Notes under the pieces: model-generated
What the model was told of the DNA's origin: nothing
Databases searched by the model: none
Seen by the model: the letters and a program-made list of their open reading frames with translations, nothing else
From: Dolichospermum sp. DET69
Lineage (GTDB): Bacteria > Cyanobacteriota > Cyanobacteriia > Cyanobacteriales > Nostocaceae
Direction: 5' to 3'
DNA length: 64,000 bases
Assembly: GCA_017355425.1 (NCBI GenBank)
Contig: CP070233.1
Span: 3,141,501-3,205,500 of the forward strand
Program-made: the position numbers and the translations under genes
Shown here: in pieces, positions 1 to 64,000 of the stretch
How positions within the stretch are numbered: the stretch's first letter is position 1
Layout of the letters: every line of letters starts with the position of its first letter

Positions 1-1563
1 TGATACTTTCGGAGTTTCCAAAGCATAGTTCATGCTAATTAACTCAATCCCTAATCGGGAAGATATGAGTTTTCGAGCATATATCTTGTATTTTTTATCC
101 ACTACAGAAAACAACTCAGAAAAATCCCCTATTGTTTCTGATATCCCTAACATCAAAAAACCCGTAGGTTTAAGACCATAATGGAAAGTGGGAATAATTT
201 TCTTCTGGACAGCCGCACCCAAATAAATCAGGACGTTGCGACAACTAATCAGATCCAATCGAGAAAAAGGCGGATCACTAATCAGGTTTTGTCTGGCAAA
301 AACACACAGTTCTCGGACTGACTTAGTAATTTGGTAGCCACCCTCGACTTTTACAAAGAAACGTTGCAAGCGTTCTGGAGAAACACCTCCTATTTGGTTG
401 GTTTTGTAAATGCCAGTTCTCGCTTTTTCTATGGCAATATCATTAATATCTGTCGCAAAAATCTGAATGGGGATATTAATAATGGGCTGATTTTTTAAAA
501 ATTCTATTAAGCAGATGGCAATAGAGTAGGCTTCTTCACCGGTGGAACATCCTGCTACCCATAAGCGGATTGGATCATCCGATTTACGTTCTTTCGTAAG
601 AATAGGAAATACTTGAGTTTTTAAGGCTTCAAAGCTTAGTGGATCTCGGAAAAAACTGGTGACAGTAATTAATACATCTTGATATAGGGCGCTAACTTCC
701 ACCGGGTGAGTTTGCAGATAATAAACGTAATCTTCTAGCTTATCTAATCTATATAACATCATCCGGCGCTGAATTCGCCTTTGCAAAGTATTCTGTTTGT
801 AATAGGTAAAATTAACACCAGTAGCCAACCGGAGGATATTGAAAATTTTGAATAGAGTATCTGTTGTGTCTGGAATAACTTCAATTTCTGGAATCGTTTC
901 TACTTCTTTAATATAGGGATGAGTGCTGACAGTTGTTAGTTTCTGGGCAATTTGTTGGGGGGTGAGGATAAAATCTACATAACCAGAAGCTATAGCAGTA
1001 TTAGGCATGGTATTAATCATTCCCGGTTCTTCAGCTTGGGCAAAGGTAATGCCTCCTGCACATTTAATGTTTTCTAAACCCTTTGTCCCATCTTCGTTAC
1101 CTCCTGACAGCACCACACCGATGGCTTTGCTACCTAAATCCTCTGCTAAAGATATGAGGAAATCATTGACAGTTAGTGCCAGTCCGCGAGTTTTTTCACG
1201 GGGGTTGAGTTTTAGCACCCCTTTAACAATGGTCATGGTGACATTAGCCGGAATCACATAAACATGATTCGGTTCTACTTTCATCCCTTCCCGGACTTCA
1301 TTTACAGGCATTGAGGTTGTCCGAGACAGAATTTCCGGCAGCATACTTTTTTGATTAGGACTTAAATGCTGAACTAGCACAAATCCCATCCCCGTATCTG
1401 TTGGTAAATGGCTTAATAGTTGGGTAAATGCCTCCAAACCACCGGCAGAAGCGCCAATACCGACAATGGGAAATAAATTTTTTTCTTGTTCTTGCTGTTC
1501 TGGGGATAGTTCAACAGTAGTTTTATTAACTTTAGATTTTTTGGTAGTCCGTCGAGTATTCAT
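1..1563 (-). CDS. CheB-CheR fusion protein (methylesterase / methyltransferase), 5' part; runs off the left edge
   Basis: The reading frame is open from the ATG at 1563 to base 1, so 521 residues are visible and the C-terminus is outside the window. Residues ~31-215 are a CheB methylesterase domain, with GIGASAGG (active-site Ser39) and QHLSPN (His66). Residues ~225-500 are a CheR-type SAM methyltransferase, including FFRDP, WVAGCSTGEEAYS and DLISCRNVLIYL. Such fusions in cyanobacteria usually continue into PAS and histidine-kinase domains, so this is probably the input part of a hybrid signalling kinase. No che operon partners are visible. The family call is firm; the full architecture cannot be seen. 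Confidence 0.93.
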   Translation of the reverse strand, partial: MNTRRTTKKSKVNKTTVELSPEQQEQEKNLFPIVGIGASAGGLEAFTQLLSHLPTDTGMGFVLVQHLSPNQKSMLPEILSRTTSMPVNEVREGMKVEPNHVYVIPANVTMTIVKGVLKLNPREKTRGLALTVNDFLISLAEDLGSKAIGVVLSGGNEDGTKGLENIKCAGGITFAQAEEPGMINTMPNTAIASGYVDFILTPQQIAQKLTTVSTHPYIKEVETIPEIEVIPDTTDTLFKIFNILRLATGVNFTYYKQNTLQRRIQRRMMLYRLDKLEDYVYYLQTHPVEVSALYQDVLITVTSFFRDPLSFEALKTQVFPILTKERKSDDPIRLWVAGCSTGEEAYSIAICLIEFLKNQPIINIPIQIFATDINDIAIEKARTGIYKTNQIGGVSPERLQRFFVKVEGGYQITKSVRELCVFARQNLISDPPFSRLDLISCRNVLIYLGAAVQKKIIPTFHYGLKPTGFLMLGISETIGDFSELFSVVDKKYKIYARKLISSRLGIELISMNYALETPKVS

Positions 1564-1804
1564 GATATGCACCCGATTAAAGTCCAGGGTTTGAATATTT
1601 TTGAGTTAAGGAAATTTGATTCTCCTCTATTTACTCTAGCGGAATCTAAGTTTGATATTATCAGTAAACCAAAAAGTTTTTTCCTGAAGGGAGATCGCCA
1701 AATACTGTGTAGTATAAAATACTTTTTTATTCCCGATACTCTAATCAGCAGACATAGTATAGATAATAATTACTTATGATTAGCTGGTTAATAATTTCTT
1801 GACG

Positions 1805-2980
1805 CTAACCGGATGGAATATAAATGCTTTCAACGACTTGATATTTCTTCTGTAGGGCTTGAGATAAAAAGGCTAACATCTGTTTGAGTGTAAAAAGTGT
1901 GCGATAAATTAATCTACTACCTTTCCTTTTACGACTGATTTTGAGCCATAGTAGATTCACCCAGATGTTAATTAGAAGAAAGGATATTCCAATGAATAGT
2001 AATCTCAAGACTGGATTTTTGTTATTCGTCTTAATTCGACAAATATTTTTCAGACGATAACTGGTTTCAATGCCAAATCTTTTTCGATAATCTTGATAGA
2101 TATAATTTAAATTTGTTTTGACCTTATAAGCAACATAAACAAAGTATTGAACCCCATGCTTTTTATGCTTTCCCTTTCTATATTTACAGACGATCCATAA
2201 ATCAAATGTGACAAAATCATCTTTGTCTCTTGTAATAGTATAGGTAGTTTTATAACTTTTTTTACCCTTGAGGAATTGTTTGATTCCTCCTTTTTTTCCA
2301 GTCTTGATAGCAGGCATAAGAAAGGGAATATCTAATGCCTGTAACCATCTAATTACAGGAGTATTAAAAAATCCCCTATCCAAATAGAGTTTTTTTACAT
2401 TTATTTTTAGGGATTCAAGTTCTGCTAATAAATAAGTAATTAAAGCCACACTAGTATCTAATTGGCGAACACCTCTTATTGCTAGAGTTACACGCTTATT
2501 ATTACTAATAACATATAAAGTGGCATAGGCATAAAATGAATTAGTACCAGATTTAGCTTCACTTCGATATATGTAGGGTAATTCTGACGATGTTGGTTGA
2601 CCATAATAACAAATTAAATTTAAATCAATCGCTATTTTCAAACACCCTTTTTTTAATCCTAAAGGAATTCGACTTTTTAATGCTTGATTTATTTGCGCTT
2701 CTAATTCCTCAAAATTGTTAATTTTATTGAGATGATATCTAATATCATTAGCTGTCGGAATATTTTTTAACAATTTAGCTGTGTTTTCAATACTGTCTCC
2801 AGTGCTGGCTGCTTTAACCAGAATCTCGAATAAAGTTTGTTGGTCACAGGCTCCTTGCGTTTCAATCGAAAAATTTTCTACTAAACACTGAATAACCTCA
2901 TCAAGAGTTTCTGAGTCGGTTAAAACGAGTTCTTCTGTAGACTCGCCCCGCGTGGCTTTTGTTAGAGATGAAACAGTCAA
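1805..2980 (-). CDS. ISH3-like DDE transposase, full-length copy
   Basis: 391 codons from a TTG start at 2980. No ATG lies in frame upstream before a stop at about 3005. Candidate DDE residues are in IAIDLNLICYYG (~residue 117), LYLDRGFFN (~200) and the RKRFGIETSYR motif (~290), which resembles the Y-R-E signature of IS4-type enzymes. Length and motif order fit the ISH3 family, but this is by eye. A near-identical internally truncated copy lies at 60236-61264. The insertion is upstream of the CheB-CheR gene. I could not find convincing terminal inverted repeats, so the element ends are unresolved (probably about 1.70-1.80 kb and 3.05-3.15 kb). Confidence 0.85.
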   Translation of the reverse strand: MTVSSLTKATRGESTEELVLTDSETLDEVIQCLVENFSIETQGACDQQTLFEILVKAASTGDSIENTAKLLKNIPTANDIRYHLNKINNFEELEAQINQALKSRIPLGLKKGCLKIAIDLNLICYYGQPTSSELPYIYRSEAKSGTNSFYAYATLYVISNNKRVTLAIRGVRQLDTSVALITYLLAELESLKINVKKLYLDRGFFNTPVIRWLQALDIPFLMPAIKTGKKGGIKQFLKGKKSYKTTYTITRDKDDFVTFDLWIVCKYRKGKHKKHGVQYFVYVAYKVKTNLNYIYQDYRKRFGIETSYRLKNICRIKTNNKNPVLRLLFIGISFLLINIWVNLLWLKISRKRKGSRLIYRTLFTLKQMLAFLSQALQKKYQVVESIYIPSG

Positions 2981-3000
2981 TTTTTTCAGCCAATATGCTA

Positions 3001-3692
3001 CACACTACTTTCATCATTTCATATTTTGATCCAGTGCAAATTATGATAACTATTTCTTATATATTTGGTATTCTATAGTACATGAGTATCTGTCGTATTT
3101 TGTTAGTGATGCCTGCTGCGTCTGTAGCAATAGCGTCAGCACTCCGTAAAAATCACTCTTTGGGAAAAACTTTTTGGTTTACTGATTATATATATAAAGT
3201 CATAATTGTTGATAAAATATAGTCAGTAACTCGTGTGTTGATTCTGTGTCTTTTGAGGGGGTAAAAATTCATGCAAAATCTCTGATATCTATTTAGGGCA
3301 AAAGCCTATTTTACAAGGGCTTTACGTTCACATGGACACAAAATTTGCATGAACGAAAAACGGGAAAATTTCATCAAAATTAAAAATTAACACACTAAGT
3401 AGGTGAACACAATAAAATCAATCTGTGTAAAGAAAAGTAAAATCGCCCAAACTCTCTTCAATCTTGCCTTTTGCCTCTTGCCTTGCCATAACGACAATTT
3501 TCAATGCTAACCTACTTAGTACCGCAAGGCGAAAGTCAAAAGTCAAAAGCTTGCCCTCGTGAAAACGGGGGTCAAAAGTCAAAAATAATATGGCGTAAGC
3601 TTTTTGGCGATTGAGAATGGTTGTTTTATTTACGCCGTGCTGTACTAGTAAAAAGGAATGTATGGTCGGTAACAGAACAACCCATAAACCGA
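3001..3692. other. Noncoding stretch between the transposase gene and the tRNA-side repeat
   Basis: No supported gene. The first ~100 bases are probably the upstream end of the IS. Around 3270-3355 an inverted pair built on TTCATGCAAA / TTTGCATGAA encloses a second small stem (AAAGCC / GGCTTT), so this may be a hairpin element remnant. Around 3530-3590 there are short AGTCAAA heptamer repeats. Confidence 0.5.
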
Positions 3693-3749
3693 GTATTTTG
3701 TGAATAAAATCCTCCTTGTCTACTATCCTTCCTTGTCTTCCTGGTCTTG
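3693..3749 (-). repeat. Partial copy of the CTGACAGG-type MITE abutting tRNA-Ser
   Basis: The 57 bases match, on the opposite strand and with only a few mismatches, the left interior of the complete element at 6814-7031 (roughly 6850-6910 there). The match stops a few bases from the 3' end of the tRNA gene. The terminal inverted repeats are missing. Confidence 0.7.
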
Positions 3750-3754
3750 CACAA

Positions 3755-3839
3755 TGGAGAGGGGGAGATTCGAACTCCCGGAAGCTTTCACTTCACCTGA
3801 TTTCAAGTCAGGCGCATTCGACCACTCTGCCACCTCTCC
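3755..3839 (-). tRNA. trnS-UGA: tRNA-Ser (UGA)
   Basis: On the minus strand a 7-bp acceptor stem pairs GGAGAGG with CCTCTCC. The anticodon stem CCTGA/TCAGG encloses the loop CTTGAAA, giving anticodon UGA. There is a long variable arm, as expected for a class II serine tRNA, and the T-loop is GTTCGAATC. About 85 nt; no encoded CCA. The fitted discriminator base is A, whereas bacterial Ser tRNAs usually have G, so the 3' end could be off by a base. Confidence 0.93.
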
Positions 3840-3897
3840 AGGTTATTTGTCAGAATTGTGTAATACAAAAACTGACAAATACAATCATAACATATAA

Positions 3898-4827
3898 TTA
3901 CAGAATTGGCACTACTGAAATCGAAGAATTATAGAAAACCTCCTCAGCAGCGACCTGGAAGTCTTTACCCACCCAAACTAGAGAGGCTTTTGTGACTACA
4001 CCATCCTCCAAAGAAACTAGAGAAAAATTCCGTAACTTCACCCCGTTTTCCTGAATAATCCGGGGGACAGTAGCCGCATTTAAGTAAATTGTTCCCTCTG
4101 GACTTCTAAACACAGCCTTCCGTTGCAGCTTCTTAGTATGGCGCAGAGTCCGGTGCATATGTCCAAAAGTGACGAGAGAAACATTTTTCTTCAGGTTGAG
4201 ACTTTGAGAAATAGCTTCAGCAAAATCAGGATCACCAAAATCACCGCCAATGGGATGCCAATCTTTGCCACAAGGGTCCTCAGCGCGATCGCCTAAACCA
4301 CTTGGTCCATTGTGTCCGAGAAAAATAATATTGTCACAAGTAACACTTTTGACTATTTTAACGATTTTATCTGCGGATTCTTCTAAATTAGACACACCAT
4401 AGCGTTCTTGACACATTTGGGCAAATCGCCATTCAGGTCCACCCCAGGTAAAAGGACGACCACCCACCACAGTTAAATTCCAATGGGGGAAATCCAACTT
4501 CCCATAACCGACATGGGACACTCCCAATAAATCTAATTGTTCCTGTACCCAGTCTTCCTTGGTGCGGTCATAAGGACATTTTTTGCGTCCCCATTCAGTT
4601 GCCGAGTACCAGGCATCGTGGTTGCCCATAACAGCCGCTTTGGGAATATCTAGGGAAGCGATCGCTTTTACCACTTCTACCGATTCATTCCCGAAATCAC
4701 CGACAAATAGCGCCAAGTCAACACCAAGTTGCTTGAGTGCTATACCGTCTTCTACTTCCCATTGGTCGTGAACATCGCCAATTACAGCAATTTTCAAGGT
4801 TATTGATTGAGTTTTCTGACTGGTCAT
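3898..4827 (-). CDS. Metallophosphoesterase (cyanobacterial/plastid TIGR04168-like family)
   Basis: 309 residues from ATG 4827. All calcineurin-like metallophosphoesterase blocks are present in order: GDVHDQWEVED (~17), VGDFGNES (~41), MGNHDAWY (~67), LGHNGPSGLG (~173) and FGHMHRTLRH (~222). These supply the Asp, His and Asn ligands of a dinuclear metal site. The substrate is unknown. The family is conserved in cyanobacteria and plant plastids; the TIGR number is from memory. The gene converges on the tRNA-Ser region and is divergent from nadA across about 150 bp. Confidence 0.88.
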   Translation of the reverse strand: MTSQKTQSITLKIAVIGDVHDQWEVEDGIALKQLGVDLALFVGDFGNESVEVVKAIASLDIPKAAVMGNHDAWYSATEWGRKKCPYDRTKEDWVQEQLDLLGVSHVGYGKLDFPHWNLTVVGGRPFTWGGPEWRFAQMCQERYGVSNLEESADKIVKIVKSVTCDNIIFLGHNGPSGLGDRAEDPCGKDWHPIGGDFGDPDFAEAISQSLNLKKNVSLVTFGHMHRTLRHTKKLQRKAVFRSPEGTIYLNAATVPRIIQENGVKLRNFSLVSLEDGVVTKASLVWVGKDFQVAAEEVFYNSSISVVPIL

Positions 4828-4976
4828 GCCACTTTAAAAAGCCGTATATCTCCAGGATATGAAACTACGCCGGATTTGGATATAAATTGCTCAAATCAAT
4901 TCCCCACTATTTTGGTAAAAACTACTATAATTAAATGCACAAGATAATATAACTTTACAAAAAGCAGTTTTTAATT

Positions 4977-5942
4977 GTGTTTACAACTACACTTACTCCC
5001 CAAAAATCAGGAACTCTACCATTAGATTTATTTGCTGCTATTGCGGATCTAAAAACAGAACTTAATGCGGTGATATTAGCCCACTACTATCAAGATCCCG
5101 ATATCCAAGATATTGCCGACTTTATTGGCGATTCCTTACAATTAGCTAAAGCCGCAGCCAATACCAAAGCAGATGTGATTGTGTTTGCGGGTGTTCACTT
5201 CATGGCGGAAACCGCAAAAATCCTCAATCCTGATAAATTGGTATTGCTACCAGATATCAATGCCGGTTGTTCTTTAGCAGATAGTTGTCCACCAAAAGAG
5301 TTTGCTGCCTTCAAAGCCGCACACCCAGACCATTTGGTAATTTCCTATATTAACTGTTCTGCGGAAATTAAGGGGATGAGTGATATTATCTGCACCAGTT
5401 CCAACGCTGTGAAGATTGTCCAGCAAATACCCAAAGAACAGCCGATTATTTTCGCCCCAGACCGCAACTTAGGACGGTATGTAATGGAACAAACCGGACG
5501 GGAAATGCTCCTATGGCAAGGTAGCTGTATTGTTCATGAGACTTTTTCCGAAAAGAAAATAGTCCAGTTAAAAATTACACATCCTCATGCGGAAGCGATC
5601 GCCCACCCAGAATGTGAAACCAGCGTCTTGCGTCACGCCAGCTTTATTGGCTCTACAGCCGCCTTACTCAATTATTGTCAAATCAGCCCTAGCCAGGAGT
5701 TTATCGTGGCTACAGAGCCGGGAATCATTCACCAGATGCAAAAACTAGCACCCAACAAACACTTTATTCCCGCCCCCCCGCAAAGTGATTGTAACTGTAA
5801 CGAATGTCCATTCATGCGGCTAAACACCTTAGAAAAGCTGTATTTAGCCATGAAAAACCGCACCCCTGAAATTACTTTACCAGAAGAACTCCGCCTAGCT
5901 GCACTACGACCAATGCAAAGGATGTTAGAAATGAGTGTCTAG
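4977..5942 (+). CDS. nadA: Quinolinate synthase NadA
   Basis: 321 residues. It condenses iminoaspartate with dihydroxyacetone phosphate to quinolinate in de novo NAD synthesis. Visible blocks are [33 protein letters not shown] and [13 protein letters not shown]. Likely [4Fe-4S] ligands are Cys98, Cys184 (WQGSCIVHE) and Cys277 ([16 protein letters not shown]). The start is GTG at 4977; no upstream in-frame ATG gives the family's normal N-terminus, and the length is typical. It is monocistronic, divergent from the metallophosphoesterase. Confidence 0.96.
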
Positions 5943-5962
5943 TTACAGCGGTTTCCGCTTTT

Positions 5963-6031
5963 ATGAGGTACAAAGTTGAATCATGAAACTCTTGTAGTGC
6001 GGGCATCTTGCCCGCTAGATATGTACCTCAT
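5963..6031. repeat. Short hairpin element, TGAGGTACA family, copy 1
   Basis: Bounded by ATGAGGTACA and its complement TGTACCTCAT, with a GCGGGC/GCCCGC hairpin inside. Related copies with different interiors are at 26142-26210 and 45355-45425, and a right end alone at 7052-7061. The right flank here and at 7062 ends in GTGCTGTA. Confidence 0.7.
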
Positions 6032-6138
6032 AACACAAAGGAAGTGCTGTATAATTTACAAGCATAACTGCGTTGCTGAATTAGAGGATAATTTTGAGGT
6101 TTAGAGATTTAGGGAACATCTTTAAACAAAGTAAAACT

Positions 6139-6190
6139 CAACCTACTTGACACTCTCACTGGCTAAAGCCGCTGAGATTCTTGGTTCAAT
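6139..6190 (-). ncRNA. Relic IS200/IS605 right-end RNA scaffold (no tnpB beside it)
   Basis: Read on the minus strand: CAAGAATCTCAGCGGC, loop, GCCAGTGAGAGTGTCAAG. The sequence has the form GAATC-hairpin-GAGTGTCAAG seen at the 3' end of cyanobacterial tnpB elements, where the TnpB guide RNA scaffold ends and the TCAA right-end cleavage site lies. No tnpB frame is present beside it. Sister motifs are at 9210-9246 and 40335-40380. Family assignment is from remembered element ends; function is not implied. Confidence 0.5.
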
Positions 6191-6813
6191 GAGTCCACTT
6201 AACTTAGAACCCTTGCGGTATCTAAGCCAGAGGTGGTTCTCTCCCCAAGCGTTAACTTTCCCTCTGCCCGAAGGTAGTTGCATTACTGCAAATTTTGCTT
6301 GAGTTTAAATTCTGTGTTGTCTAGCTCCCATGAAGATTTTACCTATTCGGAGGGTAGTCACTAAAACTATGGAATAGAACCCTATATCCTCAATTGTCAA
6401 GGACCAGAAAAGCCGTTAGGCAGTTAGGTTTTTATACAGGTTGATTACCATTCCTGTTGTGAATAGTATAACATCATCAAATACAAAGGCGATAAACCTT
6501 TGCTCATTTTAACCAATCTTTATAAAAAGAAAAACTCTATGCGCTTTATTACCGCACGAGTCGCTTATATCTCAGGTCTAAAGACACTGAGTTTTACGCT
6601 TACCGGATATCTCTATAATTTAATTTTCAAGAACTTACGCACTGTACAAATCAATCATGATATGCGTTCACCAAAATACTTTATTTCAGGCTACAACTAA
6701 TTCTGTTTTTACCGATAAATCAACCGTGGGGTAGGGGTTTAGCACTGCTCATTGGTGTCAACTTAACGTGAAACCTACAGCCCCCTCATCGCTTGCGATG
6801 AGGGGGTTGGGGG

Positions 6814-7031
6814 CTGACAGGTGTAGGTTTTTAATATTCTCTGTAAAGGCAAGACCAGGAAGACAAGGAGGGATAGTAGACAAGGAAGATTTTATCCATA
6901 AAATACCCAATTTATGGTTTGTTTTATTACCAATCATCCATTTCTTGTCCGGTTTTCCTCCCTTGTCACCTTGTCTGCCTTGTCTTCCAAGTCCTGTCCT
7001 CACCCAATTGTAAAAAACCTACACCTGTCAG
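6814..7031. mobile_element. MITE, CTGACAGG family, complete copy 1 (218 bp)
   Basis: Perfect 19-bp terminal inverted repeats CTGACAGGTGTAGGTTTTT. The interior is a long imperfect hairpin made of AAGACAAGG-type blocks. It is flanked on both sides by the same 11 bases, GGGGTTGGGGG, which reads as a target-site duplication. It has no coding capacity. A second complete copy is at 11181-11410, with a different 11-base duplication. Confidence 0.85.
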
Positions 7032-7092
7032 GGGGTTGGGGGTGGGGTTCTTGTACCTCATAACACTCGGAAGTGCTGTAATCTCAAGAAGT

Positions 7093-7941
7093 TTAATTAC
7101 CAGATTTTTCCGCAATCTGTCTTACGGCTTCAATATCCACAGCTAACCTTGCAGCTATTTCTTCCACAGTTAAACCCAATTCTAATAACAGCGGTACTGT
7201 TTCTAACTTACCTTCTAACTTACCTTCTAACTTACCTTCTAACTTACCTTCTAACTTACCTTCTAACTTACCTTCTACTTTTGCATCTTCGGCAACTTCT
7301 CGAAAATACCGTGTTTGCTTTAATTCATCTAGGGTAAACATGGCTTCAATCTCCTGACGAGTTAAATTAGTTAACTTATAAACCAAGATCGTCTCTAATA
7401 ATTCTAGAACCTTCTGTCTTTTACTGGCATCTGTTAATTGTTGTCGGGTTTTTTGAATCAACTGCCTAGTATGATCAATTGCAGTTTCTTCTTTTTCCAC
7501 AACTAGCTTTACCATTCCCAACCCTACAGAATTATCGGTTGTGACTTCCAACTCATCCAAATAAATAAACGTGACTTGCTGACTCATTAGCAAACCCCGA
7601 TACTGCATTGGTACACCAGGATCTAAGCTACGTTTAGCAAAAATCGCTACTGCATGAAAATCATTCTTTGGTTGATATTGATTCAGATAAACAAAGATTT
7701 CTGTAAATAGTTTCCAGTAAAAATCCGCCTTTGGTTGAAATTGAACTTCTACAAAGTAAATAGGTTGTTCAGGAATATCCGAAGCAGGTACAAATAAACC
7801 ATCAAAACGAAATGCTAGTTCCTTAATTTCTACAGATGTAAATTGATATGCTTCCACCTCTGTAGCTGGCTTACCAATCAATTCAAACAGGATACTCGGT
7901 AAGGTCTGAAATAGTTGATAGAATATAGTATCAGTTTTCAC
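7093..7941 (-). CDS. Rpn-family (DUF2887-type) PD-(D/E)XK nuclease / putative transposase-like protein
   Basis: 282 residues. The N-terminal ~110 residues carry the Rpn/DUF2887 core: FYQLFQTLPSILFELIG, then FRFDGLFVP and PIYFVEVQFQPKADFYWKLF, which look like the D...ExQ/K nuclease motif. Such proteins stimulate RecA-independent recombination in E. coli Rpn studies; activity here is inferred. The C-terminus has six or more EGKL tetrapeptides from a 12-bp DNA repeat, then a small helix-turn-helix-like tail (LGLTVEEIAARLAVDIEAVRQIA). This family is very common and variable in Nostocales. Confidence 0.82.
   Translation of the reverse strand: MKTDTIFYQLFQTLPSILFELIGKPATEVEAYQFTSVEIKELAFRFDGLFVPASDIPEQPIYFVEVQFQPKADFYWKLFTEIFVYLNQYQPKNDFHAVAIFAKRSLDPGVPMQYRGLLMSQQVTFIYLDELEVTTDNSVGLGMVKLVVEKEETAIDHTRQLIQKTRQQLTDASKRQKVLELLETILVYKLTNLTRQEIEAMFTLDELKQTRYFREVAEDAKVEGKLEGKLEGKLEGKLEGKLEGKLETVPLLLELGLTVEEIAARLAVDIEAVRQIAEKSGN
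7201..7276. repeat. 12-bp tandem repeat inside the Rpn-type gene
   Basis: Unit TTCTAACTTACC repeated about six times. On the coding strand it encodes (EGKL)n. Copy-number change is always in frame (4 residues per unit), so array length can vary without breaking the gene. Confidence 0.95.
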
Positions 7942-7975
7942 AATTTTTAAGTTATTTTACATTAGTTCACAAATA

Positions 7976-8890
7976 TTAAGATTTACTTTTCTGAGCTTCT
8001 TTCTGAGCAGCCTCACTAAATTTTTTATACAACTTAGTTCTAATCTGTGCTTCTTGATAGCGGCTATGACTAGGTGAAACCTGACTCATTAAATCAGAAG
8101 CCCGTTGCCAATTAGCAGCCAATTCCAACCACTGAGTTGAAGTTATAGCAGTTTTACCAGCCGCAGTAGCCTGGTTAGCCAGTCGCACAGAAGCTGCAAA
8201 TGGATCATTAGATGAATGAGAAAAACTTTGGCTAAGAGGAGGATTTGACGATTCTGGCTGTTTCTGGTCTGCTGTTTGGGAAGATTGAGAACCTGTTAAT
8301 GGTAAGAGATTTTTTAGTGGATTACCTAACCGAGAATTTAGCAACCAAGCTAGTAAAATGACTGAAAATAACCCAGAAACCCCTATAAATAAAGTTTTAA
8401 CTGAAATTTTGCCCTGATCTTGATTCTTCAGTAAAGATAGGGGTTTTGTTAAAATAGGTGTTCTTGATTTGGTATAAGTTTCAGTTAGATCTGAAAATAA
8501 CCGCTTAAACAAATTTGGTTGAGATACAGTAATTTCCTGTGACCACAGTAATTGACCATCAACATCACGGTTAATCTCTTCCAACCATAATAATTGGTCT
8601 TCTCGAACAATTCGACTATTGATATTAACTCGACGAATGTGACGCGGTGCAAGTGAGTCCAAAATTTCTTTAATTTTTGGGACTAAAGTAGATTGCTCCA
8701 GTTGCTTTACCGTAGCCGCTTCACACAAAAGTTGTAAAATACCATTGGCAAAAATTGCTCTAATTCTGACACCAGACATAACTAGCTTTTCGTTCAAGAC
8801 TTGAATAACCGCTGCAACGCTGCCCTGGTGAGCTTGCCAAGCGATATCATTTATTCTATCTACCATTTGATATTTAGTGATAGCCTTCAC
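7976..8890 (-). CDS. Conserved cyanobacterial membrane protein of unknown function
   Basis: 304 residues from ATG 8890. An N-terminal soluble region of ~155 residues repeats the theme 'VIQVLNEKLV...GVRIRAIFANGILQLLCEA' and later 'IVREDQLLWLEEI'. It is followed by a basic linker, one transmembrane helix (~164-185, TLFIGVSGLFSVILLAWLL), a Ser/Gln-rich linker and a helical C-terminal tail ending KEAQKSKS. No catalytic motif is recognised. It is about 35 bp upstream of the Rpn-type gene on the same strand, but no functional link is evident. Confidence 0.75.
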   Translation of the reverse strand: MKAITKYQMVDRINDIAWQAHQGSVAAVIQVLNEKLVMSGVRIRAIFANGILQLLCEAATVKQLEQSTLVPKIKEILDSLAPRHIRRVNINSRIVREDQLLWLEEINRDVDGQLLWSQEITVSQPNLFKRLFSDLTETYTKSRTPILTKPLSLLKNQDQGKISVKTLFIGVSGLFSVILLAWLLNSRLGNPLKNLLPLTGSQSSQTADQKQPESSNPPLSQSFSHSSNDPFAASVRLANQATAAGKTAITSTQWLELAANWQRASDLMSQVSPSHSRYQEAQIRTKLYKKFSEAAQKEAQKSKS

Positions 8891-8919
8891 ACCCTGATTT
8901 GTGAAATAATATAACCTAA

Positions 8920-8960
8920 TTGGTCAGTGGTTAGTGGTTAGTGGTTAGTGGTTAGTGGTA
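8920..8960. repeat. Heptamer tandem array (TTAGTGG)n
   Basis: About five to six units of a 7-bp repeat (one variant, TCAGTGG) upstream of the membrane protein gene. This is the short tandemly repeated repetitive (STRR) class known from heterocystous cyanobacteria. Confidence 0.9.
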
Positions 8961-8981
8961 AAGACCGGAATTAACGCTTTA

Positions 8982-9145
8982 GAGGGTGTTTGAAAAGTAT
9001 TAAATAAAACCAATAATCTCCAAAAACCTAACCCCCCTGCCCCCCTTCCCTCGTAGGGAAGGGGGGTTTCAAAGCCTCTCTCCGCTTCGGGGAGAGGTTT
9101 ACAAGAGGGGTTAATTTATACCTTGAAAACTTTTAAAACATCCTC
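8982..9145. mobile_element. MITE, GAGG-TGTTTGAAAAGT family, copy A (164 bp)
   Basis: Begins GAGGGTGTTTGAAAAGT and ends with the inverted form ACTTTTAAAACATCCTC, flanked on both sides by TTA. The interior contains CCCCCTGCC and CTTCGGGGAG hairpins. Four more copies lie at 10812, 13311, 35528 and 54230. The 3-bp T-N-A duplication resembles that of several IS5-family groups. Confidence 0.85.
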
Positions 9146-9209
9146 TTAGGAGAATCGACCTCTACTTTGGTTGGAGTAATCCTGCTTTTGTAAGTTGGCT
9201 CATTGATTA

Positions 9210-9246
9210 AAGAATCTTAGTCCCTTTCGGGACTGAAAGTGTCAAG
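9210..9246 (+). ncRNA. Relic IS200/IS605 right-end RNA scaffold, plus strand
   Basis: AGAATCTTAGTCCC, loop TTTC, GGGACTGAAAGTGTCAAG: the same GAATC-hairpin-GTGTCAAG layout as the minus-strand relic at 6139-6190. It sits just outside MITE copy A. There is no tnpB or tnpA frame around it. The segment after TCAAG would be the guide position in an active element. Confidence 0.5.
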
Positions 9247-9378
9247 TTAATATACATTCAATTTGCATATAAGATGTTCCGCATTTAAATTGTATAACCT
9301 GTTAAGTTAGGAGTCTAAATATTGTGGGGTGGGCATCCCTGCCCGCCCAAATATTTAAACTAGGTGCGTTTTAGCTTA

Positions 9379-10512
9379 TCAATTGTAAATTTGAGCAACT
9401 CTATATTCTATTTGCTCAAGTGCGAATTGCCACACTTGATAACCTGCTGGGGATAAATGCAATCCATCCGTAGTTAATTCAGGACGCAAGTTACCATCAG
9501 TATCCGTAAACCAATTATGAATATTCAAATAATTAGCTCCTTGCTTTTGGGCAATTACAGCAAGTTGGGCGTTAATATGACGAATTCGACTATTAGCAAT
9601 TTTCCCAGAGCGGACAGGTAAGATAGATTGAACAATAATCTGACTGGTAGCATGACTCTGACGTAAACGGTGAATAATCCGCGAGGAATTTACCAAAATT
9701 GATTTGTCAGTAGCACCCTTACGTAAATCATTAATTCCAATCATTAAATAAATTACATCAGGCTTAGTTGCCGAAAATGCTGACAATCTTTGAGAAACCC
9801 CCTCGGAAGTATCTCCAGATATACCTTGATTCAGCCATAATTTACCCGTAGGTAGTTTATCTTTAGGAAACCACAAACTTAAAGAATCACCGACCAAAAT
9901 ACTCAAACGGTTTGCACCTTGACCTTTGGTAATAGCCTTAGCTTCAATAACTAAAAGGCTTTTCCAGTCTTGATAAGTTAGTTTATATGCTTTGTCTGAC
10001 TCCCAGGATGATTCTGAATTTTCATCATTATCAGTGCGCGTATAAATTTGACCATTTCTCAGTGCGGCTAATCTTTGCTGGTAGAGTTGACTACCAGAAA
10101 CAGGTGATTTAGTTGGAGTTATTTGGGAATTAAAGTTAAATGATGATTTTATTGGTGTTGATAATCCATGCCGTCTAAATTCTGATAATAAAATTCCCAA
10201 CCTGGGGAGGTTTTTCCCTATTGCTGATGATTGTTCAACCTTCGGCAGAGTTTGTCTACTAAATTCTGGTAATGAGGTATCAATCTTGGCCAAACTCTTC
10301 CTGACGGGGGAAGACTTTTCAGTTTGACTACTAAATTCAGGTACAACAATTTGACGGGAAGAAATTTTTTCTCTTTCGTAAGATTGGAAACCCTGTGCCA
10401 AATCCAACAAGGATAGAGAATCTTTTGGAAGATTAGGGCTTTGAGGAATTGTTGATGTTGGGATTACCAATCCTGTTAACAAGCTTGCGGCTAACAGATA
10501 AGGTTCACTCAT
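9379..10512 (-). CDS. SGNH/GDSL-type hydrolase
   Basis: 377 residues. The C-terminal ~190 residues are an SGNH hydrolase: block I SILVGDSLSLWF with the catalytic Ser, block II with NQGISGDTSEGV, block III LMIGINDLRKG, and block V TTDGLHLSPAGYQVW with the catalytic Asp-x-x-His pair. The N-terminus has a hydrophobic stretch that may be a signal or membrane anchor (LLAASLLTGLVIP). It is followed by ~150 low-complexity residues with repeated S-x-LPEFSRQ-like segments. Likely a secreted or periplasmic esterase/lipase; substrate unknown. Confidence 0.88.
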   Translation of the reverse strand: MSEPYLLAASLLTGLVIPTSTIPQSPNLPKDSLSLLDLAQGFQSYEREKISSRQIVVPEFSSQTEKSSPVRKSLAKIDTSLPEFSRQTLPKVEQSSAIGKNLPRLGILLSEFRRHGLSTPIKSSFNFNSQITPTKSPVSGSQLYQQRLAALRNGQIYTRTDNDENSESSWESDKAYKLTYQDWKSLLVIEAKAITKGQGANRLSILVGDSLSLWFPKDKLPTGKLWLNQGISGDTSEGVSQRLSAFSATKPDVIYLMIGINDLRKGATDKSILVNSSRIIHRLRQSHATSQIIVQSILPVRSGKIANSRIRHINAQLAVIAQKQGANYLNIHNWFTDTDGNLRPELTTDGLHLSPAGYQVWQFALEQIEYRVAQIYN

Positions 10513-10811
10513 CGTTGTTTTGTTCCTTGTGTGTATTCACTACTTTTTCTTATGACAGCGTTAACTAAGTGAATTCAGGAAGATTTCGATTTCTGTCTAT
10601 TTTTCTAGTTCACTGAAGAAGGGAATAGGGAACAGGGAATAGTTTTTCCTATTTCCTGTTCGGTGAACTGGGAGTAAGAGACCCCGACTTCTATAACAAT
10701 GCCTTAGCCATTTTTGTGTAGGTCGGGTTGAGCGAAGAGAAACCCGACATATTTGTTGGGTTTTGTCCCTCAACCCAACCTACGAATCAATGAATTTTTT
10801 GATTTGGCTAA
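10513..10811. repeat. Intergenic hairpin repeats
   Basis: No gene seen. Contains a GGGAATAGGGAACAGGGAAT / CCTATTTCCTGTTC inverted pair (about 10618-10665) and the common cyanobacterial GGTTGAGCGAAG...AACCCGACA / TTGGGTTTTGTCCCTCAACC hairpin (about 10722-10785). Confidence 0.6.
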
Positions 10812-10879
10812 GAGGATGTTTTAAAAGTCCCTGGTGATGTATCAAATATTTATTACCCCCCTTAATCCCCCCTTGTGAA

Positions 10880-11046
10880 GCTACGGTGTACACACATCTC
10901 TAGACAGGATGCTAAACGTGATCCGATCCCCCTAAATCCCCCTTAAAAAGGGGGACTTTGAAGAATTTAGCCCCCCTTTTTAAGGGGGGTTGGGGGGATC
11001 TAAACGTTGTGGGGCAACTCTAGAAGACTTGTGTGTACACCGTAGC
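10880..11046. repeat. Hairpin element with GCTACGGTGTACACACA inverted ends
   Basis: The left arm GCTACGGTGTACACACA and right arm TGTGTGTACACCGTAGC are perfect inverted repeats. The interior is itself self-complementary (CCCCCTTAAAAAGGGGG type). One occurrence is seen intact, plus a duplicated right half ending at 11118. Confidence 0.75.
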
Positions 11047-11131
11047 CGATGTATTGGGGGGTTGGGGGGATCTAAACGTTGTGGGGCAACTCTAGAAGAC
11101 TTGTGTGTACACCGTAGCCGATGTATTGGGG
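10984..11131. repeat. 72-bp tandem duplication of a hairpin arm
   Basis: Two direct copies with a 72-base period, identical or nearly so, covering GGGATCTAAACGTTGTGGGG through the TGTACACCGTAGC arm and the following CGATGTATTGGGGG. Confidence 0.85.
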
Positions 11132-11180
11132 GAAACAAGAAAATCTAGTCCCCTCCCCAACACATCGGGGAGGGTTAGGC

Positions 11181-11410
11181 TGACAGGTGTAGGTTTTTTA
11201 CAATTGGGTTTTATGCGGGACTTGGAAGACAAGGAAGGAAAGTAGACAAGGGAGTGTGAAGAGAAAGAACCGGAAAATTCTGCCCGATATGTTCGCTATC
11301 TTCATGGGTTTTAATTCTTCTTTGTCCTTCTTCCCTGTCCACTTTCCCTCCTTGTCTGCCAAGTCTGTCCCCTATGATAAATCTCAATGTAAAAAACCTA
11401 CACCTGTCAG
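11181..11410. mobile_element. MITE, CTGACAGG family, complete copy 2 (230 bp)
   Basis: Ends CTGACAGGTGTAGGTTTTT in inverted orientation, with AAGACAAGG-type inner arms. It is flanked on both sides by the 11-base GGAGGGTTAGG. The same ends and the same duplication length occur at 6814-7031, so the boundaries are well fixed. It is inserted inside MITE copy D. Confidence 0.85.
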
Positions 11411-11475
11411 GGAGGGTTAGGGTGGGGTATAACTGTGATAAAAATTACAGAATAATACTTTTAAAACAACCTCTA

Positions 11476-12595
11476 AGGTATTGCTATAAGTGGAGTGTTT
11501 CAGGTGGTGTCTAAATCCCCCTTTCTGAAACTCCCTGTTGCCGGTTCCCTCTTTAAAATATTTCACATTGTTGAGCAATATAATGCTATTAGATCCTTTT
11601 AACTATGATCCATGCTGTTCAGTTAGGATTAAAAGATACTAAAATTGAGAATTTATAATTTGAAAAGACTTACTATATATAGCTTATAGCGTTTTATCTG
11701 TCTTTGTATCACCATCATTTTCTCACGTCTTATTCCTTGATGATCTACTAAATGTGGAGTTTCATACTTTTGATAGATGACAATTATTAATAATTTATGC
11801 TTTATGTCGTAATAAAAATTAACAAATAATTGTATCAGTATCAATTTTCGTTTGTGAAAAAGTAGGGCTAAAAATCTGGAAGTATTAATATATATAGTCT
11901 AAATAGCATCTTTTTTTTAAAGATAGATATGTTTATTGATACCTGTTGGTTTAACAGCCTGACTATTAATACAAACAGAAATATGTCATATTATTATGCA
12001 ATTTTAGCAATATATCTATATGCAATAAAATAAGAAAATCCTGGAAATGCTTGCTACAGAAGAGTTATAACTCCGTTTAAACTATGTCTTGATGATCTAG
12101 TAAATTTGGTTTTTATCCATCAAAAGGATGAAAATTATGCATTATTTGTAACGCTGGTGATAACAAAAATCAATAAATAAGTATATTGGTATCAATTTTC
12201 GGTTGTAAAAAAAATAGAGCTAGAAAGCTGGAAAGTCTAATTTATAAGGTTTAAACAGCATATTATTTTTTTTAAGCAGGTACGTTTATTTATACTTATT
12301 TAATTAAATATCTTACTATTAATACAAGTAAGAATATGTAATTTTATTATGTAATTTTAACAACATAGCTATGTGCAGCAAAATAAGTAAATCCTGGAAA
12401 TGCTTGCTACAGAAGAGTTATGCCCGTAGTCAGAAAGTTAGATTTGCAGAATTATTAAGTCAGTTTGCTATTTATAGTCTGGACTAGACATATAAAGATT
12501 TATCGAAACTAAAGTAGATCAGTTCCGGGGATGTAGAATAACTTCGCAAAAAGTGCTACTATTTATCCGATGTAATTAATGTTTTCTTTTATCCC
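11476..12595. other. AT-rich noncoding region with a diverged direct duplication
   Basis: No supported gene on either strand. The dominant structure is the pair of ~333-bp direct repeats at 11736-12068 and 12088-12421, listed separately. Confidence 0.6.
11736..12421. repeat. Two ~333-bp diverged direct repeats (352-bp period), noncoding
   Basis: Unit 1 is 11736-12068 and unit 2 is 12088-12421. Both open with CTTGATGATCTA and close with a ~33-base block around CCTGGAAATGCTTGCTACAG that is fully conserved, while the middle has drifted (substitutions and small indels) but stays alignable throughout, for example GTATCAATTTTCG / GTATCAATTTTCG. Stops break all frames. Function unknown. Confidence 0.8.
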
Positions 12596-12790
12596 GTGGC
12601 TAGAGCTAGTACAGCAATCGGTGTATCTCCCATCATTAAGGAGATTGTGCAAAAACAGGCACATTCAACTCGCTTAACCTTGAAAGAGGTTATTCTCATG
12701 GGAATGTTGGCAATTGATAAGTTAGATCCTCAAAGTTGTCAAGAATTGGCAGATCAAGTTCATCAAATGCAGGTTAATGGTGAAATCTAA
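12596..12790 (+). CDS. Small hypothetical protein, possibly ribbon-helix-helix-like
   Basis: 64 residues from GTG at 12596. The composition is protein-like and predicted mostly helical: a short N-terminal segment ARASTAIGVS, then IIKEIVQKQA, STRLTLKEVILMGMLAI and QELADQVHQM. The STRLTLKEVILMGM portion is reminiscent of ribbon-helix-helix antitoxins, but no toxin partner follows. No clear Shine-Dalgarno sequence. It lies 170 bp downstream of the duplicated noncoding units. It could be a small regulator or a relic. Confidence 0.45.
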   Translation: MARASTAIGVSPIIKEIVQKQAHSTRLTLKEVILMGMLAIDKLDPQSCQELADQVHQMQVNGEI

Positions 12791-12881
12791 AACTGCGGGC
12801 AAGAGTCTAAAATTCAAAGTCTCAAGCCTCCAGTTTTCAAGCTAAAAGATAACAAGGGTGGTAGTGTGATTTATCAAATCT

Positions 12882-13195
12882 CTATTCTTGGCTAAAACAA
12901 TAGCAATTTCCCATTAAATAGTTCTCATTCAGTTCCAAAATTAACCAGCGGTGTTGCTAATTTTCAGCAACAACTCCCGTTGTGTTAATACCAGCGAAGG
13001 GATCTAAAATTAGATACCCTTTATGTCTGAAAAACTTAATAAAAAACTCAGGGAAAGCCTGAGAAACCGTCCTGGATAAAGTTTAATTCCTGCTTGTTTA
13101 CAGCGGTGGAAATAAGCAATATTAGACTTGATATTCGCAATCTTTAGCAAATTTGGCTGAATTGCCCCTGATGTTCCTTTAGGAATTGAGCAGAA
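12882..13195 (-). pseudogene. Decayed site-specific DNA methyltransferase (DPF-G-TTG type), C-terminal part
   Basis: On the minus strand the pieces PKGTSGAIQPNLLKIAN, then [20 protein letters not shown] and RWLILELNENYLMG read in family order but in different frames with internal stops. These match the PKG.SGAIPPNLL, DPFAGS.TTG (SAM motif I) and RW...EL...YL.G blocks of N4-cytosine/N6-adenine methyltransferases. The N-terminal part is missing and at least two frameshifts are needed. It is clearly non-functional. Confidence 0.75.
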
Positions 13196-13576
13196 ATATC
13201 ATGTCCAAGTCGTAAAATATTTTGGCCTTATAGCCGTTTTTGAGTAGTTTTGCATACTCTGGCTATAAGGCTTTGATATTTTTTAATTATTTATTGGGAT
13301 TCTGATTTAAGAGGTTGTTTGAAAAGTATTAGATGAAACCGATAATCTCCAAAAACCTAACCCCCCTGCCCCCTTCCCTACGTTAGCGCAGCGTGCCGAA
13401 GGCTGGGAAGGGGGGTTTCAAAGCCTCTCCCCGCTTCGGGGAGAGGTTTACAAGAGGGGTTTCTTTATACATTAAAAACTTTTCAAACATCCTCTAAGAA
13501 TTATTCTGATTTCTGACATTTAGTGTTAATGGTTCTGAGTTAAAAACTTTGACAAAAATAGTTAAGAAATAAAAAT
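13196..13576. other. Intergenic region with MITE copy B
   Basis: Contains the 184-bp MITE (13311-13494); otherwise no gene signal. A hairpin at about 13225-13275 (TTTTGGCCTTATAGCC / GGCTATAAGGCTTTGATA) could be a terminator-like structure. Confidence 0.5.
13311..13494. mobile_element. MITE, GAGG-TGTTTGAAAAGT family, copy B (184 bp)
   Basis: GAGGTTGTTTGAAAAGT at the left, ACTTTTCAAACATCCTC at the right, flanked by TAA on both sides. The interior is closely related to copy A but carries an extra ~20-bp CGTTAGCGCAGCGTGCCGAA-type insertion within the CTTCCC hairpin. Confidence 0.87.
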
Positions 13577-14302
13577 TTAGAATAATGCCATTATCGCAGC
13601 GGGAGAACCAGAACCTCCTTTCAACCGGAGAATCCCAATGATTAAGGTAGTACCTTGAGGTGGTAAGTTATCTAAGTTGGTGAGATTTTCGATCACAATT
13701 AGTGATTGCTCCAAGAGCAACCGATTAATAGTAAAGTTGGTATCCTGTCCAGAATCTACACCGTGAGTATCAATGCCCACTCCAGCAATTTGCCTGTGTG
13801 TAATTAAAAACTTAGTCGCTTCCTGGCTAAAACCGGGAAAGTGCATTTTCCCTTGTATATCTTGGTTAAAAAACTCCTTTTGATTTGACCATTTTTCTTG
13901 CCAACCAGTATATAGTATGACTAAATTACCTGCGGGAATTTGCCCAAATTGAGTTTCCCAAGTTTGAATATCACTAACAGTGAAGACATAATCAGGATTT
14001 ATTGCCGCTTGTTCGCAAATATTAATAACTACAGCAGGTACTATGAGGGATGATGCTGGATATTTGTCAACACTGACACCGTTTGCATAGAAGCTATTGG
14101 GGGCGTTAATATGAGTGGCGCTATGTTCCCCCAAAGAAAAGCGTCCTAAGTAATAACCATCATCCTGAATTTCTGCAACACTAGCAAATTCTACTGGTGG
14201 ATCACCAGGCCATTTGGGTATATCTGTATCAATCAGATGGCTGAGATGGATAACACGAGAGTAACTAATATTACTTGATGGGTGGGAATTTTTGCTAGTC
14301 AA
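13577..14302 (-). CDS. Cyclase-family metal-dependent hydrolase (kynurenine-formamidase-like)
   Basis: 241 residues from a TTG start at 14302. Family blocks: HLSHLIDTDIPKWPGDPPV (~18), GEHSATHINAPNSF (~58) for the metal-binding HxGTHxDxP site, LVILYTGW (~127), FPGFSQEATKFLI (~155), VGIDTHGVDSGQD (~177) and ENLTNLDNLP. The usual Asp of the metal motif reads Asn here and the Gly reads Ala, so activity may differ. Members hydrolyse N-formylkynurenine or related amides; the substrate is not assignable. No tryptophan-degradation genes are nearby. Confidence 0.85.
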   Translation of the reverse strand: MTSKNSHPSSNISYSRVIHLSHLIDTDIPKWPGDPPVEFASVAEIQDDGYYLGRFSLGEHSATHINAPNSFYANGVSVDKYPASSLIVPAVVINICEQAAINPDYVFTVSDIQTWETQFGQIPAGNLVILYTGWQEKWSNQKEFFNQDIQGKMHFPGFSQEATKFLITHRQIAGVGIDTHGVDSGQDTNFTINRLLLEQSLIVIENLTNLDNLPPQGTTLIIGILRLKGGSGSPAAIMALF

Positions 14303-15120
14303 AGGGATTTATTCCTAATTTGATGACATTTTCATAAATAAGCCCCCAAGCCTATTCACTTCAAGGTAATTGGGGGGAATTTTAATGTTGCAGCAAAAAG
14401 TGAATTTAATATCAGTAAACAGTGAAAAAGTTAAGCTTTAAATAAGGAATAGTTAATTTTAGATAAACTTTCTTAAAATTAGGATTACAGGAATCCGGTT
14501 TGATTTTTTATTCAGGGAATCTGTAAATAATTCCTTTTTTATCACGTGCTTCAAACAATACTATTGCCAAATTACGAGGGTGAGATGATAATGCTTTAAC
14601 CATGAACTCCCGTTTCTCACTCTTGCTTGGCAAAAACAATCAGCCTTAAAAATTCCTTAAAGGTTTCCGACAAGGATTTTTTAAATGTATTGACGGGGTA
14701 GATAAGGGTTTTAGATTCTAAATTACCTTTTCCTCAAAACGCTTATGTATGCTTATTTTTGCCGTTTTTGCCAAAAATTATCAAGGCTCTTATTTTGGCA
14801 ACAGTATTGTCAAAATTAGCATTTAATTGTTTAGCTTTTTCGTCTAAATATAGTTTGGCTTCTTCTATAGATATTTGAGCAGATAAAGCAATACAATCGA
14901 GGGCGGGGAAACCCCGCCCCTACAGGTTTTTAAATTTAATCACCGTATCTCATTTAAGTGTATACCGCTATATGTAATAGGAAAATATTTACACACTAAT
15001 AGCATTTTAGGTAGGGGATTTTTAGTGAAATGTAAAGATTTGTAAAACATCAGGTAAGTTTTGAAAATTAGACTGAGAAACAAAAGAACAGATACTTAAA
15101 AGCACTGTTCATATATCTAA
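14303..15120. other. Degraded intergenic region
   Basis: No intact gene. Two minus-strand protein-like fragments (see 14508-14896) and otherwise AT-rich sequence with a GGGCGGGGAAACCCCGCCC hairpin at about 14899-14920. Confidence 0.5.
14508..14896 (-). pseudogene. Fragments of one or two unrecognised genes
   Basis: Minus strand. About 14769-14896 reads ALSAQISIEEAKLYLDEK and continues AKQLNANFDNTVAKIRALI before stops. About 14508-14640 reads LPSKSEKREFMVKALSSHP and continues to IYRFPE-stop. Both stretches have coding-like composition but are short, in different frames and separated by stops. Product not recognised. Confidence 0.35.
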
Positions 15121-15381
15121 AATCCTCTACCTTATCTGCCTTTACCACAGCAGTTGATTGTTGTTCTCACATCTATTTTTGCTTCTGTGGGTGCAGCAGG
15201 TATTCCAGAAGCTGGTTTGGTAACGATGACTTTGGTATTTACTTCTGTTGGTTTGCCTACTGAATATATTGCTTTATTAGTAACTGTGGACTGGTTTCTT
15301 GATCGTTGTCGCACTGCTATTAATGTTATGGGTGATATGACTGTTAGTTGTTTACTTGATGGTAAACATCGAAAGGTTTAG
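15121..15381 (+). pseudogene. C-terminal fragment of a Na+:dicarboxylate/glutamate symporter (DAACS family)
   Basis: The open stretch reads [20 protein letters not shown], then [20 protein letters not shown] and [18 protein letters not shown]. This matches the well-known C-terminal hairpin HP2 and TM8 of GltP-type symporters (SVG.AG.P, D...D..RT..NV.GD). An in-frame stop lies just upstream at 15118 and no upstream domains are found, so only ~20% of the gene survives. The membrane core ends in a non-family KHRKV tail. Confidence 0.8.
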
Positions 15382-15469
15382 TTAGTGAAAAATTAGCGAG
15401 ATTTTTATTTTAGAGACTTCCAAATAGAAAAATATCCCAAATTCTCTTTTGGTGCAGGATGAACAACTT

Positions 15470-15660
15470 GCTAATAATACCAGGAGGGGCCAGATGCAAA
15501 CGTGAATCATAGCAGCATATTCTACAGCCTCAGGGATGAACAACTTTCTAATAATACCAGGACGGGCAAGATGCCCATCCCACAAGATTAGACATTTTTT
15601 TTGTGGAGTTCTTTTATAGCTGGTTTTGGTGGGCATTGCCCACCCTACGTATTAATTGAA
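15470..15660. repeat. Dispersed ACGGGC(A)GGATGCCC repeat region
   Basis: Contains two related units beginning GATGAACAACTT.CTAATAATACCAGGA. The second continues CGGGCAAGATGCCCATCCCA, which recurs at 63239-63276, and a GTGGGCATTGCCCACC palindrome. No protein supported. Confidence 0.6.
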
Positions 15661-15682
15661 AAAACAAAAGTGGCGTTTTTTT

Positions 15683-16702
15683 CTATCTCATGTTCTGCTT
15701 TTTCTCGGCTTTAGGATCACGATTAGCTACGGCAGCTAATTCGGCATCCATTAAGGTTTTTCCGGTGGCTGCTAGGTAAACATCATCTAAACTGGGACGG
15801 GATTGGGCAATACCAAAAATGGGTAAGTTGGCATTATTTAACGCCTGTTGAATAGTTATCAAAGCGTCATTTTGGGGTGCGACTACCAAATTTAGGGAGT
15901 TACCTTGGGCGCTGTTGATGATGATTTCTTGGACAAAGGGTAAAGCTGCTAAAAGGTTTTTTGCAGTTTCGGCTTCTTCGCTGGGTGAAAATTCACGGAT
16001 TCTCAAGGTGATGCGATCGCCTCCTACCTGATCTTTTAACTGAGATGGTGTACCATTAGCAATAACCAAACCTCTATCTATAATTGCCACTCTATCAGCT
16101 AAAGCGTCAACTTCTTCTAAATAATGGCTGGTAATGACTACGGTAGTTCCCGCAGCCCGCAACTGACGCAAGAAATCCCACACTACAACCCGGCTTTCAA
16201 TATCTAGCCCTACCGTTGGTTCATCTAATACCAAGACATCTGGTGCATGAAGTAAACCAGCAGCCAAATCTAACCGTTTACGTAAACCACCGGAATATGT
16301 GCCGGTTTTTTTATCTGCGTATTCTTGTAAACCCAGCAAATCTAGAATAGTGTTAATTCGCTGTTTAATCAGCGCACCGGGAAGATGATAAAGCGCGGCT
16401 TGTAATTGTAGTAACTCCCGGCCAGTTAGCACTTTATCCAAGGCTACTTCCTGCGCTACATAACCCAGTTTTTGCCGGGCTAATTTGGGATGATCTAATA
16501 CGGAAATGCCAGAAACTTCAATTTTTCCAGCATCAGGGGTTGTCAGCGTACACAATGCCCGGAGAGTGGTTGTTTTTCCAGCCCCGTTGGGTCCTAGTAA
16601 ACCGAAGATTTCTCCAGGTTGTACGTGAAAGGAGACATCCTGAACTGCGACTACATTACCGTAGCTTTTTTTTAGATTTTCGATGAAAACGGCGGCAGCC
16701 AT
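15683..16702 (-). CDS. ABC transporter ATP-binding protein (DrrA-like)
   Basis: 339 residues. Complete nucleotide-binding domain: Walker A GPNGAGKT (37-44), Q-loop YVAQE, signature YSGGLRKRLDLAAGLL, Walker B VLVLDEPTVGLD and H-loop VITSHYLEEVD. A C-terminal ~100-residue extension of the daunorubicin-resistance type follows (SLDDVYLAATGK). These ATPases normally pair with an ABC-2 permease encoded directly downstream; here the downstream neighbour is a repeat and a symporter relic, so the permease must be elsewhere or lost. Substrate unknown. Confidence 0.9.
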   Translation of the reverse strand: MAAAVFIENLKKSYGNVVAVQDVSFHVQPGEIFGLLGPNGAGKTTTLRALCTLTTPDAGKIEVSGISVLDHPKLARQKLGYVAQEVALDKVLTGRELLQLQAALYHLPGALIKQRINTILDLLGLQEYADKKTGTYSGGLRKRLDLAAGLLHAPDVLVLDEPTVGLDIESRVVVWDFLRQLRAAGTTVVITSHYLEEVDALADRVAIIDRGLVIANGTPSQLKDQVGGDRITLRIREFSPSEEAETAKNLLAALPFVQEIIINSAQGNSLNLVVAPQNDALITIQQALNNANLPIFGIAQSRPSLDDVYLAATGKTLMDAELAAVANRDPKAEKKQNMR

Positions 16703-16983
16703 AACAGCTATAATCCCTAACTATACAATTCGCAACAATCTATCTTCTATTGTATGAGTTGAGCGATCGCTGTGATGAGTTCAATATTTCATAATGCCTG
16801 TTCTGGTGATAAATTAATATTCTTTGCCAAACTAAAGGTTTTCAATTCTTTTTTTGACAATAGGTACATAGAGTTTGCTGAAAAAGTCTTTTCTTGAAGG
16901 CTAGGAGTCAGGAGAAAGAATTAAAAGGAGTAAAGAATAGTCTCGAATCTGGGAAAGTGAAATCTTGGTCAAAACAGGTATTG

Positions 16984-17982
16984 CTAATCTGATTCCAGTG
17001 TTACAGAAGGGCAAACAATGGTCCGAAAACCAATGTGGTTAGTGGAGGTATCTATATCCTCTGGGTGTCGAGCGGCGGGACGGTAACGAGCGCAGTAGTT
17101 AGGCGCGCAGAGGAAAGAACCCCCTTTGAGTACCTTACGCGGTTTCTGCATTGAGGGTAATAACTTGCGGTTATAGCTATCTGCTTCTGTTCCGCCTTGA
17201 GGATTTTTAGGAGTACAGCAAGCTTTTGTGGGGTTTTCTGGATGTTTCTCCTGATACCAATCGGTTGTCCATTCCCAAACATTACCAATCATATCGTAGA
17301 GGCCATAGCCATTGGGTGGATAGCCACCAACGGCTTCTGTGCCTGGTGGGTGGGGTTTAAGATTTTCGGAAGGAAACTTTCCTTGCCAAGTGTTTGCCAT
17401 TAGCTTACCATTGGGCATAAATTCATTTCCCCAAGCGAAGTCTGCACCATCTAAGCCGCCTCGTGCTGCTAATTCCCACTGAGCTTCGGTTGGTAGTTCT
17501 TTTCCTGCCCACTCAGTATAGGCAAGGGCATCTTCATATACAATATGTACGACGGGGTGATTTTCCCGATTTTTAATCGAACTATTTGTCCCTTCAGGAT
17601 GCCGCCAGTTAGCACCGGCGAGGTAGTGCCACCAACATACTGTCCGGGGATCGACTGGGCGATCTGGCTTCATAAATACTGCTGATCCGGGTACTAACAT
17701 TTCAGGAGTAGCATCAGGATAGTCTTCTGCTTTTGGCGGTTTTTCTGCAAAGGTAACGTATCCTGTTTCTTTGACGAATTTTTGAAATTGTTTGTTAGTA
17801 ACTAAATACTTATCCATCCAGAAGCCACTAACGGTGACGGTGTGGGCTGGTGCTTCTTCTGGATATTTTGAGTTGTCTGCTCCCATCTCGAAAGTCCGCT
17901 CAGGAATCCATACCATATCTTGATGGGGAGGTTTACCCGGATGAGAGAACGGTTTTTTAGATACTTGGGGATTTGAAGTCAT
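16984..17982 (-). CDS. Formylglycine-generating enzyme (sulfatase-modifying factor)
   Basis: 332 residues from ATG 17982. The frame could open at 18066, but that extension contains HIP1 repeats and does not match the family. The enzyme oxidises the sulfatase active-site Cys to formylglycine. Blocks: MVWIPERTFEMGAD (~23), WMDKYLVTNKQF (~55), LPTEAQWELAARGG (~163), GLYDMIGNVWEWTTDWY (~227) and VLKGGSFLCAPNYCARYR. The last holds the two catalytic/copper-binding cysteines, Cys292 and Cys297, and NHIGFR closes the domain. It lies downstream of two CxPxR sulfatase genes on the same strand, its probable substrates. Confidence 0.93.
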   Translation of the reverse strand: MTSNPQVSKKPFSHPGKPPHQDMVWIPERTFEMGADNSKYPEEAPAHTVTVSGFWMDKYLVTNKQFQKFVKETGYVTFAEKPPKAEDYPDATPEMLVPGSAVFMKPDRPVDPRTVCWWHYLAGANWRHPEGTNSSIKNRENHPVVHIVYEDALAYTEWAGKELPTEAQWELAARGGLDGADFAWGNEFMPNGKLMANTWQGKFPSENLKPHPPGTEAVGGYPPNGYGLYDMIGNVWEWTTDWYQEKHPENPTKACCTPKNPQGGTEADSYNRKLLPSMQKPRKVLKGGSFLCAPNYCARYRPAARHPEDIDTSTNHIGFRTIVCPSVTLESD

Positions 17983-18072
17983 TTTGAATATTAGGAAGAT
18001 AATTAGGTTTTTGGGAAAATGCGATCGCATTATCGAGTCGAGCGATCGCAATTCATCTTTAATCAAATCAGG

Positions 18073-18267
18073 TCATTGCCCAACCAAGGCGCGGAACTTG
18101 CCTGCTGTCATCAGATCAGCCGCAGCAGATTTTGCGAATTTCAGCTTATACAGCCAATGCTCATCTTTATAGGGGCTATTATTGATGTTGAAGGGTGCTT
18201 CCAAAGCTTCGCCATTCCACCCGTCTTGTGCATTTAATCTCATAAAATTGTAGTTTTCCGTAGTCAA
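18073..18267 (-). CDS. Small hypothetical protein between sulfatase and maturase genes
   Basis: 64 residues from ATG 18267, about 90 bp upstream of the formylglycine-generating enzyme start. Protein-like sequence (LNAQDGWNGEALEAPFNIN, DEHWLYKLKFAKSAAADLM). No family is recognised. It may be a small gene of the sulfatase cluster or the surviving C-terminus of a larger gene. Confidence 0.4.
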   Translation of the reverse strand: MTTENYNFMRLNAQDGWNGEALEAPFNINNSPYKDEHWLYKLKFAKSAAADLMTAGKFRALVGQ

Positions 18268-18450
18268 ACGTAGCTATATCCGTCACTACAATGAACCTTA
18301 GTAATATCTTTCATTGTTGAAAATTCAACCCACATTCCGCACCCTGGGGTGTCACATAGTATTATCACTTGATTTTCTCTTGATTTTTGGATATAAATTA
18401 TGCCTTGTCGGCATCATGTATCCGTTAATTCATTGAGATTCGGTATATAA

Positions 18451-18849
18451 TACATCCTCATTTCATCATAAAAAACAGTAAAAACCGATTGTGACAGTTG
18501 AGGGTGCGGAAGATAGGATTCAACTCTAAAACCATTGATAACAATCTCACATCCGTTTTTTGTGGGAGTTTTAACACGACTTACATACTTTCTGTGAAGT
18601 TATGTTTTTACGATCTTTGTGCAAAGTAGCCTTAACAAAATCTCCTGTAGAAACATGAGTGAATATTTGTTTAGGCTCGGTGCAAGGAAAACCAAATTTA
18701 TTGATCCTACAGAATCTTCTGCAACTATGCCCCGTGCTTTTTACTGTTAAAATTTTTGTTGTAAGTATTTTGAGAGTTTCAACTTTCCCTACACAAGCAG
18801 CATCAATCCAATGAGTTTTAGGCAATCCTAAACAATTTTGGTAAAGTAT
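18451..18849 (-). pseudogene. IscB relic (C-terminal RuvC-III and target-interaction region)
   Basis: Minus strand. LGLPKTHWIDAACVGKVE (RuvC-III with the catalytic Asp), then LTVKSTGHSCRRFCRINKFG and FTHVSTGDFVKATLHKDRK follow the order of the IscB C-terminus (LPKTHW.DAACVG, G.G.RQMCR..KYGFP, F.TGD.VRA.V..GKK). After a stop at 18571, a shifted frame continues SRVKTPTKNGCEIVINGFRV. The RuvC-I, bridge helix and HNH parts are absent, and the upstream side is cut off by a palindromic repeat at 18858. It is not functional. Confidence 0.78.
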
Positions 18850-18857
18850 GTTTTTGG

Positions 18858-18883
18858 TAGGGGCAATTCATGAATTGCCCCTA
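18858..18883. repeat. Perfect 26-bp palindrome downstream of sulfatase 1
   Basis: Half-site TAGGGGCAATTCA followed by its exact complement. The same palindrome is at 21401-21426 downstream of sulfatase 2, and ~45 bases after it also match. It could act as a terminator-like hairpin for minus-strand transcription. Confidence 0.85.
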
Positions 18884-18946
18884 GAGATAGGGTTTAAGCG
18901 TAAGTCCTAAGACTCAGGAGTTTAGTCACGTCACAACCTATCTATT

Positions 18947-21361
18947 TTATTGAATCCCCACAGCAATGCGTAAGCGCAGTTCAGGAGAAATACGGGTTAC
19001 TTCGCCGTCACTAACATTAATTTTTACCCAATTCACCTCACCATTAAACTTGGTGACATCATAATCTTTAGTCACAGGAGAACCCGATTCAAAACCAATA
19101 TCACAGGTTTCATCAGCAGAAAATATAGAAGGTTCTGTTTGATCAACTCGCCCTTCTCCTACTTTTTTGTCATCAATGAAAAGGCTAACTGATCCCCCCT
19201 TACCTAAACCACCACCATCATAGGCAAATTCCATGCGCACTTTAGAGATACCAAAGGGAATAGTATCCCCTTCGACATAATATTGATATTTATCCAAGCC
19301 AAAAAAGTTGTAACAATATTTCAGTTTGCCGTTTTTGGCATACAAACTCCAACCGCCGATACTGCCACCAATCGCAATAATAACGCCTTCTGCCCGTTTT
19401 TTCTTTGAGAGAGGCAGGTTTAACTCTGCTTCTACCGTAAAAGACCGATTTTTGTAATCAACAATCGAGCTTTCCGTTAGGCGACCCATCCCACCATATA
19501 ATACTTGTGTCTTGCTTTCTATCAATTGTGGACGACCTGCTAAAACAGGATTAGAGCGTTCTGCAAAACGATCATCAAGGGGTACAACATTGTACTTAAC
19601 CGCCTCAATTAACCAGAGCCTTTGCAATTCCTTCAATTTATCAGGATAATCTTTAGCTAGATCCTTGGCTTGAGTCCAGTCTGTAGCAGTATCATAAAGT
19701 TCCCAAAGATCATCATCAAAAGCAGGTAAAACCTCGACCCCTGTCTCCCAGGGGATGCGGTGTTGAGTTACAGCCGTCCAACCTTTATGATAAATCCCCC
19801 GATTACCCATCATCTCAAAATATTGGGTTTCGCGGCGATCGCTCGCTATCTTGTCATCAAAAGAATAAGCCATACTCACCCCTTCTATGGGCTTTTGCTG
19901 TACCCCATGCACAAAAGTTGGTTCGGGTAACTTGGCGAGTTCTAAAACGGTGGGAGCAATATCAATCACATGATGGAACTGAGAACGGATTTCCCCTTTC
20001 GCCTCAATGCCATTAGGCCAATGTACAATACAACCATTGCGAGTTCCCCCAAAGTGAGAAGCTACTTGTTTTGTCCATTGATAGGGTGTATTCATGGCGT
20101 GGGCCCAACCTACCGCATAGTGGTTATAGGCTGCTGAGGTACCCAACTTGTCTTTATGGGCGATTAAGAAGTCTTCGGTTTCTAGGTCTTCATAACCCAT
20201 AATTGTGACCATTTCGTTAAAAGCGCCTTGCATGGAACCTTCCGCCGAAGCCCCATTATCGCCGATGACATAGTAGATGAGGGTATCATCGAGAACGCCT
20301 AAGTCTTCTAAAGATTGCACCAACAAACCCACATGATCATCCGCGTGTTCTAAGAAACCTGCATAGACTTCCATTTGTCGAGTGAGGACAGGCTTCATCG
20401 CTTCCGATACCCCCGTATCCCACTCAGGAATCGCCTCGTGACGATCAGTTAATTGAGCATCATTCGGAATTATGCCTAACTCTTTTTGGCGCTTGAAGGT
20501 TTCTTCCCGTACCTTATCCCAACCTTTCTCAAATGTTCCCTCGTTCTTATCAGCCCATATTCCCCCTTTCTTATACTTATCAGCCCATTCCTTTGGGACA
20601 TGGTGGGGAGCATGACAAGCACCTGGAGCAAAGTACATAAAGAAAGGCTTATCAGGCATTAAGGATTTTTGCTGACGTACCCACTTAATGGCCTTTTTGG
20701 TCAAATCGGTGGTAAGATGATATTCTTCTCCGGGGGTTTCTTCGGGTTCAATGGGGATAGTCCCTTCATAAAGACCGGGATAATATTGGTTAGTTTCACC
20801 GCCAATAAAGCCATAAAAGTATTCAAAACCACCGCCACCACTGGGCCAGCTAGTAAATGGACCCATAGGGCTTGTTTCCCAGACAGGAACTTCGTGGCAT
20901 TTACCAAACTGAGCGGTAGAATAGCCGTTAAGTTTCAAGATTTCCGCCAAGGGAGCCGCCGTATTTGGGCGGAGGCAATTGTTACCAGGTGCTGAGGTAG
21001 CCATTTCGGTAATCGCTCCAAAGCCTATAGAATGATGATTTCTTCCCGACAGTAAGGCGGAGCGGGTAGGAGAACAAAGGGCGGTGGTATGAAAACGGTT
21101 GTATTTAAGTCCTTTTTCGGCTAGTTTTTCGGCTACAGGGGTACGAATCGGTCCACCAAAGGCAGAAGATGCTCCGAAGCCCACATCATCTAGTAGGACA
21201 ATAAGAACATTAGGCGCGCCTTTGGGGGGACGTAAAGGCACAATGGGGGGATATTTGGTATCGGGATCTTTGGCATCAAAAGTCGTTAATCCTGGGGGCG
21301 TAATATCAGGAATAGGCAGGATGTCGCGTGATGGTTTGTTTGTACTGTTGTTGCTGACCAT
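18947..21361 (-). CDS. Arylsulfatase-type sulfatase 1 (804 aa)
   Basis: ATG 21361 is preceded by AAGGAG at good spacing. The protein is an alkaline-phosphatase-superfamily sulfatase that hydrolyses sulfate esters. Metal site LLDDVGFG (Asp58-Asp59); signature CSPTRSALLSGRN, with Cys96 as the formylglycine precursor; GYSTAQFGK lysine; FGK.H-like segment; metal Asp-Asn in YYVIGDNGAS. The C-terminal ~150 residues (LPLSKKKRAEGVIIAIGG ... DIGFESGSPVTKDYD) look like a jelly-roll/lectin-like domain. No signal peptide is visible, so it is probably cytoplasmic or non-classically localised. It shares architecture with the adjacent 908-aa sulfatase. Confidence 0.92.
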   Translation of the reverse strand: MVSNNSTNKPSRDILPIPDITPPGLTTFDAKDPDTKYPPIVPLRPPKGAPNVLIVLLDDVGFGASSAFGGPIRTPVAEKLAEKGLKYNRFHTTALCSPTRSALLSGRNHHSIGFGAITEMATSAPGNNCLRPNTAAPLAEILKLNGYSTAQFGKCHEVPVWETSPMGPFTSWPSGGGGFEYFYGFIGGETNQYYPGLYEGTIPIEPEETPGEEYHLTTDLTKKAIKWVRQQKSLMPDKPFFMYFAPGACHAPHHVPKEWADKYKKGGIWADKNEGTFEKGWDKVREETFKRQKELGIIPNDAQLTDRHEAIPEWDTGVSEAMKPVLTRQMEVYAGFLEHADDHVGLLVQSLEDLGVLDDTLIYYVIGDNGASAEGSMQGAFNEMVTIMGYEDLETEDFLIAHKDKLGTSAAYNHYAVGWAHAMNTPYQWTKQVASHFGGTRNGCIVHWPNGIEAKGEIRSQFHHVIDIAPTVLELAKLPEPTFVHGVQQKPIEGVSMAYSFDDKIASDRRETQYFEMMGNRGIYHKGWTAVTQHRIPWETGVEVLPAFDDDLWELYDTATDWTQAKDLAKDYPDKLKELQRLWLIEAVKYNVVPLDDRFAERSNPVLAGRPQLIESKTQVLYGGMGRLTESSIVDYKNRSFTVEAELNLPLSKKKRAEGVIIAIGGSIGGWSLYAKNGKLKYCYNFFGLDKYQYYVEGDTIPFGISKVRMEFAYDGGGLGKGGSVSLFIDDKKVGEGRVDQTEPSIFSADETCDIGFESGSPVTKDYDVTKFNGEVNWVKINVSDGEVTRISPELRLRIAVGIQ

Positions 21362-21400
21362 AAAGTTAGAATCTCCTTAAATGATAATAAGTAGGTTTGG

Positions 21401-21426
21401 TAGGGGCAATTCATGAATTGCCCCTA
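21401..21426. repeat. Perfect 26-bp palindrome downstream of sulfatase 2
   Basis: Identical to 18858-18883. The flanking sequence GAGATAGGGT.TA.G.GTAAG.CCTAAGACT is shared and the similarity reaches the stop codon of sulfatase 2 (GTGACTAA). Confidence 0.85.
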
Positions 21427-21464
21427 GAGATAGGGTCTATGGGTAAGCCCTAAGACTAAGTAGA

Positions 21465-24191
21465 TTAGTCACGCAACAACATACCCTGAAATTCTTTCTC
21501 AGGATTCATTGTTTCAGCGTCGTTTTTGATTGTGACTAGGACCTGTTTAAGGGTCGCTCCCTCAAACTCATAAGGTATGTGTGTTGCATAGTCTGACGAC
21601 ACGGGCTGACCGGCATCTCGACCAATATTGAATCCTTCCCCAGCTAGGGCAAACTTGCCTGGTTGAGTCAGGAACTTGTCTTCTGGCTTTGTTTTGTCTG
21701 CAAAACTATCCAGATTATGTTGAATTTGAGCTACTGGGATTTCTATGTCATTAATAAATAGACTGACATTTCCTAAAGTGCTACTACCAAAAGTAGGATC
21801 TGCCGATAGCATCCCAGTTTTTTCAAATTTAACTTTGAGCTTCACGCTACCAGTCAGTTTTTTTGGAAGTTGACAACTGACCTTTTGCTCCCGTTGTCCT
21901 AGCCAGTTATAGACATAACAAAGCCGGTTCTCATGGATATAGAAACTGTGTCCACCAAACCGCCCTCCGTGAGCTAACAGAACCCCCGCTGGATTTTTTA
22001 CCTTGGAGAAATCTTCAACAGTTGCCGTAATAGAATAAGACCGCATCCGAATGTTGGGAGCTACCGCTTCGGGAATTTCTGATCCCCCTGGATAGTAGAT
22101 ATACCCAAATTCGCCTTTAGGCCAGTCCCCACCACCAGTAAAGTCTGGTGGATCTGCCAACTGGGGACGTTCCGCACCAAGCCCAACAGCAGCCGAGCGA
22201 TCATCGAGTGGCATACCGTTATATATCCCTGCTTGCACGAACCACATATTTTTCATGATTTCGAGCTTTTTGGGATAGATTTCAGCTAAGTCTGTACTTT
22301 GAGTTGGGTCAGCAGGCACAATGACGGGTACAGCAGATACTGCCTTCCCTTCACCAGCCTTTTTCTCTAACCACTTATCACCATCCATACAGTAAAGTTC
22401 CCATCTATCTAGCTCAAAGCTGCCCCAATCAGAGGGTGCAGGAGCATGGGAGGTACAAGCGTGCCAGCCCTTATACCAAATTCCCCGTGTTCCCAGCATG
22501 GTATAGAACTGAGTCTCTCTTACCTTCTTTGGCTTACCATTCTCGTCTTTGGGCTTGAGAGCATCGTCTTTGTAGGGAAACTGGTACTTGGGTTGACCAT
22601 ATTCAGGAGCAAAAGTATATTTAAAGCTGATGCCCTCAATGGGGTTTTGGGTGAAGCCTTTGACCACTTCTGGTGGTTCTATGTTCAAACAATCATAAAG
22701 GGTTGGCACTACATCAACCGCATGAACATACTGTTTGCGATATTCGTATTTGAAATCTTTTGTTTTTTTGTCAATGCCGGGTCCGCAGATCATGAAGGGA
22801 GTCGCTGCACCTCCTTCATAGCCAGACCAACGTTTCCAATATTTGAAAGGGGTATCAAAAGCCCATGCCCAACCCGTGGGGTAGTGATTGTAGGTTTTGT
22901 CTGTCCCTAGATCCGGAAGAAGAGCAAAGTTTTTGTCAAAATTGTCGGCAACGTCGTTGAAGAATAAGTTTTCGTTGACTGAGCCATTGGGTCCTCCCTC
23001 CGCACTCGCGCCATTATCAGCCACGGCAATGATAATGGTATTATCCATTTGCCCTGTTTTTTCGAGAAAGTCTAGCAAACGACCAATTTGTTCGTCGGTG
23101 TAGGTGGAGAATGCCGCATAAATCTCTGCCATGCGGATAAATAGAGCTTTCTCTTTTTGGTTCAAACTATCCCAAGGTCTTACATAATCTGTTTGAGGCC
23201 ACACCTTCCCTTCAGGTACTCCTACGATAGTATGGTCAGAACCTGCATAGTTTTTATCAAGCACACCCTCATTATGAGGATTGATCACAGATGGGTCAAA
23301 ATTGCCGGTGAAGATTCCCAACCTTTTCATCTCGTCGAGAACTTCTTTGCGGTAAACCTCATAGCCATCTTTAAAGATGCTAGTTTGCTCAAAGGAGATA
23401 TCTTTTGGATTCTCCGAGTATCTCAATGTTGTGTTATATCCGTAATCTACTATCTTCTGTGGCCAGATTTGATGGGGAGCATGATTTGCACCGGGAGCGA
23501 AATACATCATCCAAGGTTTTTCAGGAGCGATCGCTGTTGTATCTTGGATAAAGGAAATTGCCTTATCTACCAAGTCTTTCGATAGATGATAGCCCTTCTC
23601 AGTGTCACTCAAATCTGGTGCATAGGGAGGCTCAATTAGATGATTGTCATAGACGAGATCGGGATACCATTGATCCGTTTCTCCCCCTAAAAATCCGTAA
23701 TAGCGTTCAAACCCACGACCGAGTGGCCAGTTACGCTTACTCGCAGCCATATTTGCTTCTTCTTCTGGCAGCAAATGCCATTTACCAAGAGCAAATGTGT
23801 TATACCCCCGTTCGCTTAACACTGCGGGAATTAGGGCGTTTTCAAAGGGGATACGCCCATTATTTCCGGGGAAACCAGAAGTGGCTTCTTCAATGCAGGA
23901 CATCCCATTACTGGTAGCATTGCGCCCATTTAATAGGGAAGAACGGGTGGGAGAACATAGGGCTGTGGTATGGAAGTTGGTATATACCAAACCTTTTCTA
24001 GCAATTCGGTTCAGATTGGGCATCTTGATCTTGCCACCAAACATTTCCCAAGCGCCGAAGCCTGTATCGTCAATCACGAGGTAAAGAATATTTGGTGAAC
24101 CTTTTGGGGCTTTTGGTTCTGCGTAAGGTTCCCAATCTGGGACGGAATCACGAATGTCGAGAGCGATTGTACCGTTGAATTGCTTAGTCAT
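21465..24191 (-). CDS. Arylsulfatase-type sulfatase 2 (908 aa)
   Basis: The frame opens at 24233, but ATG 24191 has AAGGAG immediately upstream and matches the start context of sulfatase 1. Metal site LVIDDTGFG (Asp41-Asp42); signature CSPTRSSLLNGRN with Cys79; FALGKWHLLP with the conserved Lys and His; IIAVADNGASAEGG with metal Asp-Asn; KPWMMYFAPGANHAPHQIWP. The C-terminus (VLLAHGGRFGGHSFYIHENR ... GFNIGRDAGQPVSSDY) is the same kind of beta-rich module as in sulfatase 1. With the formylglycine-generating enzyme it forms a self-sufficient sulfate-scavenging module. No transporter is encoded alongside. Confidence 0.92.
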   Translation of the reverse strand: MTKQFNGTIALDIRDSVPDWEPYAEPKAPKGSPNILYLVIDDTGFGAWEMFGGKIKMPNLNRIARKGLVYTNFHTTALCSPTRSSLLNGRNATSNGMSCIEEATSGFPGNNGRIPFENALIPAVLSERGYNTFALGKWHLLPEEEANMAASKRNWPLGRGFERYYGFLGGETDQWYPDLVYDNHLIEPPYAPDLSDTEKGYHLSKDLVDKAISFIQDTTAIAPEKPWMMYFAPGANHAPHQIWPQKIVDYGYNTTLRYSENPKDISFEQTSIFKDGYEVYRKEVLDEMKRLGIFTGNFDPSVINPHNEGVLDKNYAGSDHTIVGVPEGKVWPQTDYVRPWDSLNQKEKALFIRMAEIYAAFSTYTDEQIGRLLDFLEKTGQMDNTIIIAVADNGASAEGGPNGSVNENLFFNDVADNFDKNFALLPDLGTDKTYNHYPTGWAWAFDTPFKYWKRWSGYEGGAATPFMICGPGIDKKTKDFKYEYRKQYVHAVDVVPTLYDCLNIEPPEVVKGFTQNPIEGISFKYTFAPEYGQPKYQFPYKDDALKPKDENGKPKKVRETQFYTMLGTRGIWYKGWHACTSHAPAPSDWGSFELDRWELYCMDGDKWLEKKAGEGKAVSAVPVIVPADPTQSTDLAEIYPKKLEIMKNMWFVQAGIYNGMPLDDRSAAVGLGAERPQLADPPDFTGGGDWPKGEFGYIYYPGGSEIPEAVAPNIRMRSYSITATVEDFSKVKNPAGVLLAHGGRFGGHSFYIHENRLCYVYNWLGQREQKVSCQLPKKLTGSVKLKVKFEKTGMLSADPTFGSSTLGNVSLFINDIEIPVAQIQHNLDSFADKTKPEDKFLTQPGKFALAGEGFNIGRDAGQPVSSDYATHIPYEFEGATLKQVLVTIKNDAETMNPEKEFQGMLLRD

Positions 24192-24522
24192 TAGAGTCTC
24201 CTTAAATGAGCATCCTAGAAACAATTTGCACAAACAAAAGTAGGTTATAGGTTAAATAATCAGGCAGGTGCATTACTTCTTGAACGCACCCCAAAGCATT
24301 GGGTTATCTGGATTAGGGGGATAGCTAAACTGCCGTTTAGCAGTAGTGTTACAGTTCTTGATAGCTAGAAAAAATTAAAGACGCAAGAGGGGGAAGTCCT
24401 AACTTCTTTCAACAATCTAGTTGAGATTAGTGCTATGAAACAATCACCCAAGGGAATAGTTTGATTGTGCTATAAGAAGTATTCTGATCTGTACATTTAG
24501 AAGGGAAGTATTGTCTTTAAAT
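24192..24522. other. Upstream region of the sulfatase cluster
   Basis: Probably carries the sulfatase promoter, with no motif I can assign. On the minus strand 24273-24380 a short protein-like frame ends RQFSYPPNPDNPMLWGAFKK-stop, which may be the tail of a lost gene. A CTAAACTGCCGTTTAG palindrome lies at about 24326-24341. Confidence 0.4.
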
Positions 24523-24674
24523 TTACAGAGTTACATTAAAAATAGATGCTGGTGTGAAATTTGCAATAGCAAATGCAATAGAAATACATCGGAGGTTAGG
24601 AGAATCAATTAGGATTTTGCGAGATGGTAAAATTGTGACTTTGACAGCAGATGAAATACCATCTCGTGATGTTA
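24523..24674 (+). pseudogene. Relic copy of the small zeta-module partner gene (27900-28121)
   Basis: About 150 bases align to 27957-28107 with only scattered substitutions, covering DAGVKFAIANAIE.H.RLGESI.ILRDGK.VTLTADEIP. A one-base loss in the A-run near 24540 and the absence of the 5' part break the frame. Confidence 0.8.
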
Positions 24675-24717
24675 AATTGAAGTTGTAATTATTTATATGA
24701 AATCTAAAATCCAAAAG

Positions 24718-24882
24718 CTAAAGCATCAAACAAATTCCTCCTAATTCTTCGAGAGGAATTCTAAAGCCACCAATACCGGAAAATAGGTCTATAAAGGTAA
24801 ATTTAGTGGTAGGTTTTATGGTAGTTACAGGTTGAAATAATGGGAATATTTCTAGCTGTTGAGCATCAATACAAGATTTCAT
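24718..24882 (-). pseudogene. N-terminal stub of a C5-cytosine DNA methyltransferase
   Basis: 54 codons from ATG 24882: [20 protein letters not shown] is methyltransferase motif I (DLFSGIGGF), then PLEELGGIC and a premature stop. Motif IV (PCQ) and everything after are absent. It differs in sequence from the intact neighbour, so it is a separate gene remnant. Confidence 0.75.
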
Positions 24883-24981
24883 ATTAATTTAATACACAAT
24901 TTCATATTATATGATATTGACATTATATCAAGAAAATAGCGAAATGTTTTCAGTAACTTATTTTTCTTTTGCTTGATTTCC

Positions 24982-26100
24982 CTACATTAAATTAATCAGA
25001 TATTCACCAATTTCTTTAGCAAGTAACACCGGAACTGCATTACCAATTTGTTTATACTTAGAACTTATTGAACCATGAAAAATCCAATCATCAGGAAAAG
25101 TTTGAATTTTCGCAGACTCGCGCACAGTTAAAGGACGAAGTTCTACAGGGTGACACATATCTGTAGCTTTTTGGTGAGGACAAGTTGTAATAGTTGGAGA
25201 AGGTTTATCCCAAGATAATCTTCTGTAAAAACCAACTTTTCCCCCACCAGAATTATAAGCACCTCCCATTGCTTCGGCTTGTAATTCTTTTGGTAAATAT
25301 TTCCAATTTTGTCCTGCTTTTAATAATCTTAAAAACTTGAGACGATTTTCTGAATAACGCATAAATTCTGGTTGAATATCCACAAAATCTGTTAACGCAT
25401 CTTTTAACGTTATCCATTTTGGTAAAAATTTACCATCTTTGCTATATTTAGCTAGAGGAAATGTAGAGGCTTCACCATCTCTAGAACCAATAAAAACTAC
25501 CCGCAATCTATTTTGAGGAACACCATAATCTGCTGTTTCTAAAAGGTTATAAACTACGTTATAGCCTAATTCCTTCATTTCTGCTAAAACTATCTTTAAA
25601 GCTGCACCATTCATTTCATCAGGTTCTAAAGCTGGGTAATCTTTTCCGCGTTGATTTATTGGTCTATGACGTAGAGAAGCAGAAAGTAAACCTCTAACAT
25701 TTTCCATCAAAAAAAAGCGGGGTTGGACTTCTTTAACAATGCGAATAAAGTCCATAAATAAACTACCGCGAGGGTCCATTACAGAACCGCGTTTTCCTGC
25801 GGTGCTAAATGGCTGACAAGGGGGACCACCTGTTACTAAGTCTACCTCCCCAGGAACTAAAGCGCGACCTAGATTTAAAACTTTTCCTCCTTCTTCCAGT
25901 AATTCCTGGGAACTTACTTTTTCTAATTCTCTGGGAATAGCACTTTCTTGGAGATAAGGTCTATTAAGAGAAATTGTTTTAACTGCATCCCGGTCTTTTT
26001 CTACTACACTAACAGTATGAAATCCTGCTTGTTCTAGTCCTAAATCTAAGCCAAAAGCACCTGTAAATAGGGAAATGCAAATAGGTTTGTTATTGATCAT
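24982..26100 (-). CDS. DNA (cytosine-5) methyltransferase
   Basis: 372 residues, complete. Motif I SLFTGAFGLDLGLEQAGF (~10-27), motif IV GGPPCQPFSTAGKRG with catalytic Cys95, motif VI FLMENVRGL (~131), motif VIII YGVPQNRLRVVFIG (~190-203), and motifs IX-X WDKPSPTITT and YKQIGNAVPVLLAKEIGEYL. It transfers methyl groups from SAM to C5 of cytosine in a specific site not deducible here. No cognate restriction endonuclease is adjacent on this strand; the upstream Uma2-type gene is a generic nuclease family. Likely an orphan or remnant restriction-modification enzyme. Confidence 0.94.
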   Translation of the reverse strand: MINNKPICISLFTGAFGLDLGLEQAGFHTVSVVEKDRDAVKTISLNRPYLQESAIPRELEKVSSQELLEEGGKVLNLGRALVPGEVDLVTGGPPCQPFSTAGKRGSVMDPRGSLFMDFIRIVKEVQPRFFLMENVRGLLSASLRHRPINQRGKDYPALEPDEMNGAALKIVLAEMKELGYNVVYNLLETADYGVPQNRLRVVFIGSRDGEASTFPLAKYSKDGKFLPKWITLKDALTDFVDIQPEFMRYSENRLKFLRLLKAGQNWKYLPKELQAEAMGGAYNSGGGKVGFYRRLSWDKPSPTITTCPHQKATDMCHPVELRPLTVRESAKIQTFPDDWIFHGSISSKYKQIGNAVPVLLAKEIGEYLINLM

Positions 26101-26141
26101 TTTATGGTTCTACGAGTTGTACCATAGCGGTTATCGGTTGA

Positions 26142-26210
26142 GTGAGATACAAAAACCCCACCCCCAACCCCCTCCCCGCAAGCGAGGAGGGGGCTTAGGA
26201 TGTATCTCAC
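26142..26210. repeat. Short hairpin element, TGAGGTACA family, copy 3
   Basis: GTGAGATACA at the left and TGTATCTCAC at the right, enclosing CCCCTCCCCGCAAGCGAGGAG. Same layout as copies at 5963 and 45355. Confidence 0.75.
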
Positions 26211-26269
26211 AAAGAGTGCATACCACTCGCTATATTAATAGCTGTCATTTGTTAACGAATGAATAGAAG

Positions 26270-27034
26270 TTAGTCGGAAATACCCGCATCTATAAGGCGT
26301 TTTTCTAACTCTTCTAACCGTTTTAATGCGGCTTCTTTAGCAAGTCGTTCTAGGTTAACTTGTTGTTGTGCAGTTTCTTTAGCAAGTCGTTCTTGTTGGA
26401 CTAACTCAGAACCCCAAAGCAACAAATTATTATCTTGATCCCACCAGCGCAACCAGTAACCTTGACGATTTTCGCGCTTTCCTTCCCACACACCAATAAA
26501 TAATTCCATCTCCGCTAACCAGTAACGCTGATTTTCGTGATGTGAAGACAATTTATAATGTCCATTGTTATCTAATTGATGTACTTCTAATTCCCCAATG
26601 TTTGGTTCAAAAATGATGTAGTTAGGAACTTTTAAAATTTGTTCATAAAAAAACCATTTTCCAGGAGGATAAGTATGCTTATTGGAATATTCACTTCCAT
26701 CTGTATCGGAAAGAAATTCCATTACTACCACAGGGATTTGTCCCTGTTTATGGGGAGTGTAACTACGTTGAACTTGCTCTCTAGGCACTGTGATTTGTGG
26801 CACGTAAGCCCAGTCAGGAGCTTTGATGACAAATTTTTCATTTACTGTGGCACAGATGCCGTAATTGGTCGTAGAGAGGGAGGTTTCTGGAAGTTTGCCA
26901 GCAAGTTCTAGGCTTTCTGTTAATGCTGCGGCTAGACTGGGTTGATTGACATTATCCACGGGTTCATCGTCTAAAATGAAGTCTTCTGGTAGGAGTTCCC
27001 AGGTGATCTTGGTGGTCGAAGCAGTTACAACCAT
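26270..27034 (-). CDS. Uma2-family (DUF820) endonuclease-like protein
   Basis: 254 residues from ATG 27034; the upstream extension to 27088 is unlikely because it is AT-rich and unlike the family. Features of the restriction-endonuclease-like fold: APDWAYVPQI (Asp), VVVMEFLSDTDGSEY (Glu of the P-D...E-x-K-like core), KWFFYEQILKVPNYIIFEP, YWLRWWDQDNNLL. The C-terminal ~45 residues are a coiled coil (ERLAKE.A..L). This family is hugely expanded in cyanobacteria, and its role is unproven. It lies upstream of the cytosine methyltransferase on the same strand. Confidence 0.85.
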   Translation of the reverse strand: MVVTASTTKITWELLPEDFILDDEPVDNVNQPSLAAALTESLELAGKLPETSLSTTNYGICATVNEKFVIKAPDWAYVPQITVPREQVQRSYTPHKQGQIPVVVMEFLSDTDGSEYSNKHTYPPGKWFFYEQILKVPNYIIFEPNIGELEVHQLDNNGHYKLSSHHENQRYWLAEMELFIGVWEGKRENRQGYWLRWWDQDNNLLLWGSELVQQERLAKETAQQQVNLERLAKEAALKRLEELEKRLIDAGISD

Positions 27035-27370
27035 AGAAAACACAAATAAGGGATTAATTTTTAGTATAGCTTGTGATGGATATGACAATTATGATCTTAA
27101 TTCCTGCAATCCCTAAAACGTAAGTTGCTAGTTAGGGAAACTGTCTGAATCAGGATATCCAAGATTTAAGGATTAACAGGATTAAAACTGGGATTTTATT
27201 ACCAATTACTGAATTTGGTATAGATAAGGAAATCATAATTTATCACGCTTTTATTATATGATATTAATATGGTATCCATAAAATTATAGATTTTACTTTT
27301 GTTCAAATAAAGATTTATTTTGATGGTAAAATGTAAATAAATACACTAGTCAATATATATTATCATAATC
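27035..27370. other. Intergenic region upstream of the toxin-antitoxin patch
   Basis: AT-rich. Contains one dispersed repeat with CTGTCTGAATCAGGATAT and GGATTAACAGGATT (27145-27186), related to 31470-31558. It must carry the divergent promoters for the Uma2-type gene and the zeta-like gene, but no motif is clear. Confidence 0.5.
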
Positions 27371-27937
27371 ATGCCTAATTTGTACATTATCGGGGGTGCA
27401 AACGGTTCTGGTAAAACAACCGTAGCTTTGCAAATTCTCCCATATTTTTTAGAAGTTTTTGAATATATCAATGCTGATAACATTGCAGCGGGTATTTCTC
27501 CTTTTAATTCTGAATCTGTAGCTATTGAAGCAGGAAAGTTAATGTTACAAAGATTAGAAACTCTTGTTAATAAAAAATCTGATTTTGCTTTTGAAACTAC
27601 TTTAGCTGCTCGTAATTTTGCGCGGTTTATTAGAGAATGCAAAACCCAAGGTTATATAATAAATTTGATATATTTTTGGTTAGAAACTCCAGAATTAGCC
27701 ATAGCTAGAGTACGGAGACGGGTAGCAAGTGGAGGTCATAATATTCCAGAAGATATCATCCGTAGACGCTATGAACGTGGACGCAGAAACCTAACTGACC
27801 TTTATTTACCTTTGTGTGATACTTGGATAGTATATAATAATTCTGGGGATGAACCTCAATTAGTGGCTGAATCAGGTATAAATAAGGAAGTGATAATTTA
27901 TGAATACGGAATCTGGAATCAAATTACAGCAAGATAA
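27371..27937 (+). CDS. Zeta-toxin-like P-loop kinase
   Basis: 188 residues. Walker A GGANGSGKTTVA (8-19); INADNIAAGISPF; FAFETTLAARNFARFI, the second conserved zeta-type block; IYFWLETPELAIARVRRRV; GGHNIPEDIIRRRYERGRRNL, the lid with conserved arginines; and LCDTWIVYNNS. Zeta proteins phosphorylate UDP-sugar precursors of peptidoglycan or act on other small substrates. The short chromosomal type found here is common in cyanobacteria and its substrate is unknown. It overlaps the next gene by 38 bases, indicating a two-gene module. Confidence 0.88.
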   Translation: MPNLYIIGGANGSGKTTVALQILPYFLEVFEYINADNIAAGISPFNSESVAIEAGKLMLQRLETLVNKKSDFAFETTLAARNFARFIRECKTQGYIINLIYFWLETPELAIARVRRRVASGGHNIPEDIIRRRYERGRRNLTDLYLPLCDTWIVYNNSGDEPQLVAESGINKEVIIYEYGIWNQITAR

Positions 27938-28121
27938 TAAATCTCATGTTCCCGTTACAGAGTTACATCAAAAAATAGATGCTGGTGTGAAATTTGCGAT
28001 CGCAAATGCAATAGAAAGACATCGCAGATTAGGAGAATCAATTAGTATTTTGCGAGATGGTAAAGTTGTGACTTTGACAGCAGATGAAATACCACATCGT
28101 GATATTCAGAATATTGTATAA
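27900..28121 (+). CDS. Small partner protein of the zeta-like kinase (putative antitoxin)
   Basis: 73 residues starting inside the kinase gene in another frame. Reads KIDAGVKFAIANAIERHRRL followed by GESISILRDGKVVTLTADEIP. The tight overlap and the separate relic copy at 24523-24674 argue that it is a genuine mobile-module gene. The antitoxin role is inferred from context only. Confidence 0.75.
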   Translation: MNTESGIKLQQDNKSHVPVTELHQKIDAGVKFAIANAIERHRRLGESISILRDGKVVTLTADEIPHRDIQNIV

Positions 28122-28172
28122 GCACCTGTCGGTAGGATAATATATCAAGATACATATAATAGAAGCATTACG

Positions 28173-28439
28173 GTGATGAACAATATAAAATCGATTAAAG
28201 ATTTGAAAGCACTCAAAAGTACACCTTACTATGTGTCTATTAAGAAATTTGCTTTTGCAGAAATAATCGAAATATCAAGTTTTGCAGAAATCACAAATAT
28301 CAAAAAGCTTCAGGGATATGATAGTGCTTATCGGATTCCCATAGGTGATTATCGTCTTGGTATTATTTTTGATAGTGAAACATTAATTTTTGAAAGAGTT
28401 TTACACCGAAAAGAAATTTATCGCTATTTTCCTAAATAG
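28173..28439 (+). CDS. RelE/ParE-superfamily toxin
   Basis: 88 residues. The C-terminal half has the RelE-fold signature: KKLQGYDSAYRIPIGDYRLG then ILFD-type strand IIFDSETLIFERVLHRKEIY and RYFPK. RelE-family members cleave mRNA on the ribosome or inhibit gyrase. No dedicated antitoxin frame lies immediately beside it (52-bp gap upstream, 63-bp gap downstream), so it is either solitary or shares the preceding 73-aa protein. Confidence 0.83.
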   Translation: MMNNIKSIKDLKALKSTPYYVSIKKFAFAEIIEISSFAEITNIKKLQGYDSAYRIPIGDYRLGIIFDSETLIFERVLHRKEIYRYFPK

Positions 28440-28502
28440 ATAATTTTGTGAAATAGGATTATGCTTTAAAATAAACTATGTCAACAAAATCCCCATACCC
28501 AA

Positions 28503-28718
28503 ATGAGTAGAGAATTTAATGTAATTATTGAACGAGATGCTGATGGTTACTTTGTTGCATCTGTACCCAGTATTCCCGGTTGTCACACCCAAGCAAAATC
28601 TTTAGATGAACTAATGGAAAGAATTAGAGAAGCAATAGAACTGTGTTTAGAAGTAGATGAAAATCAAACAGAATCTCTGGAATTTGTAGGTGTGCAAAGA
28701 ATTGCAATTGAAGTATGA
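28503..28718 (+). CDS. hicB: HicB-type antitoxin
   Basis: 71 residues: FNVIIERDADGYFVASVPSI and PGCHTQAKSLDELMERIREA are the HicB partial RNase-H-like fold. It is short and lacks a separate DNA-binding domain, as in the common cyanobacterial form. It overlaps hicA by 4 bases (ATGA), so the antitoxin is translated first and coupled to the toxin. Confidence 0.92.
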   Translation: MSREFNVIIERDADGYFVASVPSIPGCHTQAKSLDELMERIREAIELCLEVDENQTESLEFVGVQRIAIEV

Positions 28719-28939
28719 GTAAATTACCAAGTTTAACAGGAAAAGAAGTCATAGCAGCACTTTGTAAAGCAGGTTTTGAAGTCATCAGAGTGCGAGGAAG
28801 TCATCATATTCTTGTACACAGTGATGGGAGAAGAACCGTTGTTCCAGTCCATGCTGGTGAAACAATTGGAACTGGATTAATGACACAAATACTCCGTGAT
28901 TGTCAATTAGATAGAGAAGAATTTAGAAACTTACTTTAA
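28715..28939 (+). CDS. hicA: HicA-type mRNA interferase toxin
   Basis: 74 residues. Double-stranded-RNA-binding-like HicA fold: LTGKEVIAALCKAGFEVIRV, RGSHHILVH with the catalytic His, and VPVHAGETIGTGLMTQILRD. It cleaves mRNA when freed from HicB. Its start overlaps the hicB stop. Confidence 0.93.
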   Translation: MSKLPSLTGKEVIAALCKAGFEVIRVRGSHHILVHSDGRRTVVPVHAGETIGTGLMTQILRDCQLDREEFRNLL

Positions 28940-28987
28940 AATAGGTAATCGAGGAGTTTTTGAAATAATTATATAAATACATGAATA

Positions 28988-29010
28988 AGGGTTTAGCATT
29001 GCTAAACCCC
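28988..29010. terminator. Possible bidirectional terminator between hicA and ctaE
   Basis: Stem GGGTTTAGCA/TGCTAAACCC followed by an AT-rich run, placed where two convergent genes end. The arm sequence GGGTTTAGC is also part of a dispersed repeat family, so the role is uncertain. Confidence 0.45.
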
Positions 29011-29044
29011 TACATAATTTATTGCTATTTGGCTAATAAAATAT

Positions 29045-29650
29045 TTACTGCCAAACGTAAATAAGCAGAAACAAAACAATCCAGATAACATCAACAAAGT
29101 GCCAAAACAAAGAAGTGGCATTTATGCCGAAATGGCCATTATCAAAGTTACCAGGAAGGAAAGAACGAAATAACACTATTGACTGTAAGAGAATCCCGGT
29201 AAAAACGTGCAAACCGTGAAAACCAGTTAATAGGTAAAACATTCCTCCAAACGTACCAGAAGTAAAGCCAAATTCCAGTTGACTCCATTCCACCGCTTGG
29301 CCATAGAGGAAATAACTACCCATAGCCATTGTTAAAAACAACAGCAACCGATAAGTTTTCAAGTCATGTTTTTCTAATGCCTTTTCTGCAAAGAAAATCA
29401 CAAAACTACTAGCAACTAAAATAACCGTATTAATGCTGGGTTCTTTGATTTCCAAACCAGAAACACCAGCCGGCAACCAATTAACAGCAGTAGTTTTGTA
29501 GACAATATAACCAGTAAAGAAACTTAAAAAGATTACACTTTCCGATAACAGAAAAACAATAAAACCAAACATTTTACTGCCTTCTTCATCATGTCCATGC
29601 TCATGACTAACATGATCTAATTCATCAGGAGAAACAGAACTATCCATCAT
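29045..29650 (-). CDS. ctaE: Terminal oxidase subunit III
   Basis: 201 residues, start chosen at ATG 29650 (the frame extends to a weak TTG at 29659). Five hydrophobic segments; COX3 hallmarks SESVIFLSFFTGYIVY, FLTMAMGSYFLYGQAVEW, GGMFYLLTGFHGLHVFTGIL and SLFWHFVDVIWIVLFLLIYVW. Short bacterial form without the first two helices. Last gene of the five-gene minus-strand oxidase operon, separated from subunit I by a 100-bp gap containing a strong hairpin. Confidence 0.93.
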   Translation of the reverse strand: MMDSSVSPDELDHVSHEHGHDEEGSKMFGFIVFLLSESVIFLSFFTGYIVYKTTAVNWLPAGVSGLEIKEPSINTVILVASSFVIFFAEKALEKHDLKTYRLLLFLTMAMGSYFLYGQAVEWSQLEFGFTSGTFGGMFYLLTGFHGLHVFTGILLQSIVLFRSFLPGNFDNGHFGINATSLFWHFVDVIWIVLFLLIYVWQ

Positions 29651-29682
29651 AATTTCCAATTGAAGAGATTAGTGAGAAATAA

Positions 29683-29744
29683 GATCCCCGACTTCTGTTA
29701 TAAATTCCTAACTTATTCACAAAATCAAAAAGAAGTCGGGGATC
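29683..29744. repeat. Inverted repeat GATCCCCGACTTCT between ctaD and ctaE
   Basis: 14-bp arms GATCCCCGACTTCT / AGAAGTCGGGGATC, 34 bases apart. The same arms form a tight hairpin at 41443-41474. It could attenuate read-through into ctaE or protect mRNA ends. Confidence 0.8.
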
Positions 29745-29758
29745 TAAATATTGACAAA

Positions 29759-31411
29759 TTACTCATGTTCAGCAGATACCATTAATTCAGACTTGCCATA
29801 ACCATAAGGTTCGCAAGTAACAATCGGAATTTCGTCAAAATTCTCAACAGGAGGAGGAGAAGAAATAGTCCATTCTAAACCAATTGCTCTCCAAGGATTA
29901 TCAGTAGCTGGCTCTCCGTCCATCCAAGAAATTAACATATTGAAGATGAAAGGAAGAGTGGACATTCCTAACAAGAAACCACCCAAACTAGCCACAATAT
30001 TCCAACCAACTAAATCTGGAGAATAGGAAGCAACACGGCGCAACATCCCTTGCAAACCTAATGGGTGCATAGGTAAGAAATTCAAATTTGTGCCGATAAA
30101 AGCTAACCAAAAATGGACTTTTCCCCAACCTTCGTGGAACATTCTGCCAGTCATTTTGGGAAACCAATGATAGATAGCTGCATACAGTCCCATAGTTACA
30201 GTTCCATAGAGAACATAATGGAAATGTCCAACTACAAAATAGGTATTGTTAACATGAACATCTACTGGTACAGAAGAAAGCATAATTCCTGTAATCCCAG
30301 CAAACACAAACATTACCAAAGCACCCAAAGCAAATAACATGGGTGTATTTAGCCGAATTTTTCCGCCCCAAATAGTGGCTACCCAAGCAAATACCTTAAT
30401 CCCTGTGGGAATAGATACAAACATGGTTGTCACCATGAAAAATAACCGTAGCCAGCCAGGAGTACCACTTACATACATATGGTGTACCCAAACAATGCCG
30501 CTAACTACAGCAATTAACATTGAAGAGATAGCAACGACTTTGTAACCAAATAAAGGTTTGCGGGAATAAACCGGGAAGATTTCCGAGAAAATCCCGAACA
30601 CTGGCAAAATGATTACATAAACCGCTGGGTGAGAATAGAACCAGAAATAATGCTGGAACATTACCGGATTTCCGCCTTTGGTGGGGTCAAAAAAGGCAGT
30701 CCCGACTGTAATATCTAATAGCAACATAACAGCACCGGCTGTTAAAGCTGGCAGGCCAAATAATTGGATAATTTGGGCGCTAAATACTGCCCAAACAAAC
30801 AGGGGCATTCTAAAGAAACCCATTCCCGGCGCTCGCATTTTCACAATGGTGGTGACAAAATTCACCGCACCCATAATGGAAGAGACACCGGAAATAGCCA
30901 CTGCTAATAACCAAAGAACTTGACCGTTAATCAAGTTTCCTGTGGGGTTTTGGGTACTAACGGGGGGATATGCCCACCAACCAGATTGAGCAGGTCCACC
31001 GGGAACGAAGAAGCTGGACATGAGGAGAATTCCCACCACAGGAACCATCCAAAAAGCGACGGCGTTCAAGCGGGGAAATGCCATATCTCGCGCCCCAATC
31101 ATCAGGGGTACAAGGTAGTTAGCTAAACCAACAAGGGAGGGAAATGTCCACAGAAACAGCATAACTGTTCCGTGCATGGTGAACATGGCATTGTATACTG
31201 TGCGGTCTATTAAGTCGGATTCAGGGGTGATGAGTTCTCCGCGTAAAATCATGGCGAAGATACCGCCAACCAGGAAGAACATAAAGGAGGTAACGAGGTA
31301 TTGGATACCGATGACTTTATGGTCTGTGCTAAAGCTGAAGTATGTTCTCCAGGTTTGAGGCGGTTCGTGGTGATGTGGCTCACCACCAATATGAATGGGG
31401 ATGTTAGTCAT
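29759..31411 (-). CDS. ctaD: Terminal oxidase subunit I, A2-type heme-copper oxidase
   Basis: 550 residues, twelve hydrophobic helices. Heme and copper ligands visible: FTMHGTVMLFLW (His80, low-spin heme), FWFYSHPAVYVIILP (His261 CuB, Tyr265 cross-link), VWVHHMYVSG (two CuB His), GHFHYVLYG (heme ligands). The YSHPxV motif, where A1-type enzymes have GHPEV, places it in the A2 group. Together with the CuA-less subunit II this fits the cyanobacterial alternative respiratory terminal oxidase (ARTO; Cox3 of Anabaena), a probable quinol oxidase. Operon position: fourth of five. Confidence 0.95.
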   Translation of the reverse strand: MTNIPIHIGGEPHHHEPPQTWRTYFSFSTDHKVIGIQYLVTSFMFFLVGGIFAMILRGELITPESDLIDRTVYNAMFTMHGTVMLFLWTFPSLVGLANYLVPLMIGARDMAFPRLNAVAFWMVPVVGILLMSSFFVPGGPAQSGWWAYPPVSTQNPTGNLINGQVLWLLAVAISGVSSIMGAVNFVTTIVKMRAPGMGFFRMPLFVWAVFSAQIIQLFGLPALTAGAVMLLLDITVGTAFFDPTKGGNPVMFQHYFWFYSHPAVYVIILPVFGIFSEIFPVYSRKPLFGYKVVAISSMLIAVVSGIVWVHHMYVSGTPGWLRLFFMVTTMFVSIPTGIKVFAWVATIWGGKIRLNTPMLFALGALVMFVFAGITGIMLSSVPVDVHVNNTYFVVGHFHYVLYGTVTMGLYAAIYHWFPKMTGRMFHEGWGKVHFWLAFIGTNLNFLPMHPLGLQGMLRRVASYSPDLVGWNIVASLGGFLLGMSTLPFIFNMLISWMDGEPATDNPWRAIGLEWTISSPPPVENFDEIPIVTCEPYGYGKSELMVSAEHE

Positions 31412-31565
31412 TAGTTAAAGAATAGGAAATTGGGATTAAATGTCTGATAGCGTGGCCATATCAGGATGCTGAGGATTAGAAAGATGAACAAGATTTAAAA
31501 AATACAAATAAATAAAATCCTGAAAATCCTTAAATCCTGGAAATCCTGATTCAGACAAAAGTTAG
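31412..31565. repeat. Dispersed repeat between ctaC and ctaD
   Basis: Contains GTCTGATAGCGTGGCCATATC and tandem AAATCC(T/C) blocks ending CTGATTCAGACA. Related to 27145-27186, and to 54160-54175 (GTCTGATAGCGTAGCGTGAC). An intra-operon insertion of repeat DNA. Confidence 0.6.
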
Positions 31566-32492
31566 TTAACCTGAGAAATTGACTAAGGGTGGGGTTGCAG
31601 GTTCAACGCTTTTCCAACCGCTGTTAATGCCGTTTTCTAGTTTTTGGGCATATTCTGAAGCCGCTTGGTTGGGGGCTGGGCTGGGTTTCTGACTGCCAGC
31701 TTTTGTTAACCACTGGTGATACTCTTCTGGAGTTTCCACAATGACCTTGGCTCGCATGGTGGCAAAGTATGTACCGCTATACTGAGAGTCCGTTAGGCTA
31801 TATGCACCGGGGCGAATGGGGGTAAATTCAAAGTCGAGGTCGTTACCAGGAATGATGTCTTGTTTGAGGCGAAAAGCGGGGATATAAAAGCCATGAAGTA
31901 CGTCTTCTGAATGTAGATTTAGACGGACACGGCGATCGCTTGGTAAGTGTAATTCTGTACTGGTAACATTGTTTTCTGGGTAATGAAACACCCAAGCCCA
32001 CTGTTTAGCTGACACATCAATGTGTTCTAAGTCCTCAGCTACTGCGGCTTCTGAAGCTGGATCTACCATAGCATAGGCAGTTTCCGTCTTCATGGGATTA
32101 TGTAGATGTATCTGGTGAGATGGTCCCTGGATACCCATTTCTTCGTAAACTTGGTAACTATAACCCGCAATCCACAACACCAACATCACCGGGATTGCTG
32201 TCCAAATTACTTCTAAAGTAACGTTACCTTCAATGTGGGGACCATCACTTAAATCATTAGCTTTCACGCGATGAAAAGCGATGGAATAGAAGAGAGTAGC
32301 AGTTACTCCCAGGAAAATTAAAGATCCTAATGTTACCAAAAAGCTAAATAAATCATCAATCAGATGAGATTCAGCAGCCGCTTGGGGAGGTAGCCAATAA
32401 TAAGCCTGTTTACCAATCCAGAGACTAGTAAGAGTAACAGCAACTGCTCCAGTAACTATGGTCAAAAAGTTTAAAACTTGCCGCATATTCAT
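31566..32492 (-). CDS. ctaC: Terminal oxidase subunit II lacking the CuA site (ARTO type)
   Basis: 308 residues: two N-terminal transmembrane helices (~8-27, ~48-72 region and ~95-112) and a C-terminal cupredoxin domain. The CuA loop reads YSLTDSQYSGTYFATMRAKV: aligned to C-x-E-x-C-x3-H-x2-M, the ligands are Asp235, Gln237, Ser239 and Phe243. Only His200 (DVLHGFYIP) and Met246 remain. It therefore cannot bind CuA and should not take electrons from cytochrome c or plastocyanin in the usual way. A quinol donor, as proposed for ARTO/Cox3, is the likely alternative. Confidence 0.94.
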   Translation of the reverse strand: MNMRQVLNFLTIVTGAVAVTLTSLWIGKQAYYWLPPQAAAESHLIDDLFSFLVTLGSLIFLGVTATLFYSIAFHRVKANDLSDGPHIEGNVTLEVIWTAIPVMLVLWIAGYSYQVYEEMGIQGPSHQIHLHNPMKTETAYAMVDPASEAAVAEDLEHIDVSAKQWAWVFHYPENNVTSTELHLPSDRRVRLNLHSEDVLHGFYIPAFRLKQDIIPGNDLDFEFTPIRPGAYSLTDSQYSGTYFATMRAKVIVETPEEYHQWLTKAGSQKPSPAPNQAASEYAQKLENGINSGWKSVEPATPPLVNFSG

Positions 32493-32518
32493 GGTAGTCA
32501 GTTGTTCGTTGTCAGTTG

Positions 32519-33130
32519 TTATTTGTTACCAAATATCTGATTAATATCTTGTCCTGCTCGCAATAATTTATCGGCTGTATTGTGAACACCAAAATCTGCT
32601 GCTAGGTGCGCTCCTAATGTGCCATGAAAATACATCAGCAACATAATAACTACACCAACAACTAGATAAGAAATTTGTACTTCTCTTTCTTCGTATTTGC
32701 CGATAACATAACGTTGCCAACCTCGCCAAAAAGTCATACCAACAATGAGAGCCAGTAGTAATACACCACCGACACCATGCCACATCATTGTGGGCATTGC
32801 TAACATTCCCCAAGGACTTTTGATATCTGCTGGTGGGGCTGCTAATAACATTTCATAAAAACCTGCACCAACTGTGAAAAATGTAATCACAGCCGCAGCA
32901 AAAATGTTGTACCAACCCACATCAAATAATTGAGAACGTTCAACTTTAATTCCCAAAAATCTGAATAGCCATTTTTCCAAAGGGAAGAAGACACCTAAAA
33001 TATCAAAGATAATGGCAATGATGAATAAACCTAATGTGAGATGCACTAAATTAGGATGAATGGGAATGGCATAAGGTAAACCATTTGCACCCATTTGCTG
33101 ACTAATTTGGTCTAGTAATTCTGAATTCAT
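32519..33130 (-). CDS. DUF2231-type membrane protein 2 of the oxidase operon
   Basis: 203 residues. The start is ATG 33130, whose ATGA overlaps the stop of the preceding gene. HPNLVHLTLGLFIIAIIFDI is the family motif, then four hydrophobic helices (~35-55, ~75-98, ~108-130, ~150-175) and HGTLGAHLAADFGV. It may help assemble the oxidase or bind heme (paired His in membrane segments); this is inference. It lies 27 bp upstream of ctaC. Confidence 0.85.
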   Translation of the reverse strand: MNSELLDQISQQMGANGLPYAIPIHPNLVHLTLGLFIIAIIFDILGVFFPLEKWLFRFLGIKVERSQLFDVGWYNIFAAAVITFFTVGAGFYEMLLAAPPADIKSPWGMLAMPTMMWHGVGGVLLLALIVGMTFWRGWQRYVIGKYEEREVQISYLVVGVVIMLLMYFHGTLGAHLAADFGVHNTADKLLRAGQDINQIFGNK

Positions 33131-33627
33131 GGCAAGATTCCATCCTTTACCGCTTCCACAACAGGTACGGTGTGTAAGCCATACACCCATACAAGTTCAT
33201 CACCGAGATATACTTGAAAACCAACAAGTGCCGTTAATAAAACTGCCATAGCTATGTAATGAAAAGGGAGTTTTTTCGGGTTACGACTCCGCAAAACATA
33301 GCGCCAAGCAGTAAATGCCGCGATAATTCCTGACAATGACCAACCAATGAGAGTATGCACATTTAAAACTGATTTAGCAAGTTCGTAGGGTTTAGCTAAA
33401 CCAGCCTCAAATTGACCAAAAATAATTGCCACAAAAATAGCAACTGTGGCAATACACATATTCCACCAACTCACCTCAAACAAAGTAGTTTTACCAGTTA
33501 CATAACCAGCAAAATCACAGAAAACAGAAAACAGAACCATCGCAATTACAAAGTGAACCACGATAGGATGTAAGGGATCTGGATATGGTAAATTATGCTC
33601 ATTCAATGAAGTGAAAAAATCCAGCAT
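33127..33627 (-). CDS. DUF2231-type membrane protein 1 of the oxidase operon
   Basis: 166 residues from ATG 33627. Starts with DPLHPIVVHFVIAMVLFSVF, the same His-Pro-x-x-x-His core as the next gene, then helices at ~53-70, ~88-107 and ~124-142. It is the first gene of the minus-strand operon DUF2231-DUF2231-ctaC-ctaD-ctaE. The two DUF2231 proteins are diverged paralogues. The heme-binding or assembly role is only a hypothesis. Confidence 0.86.
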   Translation of the reverse strand: MLDFFTSLNEHNLPYPDPLHPIVVHFVIAMVLFSVFCDFAGYVTGKTTLFEVSWWNMCIATVAIFVAIIFGQFEAGLAKPYELAKSVLNVHTLIGWSLSGIIAAFTAWRYVLRSRNPKKLPFHYIAMAVLLTALVGFQVYLGDELVWVYGLHTVPVVEAVKDGILP

Positions 33628-34201
33628 TAAATTCTCCTAGACTTATTTGCTACTCCTTAGCCAAACTTAAATAATTGCTAGATACTCACTCACTGATATC
33701 AATAAATTATTTGATAAAATTAGTGTGAGTTTGCTGCAATAGCTATTTCTTCATACCTGTGAACAACAGTAATTATGGATGTAGATAAACTAAATCACTG
33801 TGAGAGGTTGAATTTACTAGACCTAATTTTTAGGTTACGTAAATTTTTATGAATCGTCACCAAAACTAAAAGCAGAACTTCTAGAATTAACAAGAGAGCC
33901 AACAACAGATTTTGATCTTTGCTGTATTACAATATTTGTAAAGCAAAACCAACTATTTTTATGTTTATTGATGTACAATAAAAAATTATCACTTTGTAAT
34001 TTTAAAAACCGAAATATATAATTTTTATAGTAGGTAGAAATCAGAAACAAGAAAGAATCATCTACAAACTGAAAAAGTGTTGAAATTTACAGCAATATCT
34101 ATATCAAACTCTTTCTCTTTGCGCCTGGAGCGTGAGAAAAAAGTTTAATTCACTACCCATATCTGCATTCATAAATACCCACCTAATCCCCAAATCCCTA
34201 A
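33628..34201. other. Upstream region of the oxidase operon
   Basis: 574 bases with no supported gene; AT-rich. The oxidase operon promoter must be here, but I see no convincing NtcA-type palindrome. The 67-codon frame at 33847-34050 is low complexity and was not accepted. Confidence 0.5.
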
Positions 34202-34867
34202 TTAACCTTGATACGGGTTATCTAGTCTATCTACAGAAACATTAACCGACAATGGTAAACGACCGGGATTTAACCGAGGTTCGGCTGCATAACCTACAGG
34301 TACTAACACAGCAATAGCTATATCTGGATTATTTTCCGCACCAATGATGGTTTTAACTTGATCCTCAATCCAACCATTCATGAAGCAGGTAGATAAACCC
34401 AAGCTTTCCGCCGCCAATACTAAACTTGTAGCAGCTATCATCGCATCTTTAATGGCGTATTCCCGGCGCTTGTCTCCTAAGCTTACCTGAAATTGAGGAA
34501 TCGCATTTCTAAAGTAATTAACTGTTCCCTCATTCCAAGCCCCAGTGGCTGCACCTTGTTCTAAAATGGGTGTTATATCTTTTTCTCCCGCAGCAGCGTC
34601 AGCAGCGAAAACAAAGGTAACAGGCGCTTGAATAATTTGCTTTTGATTCCAAGAAGCTGCACATAACGCTTCTTTTTGGGCTTCGTCTTGAACTAAAACT
34701 ATTCTCCAAGATTGGACGTTAAAACTACTGGGTGCAGCTACGGTTAATTCTACCAGTTGCTTGAGTAGTTCTGGGGAGATGGGATCTGATTTGAAGGTTT
34801 TGATAGAACGACGTTGTTCTATGGCGCTAGGTACGTCTAATGCTTTGATTTGGGTGTTTGAAGTCAC
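34202..34867 (-). CDS. Nitroreductase-family FMN protein
   Basis: 221 residues from GTG 34867, chosen because AGGAG lies 6 bases upstream; the frame extends to a TTG at 34927 without such support. Family signatures: AIEQRRSIKTF (FMN phosphate-binding Arg-Arg-Ser), TVAAPSSFNVQSWRIVLV, AIKDAMIAATSLVLAAESLGLSTCFMNGW, and VPVGYAAEPRLNPGRLPL. Likely an NAD(P)H-dependent oxidoreductase of quinones or nitro compounds; the physiological substrate is unknown. It lies upstream of the oxidase operon on the same strand but across a 570-bp gap, so is transcribed separately. Confidence 0.91.
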   Translation of the reverse strand: MTSNTQIKALDVPSAIEQRRSIKTFKSDPISPELLKQLVELTVAAPSSFNVQSWRIVLVQDEAQKEALCAASWNQKQIIQAPVTFVFAADAAAGEKDITPILEQGAATGAWNEGTVNYFRNAIPQFQVSLGDKRREYAIKDAMIAATSLVLAAESLGLSTCFMNGWIEDQVKTIIGAENNPDIAIAVLVPVGYAAEPRLNPGRLPLSVNVSVDRLDNPYQG

Positions 34868-35039
34868 GGTATTCTCCTCTGTTTTATCCTCTCCACTTAG
34901 GGTAACGCTTTTTTGTACGCAGTTCAATTGACTTAAGGATTACAGAATATTTTTTCTCACGCTTCAGACGCAGAGGAGTAAGTACGGAGTTTCAATTCCT
35001 CATAGCAAGATTTACTATAGAAATTCCCCATATCTTTAA

Positions 35040-35375
35040 CTATGACCGTGCAGTAACATACTTATCTAAAGTAGCAGATAAAGTAGTTTTAGGAACAGCA
35101 CCAACCACTGTTTTGATTTGTCTTCCTCCCTGAAATACCATCAAAGTAGGAATACTGCGAATCCCGTAATGACTAGCAACAGTGGGATTTTGATCAGTAT
35201 TCAATTTCACCACTTTTATCTGTCCCTCATATTCCGCAGCCACTTCTTCCACTACAGGAGACAGCATTTTACAAGGTCCACACCAAGGGGCCCAAAAGTC
35301 AACTAAAACAGGAGTTTGACTTTCTAACACTTCTTGCTTAAATGTGGCTTCCGTGACATTGGTAATGGATGACAT
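35040..35375 (-). CDS. trxA: Thioredoxin
   Basis: 111 residues. Active site [11 protein letters not shown] with Cys32 and Cys35, [20 protein letters not shown] with the cis-Pro, and [16 protein letters not shown]. Complete single-domain m-type-like thioredoxin that reduces disulfides of target enzymes. It lies 112 bp upstream of the nitroreductase ORF limit on the same strand; co-transcription is possible. Confidence 0.95.
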
Positions 35376-35691
35376 AAATTGTCTACCTAGATTTAAATTA
35401 ATAACTCAATAATATCTAATAAATAGGGGCAGAAATATGTTGTTAAGTTTAATTTTGCTAAGTTTCTGATTATTCAAGTAGGTTGGGTTGAACCACAGTG
35501 AAACCCAACATTTCTGATAATTTCTAAGAGGATGTTTTAAAAATTTTCAAGGTATAAATTAACCCCTCTTGTAAACCTCTCCCCTATAAGGAGATAGGCT
35601 TTAAAATCCCCATTCCCTTGTAGGGAAGGGGGGTAGGGGGGTTAGGTTTTTGGAGATTATTGGTTTTATTTAATACTTTTTCAAACACCCT
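35376..35691. other. Intergenic region holding MITE copy C
   Basis: Contains half of the GGTTGGGTTGA...AACCCAACA hairpin repeat (35478-35511) and the MITE at 35528-35692. Confidence 0.6.
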
Positions 35692-35692
35692 C
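35528..35692. mobile_element. MITE, GAGG-TGTTTGAAAAGT family, copy C (165 bp)
   Basis: Left GAGGATGTTTTAAAA, right TTTTTCAAACACCCTC, flanked by TAA on both sides. Orientation is opposite to copy A. The right terminus plus its TAA duplication supply the TAG stop codon of the gene ending at 35692. Confidence 0.86.
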
Positions 35693-36939
35693 TAACTTCT
35701 GGCTGCGGTAACAGAATTTTGATCAGCACCACAATGATGACAATAAGGTAATTCTTTATAAGTTAAATTATGACAATTATGACATTCCATATATTGATAA
35801 TAACCGCAGTGTGGACAGTAGTTATCTTGAGGACGAATTTTCTTAGCACACCGAATGCAGCGTGATTTTTGAATTCTGCTAACTACCTGAACTTTAGGAT
35901 TAAATACAACAGTTTGGAAGAATTTAATCATGCCAAAACCAACCAGGGGAATTAGCAAAATATACGCGTAACTAATGAGGAAAACTAAACCACCAAAGAA
36001 GAAACTAATGATATTAAAGAAGAATTGGAATATTGCACCAACTTGCAGAAATTCAAATACTTTCAGAATTAACGGAATTAAAAATATAACTAGCAAATGC
36101 CAGCTAATTAACGCTATTAATCCATATCCCTTGCGTTGACTGAAATTATTAACTAATAATGCAATGAGAATAAGGGGGAGTAAAAAGATAGCCTGAAAAA
36201 CCAGTTGAATACTAGGATACCAAAATGAAGCGTCTTTATATCCTTTGGAAACTTGATTGAATTTGGTTTCATCTTTAACAGAAGACAATAAATTAATACT
36301 TTCAGGTTTTGTCAGTAGTTGATTTTGCAGGTTAGCAATTTCCTGTTTTAAGGTGGAGATTTTCTCGCTATTTTGTGTTAATTCCTGTTTAGCTTTTTCG
36401 GCGCGAACCTGATTAATGGAATTACCTGAAGACTGTCCAGCAATTTTTTCTAATAAGGTTGAATCATATTGATTACGAATAGTAGTATTTGCTTGTTCCA
36501 ACCTATTAATTTGATCTTGTGTCTGATTTATCGTTGTAAGAATTTTCTGATTTTGAGGATTATTCAGTTTATCTTTAGATTCACCATAATTCAAACATAT
36601 TTCCGAAACCTTACCCAAATGTCCAACTTCTGCATCTTGATATGTTTGCCGAACTCTTTGCTCATTACTACCATAAGGTAATGAACTTCGCAGAAATTCA
36701 TACTCTTTATTTTTGGTAGTTTGGGTTTTGTAATTGTTCCATTCTGAATAACATGGATAAGCTTGAGTTGGGCTAAGATGCCATTCACTAATATTATTTA
36801 AACCTGTAAAAACGTTAATTAAAATAAAAATATCAACTAAAATAATGACAATCAAACTCACTTTATTGAGTGGTTCATTATTAACTGTTCGAGAGTTATT
36901 AAAAAATTGACTGAAAAGACGACGGATTCGAGTAAACAT
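35692..36939 (-). CDS. Membrane protein with C-terminal double zinc ribbon
   Basis: 415 residues from ATG 36939. A transmembrane helix at ~27-47 is followed by a ~130-residue coiled coil (EKIAGQSSGNS, KAKQELTQNSEKISTLKQEI). Three hydrophobic segments lie at ~235-260, ~268-290 and ~300-345. The C-terminus has four Cys-x2-Cys knuckles: CIRCAKK, CPHCGYY, CHNCHN and CHHCGAD. It is probably a membrane-anchored zinc-ribbon protein; partner unknown. The stop codon lies in a MITE terminus, so the original C-terminus may have been longer. Confidence 0.75.
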   Translation of the reverse strand: MFTRIRRLFSQFFNNSRTVNNEPLNKVSLIVIILVDIFILINVFTGLNNISEWHLSPTQAYPCYSEWNNYKTQTTKNKEYEFLRSSLPYGSNEQRVRQTYQDAEVGHLGKVSEICLNYGESKDKLNNPQNQKILTTINQTQDQINRLEQANTTIRNQYDSTLLEKIAGQSSGNSINQVRAEKAKQELTQNSEKISTLKQEIANLQNQLLTKPESINLLSSVKDETKFNQVSKGYKDASFWYPSIQLVFQAIFLLPLILIALLVNNFSQRKGYGLIALISWHLLVIFLIPLILKVFEFLQVGAIFQFFFNIISFFFGGLVFLISYAYILLIPLVGFGMIKFFQTVVFNPKVQVVSRIQKSRCIRCAKKIRPQDNYCPHCGYYQYMECHNCHNLTYKELPYCHHCGADQNSVTAARS

Positions 36940-37349
36940 ATAACTATCCTATATCTACTTAAGTTAATACACCAACAAAAAACGCGACATCATCACGGCT
37001 ATTACTGAAATTAACTTACCATTTTCTTGTGACTTTGGTAGCAGCTTAATACAACTTATATATGGCAGAATTCAGGAGTAGGGGTAAAGCAAAGGCTCAT
37101 TGGTGTCAACTTAACGTAAAAGCGATGTTCCGCAAGGAACTCAAGTTCCTTGCTAATAGCCAAAGTTGTCTTTTGATGACTAAACACTGGGAAAATTCCT
37201 TAGTCCACTAAGCGTGGACTTGAGCTATTAGACAGGGAATTTATTCCCCGGTGAGTGTAGAAGCCAACGAATAAGGGGCGTATTGCAATACGCCCTTACT
37301 TGATTTAACACCAATGATTACTGCTAAACCCCGACAAATACTTCATTTG
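36940..37349. repeat. Repeat-rich intergenic region with an inverted GGGGT-AAGC...CTCATTGGTGTCAA pair
   Basis: Left arm 37079-37109 (GGGGTAAAGC, then CTCATTGGTGTCAA) and right arm 37305-37332 (TTAACACCAATGATTACTGC, then TAAACCCC) bound a ~250-bp segment. Inside are GTTCC/GGAAC, AGTCCAC/GTGGACT and GGGCGTATTGCAATACGCCC hairpins. A solo left arm is at 6732-6774. No gene seen. Confidence 0.65.
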
Positions 37350-37691
37350 TTATGATATTAGCTGGGTAATAGCTTGACAATATCCAACTAAAGTATCAAT
37401 GCGTTCTTCAATGGTTTTCAACCTAGACTGTGATGTTGTTGACTGTCTGGCACCTTGGAGAAACATCATATCTACTTCCAACAGTCGCAACTGCTTATTT
37501 ATTTCGGTTTTATAAGATTGTTCCCGTGAATTAGCGTCAACCAAAGGGACAATTTGTTGCCCAAAAAATTCCTGCAACTGGGCTAAATTCTCTCTTAATT
37601 CCCCAGCATTGAGTTTATTTCCCGTTACATTAGCTCGGAACTCATCTATAAATGTTGCCAATTCCTGATATTTATCACAATTAAAAGACAT
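37350..37691 (-). CDS. Small helical protein, possibly PatD (heterocyst frequency control)
   Basis: 113 residues, almost entirely helical: KYQELATFIDEFRANVTG, LRENLAQLQEFFGQQIVPLV, YKTEINKQLRLLEVDMMFLQ, RLKTIEERIDTLVGYCQAI. No transmembrane segment. It resembles from memory the small protein annotated PatD in heterocystous cyanobacteria, which affects heterocyst frequency through FtsZ; I could not compare sequences, so the symbol is withheld. It is monocistronic, divergent from the (p)ppGpp synthetase gene. Confidence 0.7.
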   Translation of the reverse strand: MSFNCDKYQELATFIDEFRANVTGNKLNAGELRENLAQLQEFFGQQIVPLVDANSREQSYKTEINKQLRLLEVDMMFLQGARQSTTSQSRLKTIEERIDTLVGYCQAITQLIS

Positions 37692-37974
37692 CTGTTGCTA
37701 GTTAAGATAGTATTAATGTCAAGAAAATTTTCTTATATAACCAAACTTTCTTTTTTTTCAGATCAAAGTCATAAGTCTCAAATCTTACTTTGAGGCTTGG
37801 TTTGTCGTCAATAGGTTTTTTGATTATGTTTCGAGCAACCTTCAAGGGATGATGACTACAGACGATTAGACATCATCTGTCCAACTTTGTTTCTTTTGCA
37901 ACAGCATCTATTTATAGAGGTGCTGTCAATTTTCCTTATCTGTCAACCTATCCACCAATTACCTTTTTTATTTT

Positions 37975-40248
37975 ATGAGTACTGTAACTATCAAACCCCC
38001 CGTTGATGTCATTCTCCCAGATTGGCTTAACAAATGTTTAATTGAACCACCAGCACCAATCCTTACAGAAGAAGAAGATCGAACGTATAACGGTAACGCC
38101 TTAATTTGTCGAGCATTTCAGTTTGCATATGAACTACATGGGGGTCAAATTCGTAAATCGGGAGAACCATATATTGCCCATCCTGTTGCTGTAGCGGAAA
38201 CACTCCGTGAATTAGGTGGTAGTCCAGCTATGATAGCAGCCGGCTTACTCCATGATGTAGTTGAAGATACAGAAATTACAGTTGAAGATATAGAAGCCCG
38301 TTTTGGTCCAGAAGTACGGCTACTGGTAGAAGGTGTTACCAAGCTATCGAAAATAAATTTTACTAGCAAAACCGAAAGTCAAGCAGAAAATTTCCGGCGA
38401 ATGTTTTTGGCCATGGCGCAGGATATTCGAGTAATTGTGGTAAAACTGGCAGACCGTTTGCATAATATGCGAACCCTCCAATATATGTCAGAATCTAGCC
38501 GGCAACGTAGCGCCCAGGAAACACGAGATATTTTTGCACCTTTGGCGAATCGGTTGGGAATTTGGCAAATTAAATGGGAATTAGAAGATTTAGCATTTAA
38601 ATATTTAGACCCAGAAGCCTATCGCGCAACTCAGCAAAGTGTGGCTGAAAAACGCACAGCCCGGGAAGAAAAATTACTCAAGGCTACGGATACTTTGCGC
38701 CGTCGGTTACTGAAAGCGGGTATTAATTGTTTAGAAATTAACGGTCGTCCTAAACACCTTTATAGCATTTATCAAAAAATGCAGCGGCAGCAAAAGGAAT
38801 TTCATGAAATTTACGATTTGGCGGCACTGCGAATTATTGTCCAAACTAATGAAGAATGTTATCGAGCTTTGGCAGTGGTTCATGATTCTTTTCGTCCCAT
38901 CCCTGGTAGATTTAAAGACTACATTGGACTGCCTAAACCAAACCATTATCAATCTTTACATACTGGGGTAATTGGCTTGACTGGCCGCCCGTTGGAAGTA
39001 CAAATTCGCACCTTAGAGATGCACCATATCGCGGAGTATGGAATTGCCGCCCATTGGAAGTATAAAGAAAGTGGTGGTTCTGATAATGCTAATCTAACAG
39101 GCTCTGATGAAAAGTTTACTTGGTTGCGCCAATTGCTAGATTGGCAAAGTGATTTAAAAGATGCTCAGGAATACTTAGATAGTGTTAAAGACAATCTATT
39201 TGAAGATGACGTTTATGTCTTCACCCCTAAGGGGGATGTTGTTCCGTTAAGTCCCAGTTCTACAAGTATAGATTTTGCCTATCGGATTCATACAGAAGTC
39301 GGAAACCACTGTGCGGGGGCGCGAGTGAATGGGCGCATTGTTCCTTTGTCAACACGGCTACATAATGGGGATATTGTCGATATTATTACCCAAAAGAATT
39401 GTCATCCCAGTTTAGATTGGTTAAATTTTGTTAGCACTTCAGCGGCTAAGTATCGGATTAAACAATGGTACAAGCGATCGCGCCGAGAAGAAAATGTTGC
39501 CAGAGGTAGAGATTTATTAGAGAAGGAATTGGGAAAAACTGGTTTTGAGAGTTTGCTCAAATCCGACGCTATGCACACCGTCGCCGAAAAATGTAACTAT
39601 CACAGTGTGGAAGATTTGCTCGCCGGTTTGGGTTATGGGGAAATTACCTCAAACTTAGTGCTGAACCGTTGGCGGGAAGTCGTCAAAGCCAGACAACCTG
39701 TGACTGATGTCGTTCCATTTATCGCCAAAGAACCAACACCAAAAACCTCACGGGATACACCACTAATTACTTCCCGTGCTAGTGATTCCCCCATTATTGG
39801 GATGGAGGGTTTAGCTCATCATGTCGCTGGGTGTTGTACTCCCATTCCCGGTGAACCAATTGTGGGTGTAGTTACACGCGGAAGAGGAATCTCTATTCAT
39901 CGCCAAGGCTGTCATAATGTAGATCCTGTTGAGCATGAGCGTTTAGTCCCAGTGCATTGGAATTTAGCTATGGAAAATCGTGGCCGTCCTCATACTTATC
40001 CTATTAATTTACAAATTGAGGCAATGGATCGCGTGGGAGTATTAAAGGATGTGTTATCACGGTTAAGTGACCAAGGCATCAATGTCCGTCATGCTCAAGT
40101 GAAAACTTCTCTAGGACAACCCGCTTTGATGGATTTGGGTATTGATGTCCGCGATTGTTCTCAATTGGAACATTTATTTGTGCAACTCAAGAAAATGAGT
40201 GATATTCTCAATGTCCGTCGTGTTTGTGAGGCTGAGGACTGCGGATGA
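37975..40248 (+). CDS. Bifunctional (p)ppGpp synthetase/hydrolase (RSH)
   Basis: 757 residues. HD hydrolase domain with HPVAVAETLREL (His69) and LLHDVVEDTE (His93-Asp94); synthetase domain with DLAALRIIVQTNEECYRALA, DYIGLPKPNHYQSLHTGV and EVQIRTLEMHHIAEYGIAAHW; TGS domain VYVFTPKGDVVPLSPSST; zinc-finger-like AGCCTPIPGEPIVG; and a C-terminal ACT domain (MDRVGVLKDVLSRLSDQGIN). It makes and degrades the stringent-response alarmone. The retained HD residues indicate a Rel/SpoT-type bifunctional enzyme, as usual for the single RSH of cyanobacteria. Confidence 0.96.
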   Translation: MSTVTIKPPVDVILPDWLNKCLIEPPAPILTEEEDRTYNGNALICRAFQFAYELHGGQIRKSGEPYIAHPVAVAETLRELGGSPAMIAAGLLHDVVEDTEITVEDIEARFGPEVRLLVEGVTKLSKINFTSKTESQAENFRRMFLAMAQDIRVIVVKLADRLHNMRTLQYMSESSRQRSAQETRDIFAPLANRLGIWQIKWELEDLAFKYLDPEAYRATQQSVAEKRTAREEKLLKATDTLRRRLLKAGINCLEINGRPKHLYSIYQKMQRQQKEFHEIYDLAALRIIVQTNEECYRALAVVHDSFRPIPGRFKDYIGLPKPNHYQSLHTGVIGLTGRPLEVQIRTLEMHHIAEYGIAAHWKYKESGGSDNANLTGSDEKFTWLRQLLDWQSDLKDAQEYLDSVKDNLFEDDVYVFTPKGDVVPLSPSSTSIDFAYRIHTEVGNHCAGARVNGRIVPLSTRLHNGDIVDIITQKNCHPSLDWLNFVSTSAAKYRIKQWYKRSRREENVARGRDLLEKELGKTGFESLLKSDAMHTVAEKCNYHSVEDLLAGLGYGEITSNLVLNRWREVVKARQPVTDVVPFIAKEPTPKTSRDTPLITSRASDSPIIGMEGLAHHVAGCCTPIPGEPIVGVVTRGRGISIHRQGCHNVDPVEHERLVPVHWNLAMENRGRPHTYPINLQIEAMDRVGVLKDVLSRLSDQGINVRHAQVKTSLGQPALMDLGIDVRDCSQLEHLFVQLKKMSDILNVRRVCEAEDCG

Positions 40249-40334
40249 ATTGAAAATTAACAATTTTTGGCTTGTTTCACGCAGGGTAAGCCATAAGGGG
40301 AATTTATCCCCTACAGACATTACCCTCAAATATC

Positions 40335-40484
40335 CTCCTTGACATACTCCCCATCCTAGAAGGGTGAGGATTCTGGGTTCAAACAACAGTTGCGGGCATA
40401 ACCCGTCTTACACTATCTCGCCCAACAGACAATGCCCTGCCTGTTCTCACCATTATATCAAAAAGCCGTCCTAGAAGGACGGGG
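40335..40484 (-). mobile_element. Minimal IS200/IS605-derived element (PATE-like), no ORF
   Basis: Read on the minus strand the segment runs from hairpin AAAGCCCCGTCCTTCTAG/GACGGC through a GAACAGGCAGGGCATTGTCT and GGGTTATGCCCGCAACTGTT stretch to GAACCCAGAATCCTCACCC-loop-GGGGAGTATGTCAAGG. This is the order of tnpB guide-RNA scaffold and right end in cyanobacterial IS200/IS605 elements, but tnpA and tnpB are both missing. The plus-strand side at 40485 abuts a decayed exoprotein fragment. Confidence 0.6.
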
Positions 40485-40695
40485 CTTTAAACCCAAATTT
40501 TTGGTAAATTTGTTGTCCGCCATTTTTGATAGCAATGGGGGTTGTATTTCCGGTTTGGGCGGAGTATTTGTTGGTTGCGTCTTTGAGAAAGATGCTATTC
40601 CCAGCATTTTAGATGATTGCATAGCCAATTTGACCGTCACCATTGGCATCAATTTGGAAGTTAGTTTCTTGGGTAAGCACTATAGAATCGCTTGT
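40485..40695 (-). pseudogene. Fragment of a large repeat-type cyanobacterial exoprotein
   Basis: Minus strand: ETNFQIDANGDGQIGYAII, in-frame stop, then GNSIFLKDATNKYSAQTGN and TTPIAIKNGGQQIYQK. The D-x-N-G-D-G pattern and the KDGT.KYSAQ-type repeat are typical of giant calcium-binding surface proteins in Nostocales. It is truncated on both sides and carries a stop. The hairpin end of the IS200/IS605-like element lies directly at its 3' side. Confidence 0.65.
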
Positions 40696-40746
40696 TTATA
40701 GGCATGATATGATGCGAGAATAAACGATTTTTTTAAATATTTAATA

Positions 40747-41220
40747 ATGATTGAAAGTCTCTATCTTGACACCAGTATTATTGGCTATCTGACAATTAGG
40801 CCAAGCACTAATCTAATAACTGCCTCAAATTCAATAATTACACAGAGTTGGTGGGATACTCGACGGCAAAATTTTACTCTATATATCTCTGAAGTAGTTT
40901 TAGAGGAATTAGCCAGAGGAGATCAAGAAATAGTTACTAAACGACTTGATCTAATCAATGAATTACCATTACTAGAACTCAACGAAACAGTGGAAGAATT
41001 AGCCCAGCAATTTCTCACAAAAAGCAATCTTCCTCCTAAAGCATCTGATGATGCCTTACATATTGCCTTAGCTACTGTTTATAAAGTAGATTATTTGTTA
41101 ACATGGAACTGTAAACATATTGCTAATGCACAAATACAGAAAAAACTCTCACAAATTAGTATTCAATCTGGTTATGAATTACCAACAATCTGTACACCTT
41201 ATGAACTTATGGGAGACTAA
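40747..41220 (+). CDS. PIN-domain ribonuclease toxin (VapC-like)
   Basis: 157 residues. PIN-domain acidic residues: LYLDTSIIGYL (Asp8), EVVLEELARGD (Glu ~56), KASDDALHIALAT (Asp-Asp ~98) and DYLLTWNCKHIAN (Asp ~113). This is the longer PIN variant with a WWDTRRQNF block found in cyanobacteria. It probably cleaves RNA. Its stop is 2 bp before the next small gene, which is the likely antitoxin; the order toxin-then-antitoxin is reversed from classical vapBC. Confidence 0.87.
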   Translation: MIESLYLDTSIIGYLTIRPSTNLITASNSIITQSWWDTRRQNFTLYISEVVLEELARGDQEIVTKRLDLINELPLLELNETVEELAQQFLTKSNLPPKASDDALHIALATVYKVDYLLTWNCKHIANAQIQKKLSQISIQSGYELPTICTPYELMGD

Positions 41221-41222
41221 CT

Positions 41223-41384
41223 ATGTGGAAAGATGAAGTATTAGAGGAAATTTATAAAATCCGAGAAGAACACGCTAAATCTTTTAATTATGATTTGCAT
41301 GAAATTTGTAAAGATTTAAGAAAAAAACAGATAGCTAGAAACAGAAAAATTATTACTCAGCCTCTGGTAACATTACCATCCTAA
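41223..41384 (+). CDS. Small partner protein of the PIN toxin (putative antitoxin)
   Basis: 53 residues: WKDEVLEEIYKIREEHAKSF then NYDLHEICKDLRKKQIARNR. Highly charged and helical, starting 2 bp after the toxin stop. The pattern EEI.KIREE.A..FNYD...I..DL is one I recognise from proteins next to such PIN toxins in cyanobacteria; the antitoxin role is inferred. Confidence 0.78.
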   Translation: MWKDEVLEEIYKIREEHAKSFNYDLHEICKDLRKKQIARNRKIITQPLVTLPS

Positions 41385-41442
41385 AATAAATAGATTATTA
41401 CTAAGTGCCACCTAGTAATCACTTTTCGGAATCCAAGATTTA

Positions 41443-41474
41443 GATCCCCGACTTCTTAAAGAAGTCGGGGATCT
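41443..41474. terminator. Hairpin between convergent genes, probable bidirectional terminator
   Basis: GATCCCCGACTTCTT directly opposed to AAGAAGTCGGGGATC, a 15-bp stem with almost no loop (2 bases), followed by a T-run on the plus side at ~41484. It lies between the antitoxin gene and the desulfurase-like gene. The same arms occur at 29683-29744. Confidence 0.65.
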
Positions 41475-41486
41475 GGTAGAGTTTTT

Positions 41487-42845
41487 TTAAATTTCATTCA
41501 AGGCTTGCAAGAGTTGATCAATTTCTTCAACTGTGTTGTAATGGGCTAAACCAATTCTCAATAAGCCACCAGATGTTTCTACGTCTAATTTTTCGGTGAG
41601 GTTAACTGCATAGAAATTTCCGTACCAAGCAAATATTCCCTTTTCTCCTAATATGGTTGCTATGGTTGCTGGTGTTTTTCCTTCTATGCGGATAGATACT
41701 GTGGGTGTACGCCATGTAAATTGGCTGGGTTCAGTAATTCCATATAAGGTTAAACCAGGGATTTTTAGCAATCCTGAAATCAGCTTTTTACTTAATTCTC
41801 TTTCATATTGTTGAATGGCTGACATTGCTGCAACTAAAGCAGCTCGGCGACTATGATAAGCTGATGCTAGTTCATGGTTTGGTTGTGCTGTTTCTGTCAG
41901 AAATCGCGGACAATGGAAAGTTGTTAATCCTTCTTTATCGGCTTCCATTAAGGAGGAAAGTAATTCACTATCTAAGGTTGGGGAAACATGACAACCTAAT
42001 TTTGCTAAATAGTTAATTGCTGCTACTAATCCGGCTAAACCTTCATGATTTAAAGTTCCTGTTTCCCATCTGGAAGGAACTTCTTCTGATGCAGGTTTCA
42101 CTTTATAAGGCGAAAATCTCGTTAAATATTCTCTTTTTCCGTAGAGAATCCCGACATGAGGAGCGAAGAATTTATAAGCGGAACAGGCGAGAAAATCACA
42201 GTCTAAATGATGAACATTAATCGGTGCATGGGGGGCATAATGGACAGCATCAACATATACTAAAGCCCCGACATTATGGGCGAGTTTTGTTATTTTGGTA
42301 ATATCATTAATTGTGCCAACGGCGTTAGAAGCATAGGTGACTGCAACTAATTTTGTCCGGGAATTTATCTTTTGTTCTAAATCTTTTATATCTAAAGTAC
42401 AGTCGGTAATATTGATATCAATAGGACGAATAATTACACCTTTTTCTTCTAAAGCATACCAGGGAGAAATATTGGCTGCGTGGTCTAAGTTTGTGACAAT
42501 GATTTCATCACCTGGTTGTAATTCTCTCCCGATAGCGCGACTCACGGAGAAGGTGAGGGTGGTCATGTTTGCGCCAAATACTACTTCATCATTATCACAT
42601 CCTAGGAAGTCGGCGATCGCAGCCCTGGCGGAAATAATCAAGGCATCTGTTCGCATACTCGTAGCAAAAGCACCGTGAGTATTAGCATTCGATCTAACTA
42701 AATAATCACTAATTGCGTCTAATACTCCACCAGGAACTTGTGTTCCCCCAGGTCCATCAAAGAAAATCGCTGGTTTTCCGTTGATTGTTTGTGTCAGTGC
42801 GGGAAACTGGGCGCGTATCCATTTTATGTCTAAAGATTCGTTCAT
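41487..42845 (-). CDS. Cysteine-desulfurase-like PLP enzyme (SufS-related subfamily)
   Basis: 452 residues, ATG 42845; a GTG at 42854 is possible. Fold-type I aminotransferase class V: FFDGPGGTQVP (~27), HGAFATSMRTDA (~59), NMTTLTFSVSRAIG (~92), VTNLDHAANISPW, DAVHYAPHAPINVHHLDCDF, and SAYKFFAPHVGILYGKREYL with the PLP Lys. This subfamily (TIGR01976-like) is related to SufS/CsdA but its sulfur role is not proven. The first 93 residues are duplicated at 44056-44334. The start here has a poor ribosome site, while the truncated duplicate has GAGG. Confidence 0.9.
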   Translation of the reverse strand: MNESLDIKWIRAQFPALTQTINGKPAIFFDGPGGTQVPGGVLDAISDYLVRSNANTHGAFATSMRTDALIISARAAIADFLGCDNDEVVFGANMTTLTFSVSRAIGRELQPGDEIIVTNLDHAANISPWYALEEKGVIIRPIDINITDCTLDIKDLEQKINSRTKLVAVTYASNAVGTINDITKITKLAHNVGALVYVDAVHYAPHAPINVHHLDCDFLACSAYKFFAPHVGILYGKREYLTRFSPYKVKPASEEVPSRWETGTLNHEGLAGLVAAINYLAKLGCHVSPTLDSELLSSLMEADKEGLTTFHCPRFLTETAQPNHELASAYHSRRAALVAAMSAIQQYERELSKKLISGLLKIPGLTLYGITEPSQFTWRTPTVSIRIEGKTPATIATILGEKGIFAWYGNFYAVNLTEKLDVETSGGLLRIGLAHYNTVEEIDQLLQALNEI

Positions 42846-42964
42846 ATAATTCACGTCTTGTCAAAAAAAGATTAAATGATATTTTTAAGAGGGACGAGAT
42901 TTAGCACAACATTATCCCCTGAATATAACAGCATCATTATCATTAGATTAATTCCCAATTTAGC

Positions 42965-43930
42965 ATGACCAATCCACAGACAGAATATGATTCTCCTTGG
43001 AAAACTATTCTTCAGACTTATTTCTCCGAATTTATCAGCTTTTTCTACCCGGATCTTTATGCCGATATCGACTGGACTAAACCTATTGAGTTTCTGGATA
43101 AAGAGTTACTCCAAGTCACTAGAGATGCTTCAATTGGTCGCAGATTAGCGGATGCTCTCGTCAAAGTTTATCGGATTAATGGTGAAGAAAGTTGGCTGTA
43201 TATCCACATCGAAGTGCAAAATCAGCGAGATGATGATTTTCCTCACAGAGTCTATGTTTACAACTACAGAATTTATGACCAGTACCAACAACCAATTACA
43301 TCCTTAGTAATTTTAGGAGATGATGATATTAGCTGGCGACCTGATTATTTCGTTATCCAAGCGCGAAGAACGACAGTTAGAATTGATTTCTCTACAATCA
43401 AGCTGCTAGATTATAGGGAAAGATGGGCTGAATTAGATGCTGACCGCAATCTGTTTTCTACGGTTATTATGATGCACTTAAGAACACTGGAGACAACAAA
43501 AAATCGCCGAGCCAGAAAAGAATTTAAGCTGTCTTTAATTAAACGCTTGTATGAACAGGGTCATGATAGACAGGATATCATTAATCTCTATGGACTAATT
43601 GACTGGATGATGACAATACCAGAGGAATTACAGGAAGAATTTAATCAACAAATAACTCAGTATGAGCAGGAGATGAAAATGCCTTATATTACTAGTATTG
43701 AGCGAAGTGGTGAAGTCAAAGGTGAAGTCAAAGGTAAACTAATACAAACACAACAAATAGTTAAACGACAACTTCACCGTCGAATTGGCGAAATTGATTC
43801 CTCTTTGATTCATCAAGTTGAAGCGTTACCTATTGAGGTATTAGAAGAATTAACGGACGCGCTTTTAGACTTCTCAACTATTGCTGATTTTGAACAGTGG
43901 CTGGAAAATAGATCTAAGCCTGAAGAGTAA
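42965..43930 (+). CDS. Rpn/DUF4351-type putative nuclease
   Basis: 321 residues. The core shows WTKPIEFLDKELLQVTRDA, GRRLADALVKVYRINGEESW and LYIHIEVQNQRDDDFPHRVY, the Asp...Glu-x-Gln pattern of the Rpn/PD-(D/E)XK group, then SWRPDYFVIQARRTT. The C-terminal ~60 residues (TQQIVKRQLHRRIGEIDSSL, LTDALLDFSTIADFEQWL) are a DUF4351 domain. Between them are SGEVKGEVKGKL repeats like the EGKL run of the gene at 7093. It is flanked by direct repeats of the desulfurase 5' end, suggesting it arrived with a local duplication. Confidence 0.85.
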   Translation: MTNPQTEYDSPWKTILQTYFSEFISFFYPDLYADIDWTKPIEFLDKELLQVTRDASIGRRLADALVKVYRINGEESWLYIHIEVQNQRDDDFPHRVYVYNYRIYDQYQQPITSLVILGDDDISWRPDYFVIQARRTTVRIDFSTIKLLDYRERWAELDADRNLFSTVIMMHLRTLETTKNRRARKEFKLSLIKRLYEQGHDRQDIINLYGLIDWMMTIPEELQEEFNQQITQYEQEMKMPYITSIERSGEVKGEVKGKLIQTQQIVKRQLHRRIGEIDSSLIHQVEALPIEVLEELTDALLDFSTIADFEQWLENRSKPEE

Positions 43931-44055
43931 GAGTAAGATTAGATACCTGATACTAGAGGGAGCGATTGTTTTGGATATAGACGATTGCCCTCTAATTAAC
44001 GTGAGAATAGGCAGACAGAATCACGGTGATTTGGAAGATGAAGTTTCCAGTAGCT

Positions 44056-44334
44056 GGTCATATTTGCGCCAAATACTACTTCATCATTATCGCATCCTAG
44101 GAAGTAGGCGATCGCAGCCCTGGCAGAAATAATCAAGGCATCTGTTCGCATACTCGTAGCAAAAACACCGTGAGTATTAGCATTCGATCTAACTAAATAA
44201 TCACTAATTGCGTCTAATACTCCACCGGGTACTTGTGTTCCACCGGGTCCATCAAAGAAAATCGCTGGTTTTCCGTTGATTGTTTGTGTCAGTGCGGGAA
44301 ACTGGGCGCGTATCCATTTTATGTCTAAAGATTC
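44056..44334 (-). pseudogene. Duplicated 5' end of the cysteine-desulfurase-like gene
   Basis: 279 bases, ~96% identical to 42561-42839 and in the same orientation, covering residues ESLDIKWIRAQFPALT through NDEVVFGANM. The frame starts at ATG 44336 behind GAGGAAAAATT, then leaves homology at 44056 and ends at 43996 with unrelated residues. Ala-to-Val and Asp-to-Tyr changes are visible. It seems to keep the ancestral promoter/RBS side of the gene. Confidence 0.88.
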
Positions 44335-44416
44335 CATAATTTTTCCTCTTTTTCTTGATGAAGATTTCACGCAAAGGAAACATAATAACTTACATTGTAG
44401 TATAAATTCGATTTTG

Positions 44417-45298
44417 TTATTTACAAAAAGCAACTTTACTTAAAATGTTAATAGGGGTGATATCTTTGAGTAATTGCATTTGTTCTTGACTTTTTACTAA
44501 TAATGCACCTGCAAATCCTAATGAGTTGACAGAAATTGTCTCAAACTCGTCATATTGTCGAGGGACAATTAACATCCATTCTCGCGTCATCAAAAGATTA
44601 TATGCTCCAGATTGCATATTATTTTCTAGGGGTTTAATTCCCACAGTTTGCAGTAAAGTATGATATTTTTCTAAAGTTATTTCGGCACTTTCTCCCATAT
44701 CAAGATTAGTAAAAGCGTGGACAAAAGGAAATTCTGGTATACTTCCAATAGCGGTTTCTAATTTTGCTGCTTTTAAAAGTGGTGAAATAGGAATATCTGT
44801 TTCCGCAAAAGGGACAATTTGCAAATGTTTATGTAGTTGACTCGCACCGGCAAGTTTACCACCATTATAAAATACTAAACTTTCAAACTCTTCTAAACAG
44901 GCTCCCGTTGCTGTAAAGTCTTCTAGGGTAAGTAAATTTTCCTGTGATTCAAAAGCGCGAGTGATAATTAACAAGTGATAATCAACAACATTGAATTTAT
45001 TTAAAATACAAACATGAGTAGGAGAGATATCAGCTACAAATAAATCTACTTCGTAGGGTAAAAAAGGATTAAATTCTTTACCAGTTTTAGCAACTTTATG
45101 ATCTCGTTTTTTTTGTTCAGCGATTTTGCGGTTGATATTTTCTAAAATTCTGACAACAAATTTCACACCATTTTGTTCAATAATTTCCAATTTTGTGGGA
45201 ATAGATTTTAATGCCCCAGATTTTAAAGCCAGTTCCGTTGTTTTTTTGATCCTTGTCCATAAGGTGCCTGGTTCAAGTAAGATTTTGCCCTGATTCAT
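44417..45298 (-). CDS. ATP adenylyltransferase (Ap4A phosphorylase)
   Basis: 293 residues from ATG 45298. N-terminal block ILLEPGTLWTRIKKTTELAL and FVVRILENI; FNPFLPYEVDLFVADISPTHV; LNKFNVVDYHLLIITRAFES; and the HIT-like catalytic stretch NGGKLAGASQLHKHLQIVPF with the His-x-His-x-Gln. C-terminal YNLLMTREWMLIVPR. Phosphorolyses Ap4A to ADP and ATP. It precedes the truncated desulfurase copy on the same strand, suggesting the original order was Ap4A phosphorylase - desulfurase-like enzyme. Confidence 0.93.
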   Translation of the reverse strand: MNQGKILLEPGTLWTRIKKTTELALKSGALKSIPTKLEIIEQNGVKFVVRILENINRKIAEQKKRDHKVAKTGKEFNPFLPYEVDLFVADISPTHVCILNKFNVVDYHLLIITRAFESQENLLTLEDFTATGACLEEFESLVFYNGGKLAGASQLHKHLQIVPFAETDIPISPLLKAAKLETAIGSIPEFPFVHAFTNLDMGESAEITLEKYHTLLQTVGIKPLENNMQSGAYNLLMTREWMLIVPRQYDEFETISVNSLGFAGALLVKSQEQMQLLKDITPINILSKVAFCK

Positions 45299-45354
45299 AT
45301 TTTCCAAAAGTTCACTTTTTTAAAATCCTAGGTTGGGTTTGATTTTTCCTGTTC

Positions 45355-45425
45355 ATGACGTGGTACAAGAACCCCACCCCCAACCCCCTCCCCGCAAGCG
45401 ATGAGGGGGCTAAGATGTACCTCAT
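45355..45425. repeat. Short hairpin element, TGAGGTACA family, copy 4
   Basis: Right end TGTACCTCAT intact, left end degenerate (ATGACGTGGTACA), interior CCCCTCCCCGCAAGCGATGAG almost identical to copy 3 at 26142. The flank GCGAAAACCGCTGT is the inverted form of the flank of copy 1. Confidence 0.7.
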
Positions 45426-45522
45426 AAGAGCGAAAACCGCTGTATATTGTTGGAAAATGATTGAGGATTTCTATAGATCCTTAATTTTTTTTGAGCAATT
45501 GGGAATCTGGATATATCATCCT

Positions 45523-46047
45523 CTAAGGACAAAATAAAGTTTCTTTTGTCTCTCTACCTGTTACAGGATTAGTGCCTTTAGCTAGTTTACAAAGTTTATT
45601 TTGTTCATCTCGACGCAATAATACATCAGTAAAATCTGCTCCGTCAATTATAGCTCCATCAAATTTGGCGTTAGCCGCAAATGCCCCTTCTAAATTGGCG
45701 TTGGTTAAATTGGCTTTAATCAAACGCGCTGAATCTAATGTAGCATTAGTTAGATTTGCTCCCTGTAAATTAGCTGATTCTAGATTGGCTGCAAAGAATT
45801 CGACACCACGGAGATTAGCATTAGTAAAATTACTGTAGCGAAGATTTGCTTTAGTAAAACTGGAATCTGTTAAATCACGTTCAGAAAAATCAGATCCGAC
45901 AAGAATTTCTTTGTTATATTCCAGTGCTACAGCAGAAGGCACAAAACCTGCTAAGGCTGTGGTGGAAATAATTACCCAAAGTAATAAACTGAGTATAGTT
46001 GTCCAATTGCGATAGCGAAGCACGACCTGGGAATCGTTATTATTCAT
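45523..46047 (-). CDS. Pentapeptide-repeat protein, probably thylakoid-lumenal
   Basis: 174 residues. An N-terminal hydrophobic signal (ILSLLLWVIISTTALAGFVP, ~15-35) is followed by ~16 pentapeptide repeats of the A(D/N)Lxx type (ANLRYSNFTNANLRG, ANLQGANLTNATLDS, ANLTNANLEGAF). The C-terminal cap LLRRDEQNKLCKLAKGTNP ... TLFCP has two cysteines that could form a disulfide. It resembles known lumenal pentapeptide proteins (TL15/TL17 type). Its start is only 14 bp from the divergent yraN-like start. Confidence 0.9.
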   Translation of the reverse strand: MNNNDSQVVLRYRNWTTILSLLLWVIISTTALAGFVPSAVALEYNKEILVGSDFSERDLTDSSFTKANLRYSNFTNANLRGVEFFAANLESANLQGANLTNATLDSARLIKANLTNANLEGAFAANAKFDGAIIDGADFTDVLLRRDEQNKLCKLAKGTNPVTGRETKETLFCP

Positions 46048-46061
46048 GGTATTGTTAAGTA

Positions 46062-46505
46062 ATGGCTAATCCTTCTCTATTTAATTATGCAGATATTGGT
46101 AACATAGGTGAAGACCTAGCCGCTAAATGGTTACAATCTACGGGTTGGGAAATTTTGCATCGTCGCTTTTCGTGTCGTTGGGGAGAAATTGATATTATTG
46201 CCCAATATCAAGACACAATACTGGCATTTGTAGAAGTAAAAACCCGCAGTTCTGGTAATTGGGATGAAGGGGGAAAAAATGCCATTACTCCCCAAAAACA
46301 AGCAAAAATATGGCGGACGGCGGAAATATTTTTAGCTGAATATCCCCAAAAAGCTGATTATTCTTGTCGCTTTGATGTGGCTCTTGTTCACTATCAACTA
46401 GAAACTAAAAAAATCATTGCCGAAGAGTTTTTAGAGCGTTTATCTATATCTGGATATGAGTTTAAGCTACAACAATACATTGAAGCAGCTTTTGACCAAC
46501 AATAA
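46062..46505 (+). CDS. YraN-family (UPF0102) nuclease-fold protein
   Basis: 147 residues. [20 protein letters not shown], then [20 protein letters not shown] and [13 protein letters not shown] give the E...D...E-x-K order of a PD-(D/E)XK fold. The family occurs near ribosome/translation genes in many bacteria, with proposed Holliday-junction-resolvase-like function that is unproven. Standard length. Divergent from the pentapeptide gene with 14 bp between starts, so promoters must overlap the opposing coding regions. Confidence 0.93.
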
Positions 46506-46568
46506 ATATGGGAGAATAATTATTTTTCACTTCCTAACCTATGCAAACAAGTTTGAATTTTGAATTGC

Positions 46569-46961
46569 TTAGGCCAATGTTTCCGGACAGTAACCTAAAC
46601 CGCGAACAAACTGTTGTCTAAATGCTTCAATTTCTTCTCTTTCCGGGCTACCATGAGAAACAATCGCTACTTGGTAACGACGCATCACGTCTACAGGCGT
46701 TTGTCCGGCTTCCAAACTCCAAAGTGCCATTTGGACTCTCATTGGTGGCTGATAGCTAATTCCTAATTCATTAAGAAAAGCTCGAAAATCACCATCTTGT
46801 TGATCTGAGACTGTATCTTTGAGTTTAATTCTGACTACCCAACCATCAATTTGATGAATTACACTCACAAAGGAAACGGGAAATTGAGGTCTACCGTGTA
46901 AATATTGAACAATTCTCAAACTGAGGCTGGCATTTCCTAGATAGTACAAGTATTCCATCAT
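46569..46961 (-). CDS. Conserved hypothetical protein, cyanobacterial
   Basis: 130 residues, no signal or membrane segment. Reads YYLGNASLSLRIVQYLHGRP, VIHQIDGWVVRIKLKDTV, RVQMALWSLEAGQTPVDVMR and QFVRGLGYCPETLA. Balanced composition and a near-typical ATG start (46961, or Met2). No family is recognised with confidence. It converges with the yraN-like gene. Confidence 0.75.
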   Translation of the reverse strand: MMEYLYYLGNASLSLRIVQYLHGRPQFPVSFVSVIHQIDGWVVRIKLKDTVSDQQDGDFRAFLNELGISYQPPMRVQMALWSLEAGQTPVDVMRRYQVAIVSHGSPEREEIEAFRQQFVRGLGYCPETLA

Positions 46962-47080
46962 TCTCTTATAGGATATGGGATTAAATTTAGTTCTACTTAT
47001 CTATCTTCGTGAATGGAGTGGAGTTCCCGGTAGGGTAAAAGCACCCGTCTTTCTATGGGGAGATTTACCCAATCTGGGAA

Positions 47081-47132
47081 CAGTTGACAGTTGACAGTTG
47101 ACAGTTGACCGTTGACAGTTGACCGTTGACAG
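47081..47132. repeat. Heptamer tandem array (CAGTTGA)n upstream of queA
   Basis: Seven to eight units of CAGTTGA/CCGTTGA. It immediately precedes the queA coding region and keeps that frame open upstream, producing a spurious N-terminal extension. Confidence 0.93.
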
Positions 47133-47170
47133 GAATTTTCCTATTACCAATGACCAATGACTTAATTAAT

Positions 47171-48301
47171 ATGAAGCCAAAAATACGACAAGCAACAGCG
47201 GAAGATGTAAATTTAGATTGTTTATTATCTGGTTATGACTACGAACTTCCACCAGGACTAATTGCCCAAAATCCTGCTGTTCCTAGAGATAGTTCGCGGT
47301 TATTGGTGGTAGATTCTCCTGAAACTGCTAAAACTATACCACCGCTACATCACGTTTTCCGTGATTTATCGGAACTGCTAAAACCAGGGGATTTACTTGT
47401 GATGAATAACACAAAAGTAATTCCCGCTCGGTTGTACGGCTGTAAGTCTACGGGGGCTGGGGTAGAAGTGTTGCTGTTGGAGGAACGACGACATAATTGC
47501 TGGTTGGCTTTGGTGAAACCTGGTAAGCGGTTTACCGTGGGTAGTGAGATTATTTTTACAGCGGGGAAAGATGGAAAACAACAGGAATTGAGGGCGACTG
47601 TTGTAGAATCAGATCCAGAAACTGGGGGACGCTTGTTACAGTTCGATTTACCCGCAGCAGTTCCTTTAGTACAGGTGTTGGAGAAGTTTGGACAGATTCC
47701 CCTACCTCCTTATATCACGGCTTCTACCGCTGCTGATGAACAGTATCAGACGGTGTATGCGGATGTTCAGGGAGCGATCGCTGCGCCAACAGCAGGGTTA
47801 CATTTCACACCTGAATTATTAGAAAAGCTGCGTAGTTGTGGCATTAATCAAGCCTTTATTACTCTTCATGTCGGTGTCGGTACTTTTCGCCCAGTGGAAG
47901 TAGAAGATATTACCACCCATGCAATGCACGAAGAATGGATTGAAGTTCCCCCTGATACTGTTGAGCAAATTCGGGCTACTCAGGCTGCTGGTGGGCGCAT
48001 TATTGCGGTGGGGACAACAGCGGTAAGGGCCTTGGAGGGTGCGGCACAATCGGGGGATTTACAGCCTTATGTGGGGAAGACCAATTTATTTATTTCTCCT
48101 GGGTATAAATGGCAAGTTGTGGAGGGTTTAATTACCAATTTTCATTTACCCCGTTCTAGTTTATTGATGCTGGTTAGTGCTTTAATTGGTAGAGAAAGAT
48201 TATTGGAGATTTACCAACAAGCGATTGCTGCTGAATATCGCTTTTATTCTTTTGGTGATGCCATGCTGATTTTACCGGAAGGGAAAAGTATTAAATTATG
48301 A
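47171..48301 (+). CDS. queA: S-adenosylmethionine:tRNA ribosyltransferase-isomerase QueA
   Basis: 376 residues from ATG 47171; upstream in-frame starts at 47126 and 47150 fall in or next to the heptamer array and do not match the family. Makes epoxyqueuosine in tRNA from preQ1. Signatures: [97 protein letters not shown] and [17 protein letters not shown]. Full length. Confidence 0.95.
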
Positions 48302-48367
48302 ATTTTTGATGAAGTAATGGATAATCTAATTTAGATGAGACTCAGTATAACTAAAGGGTGGTAAAAT

Positions 48368-49480
48368 ATGTATCAAAAACATCACAAATATCCGTACCTA
48401 AACCCAATCAAGGCTGTATGTAAACAAGCATTGACGGTAATTGTCTCTACTTCTTCAGCATTTTTAATTTTCACCTTACCTGCAATTATTAATTCTCCCA
48501 ATGACAAGCTATTAGCAATAGAAGTTGTTTCTCAAGATTTAGACGCAGCTATATATTTTCAGCAGGGAGTGACACTTTATAATAATCAAGATTTTCAGGG
48601 TTCAGAAATAGCTTTTCGCAAAGCCTTAGAGCGAGATCCTAATATTAGTACAGCGCGAAATTATTTAGGGAATATTCTGTTAGAACAAAATCGGCTAGAT
48701 TTAGCTATCCAAGAATTTGGAGAAGCAATCAGATTAAATCCCAATTTGGGAGAAGCTTATTATAATTTGGGTGTAGCTTTACAAAAACAGGGACAAAAAG
48801 AAGCCGCTATTACAGCTTATCGTCAAGCTTTAGTAGTCACTCCCACCCTAGCTAATGCCCATTATAATTTGGGAGTTTTGTGGTATGAACAAGAACAGCG
48901 TCAGGATGCGATTGCTGCTTATGAACAAGCAATTAATTTAGATAGAAATAATAAAGATGCTTATTTTAATTTAGCAATTGTTCAACAACAAGAAGGTCAA
49001 GTAGAATTGGCAATTTCTGCCTATCGGGAAGTTTTGAAAATAGATCCCAAAAATGCTATAGCTTACAATAATTTGGGTAGTCTTTTAGTAAATCAAGGTA
49101 AAATTTCCGAAGCAATTAATATTTACAAAGAAGCAATTCGTCAAAATCCCAAAAATACCTCTGCTCAGTATAATTTAGGAGTAACTTTATATAATCAAGG
49201 TGCTTGGCAGGATTCGGCTCAAGCATTAAGACGCGCTCGTCAACAGTATACACTTGAGGGAAATACTGAGCAACTTGCCAAAACTGAACAAGTAATGCAG
49301 CAAATTGCCCAGATTTTAATACCTAAAAAATCACCAGTAAATCCATCAGGTAGCACAACAGCAATTACTACTCCACCTGTTGAACAAGCACCCGCAAATC
49401 TTCCACCTGTAGAAGAAGCACCTGTAAATACTCCGAAACCTGTAGAAATTACTTTACCTAATTTGACACCAAATAAATAA
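48368..49480 (+). CDS. Secreted/periplasmic TPR protein
   Basis: 370 residues. A signal-like hydrophobic segment (~19-40, ALTVIVSTSSAFLIFTLPAI) is followed by seven tetratricopeptide repeats (~62-300; recurring A.YNLG..L..QG....AI..Y..A...P) and a proline-rich tail with VEQAPANLPPVEEAPVN repeats. Probably a protein-interaction scaffold outside the cytoplasm. No catalytic domain. Confidence 0.86.
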   Translation: MYQKHHKYPYLNPIKAVCKQALTVIVSTSSAFLIFTLPAIINSPNDKLLAIEVVSQDLDAAIYFQQGVTLYNNQDFQGSEIAFRKALERDPNISTARNYLGNILLEQNRLDLAIQEFGEAIRLNPNLGEAYYNLGVALQKQGQKEAAITAYRQALVVTPTLANAHYNLGVLWYEQEQRQDAIAAYEQAINLDRNNKDAYFNLAIVQQQEGQVELAISAYREVLKIDPKNAIAYNNLGSLLVNQGKISEAINIYKEAIRQNPKNTSAQYNLGVTLYNQGAWQDSAQALRRARQQYTLEGNTEQLAKTEQVMQQIAQILIPKKSPVNPSGSTTAITTPPVEQAPANLPPVEEAPVNTPKPVEITLPNLTPNK

Positions 49481-49523
49481 TTGGTCATTAGTCAGTGGTC
49501 ATTGGTCATTAGTCATTGGTAAA
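49481..49523. repeat. Heptamer-type array (TTAGTCA/TTGGTCA)n
   Basis: About five irregular 7-bp units directly after the TPR stop codon, same unit family as the arrays around 60.2 and 61.3 kb. Confidence 0.8.
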
Positions 49524-49546
49524 GTTTTTCCCTATTTCCCATTCCC

Positions 49547-50242
49547 TTAAATTGGTAAACGATTAATATCTTTATTGCAACCAATTACTACCATGGCAGA
49601 ACCTTTTTCTAAACGTTTAGTTGGTTCGGGATTAATGATAAATTTACCATCATGACTTACAGCCAACATATTTAAACCATAGCGGTTACGAAGTTGGAGT
49701 TCAGCAATGGTTTTTCCATTAAATTCATCAGGGACAATTAACTCAACAATACTGTTATCTGGGTCAAGATCAAATCTTTCTAAAATTCCCGGTTTAGTCA
49801 GTGTGCGTGCTAAAGCACAACCAGCTTCATATTCAGGAAATACTACATGATCTGCTCCTACTCTATTTAATAATTTGCGGTGAACTTCACTAGAAGCTTT
49901 TGCAACTACATGAGGTACACCACCTTCTTTCACATTTAAGGTAGTAATAACACTTTCCTGAACATAATTACCAATAGCGACAATTACTGTATCAAACTCA
50001 AAAATTCCGGCTTCTTTCAGGGCTGCTGGTTCGGTTGAATCTAGTTGTAACGCATGACCAACTATTTCTTCATTTAAGGCTTCGGAAACCCGTTTTTCAT
50101 CAATATCTGTAGCTAACACTTGATAACCTAAATTATGCAGTGTTGAGCAGACAGAACGACCAAAACGACCTAAGCCAATTACAGCAAATTGGTGATTGTC
50201 TCTACGTAAACTGCGAAGAAATTTTAATGATGAAAGGTTCAT
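49547..50242 (-). CDS. ktrA: KtrA-type K+ uptake regulatory subunit (RCK/TrkA-N, TrkA-C)
   Basis: 231 residues from ATG 50242. The frame stays open upstream through a heptamer array that would add repeated PITNYQL residues; that extension is rejected. Rossmann nucleotide-binding core FAVIGLGRFGRSVCSTLHNL and VLATDIDEKRV (Asp/Glu for ribose), DTVIVAIGNYVQESVITTL, and GADHVVFPEYEAGCALARTL. The C-terminal TrkA-C domain reads LIVPDEFNGKTIAELQLRNR. A cytoplasmic ring that gates the KtrB channel-like subunit in response to nucleotides. Confidence 0.93.
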   Translation of the reverse strand: MNLSSLKFLRSLRRDNHQFAVIGLGRFGRSVCSTLHNLGYQVLATDIDEKRVSEALNEEIVGHALQLDSTEPAALKEAGIFEFDTVIVAIGNYVQESVITTLNVKEGGVPHVVAKASSEVHRKLLNRVGADHVVFPEYEAGCALARTLTKPGILERFDLDPDNSIVELIVPDEFNGKTIAELQLRNRYGLNMLAVSHDGKFIINPEPTKRLEKGSAMVVIGCNKDINRLPI

Positions 50243-50244
50243 AA

Positions 50245-50337
50245 TTTGGTAATTGGTAATTGGTAATTGGTAATTGGTAATTGGTAATTGGTAATTGGTA
50301 ATTGGTAATTGGTAATTGGTAATTGGTAATTGGTAAT
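50245..50337. repeat. Heptamer tandem array (TTGGTAA)13 between ktrB and ktrA
   Basis: Thirteen near-perfect 7-bp units, the longest array in the window, filling the entire spacer between the ktrB stop and the ktrA start. In the ktrA frame it reads PITNYQL every three units, without stops. Confidence 0.95.
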
Positions 50338-51692
50338 TATCCAACCAGGAGATTTTCTTCGGGATAGTGAATTCTGGTAGAACGAGGATCTCCTAATATG
50401 GATGACATTAATAATAAAACACCAACTCGGCCAATATACATGGTGAGAATTAAAATTAATTTTGCTGCGGTGGAAACACTAGCTGTAATCCCTGTGGAAA
50501 GACCTACTGTACCAAAGGCTGATACGACTTCAAAGAGAATTTGAATAAAAGCCAATTTGGGGTCTGTAAGACTAATTAAAACCGTGGCAACAATCACTGT
50601 TGCTAGTGAACCAAATACCACACCAACAGCTTTTAAAATCAATGAGATGGCAATTTTGCGATTATATAATAATACCTCTTCTTTGCCTTGCAAAATTGCA
50701 TTTGTACAACTGGTAAGCACTCGTAAAGTAGTGGTTTTGATTCCTCCTCCTGTCCCTCCAGGACTTGCACCAATAAACATCAAAGCAATCATAATAAATA
50801 ACCCGGCATTAGTCATTTTACCAATGTCAATACTATTAAAACCAGCAGTTCTGGTGCTGACTGACTGAAACCAAGCTCCTAATATTTTATCAGATAAATT
50901 TAATTGTCCCAAGGTACTATCGTTTCTAATTTCTATCAGAAATAAGGCAATTGTTCCTACTACTAACAAGATCAATGTTGTGCTAGTAGCGACTTTAAAA
51001 TCCAGGGAAAATATTAAACAACTTGTTTTTTTGATGATGCGATTACTTTGATAACTAAAACTATTTCGTAACCACAAATACATATCCAAAATTACCTGAT
51101 AACCAATCCCACCAAAGATGATTAAACAGCCAATTGTGACAATAACTAAAGGAGAAGATTGATAACTCATTAAATTGTCTTTGAATAAACTAAATCCAGC
51201 ATTATTCCAAGCACTAACACTATGAAAAATTGCTAACCAAGTTCCTTCTTGCCAACCTTTTTCGGGAACAAAAACTATCATTAATAAAAATACTCCCGTG
51301 AGTTCAAACAATAAGGTAGTCGCAATAATCGAACGGATAATTTGCGTACTACCACTCATGCCAGGACGGTCTAAAGCTTGTTGAATTGCTACTTTTTGTC
51401 TGAGATCAAATTTTCTACCAATTAACAACATTAAAAATGTGGTAGTTGTCATATAACCTAAACCGCCAATTTGTGCTAATAGGGCAATAAACAACTGACC
51501 TAAAAAGGAAAATTCAGTCCCAGTATCTACCACTGCTAAACCTGTAACGCAAACCGCTGAAGTTGAAGTAAATAATGCAACAATTGGATCATTCCAATTA
51601 CCATTACCAGTAGAGAAAGGCATTGTCAAGAGAATGGCTCCTAAGAGAATGACAGCGACAAATCCCAAACAAATTGTCCGCGCAACAGTCAT
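50337..51692 (-). CDS. ktrB: KtrB/TrkH-type K+ translocating subunit
   Basis: 451 residues. Four M1-P-M2 modules with selectivity-filter glycines: TSTSAVCVTGLAVVDTG, HSVSAWNNAGFSLF, SVSTRTAGFNS and EVVSAFGTVGLSTG, the four filter regions of the SKT superfamily; plus GASPGGTGGGIKTTTLR (the intramembrane gating loop). Together with KtrA it forms Na+-dependent K+ uptake, important for osmotic adaptation in cyanobacteria. Order ktrB-ktrA on the minus strand. Confidence 0.94.
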   Translation of the reverse strand: MTVARTICLGFVAVILLGAILLTMPFSTGNGNWNDPIVALFTSTSAVCVTGLAVVDTGTEFSFLGQLFIALLAQIGGLGYMTTTTFLMLLIGRKFDLRQKVAIQQALDRPGMSGSTQIIRSIIATTLLFELTGVFLLMIVFVPEKGWQEGTWLAIFHSVSAWNNAGFSLFKDNLMSYQSSPLVIVTIGCLIIFGGIGYQVILDMYLWLRNSFSYQSNRIIKKTSCLIFSLDFKVATSTTLILLVVGTIALFLIEIRNDSTLGQLNLSDKILGAWFQSVSTRTAGFNSIDIGKMTNAGLFIMIALMFIGASPGGTGGGIKTTTLRVLTSCTNAILQGKEEVLLYNRKIAISLILKAVGVVFGSLATVIVATVLISLTDPKLAFIQILFEVVSAFGTVGLSTGITASVSTAAKLILILTMYIGRVGVLLLMSSILGDPRSTRIHYPEENLLVG

Positions 51693-51871
51693 AATAATTA
51701 AACATCAAAAATGAATAAACTTTCAGGTATTAGGCTATTTTGACATCTTCCCAAGGTAGAATTAATGAGTTATTCCCAGGTAGAAAAATATCCCTATCTA
51801 ATTAAAAACATAGATGGTAGCCTAGAAATAAGTTTTTTTTGAATTTCCTGTCATTTTTTATCACTAAATTT

Positions 51872-52726
51872 ATGAGTCAAATACTTTACAAACAAATTCA
51901 GCAATTTTACGATGCTTCTTCTGGTTTGTGGGAACAAATTTGGGGGGAACATATGCACCACGGTTATTATGGTGCAGATGGAAAACAGGTAAAAGAACGC
52001 CGTCAAGCACAAATTGATTTAATTGAAGAACTGCTAAAGTGGGCAGATGTTAAGGGCGCTGAAAATATCCTGGATGTGGGTTGTGGAATTGGTGGTAGTT
52101 CTTTATACTTGGCTGATAAGTTTGGGGCAAATGCAACAGGAATTACACTCAGTCCTGTACAAGCTGCTAGAGCGACAGAAAGGTCTTTGGCAATGAATTT
52201 GAGTCAGAAAACTAGATTCATGGTTGCCAATGCTCAAGAAATGCCTTTTGAGGATAATTCTTTTGATTTGGTGTGGTCACTGGAAAGTGGTGAGCATATG
52301 CCAGATAAAACTAAATTCTTACAAGAATGTTATCGCGTGTTGAAACCCGGTGGGACTTTGATTATGGTAACTTGGTGTCATCGGAATACAGACAAATTAG
52401 CACTGACACAGGATGAGCAAAAGCAGTTAGAAGATATTTATCGAGTTTATTGTTTACCCTATGTTATTTCTTTAGCAGAGTATGAAGCGATCGCTTGGCA
52501 ATTACCATTAAATAATATTCGCACGGCTGATTGGTCAACCGCTGTTGCTCCTTTCTGGAATGTAGTAATTGATTCGGCTTTTACACCGCAAGCGTTTATA
52601 GGTTTATTAATGGCTGGTTGGACTACAATTCAGGGGGCATTATCTTTAGGGTTAATGCGTCGAGGTTATGAAAGCGGATTAATTCGGTTTGGATTATTAC
52701 GAGGGACAAAAGAATTTAGAATTTAG
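51872..52726 (+). CDS. Gamma-tocopherol methyltransferase
   Basis: 284 residues from ATG 51872; an in-frame TTG at 51839 would add 11 residues. Strong resemblance to the Synechocystis gamma-TMT type: FYDASSGLWEQIWGEHMHHG, NILDVGCGIGGSSLYLAD (SAM motif I), ITLSPVQAARATERS, WSLESGEHMPDKTKFLQECY, RVLKPGGTLIMVTWCHR and DWSTAVAPFWNVVIDSAF. Converts gamma- to alpha-tocopherol. The 3' end (KEFRI stop) lies in an AATTTAG heptamer array. Followed after 28 bp by the phytyltransferase gene. Confidence 0.92.
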   Translation: MSQILYKQIQQFYDASSGLWEQIWGEHMHHGYYGADGKQVKERRQAQIDLIEELLKWADVKGAENILDVGCGIGGSSLYLADKFGANATGITLSPVQAARATERSLAMNLSQKTRFMVANAQEMPFEDNSFDLVWSLESGEHMPDKTKFLQECYRVLKPGGTLIMVTWCHRNTDKLALTQDEQKQLEDIYRVYCLPYVISLAEYEAIAWQLPLNNIRTADWSTAVAPFWNVVIDSAFTPQAFIGLLMAGWTTIQGALSLGLMRRGYESGLIRFGLLRGTKEFRI

Positions 52727-52740
52727 AATTTAGAATTTAG
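52713..52740. repeat. Heptamer tandem array (AATTTAG)4 at the 3' end of the tocopherol methyltransferase gene
   Basis: Four units; the first supplies the last codons and the stop of the coding sequence. The unit sequence differs from the other heptamer arrays in this window, but the period is the same. Confidence 0.9.
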
Positions 52741-52754
52741 AAAAATAACAAAAA

Positions 52755-53696
52755 ATGAATCAGTTCTATCAACAAAATTCGGCTATTTCTCCAAAAAATT
52801 GGTTTTATTCTTTTTGGAAATTTTCCCGTCCCCATACAATTATGGGAACAAGTTTGAGTGTATTGGGGTTATATTTAATTACCCTTGGTGTCACTTCTAC
52901 ACCATTTTCTAGTTCGCATATTAGTCAAATTTTAGCAACATGGATTGCTTGCATAAGTGGCAATATTTATATTGTTGGTTTGAATCAATTAGAAGATATT
53001 GACATTGATAAAATCAATAAACCTGATTTACCTTTAGCGTCAGGAGAATTTACCAAAGGACAAGGACAATTAATTGTTATTATTGCTGGGATTGTTGCTT
53101 TAGCTTTAGCATGGCTAACTGGACCATTTTTAATGGGAATGGTAGGCATAAGTTTAGCAATTGGTACGGCTTATTCTTTACCACCAATTCGGTTAAAACA
53201 GTTTCCTTTTTGGGCAGCTTTGTGCATTTTTTCGGTGCGGGGAACAGTTGTTAATTTAGGTTTGTTTTTGCATTTTAGTTGGGTGTTGCAAAGAAGCCAA
53301 GGAATACCGGGTGCAGTTTGGGCTTTAACGGTGTTTATCTTAGTATTTACATTTGCGATCGCTATTTTCAAAGATATTCCTGATATGGAAGGAGATAGAA
53401 CCTACAATATCACAACTTTCACCCTACAACTCGGACAACAAAAAGTATTTAGTCTCGCACTTTGGGTAATCACAATTTGTTATGTCGGCATGATTTTAGT
53501 AGGATTATTCCATCTTGCCGAAGTTAACAGCATTTTTGTATTAATCACCCATACAGTAACTTTAATTGTCTTGTGGTGGCAAGGTACTGGAGTTGATTTA
53601 CAAGATAAAAAAGCAATTACTAATTTCTATCAATTTATCTGGAAATTGTTTTTTATTGAATATCTAATTTTCCCCATTTCCTGTTTATTAGCTTAA
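52755..53696 (+). CDS. hpt: Homogentisate phytyltransferase
   Basis: 313 residues, UbiA-type prenyltransferase with about eight membrane helices. First Asp-rich motif NQLEDIDIDKINKPDLPLAS (Asn77 to Asp85), second IFKDIPDMEGDRTYNI (~212-225). N-terminal FWKFSRPHTIMGTSLSV is typical of homogentisate phytyltransferases. It condenses homogentisate and phytyl diphosphate, the committed step to tocopherols, in the membrane. In operon with the gamma-tocopherol methyltransferase gene upstream and a small TPR gene 4 bp downstream. Confidence 0.94.
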   Translation: MNQFYQQNSAISPKNWFYSFWKFSRPHTIMGTSLSVLGLYLITLGVTSTPFSSSHISQILATWIACISGNIYIVGLNQLEDIDIDKINKPDLPLASGEFTKGQGQLIVIIAGIVALALAWLTGPFLMGMVGISLAIGTAYSLPPIRLKQFPFWAALCIFSVRGTVVNLGLFLHFSWVLQRSQGIPGAVWALTVFILVFTFAIAIFKDIPDMEGDRTYNITTFTLQLGQQKVFSLALWVITICYVGMILVGLFHLAEVNSIFVLITHTVTLIVLWWQGTGVDLQDKKAITNFYQFIWKLFFIEYLIFPISCLLA

Positions 53697-53700
53697 ACTC

Positions 53701-54168
53701 ATGTTAGAAACATTTCCCACATCTGATATTATCGCCATTTCTGTAGTCATTGCTGGTCTTGTTATCCTTGGTTATTTGAGTATCAAAACATTGATTACCT
53801 CGAATTTATTTCAGAAGGGTATCAATTTTTATCAAGCCAAAGATTATGAAAATGCCGAAATAGTTTTTAGAAAAGTCATTGCTATCAACTCTACCAATGA
53901 TATGGTACGCTTGCTGTTAGGAGATATTTTAAATCACAAGGGACAAATTCCCGAAGCAAAAGCGTTATTCTGTGAAGTAATTGATAGCAGTCCTAAAAAT
54001 CCTGATGCTTATTTACGTTTAGCAAATATTCTCATGCAGGAACAACAGGAAACTGAAGCAAAAAGTAATTTAGTTCAAGCAAAGGAATTATTGCAAAAAC
54101 AGCGTCAACCAGAAAGAGCGAAAAAGGTAAGTCTTTTGTTAGATAAAATAAATGCTAAAAATGTCTGA
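53701..54168 (+). CDS. Membrane-anchored TPR protein
   Basis: 155 residues. One N-terminal transmembrane helix (~9-29, DIIAISVVIAGLVILGYLSI), then three TPR-like repeats (GINFYQAKDYENAEIVFRKV, LLGDILNHKGQIPEAKALFC, YLRLANILMQEQQETEAKSN) and a basic helical tail. Starts 4 bp after the phytyltransferase stop, so is translated from the same message. Could be a scaffold for the membrane tocopherol enzymes; that is inference from position. Confidence 0.85.
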   Translation: MLETFPTSDIIAISVVIAGLVILGYLSIKTLITSNLFQKGINFYQAKDYENAEIVFRKVIAINSTNDMVRLLLGDILNHKGQIPEAKALFCEVIDSSPKNPDAYLRLANILMQEQQETEAKSNLVQAKELLQKQRQPERAKKVSLLLDKINAKNV

Positions 54169-54229
54169 TAGCGTAGCGTGACGCGCTAACTCTGGATGAA
54201 TCTTGTCCGCAGCGTCAACAACTTCCTTA

Positions 54230-54388
54230 GAGGTTGAAAGAACAAGAAGCTTGGCGACTGGAAGTCGCGGCTACACAGACAAAACCCACCTTCGTGGGTT
54301 AAGAAACTTTATTATTGGTTAGTCCACGCAGGTGGACTTCGCTTGTGTAGTAGCGAATTATATTCGCCCAAAGCTTTCAAACATCCTC
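54230..54388. mobile_element. MITE, GAGG-TGTTTGAAAAGT family, copy E (159 bp)
   Basis: Left GAGGTTGAAAG and right CTTTCAAACATCCTC, flanked by TTA on both sides. The left TIR has a 4-base deletion. Interior unlike copies A-C: it holds ACCCACCTTCGTGGGT and GTCCACGCAGGTGGAC hairpins. Confidence 0.78.
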
Positions 54389-54403
54389 TTAGCTATCTCA
54401 TTC

Positions 54404-55636
54404 TCATTCTATATTTACTACAGCATCAATAGCCGCTTCTAATGCAATAGATACATGAGTCCAATGAGTCCCCCCTTGGCAATAAACAATATAAGGCTCA
54501 CGCAATGGACCATCGGCTGATAATTCCAATGTACTGCCTTCAATAAATGTCCCCCCAGCCATGACTACTTGGCTTTCATAGCCTGGCATATCATCTGGTA
54601 TGGGGTCGAGATAAGATCCGATAGGTGAAGACTGTTGAATGGCTTTGCAGAAGGCGATCAGTTTTTTGGCTGAACCAAGTTTAATTGCTTGAATCACGTC
54701 TCCTCTGGGCGCTAATGGGGGTGGGTTGACTGGATATCCGAGTTTATCAAATACGTATCCTGTCAAGTATGTTCCTTTCATGGCTTCCCCTACCATTTGC
54801 GGGGCTAAAAATAATCCTTGGAATAATAGGCGGTTTTGGTCAAAGGTTGCTCCTCCTTCGCTACCTATACCGGGGGCTGTTAGGCGACAAGCAGCGGCTT
54901 CTACTAGGTCTGCTTTACCTGCAATATAACCACCAGCACTCACGACTGTTCCTCCAGGATTTTTGATCAATGACCCAGCTATTAAGTCAGCACCAACATG
55001 GGTTGGTTCTTGGGTTTCTATGAATTCGCCATAACAGTTATCTACAAAACAAACTGTGTGGGGATTTTGCTGTTTAACTATGTAAACAATTTTCTCGATA
55101 TCGGCTATGGAGAGGCTTGGCCGCCAGGAATATCCGCAGGAACGTTGAATTAAAACTAACTTTGTATTTTCAGTAATGCTAGTGTTTAAAGTCTGCCAAT
55201 CTATTTTTCCTTCGGAAGTTAGTTCCAATTGGCGGTATTTTATGCCAAAATCAAGAAGAGAACCTTGGTCTTTTCCTCTTAAGCCAATCACCTCTTCTAA
55301 AGTATCGTAGGGAGAACCTGCCACTGCCAACATTTCATCCCCAGGCCGAAGAACACCATACAACGCACAAGCGATCGCATGAGTTCCCGAAACAAACTGC
55401 ACTCGCACCACAGCAGCTTCAGCACCCATCACTTGGGCAAAAACTTTATCTAAAGTTTCTCGTCCTAAATCATCGTGTCCGTAGCCACTTACCCCGGCAA
55501 AATGGTGTGCGCCTACTCGATGATGACGAAAGGCATCTAATACTTGTTTAAGATTATGCTTGACCTGAGCGTCAATACCAGAAAAAATTTCTAATAGTGC
55601 CTGTTCTGCTTCCCGCAACTGTTCAAAGCTGTTCAT
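54404..55636 (-). CDS. Methionine-gamma-lyase-family PLP protein (YnbB / aluminium-resistance type)
   Basis: 410 residues from ATG 55636, which has GAGG a few bases upstream; ATG 55657 is in frame but has no ribosome site. Blocks: HRVGAHHFAGVSGYGHDDLG, VRVQFVSGTHAIACALYGVL, VLIQRSCGYSWRPSL, CFVDNCYGEFIETQEPTHVG, ADLIAGSLIKNPGGTVVSAG with the PLP Lys, and VVMAGGTFIEGSTLELSADG. The family is conserved in cyanobacteria and firmicutes; its true reaction is not established. Divergent from desC. Confidence 0.9.
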   Translation of the reverse strand: MNSFEQLREAEQALLEIFSGIDAQVKHNLKQVLDAFRHHRVGAHHFAGVSGYGHDDLGRETLDKVFAQVMGAEAAVVRVQFVSGTHAIACALYGVLRPGDEMLAVAGSPYDTLEEVIGLRGKDQGSLLDFGIKYRQLELTSEGKIDWQTLNTSITENTKLVLIQRSCGYSWRPSLSIADIEKIVYIVKQQNPHTVCFVDNCYGEFIETQEPTHVGADLIAGSLIKNPGGTVVSAGGYIAGKADLVEAAACRLTAPGIGSEGGATFDQNRLLFQGLFLAPQMVGEAMKGTYLTGYVFDKLGYPVNPPPLAPRGDVIQAIKLGSAKKLIAFCKAIQQSSPIGSYLDPIPDDMPGYESQVVMAGGTFIEGSTLELSADGPLREPYIVYCQGGTHWTHVSIALEAAIDAVVNIE

Positions 55637-55722
55637 CATTTCCTCATTCAAAAACATAAAATAGATATGCGGATTTTCGGATCGCGCAGACTAAGCTGCA
55701 CAATTTCTATTCAGGTTACTGC

Positions 55723-56538
55723 ATGACAATTGCTACTTCTAAACCTCCCATTAACTGGGTTAATACCCTATTTTTCGTTTCATTGCACGTCGGCGCTCTA
55801 TTTGCCTTGATTCCTAGCAATTTTAGCTGGAGAGCAATAGGTGTTGCTTTATTGCTCTACTGGGTGACTGGAGGTTTAGGTATTACTTTGGGATATCACC
55901 GTCTTGTTACTCACCGGAGTTTTCAAACACCAAAATGGTTAGAGTATGTATTGGTGATTTTTGGGACACTATCTTGTGAAGGTGGTCCAATTGAATGGGT
56001 AGGTACACATCGGATACACCACTTACATTCTGATACCGAATCTGATCCCCATGATTCAAATCAAGGTTTCTGGTGGAGTCACATGGGTTGGATGATTCAT
56101 TTCGCTCCCGCTCACAGTCAAGTTCCTCGCTTCACTAAAGACATTATTGATGACCCAGTTTATCAGTTTTTACAGAAAAATTTCATTTTCTTACAAATTG
56201 CCTTGGGCTTAGTCCTCTATTACTTTGGGGGCTGGTCAATGGTGGTTTGGGGAATTTTCGTAAGAATTATTTGGGTTTATCACTGTACCTGGTTAGTAAA
56301 TAGTGCTACTCATAAGTTTGGTTACCGCACTTACGATTCTGGTGACCAGTCAACTAATTGTTGGTGGGTTGCTATCCTAGTTTTTGGTGAAGGTTGGCAC
56401 AATAACCACCATGCGTTTCAATACTCTGCTCGTCATGGTTTGGAATGGTGGGAAATTGATATGACTTGGATGACTATTCAGTTATTACAATTACTAGGTT
56501 TAGCTACAAACGTGAAACTGGCAGAGAAAAAGGCATAG
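55723..56538 (+). CDS. desC: Acyl-lipid delta-9 desaturase DesC
   Basis: 271 residues. Three His boxes for the di-iron site: YHRLVTHRSF (~56), WVGTHRIHHLHSD (~90) and EGWHNNHHAFQYSARHGLEW (~228). Transmembrane helices lie around residues 15-35, 37-55 and 150-185. Introduces the first double bond into C18 or C16 acyl chains of membrane lipids. First of three desaturase genes in one orientation, but with its own terminator-like hairpin. Confidence 0.95.
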   Translation: MTIATSKPPINWVNTLFFVSLHVGALFALIPSNFSWRAIGVALLLYWVTGGLGITLGYHRLVTHRSFQTPKWLEYVLVIFGTLSCEGGPIEWVGTHRIHHLHSDTESDPHDSNQGFWWSHMGWMIHFAPAHSQVPRFTKDIIDDPVYQFLQKNFIFLQIALGLVLYYFGGWSMVVWGIFVRIIWVYHCTWLVNSATHKFGYRTYDSGDQSTNCWWVAILVFGEGWHNNHHAFQYSARHGLEWWEIDMTWMTIQLLQLLGLATNVKLAEKKA

Positions 56539-56553
56539 ACAGATTTCATGCTC

Positions 56554-56605
56554 AAAGTCAATAGTTTTCTCGTCATTTTTTGGCTGGAAACTATTGACTT
56601 TTTGT
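56554..56605 (+). terminator. Hairpin after desC
   Basis: Arms AAAGTCAATAGTTT and AAACTATTGACTTT separated by ~19 bases, ending in TTTTTG: a 14-bp stem followed by a short T-run 16 bp after the desC stop. Suggests desC is terminated separately from desA. Confidence 0.7.
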
Positions 56606-56772
56606 GTTTATAACCAAAGCAATTTTGAAGAAAGAAAATTTTAATTGCCGACTATCTATCCTAAGTGGTTCTTAGGTTGCTATAATCTCAGAAATTAATG
56701 TTACAAAACTTTGCAAGTCAAGTTACTTTTTTTAGTAGCCTTGTCTAGCAGTCTGTTGTTTTTCAGGTATTC

Positions 56773-57831
56773 ATGACTACATCAATCATCAAAAGTCAGG
56801 AAAAAGCGGTCTCCACAGACCTTGGTAAAGACCAAATCAAACTAAAACATATTATCAAAAGTCTACCCAAGGAATGTTTTCAGAAAAATAGCCGCAAAGC
56901 ATGGACAACTGTAATTATCAGTTTATCTATGGCTGCATTAGGCTATTATTTCATAGCCATTTCCCCTTGGTTTCTTTTACCCCTAGCTTGGATTTTTACA
57001 GGAACTGCTTTAACAGGTTTTTTTGTCATTGGCCATGATTGCGCTCACCGTTCCTTTGCGAAACGTCGCTGGGTAAATGATTTAGTGGGACATTTCTTCA
57101 TGATGTTCTTAATTTACCCTTTTCATAGCTGGCGCATTAAACATAATCATCACCATAAACATACCAATAAGCTAGACGAAGATAACGCTTGGCATCCTAT
57201 TAGAACAGAAACTTTTGCAAGTTGGGGTAAAAATAGACAGACTGTGTTTGAGTTGTTTATTAGTAAACGTCTCTGGTGGGTAGGTTCAATTGGACATTGG
57301 GCCGTTGTGCATTTTGATTGGCGCAATTTCCAGAAAAAAGAACAAGCTAGTGTCAAGCTTTCTGTGGCTGTAGTAGCTGCTTTTGCCGCTATTGTTTTCC
57401 CAACTCTGATTATCACAACTGGTGTTGGGGGTTTTCTTAAATTCTGGGTTATTCCCTGGATGGTTTACCATTTCTGGATGAGTACCTTCACTATTGTTCA
57501 CCACACTCTTCCAGATGTTCCTTTTTCGACTGCTGAGAAATGGAATGAAGCTTTAGCACAGTTATTCGGGACAGTTCATTGTGATTACCCCCGCTGGGTA
57601 GAAATTCTTTGTCACGATATTAATGTTCATGTTCCCCATCATATCTCGACTGCGATTCCTTCCTATAATTTACGGTTGGCTTACAGCAGTATCAAAGAAA
57701 ACTGGAGTCCTTATCTGCATGATGAATATAAGTTCTCCTGGGATTTGATGAAAAAAATAACTAATGAATGTCAACTCTACAAAACTGATATAGGTTATAT
57801 TACTTTTGACGGATATCGCAAAGAGAGATAA
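56773..57831 (+). CDS. desA: Acyl-lipid delta-12 desaturase DesA
   Basis: 352 residues. His boxes GHDCAHRSFAKRRWVND (~91), WRIKHNHHHKHTNKLDEDNAW (~120, split over HNHHH-type box) and NVHVPHHISTAIPSYNL (~285). Hydrophobic helices around 48-88 and 195-240. Converts oleate to linoleate in membrane lipids. Upstream 230 bp includes the desC hairpin and a likely cold-responsive leader, but no motif can be assigned by eye. Confidence 0.95.
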   Translation: MTTSIIKSQEKAVSTDLGKDQIKLKHIIKSLPKECFQKNSRKAWTTVIISLSMAALGYYFIAISPWFLLPLAWIFTGTALTGFFVIGHDCAHRSFAKRRWVNDLVGHFFMMFLIYPFHSWRIKHNHHHKHTNKLDEDNAWHPIRTETFASWGKNRQTVFELFISKRLWWVGSIGHWAVVHFDWRNFQKKEQASVKLSVAVVAAFAAIVFPTLIITTGVGGFLKFWVIPWMVYHFWMSTFTIVHHTLPDVPFSTAEKWNEALAQLFGTVHCDYPRWVEILCHDINVHVPHHISTAIPSYNLRLAYSSIKENWSPYLHDEYKFSWDLMKKITNECQLYKTDIGYITFDGYRKER

Positions 57832-58026
57832 TCAACCATCAGTAATGAATTTTGAAGTATGAATTAATTACTTACTTCTAATTTCATAGGTAATTTTTTC
57901 AGTTTGGCAATTAACCAAAATTGAAAATGTTTAGGTAAATTGCCAATATTTTCCAGTTTGCATTCTAGAGGTAACTAAATATTACCTCACTGATAATTTT
58001 TAATTTACAATTAACCAACCAACCCA

Positions 58027-59103
58027 GTGCAATTAGATACAATCCAGTTTAATCAAAACTCTAGTGCTGAATCTTCTGAAGGTCAAGAGAAATTACCGTT
58101 TACTCTTCAGGATTTAAAAGCTGCAATTCCTGCTGAATGTTTTCAGCCTAGCGTGACTAAATCACTTTATTATTTCTTCCGTGATGTTGCCATTGTTGCT
58201 GCGTTGTATGCACTGGCTAATTATCTAGATTCTTGGTATTTTTGGCCAGGTTTCTGGGTAATGCAAGGAACTATGTTTTGGGCTTTGTTTGTCGTTGGTC
58301 ATGACTGCGGACACCAATCTTTTTCTAAGCATAAATGGTTAAATGATCTGGTTGGTCATATCACCCATACTTTCATTCTCGTTCCTTATCATGGTTGGAG
58401 AATTAGCCACAGAACCCACCATAAAAATACAGGCAGCTTGGAGAATGATGAAAGCTGGTATCCTGTCTCTGAATCGGAATATGATGAAATGCCTTTGTCG
58501 CAAAAAATAGGGCGTTTTAATTTGTTCTTATTGGCTTATCCAGTATATTTATTCAAGCGTTCTCCTGGTAAAGAAGGTTCTCACTTTTCCCCCAGCAGCC
58601 CACTGTTTAAGCCTTCAGAAAAATGGGACATTATCACTAGCACCACACTTTGGATTAGTATGGTAGCTTTGCTAGGTCTCTTCACCTATCAATTTGGTTT
58701 CATGTCGTTGTTAAAATACTACGCTGGACCATACATTGTCTTTATCATTTGGTTGGATATGGTGACTTTCTTGCACCACACTGAACCCGGAATTCCTTGG
58801 TATCGTGGTGAAGAATGGACTTTTTTGAAAGGGGCAATTTCTAGTGTTGACCGAGATTATGGAATTTTCAACCACATTCACCATGATATCGGGACTCATG
58901 TTGCTCACCACATTTTCCTGAATATGCCTCATTACAATTTGTTAAAAGCGACTGAAGCGATTAAACCAATTATGGGTGAGTATTTCCACGAGTCAAAGGA
59001 ACCTGTTTGGAAGTCCTTATGGAATTCTGCTATCGGTTGTCATTTTGTTCCCGATACAGGTAGTAAGGTTTATTACACTTCTAAGAGTCAGAATACCAAG
59101 TAG
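58027..59103 (+). CDS. desB: Acyl-lipid omega-3 (delta-15) desaturase DesB
   Basis: 358 residues from GTG 58027. His boxes VVGHDCGHQSFSKHKWLND (~95), GWRISHRTHHKNTGSLENDE (~127) and DIGTHVAHHIFLNMPHYNL (~293). The plant FAD3/FAD7-like spacing distinguishes it from DesA, to which it is paralogous. Makes alpha-linolenate, typical of cold acclimation. Ends before a strong intrinsic terminator. Confidence 0.95.
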   Translation: MQLDTIQFNQNSSAESSEGQEKLPFTLQDLKAAIPAECFQPSVTKSLYYFFRDVAIVAALYALANYLDSWYFWPGFWVMQGTMFWALFVVGHDCGHQSFSKHKWLNDLVGHITHTFILVPYHGWRISHRTHHKNTGSLENDESWYPVSESEYDEMPLSQKIGRFNLFLLAYPVYLFKRSPGKEGSHFSPSSPLFKPSEKWDIITSTTLWISMVALLGLFTYQFGFMSLLKYYAGPYIVFIIWLDMVTFLHHTEPGIPWYRGEEWTFLKGAISSVDRDYGIFNHIHHDIGTHVAHHIFLNMPHYNLLKATEAIKPIMGEYFHESKEPVWKSLWNSAIGCHFVPDTGSKVYYTSKSQNTK

Positions 59104-59126
59104 TCGGTAGATTATTTAAATCAAGG

Positions 59127-59151
59127 AAGTCCGCTATTGCGGGCTTTTTTT
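59127..59151 (+). terminator. Rho-independent terminator of desB
   Basis: AAGTCCGC-TATT-GCGGGCTT followed by a run of seven Ts, 24 bases after the desB stop: a textbook intrinsic terminator. Confidence 0.9.
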
Positions 59152-59217
59152 ATTTTAAATTTTCTTTAAAAGTGAAAATAGCGGATAATTATTCTCAAGA
59201 CTCGGCATACTTAAATA

Positions 59218-59590
59218 GGGTTTGCTGATAGCGTGGCGTAAGCCATAAAAGTCTTTTCGTTAAGGTTGGTAGGGGCGTATTGCAATACGCCCCCTACGGC
59301 AGGAATCAGTACGGCTGTATAGCAATACGCCCCTACAGGAATCAATACGAACATATAGCAATACGCCCGTACAGAAATCAGTACGAACATATAGCAATAC
59401 GCCCGTACTGAACCACGTTCGCGGAGCGTCCCGTCAGGGATAGGAGCGAAGGACACGAAGGAAGAAGGAAGAAGGAAGAGGTGAAAATGCAAGGGTTTTA
59501 AACATCTATTGTCAATAATCTTGCACTTGTTTGCTTATAAAACCCTGTAAACCTTTATCTATCAACGCTTTTACTTTCTTTCAGCAAGCC
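59218..59590. mobile_element. MITE with GGGTTTGC/GCAAGCC ends (373 bp), copy X
   Basis: Starts GGGTTTGCTGATAGCGTGGC and ends TTTCAGCAAGCC, flanked on both sides by TTAAATA (7 bp). It includes three tandem ~45-bp units around GCAATACGCCC(C/G)TAC. An inverted, shorter copy is at 61335-61604. No coding capacity. Confidence 0.8.
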
Positions 59591-59647
59591 TTAAATATAA
59601 GGGAAAAATTAAAAAACCACTCTTGACATGAAGGTAAGAAAGCAAAA

Positions 59648-60187
59648 ATGAGACGTAAACCTAGTAATAAATCAACTAATACTCCTAAACCCTCTATTTT
59701 TTCATCCTCGACCTTTAACTTCGCTACTATTGCCCTTTTAGGAGGGGTGATGATTTTGGGAATTGGGATTGGGATTGCGTTTAGTTCTACAACTACCTTG
59801 AGTTCATCAAATGTGGCTTCCCGTGAGTTCATTGACACCAGAGCGCCAAATCCTGAGCTTTGCGTGCAGTTTGGATCTAGTGCCATGGTGATGGATGCTA
59901 GACTATTTGTAACTCTTAATCCATTTAATGTCTTTGTTGCCCAGCCAAATATCCGTCCTGGATGTGTAATTCGTCAAAATAACTGGGCAATTTTGGAAAA
60001 TAAAAAACTTGTAACATCAGATCAGGTACGAGAATGTAAGAATCGTTTGAATACCTTTGGCTTTACGGGTGACTTAAACAGTGAAAAGCCAGATATTAGA
60101 TGTATTTATCAAAATGAATCGGCTCAAAATTTCTTTTTATCTCAACCAGGGGCTGTGGGAAGTCCACAAGATACGGAAAGATTTTAA
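59648..60187 (+). CDS. DUF3172-family protein
   Basis: 179 residues. A basic Ser/Thr-rich N-terminus, one transmembrane or signal helix (~27-47, IALLGGVMILGIGIGIAF), then the conserved domain: ASREFIDTRAPNPELCVQFG, DARLFVTLNPFNVFVAQPNI, RPGCVIRQNNWAILENKKLV and RECKNRLNTFGFTGDL, with several conserved cysteines. The family is present in cyanobacteria and plastids and is uncharacterised. The gene sits between two inverted MITE copies. Confidence 0.87.
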   Translation: MRRKPSNKSTNTPKPSIFSSSTFNFATIALLGGVMILGIGIGIAFSSTTTLSSSNVASREFIDTRAPNPELCVQFGSSAMVMDARLFVTLNPFNVFVAQPNIRPGCVIRQNNWAILENKKLVTSDQVRECKNRLNTFGFTGDLNSEKPDIRCIYQNESAQNFFLSQPGAVGSPQDTERF

Positions 60188-60189
60188 AT

Positions 60190-60249
60190 AGCATTAGTCA
60201 TTAGTCATTAGTCATTAGTCATTAGTCATTGGTCATTAGTCATTAGTCA
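60190..60249. repeat. Heptamer tandem array (TTAGTCA)8-9, left of the trapped IS fragment
   Basis: TTAGTCA units with one TTGGTCA variant. Its last unit runs straight into internal transposase sequence at ATGTTAATTAG. Confidence 0.95.
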
Positions 60250-61264
60250 TGTTAATTAGAAGAAAGGATATTCCAATGAATAGTAATCTCAAGACTGGAT
60301 TTTTGTTATTCGTCTTAATTCGACAAATATTTTTCAGACGATAACTGGTTTCAATGCCAAATCTTTTTCGATAATCTTGATAGATATAATTTAAATTTGT
60401 TTTGACCTTATAAGCAACATAAACAAAGTATTGAACCCCATGCTTTTTATGCTTTCCCTTTCTATATTTACAGACGATCCATAAATCAAATGTGACAAAA
60501 TCATCTTTGTCTCTTGTAATAGTATAGGTAGTTTTATAACTTTTTTTACCCTTGAGGAATTGTTTGATTCCTCCTTTTTTTCCAGTCTTGATAGCAGGCA
60601 TAAGAAAGGGAATATCTAATGCCTGTAACCATCTAATTACAGGAGTATTAAAAAATCCCCTATCCAAATAGAGTTTTTTTACATTTATTTTTAGGGATTC
60701 AAGTTCTGCTAATAAATAAGTAATTAAAGCCACACTAGTATCTAATTGGCGAACACCTCTTATTGCTAGAGTTACACGCTTATTATTACTAATAACATAT
60801 AAAGTGGCATAGGCATAAAATGAATTAGTACCAGATTTAGCTTCACTTCGATATATGTAGGGTAATTCTGACGATGTTGGTTGACCATAATAACAAATTA
60901 AATTTAAATCAATCGCTATTTTCAAACACCCTTTTTTTAATCCTAAAGGAATTCGACTTTTTAATGCTTGATTTATTTGCGCTTCTAATTCCTCAAAATT
61001 GTTAATTTTATTGAGATGATATCTAATATCATTAGCTGTCGGAATATTTTTTAACAATTTAGCTGTGTTTTCAATACTGTCTCCAGTGCTGGCTGCTTTA
61101 ACCAGAATCTCGAATAAAGTTTGTTGGTCACAGGCTCCTTGCGTTTCAATCGAAAAATTTTCTACTAAACACTGAATAACCTCATCAAGAGTTTCTGAGT
61201 CGGTTAAAACGAGTTCTTCTGTAGACTCGCCCCGCGTGGCTTTTGTTAGAGATGAAATAGTCAT
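60236..61264 (-). pseudogene. Truncated second copy of the ISH3-like transposase, embedded in heptamer repeats
   Basis: Transposase-derived DNA spans about 60248-61262 and corresponds base for base to 1965-2979, with a single visible difference near the right edge. 342 codons: the array supplies a new ATG (instead of the TTG of the full copy) and, after LLIN, the residues MTND and a stop. About 52 C-terminal residues and both IS ends are missing; the three catalytic motifs are retained. Confidence 0.9.
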
Positions 61265-61333
61265 TAGTCATTAGTCATTAGGTCATTAGTCATTAGTCAT
61301 TAGTCATTGGTCATTAGTCATTAGTCATTAGTT
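61260..61333. repeat. Heptamer tandem array (TTAGTCA)n, right of the trapped IS fragment
   Basis: About ten units, one with an extra base (TTAGGTCA) and one TTGGTCA variant. Same unit and phase class as the left array at 60190. Confidence 0.95.
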
Positions 61334-61334
61334 A

Positions 61335-61604
61335 GGGCTTGCAAAAAGAAAACAAAAGCAGTGATAGATAAAGGTTTACAGAGTTTTACACTCAAAAAAG
61401 TGCAAGATTATTAACAATAGACGTTTAAAACCCTGGCATTTTAATTAAAAATAACTGCGTAAATTCGAGGGCTAATTGTCCAACTCTTCTCTTCCTTCTT
61501 CCTTCGTGTCCTTCGCTCCTTCGTGGTTCAGTAAGGGCGTATTACAATACGCCCCTACTTCATTAAAAGATTTCTATGGCTTACGCTACGCTATCAGCAA
61601 GCCC
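61335..61604. mobile_element. MITE with GGGCTTGC/GCAAGCCC ends (270 bp), copy Y, inverted relative to X
   Basis: The minus strand matches copy X at 59218-59590: AATGC.AGGGTTTTAAAC, TAATCTTGCACTT, TGTAAACCTTTATCTATCA. It lacks the tandem GCAATACGCCC units except one. No clean target duplication is seen; the left flank is the heptamer array. Confidence 0.75.
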
Positions 61605-61644
61605 TAGTCAGGAGTTAGGAAAACTACCCAATTCCCCAATTTAC

Positions 61645-62373
61645 TTAATCACGACCATTGATAGCAATAAGCAAGCGTAAGATAAAGACAAATAAGTTGA
61701 TGTAGGTGAGGTACATTGACAAAGCTGCTGGTAAATACTCATCATTGCGGTAAGTGCGGGGCAAGATGTAAAAATCAACTACTGATGCTCCCGCAAAGAG
61801 AAATACACCTATACCAGAGATACCAATTTCTAACCAACTGGGTGTATAAACACCAAACAAGGCAAAGACAAATTGGAGCAGACAAACCACCAATAAGGCA
61901 ACAATCCCCAAACTAATGGTTTTTGTCAAAGCCATACCGTCTGCTTCCGAAAGGTTAGAACCGATTTTTCGGGCAACAATGAAGGTAATGCCACAACTTA
62001 AAGCAGCAATAGCAATACCTTGAATACCTACCCCTTGGGTTCTCAAAGCTACAAATACCAAGCCACTCAAGGTATATCCAGATAATAGACTGTAAATACC
62101 CAATAGGGGCAAGGCTAGGGCTTTGTTACCTTTTGATGCCACATTTTGGGCAACGAAAAACAAAATTAACTCTAGAATTACTGCTACAATAAATGTAGGA
62201 AAAAAGAGTCCAGGGTTATTGCGGATAACACCTAAACCACCATAAGTTCCGAATGCTGTCAGCACCAATCCACCACCGACATAGGGCAGGGCGTTAGCGA
62301 TGACATTAGGCCCAATGATGCCATGAGTTCTGGCCTCACGGAAAGCTTCACGAAAATTGCTGGAATTACTCAT
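61645..62373 (-). CDS. Bax-inhibitor-1-like membrane protein
   Basis: 242 residues with seven hydrophobic helices (about residues 27-47, 56-74, 86-106, 116-134, 146-168, 178-198, 214-236). Family-type residues include SLLSGYTLSGLVF, LFAGASVVDFYILPRTYRND and ALSMYLTYINLFVFILRLL. Bacterial BI-1 homologues are pH-sensitive Ca2+ leak channels; the function in cyanobacteria is not established. Monocistronic. Confidence 0.87.
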   Translation of the reverse strand: MSNSSNFREAFREARTHGIIGPNVIANALPYVGGGLVLTAFGTYGGLGVIRNNPGLFFPTFIVAVILELILFFVAQNVASKGNKALALPLLGIYSLLSGYTLSGLVFVALRTQGVGIQGIAIAALSCGITFIVARKIGSNLSEADGMALTKTISLGIVALLVVCLLQFVFALFGVYTPSWLEIGISGIGVFLFAGASVVDFYILPRTYRNDEYLPAALSMYLTYINLFVFILRLLIAINGRD

Positions 62374-62475
62374 ATCTAAAAACTGCCAAAAGATATAGAA
62401 ATTGAAGAAAATAACTAACTAATTTCTATTGTTACAAATTTTTGGGTGAAGAAACCAGTAGAGAAATCCGTTAAT

Positions 62476-63150
62476 TTAAAATTTTTGGCTGGGTAAAGGT
62501 TGACCAAATTCGATAATGGGAATTTCTTTAGGGTTACTTGGGGAAATATTATTATTTCCTAAAGGTGTGGACAACATAGCGGAAGGCAGAGGTGAATTGA
62601 TAATTGGTGGAGGGTTTTGAGAATTTAAAGGTGGTACTGTGATTAAGGGTTGTTGGGAGTTAGTTGTCAGGTTTGTGGATGGTGGTAGGGTAGTAGACGG
62701 TGTGAGTAAAAGACTGTTGGCGGGAGAATAAGAAATATGGGGTTTTAATACCCAGCGCGTGGGTTTTTGTCGAGAAAGAGGTTGAAGTTGTACTTGGTTG
62801 GGTTGGAACTGAGTTTCTGGTGCTAGATCAAGAACTATCCGAGTGATATTTTCATTAAGTTGGGAAATACGAATTCTCTGAATTGCACCTGAATATTCTT
62901 TTTGGGTAAGGACTTTACCTAATTTGGTATTAGGCAAATCGAGAACCAGACGTGGTGGTTGAGGTAAGTAAAAATACTTTGGTGTTGCGGTAGCGGAGAG
63001 GTTGATTTCTAATTGCTGGGCTTTGGGGTTAAATTCCCAACTATTAAGTTGTGCGACTGTTTGAGCAATGCTGATGTTAGGGGTAAGAGTAATTAAGCCA
63101 AATAAACTTACGCCAATAGATGGAAGAATTTGATTAGTTCTAGTTTTCAT
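62476..63150 (-). CDS. AMIN-domain protein, secreted
   Basis: 224 residues. Signal peptide ~1-29 (GVSLFGLITLTPNISIAQT); AMIN domain ~33-130 (LNSWEFNPKAQQLEINLSAT, PPRLVLDLPNTKLG, IQRIRISQLNENITRIVLDL); then a Pro/Ser/Asn-rich tail. AMIN domains target proteins to peptidoglycan or the septum in amidase and secretin partners. No catalytic domain follows, so it is a stand-alone cell-wall-binding protein. Confidence 0.88.
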   Translation of the reverse strand: MKTRTNQILPSIGVSLFGLITLTPNISIAQTVAQLNSWEFNPKAQQLEINLSATATPKYFYLPQPPRLVLDLPNTKLGKVLTQKEYSGAIQRIRISQLNENITRIVLDLAPETQFQPNQVQLQPLSRQKPTRWVLKPHISYSPANSLLLTPSTTLPPSTNLTTNSQQPLITVPPLNSQNPPPIINSPLPSAMLSTPLGNNNISPSNPKEIPIIEFGQPLPSQKF

Positions 63151-63238
63151 AATTCAGTGGTTTTTTGCTTTGGCATCTGGTAGGTATCTAATTATATCTA
63201 ATGGCTAAGTGTTGTTGGCTATGACTTTTAACGTTTGA

Positions 63239-63276
63239 ATAATACAAGGACGGGCAGGATGCCCATCCCACAAGAT
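63239..63276. repeat. Dispersed ACGGGC-GGATGCCC repeat
   Basis: AATACAAGGACGGGCAGGAT followed by GCCCATCCCACAAGATT; matches 15555-15590 with two to three differences. Confidence 0.8.
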
Positions 63277-63335
63277 TGGATAGCGTAAGCGCTGCTGCAA
63301 GCAGTTCATTTTTTGTGGAGTTCTCTTAGTAAAAA

Positions 63336-64000
63336 TTATGAATTACTGGTTACTTCTTGGACATTAACTGCTGGTAAGAGGGCAGTAAGGTGTGAGGTAA
63401 CTTGACTGTGACGACGGGTAATGAGTAATGAAGAACGACATTGGATGGCGAGTTGATCTGTGTATCTTCCCAGGGTTTGACGTTCTATTCCCCACAGACG
63501 GCTAGTGCCAACAATGGTGAGATCAACATTTTCTGAGGCTGTAACTACCGCTTGGATTGGTTCTGGGGATGTAACGGTTTTGATTTCAATGCGATCGCGG
63601 ACAGTCTTAGGTAATCGTTCAATCATGGCGTTGAGTTCATAACTTAATTCGTCTTGGGCATGAGTGCCTGTAAATACTTGTAAAACTTGTAACATACAAG
63701 TATCACGGTTAATGAGCATTCTCAAGGCGATAATTAATGCTAAATCGTCATGAATGTTCGCTGAGTAAGGAACTAAGATACTTTCTAAGCGATCGCCACC
63801 TTTATCTACAAATACGGCTACATCTACTGGTGTAGTGCTGAGAATTTGTCCGACTCTTCCCCCTAAACGATTGTTACTAAAAGCTGGACGATGCCAGCCG
63901 ACAAGAACTAAATCTGGTTGTTCAATTTTGGCTATCTGTGCTGTTTCTCTGGCGACATTGGTAGATATGCGAACTATGGGATGAATACAGGAACGTGTCA
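63336..64000 (-). CDS. C-terminal part of a cation/proton-antiporter- or USP-type protein; runs off the right edge
   Basis: The frame is open from the stop at 63336 to base 64000 (221 codons), so the gene starts outside the window. The visible part has two universal-stress-type halves: TAQIAKIEQPDLVLVGWHRP ... RVGQILSTTPVDVAVFVDK, and GGDRLESILVPYSANIHDDL ... VDLTIVGTSRLWGIERQTLG. This tandem USP-like tail is typical of CPA2-family Na+/H+ antiporters of cyanobacteria, but the membrane domain is not visible; a soluble USP pair is the alternative. Confidence 0.75.
   Translation of the reverse strand, partial: TRSCIHPIVRISTNVARETAQIAKIEQPDLVLVGWHRPAFSNNRLGGRVGQILSTTPVDVAVFVDKGGDRLESILVPYSANIHDDLALIIALRMLINRDTCMLQVLQVFTGTHAQDELSYELNAMIERLPKTVRDRIEIKTVTSPEPIQAVVTASENVDLTIVGTSRLWGIERQTLGRYTDQLAIQCRSSLLITRRHSQVTSHLTALLPAVNVQEVTSNS

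Follow-up and report, generated by a model that had tools for sequence, protein, structure and literature searches.

The window, by which we mean the whole 64,000-nucleotide stretch of DNA analysed, spans bases 3141501-3205500 of contig 1 in a two-contig assembly of 6.04 Mb, of which contig 1 makes up 5.84 Mb; its relatives put the source genome in the Dolichospermum/Anabaena group. Between a forward-strand gene for a DUF3172 protein (59648..60187; PF11371) and a reverse-strand gene for a Bax1-inhibitor family protein (61645..62373; PF01027) stand two arrays of the heptamer TTRGTCA, neither of them assigned to a strand, which are separated by an internal fragment of an insertion sequence (IS) of the ISH3 family. 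The left array (60192..60250) comprises eight units, counting the two bases common to array and IS, and the right array (61258..61332) comprises ten, one of them eight bases long (TAGGTCAT). The fragment itself (60249..61257, reverse strand, in the transposase frame) reproduces 1009 bp from the central part of the IS, bases 212-1220 in the transposase sense, and matches positions 1965-2973 of the full copy carried by the same window without a mismatch, this being the longest exact match. With 1009 identical bases, and as one of 18 matches to the IS in the genome, the fragment is beyond chance. It lacks 211 bp at one IS end (bases 1-211) and 303 bp at the other (bases 1221-1523), and its joints carry neither the IS ends nor a target duplication, the flanks being heptamer array on both sides; it is not a transposable copy. 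The preliminary description of this DNA had placed the fragment between two arrays with neither IS end present, which the coordinates and the flanking sequence bear out. It had also given the match as 1015 bp of identity (1965-2979), the length that BLAST returns; the long match stands, but its exact part is 1009 bp, followed by a mismatch (C in the IS at 2974, T in the array at 61258) and then by AGTCA, which IS and array have in common.

The arrays belong to a class that we take to be the STRR heptamer arrays of heterocystous cyanobacteria. They are dispersed in the genome, where 411 overlapping matches to three units were counted, against 0 for the reversed control. Like STRR arrays, they consist of 7-base units, occupy many genomic places and vary in unit number between relatives; in contrast to them, the array described here is split by a piece of an IS. 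Heptameric repeats with variable unit number are known in Nostoc from at least one report (PMC4692102).

The intact insertion sequence and its copies

The full IS (1662..3184, reverse strand) measures 1523 bp, has 23-bp terminal inverted repeats in which 22/23 bases match and a 5-bp target duplication, and is one of 16 identical copies. Its 391-aa transposase (1805..2980, reverse strand, with a TTG start as listed) scores 248.9 bits with the NCBIfam model NF033541 (ISH3), whose cut-off is 225, and also passes Pfam PF01609. A 5-bp target duplication is expected of the ISH3 family, and perfect ones occur at 14 of the 16 full copies, which share with the family its transposase, its terminal inverted repeats and its duplications; by comparison, the array fragment has neither end. 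BLAST finds 18 matches to the IS in the source genome, namely the 16 full copies, one 94% copy with both ends and the array fragment, so that 17/18 have both ends, one (the fragment) has neither and 0/18 are without just one end.

All 16 full copies are identical to each other over 1523 bp, as the fragment is to them over 1009 bp. Sixteen identical copies, 14 of them with perfect duplications, suggest that the IS is, or was until lately, active, and since there are no differences among the copies or in the fragment, the events look recent. Gene conversion among copies could also maintain identity and mimic youth. The earlier argument from near-identity to a recent event is thus upheld by a fragment identical to young full copies, and would be weaker if gene conversion had acted on them. 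On contig 1 of the source genome (G000:C1:1280738-1289460), about 6 kb separates two full copies that face opposite ways and whose target duplications do not match; one flank pair is reverse complementary (ATAAA/TTTAT), as expected after inversion between copies, and the other (ATAAT/ATAAC) is mismatched. Within some 55-60 bases to either side of the 16 copies in the source genome there is no heptamer array, and a preference of the IS for such arrays is accordingly unsupported there. In two relatives (G008 and G010), IS copies directly abut CCCATTA/GGTAATG heptamer arrays.

The site in the sister genome

Sixty genomes were searched, the source included, and the DNA of the left neighbour gene was matched in 57 of them. 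Within the genus, 14 of the 15 other genomes were matched; an array of at least two TTRGTCA units in the 700 bases after the left gene (464 in one case) was found in one of these 14 and was absent from the remaining 13. The one genome is the sister draft G002 (Dolichospermum sp. ST_sed8), whose same site holds an uninterrupted array of 10 units; the contig around the empty array (G002:C330) is 68.7 kb long and, at the site, resembles JAKOGY010000003.1 in sequence. An uninterrupted TTAGTCA array in a relative, as the preliminary description had predicted, does therefore exist. Source and sister are the same over a run of 65 bases that spans eight units and ends at the joint with the 2 bp common to array and IS, and both flanks of the fragment are collinear with the sister. 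With an array devoid of the fragment in G002, parsimony makes it most likely that the array is the older and that the fragment was added to it in the source lineage, the ancestral state and the array length both being read from one genome with an empty array. No match to this IS was found in G002 at an E value of 0.001; as a draft of about 530 contigs, from which repeated ISs may drop out, G002 offers in this missing IS weaker evidence than in its empty array.

The order of events could conceivably be reversed, the arrays having grown out from both joints after the arrival of the fragment, as the preliminary description had allowed. Heptamer arrays differ much between the two sister genomes, which speaks for the quick turnover that such growth would need. 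However, G002 shows the array and no fragment, the left array of the source keeps the sister's unit order (its first eight units) up to the joint, and outgrowth would then require that the sister had lost the fragment with precision; we regard it as scarcely credible. The same comparison bears on whether the arrangement is an assembly chimaera. Assemblers can be misled by 17 near-identical IS copies and two repeat arrays; against this, the locus belongs to a contig of 5.84 Mb with both flanks collinear with the sister, a mis-join would normally bring IS ends with it, and the same array would have to be hit from both sides, which makes a chimaera very improbable.

The two arrays beside the fragment sum to 18 units, against 10 in G002. 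The extra units would fit a partial duplication of the array during capture of the fragment, but they are weak evidence for it, since arrays of the region where nothing was captured also vary by several units from one genome to the other: a TTGGTAA array has 13.3 units in the source genome and 9.3 in G002, and three further sites differ in unit or in unit number. These are 47080-47132 (ACAGTTG in the source, GGGAATA in G002), 49480-49520 (AGAATTT against a TCAGGAG-type repeat) and 52711-52742 (where the sister has fewer units of TTRGTCA and many more of TTCCCTA). The 391-aa open reading frame at 47126-48301, beside the ACAGTTG array, was considered as a second transposase and set aside, as its translation differs by eye; it presumably encodes QueA. 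A further difference is a segment of about 1.08 kb with most of a TPR-protein gene (48347-49424), present in the source and missing in G002, with a near-clean joint.

Joints and route of entry

Read in the sense orientation, the IS lacks AGTCA and has a single TGACT, which occupies bases 206-210; the joint, at 211/212, is one base further on. The array end TGACTA faces TGACTG in the IS, so that five of the six bases before the joint match, five in a row followed by a mismatch. In simulated joints, combining IS position with array phase, an array match of at least 5/6 bases on that side occurs in 68 of 10577 cases (0.64%). At the other joint there is exact homology of 2 bp, and at least 2 bp is found in 20% of random joints. 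Taken as they stand, the TGACT joint appears informative and the 2-bp joint uninformative. The earlier claim that both joins lie at microhomology was correct as to AT on the left, while AGTCA on the right lies one mismatch off the joint, and only the homology on the TGACT side exceeds chance.

On balance, capture of the fragment in a single step, by template switching or break repair, seems the best reading of the locus, and it is favoured for accounting for the facts in the fewest steps. The heptamer array between the DUF3172 and Bax1-inhibitor family genes would have broken or stalled in replication; one array end would have annealed to a copy of the IS at its sole TGACT, the next base being mismatched, and primed synthesis over some 1 kb of the transposase gene. 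At the 2-bp match, synthesis would then have switched from the IS back to the array, perhaps resuming in an earlier register, so that array came to lie on both sides. A physical piece of IS DNA joined at these same points would have the identical outcome. We infer that there was one event, that the sequence was copied rather than pasted, in which direction synthesis ran and that the extra units stem from the same event; a strain in between the source genome and G002 was looked for in vain. For the template switching or repeat-mediated capture proposed earlier there speak the missing marks of transposition, the identity to young copies, one joint above chance and the empty array in G002; against it counts the second joint, with its homology of only 2 bp.

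A serious though less probable alternative is that the complete IS entered the array by transposition, creating a 5-bp duplication, and that two separate deletions between array and IS interior then removed both ends together with the duplication. An IS so lately active, with copies beside other heptamer arrays in G008 and G010, could have landed here; the arrays in the region are unstable, and slippage between TAGTCA of the array and CAGTCA of the IS would yield the right joint as observed. Set against this is the need for three events and array growth at one copy, when 16 others are unchanged over 1523 bp. Two independent deletions would make one-ended intermediates likely, and the source genome has no such match among its 18, even if one-ended matches do occur elsewhere in the genus (G005 and G014). 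Insertion followed by two deletions is less favoured on account of this absence and of the young IS burst, which leaves little time for it. The earlier statement that this is not transposition is thus right in that the joints bear neither IS ends nor a duplication, but it goes too far, as transposition followed by two end deletions leaves the same sequence.

The position of the TGACT joint could also point to RNA, if transposase mRNA had been reverse-transcribed and the product used to mend a break: the start of the fragment coincides with that of the transposase as listed, the joint lying at the third codon, behind the TTG. The TGACT homology accounts for this position equally well, and there is no intron or tail to mark RNA, so that we consider an RNA template most improbable.

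Capture by a single switch would resemble templated insertion and microhomology-mediated break-induced replication (MMBIR), in which a distant segment is copied with short homology at the joints. The likeness lies in the retained donor (16 full copies), in the pre-existing target (seen in one sister) and in the short homology at one joint; the differences are that the host is a cyanobacterium, that the acceptor is a tandem array and that a single event is here no more than probable. The locus is a natural case of an IS-internal segment in a tandem array, with both an empty sister site and an intact donor. If it does go back to one event, it would document templated insertion in a cyanobacterium and suggest heptamer arrays as weak points for DNA capture.

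The chimaeric frame and other arrays

The fragment and its flanks together form an open reading frame of 342 aa (60236..61264, reverse strand; PF01609, 3.3e-07), which opens with an array-encoded ATG (MTISS), continues with transposase residues to 338 and closes with array-encoded MTND and a stop. Its first 338 residues differ from the full transposase at residues 1 and 3 only. The ATG, the MTND and the stop noted in the preliminary description are present, but they make a weak point, being expected of a 7-base period: a TGACTAA array reads stop-L-M-T-N-D-stop repeatedly in any frame, and an in-frame ATG arises from 12 of 21 combinations of phase and frame, a stop within five codons from all 21. 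With these counts, and with no ribosome-binding site apparent on visual inspection ahead of the frame, we rejected a meaningful role for the start and stop that the array supplies. The sequence gives no reason to think that the frame is expressed, and we propose no function for it.

The search for other genes captured in heptamer arrays, which the preliminary description had called for, covered the TTRGTCA unit only, with array ends in some of its phases, and is to that extent incomplete; its 67 end-like matches (13 + 6 + 48) include some within one interrupted array. At the five places with neighbouring TTRGTCA arrays examined in the source genome there was no second capture, nor, by whole-genome match to the IS, any further piece of this IS. 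They comprise arrays at 2048.5/2050.5 kb and at 2641.3/2642.9 kb, with genes in between that we take to be FNR-like and phycobilisome-like, respectively; an array beside another array at 4174 kb; a short coding-looking stretch between arrays in inverted orientation at 4966.9/4967.3 kb (G000:C1); and a single interrupted array at 5813 kb. Within the FNR-like gene, a 48-bp unit is repeated four times in tandem without breaking the frame.

The relative G008 also has an internal fragment of this IS with neither end (on G008:C1; IS bases 441-1424, 984 bp, 98%), which is framed by a short CTTCGTG repeat in inverted copies. In the five relatives compared by coordinates (G005, G009, G010, G012 and G013), some 2.7 to 9.4 kb separate its right flank from a presumably pntB-like gene, and this varying distance marks the place as a variable island. 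As no heptamer array is reported there, the left joint has no exact homology and no clean empty site was found, it was dropped as a parallel case.

More broadly, the heptamer arrays of bloom-forming cyanobacteria might be general acceptors for template switching, at which breaks are mended with foreign sequence, be it another heptamer or 1 kb from the gene of an IS. This reading, which draws on the different heptamer units found at the same site in the sister, is at present improbable; if true, the arrays would be places where new DNA, and with it new reading frames, can enter. Among the literature matches listed, none concerned IS fragments inside cyanobacterial heptamer arrays, as far as titles and abstract openings go. 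As a single case, the locus leaves the understanding of ISs and of heptamer arrays unchanged: it is a recent, well-resolved partial IS copy in an array, unusual for its clean empty site and ordinary in kind. Elsewhere in the window, perfect tandem repeats occur at 7201-7277 (12 bp, 6.4 copies) and at 10984-11132 (72 bp, 2.1 copies).
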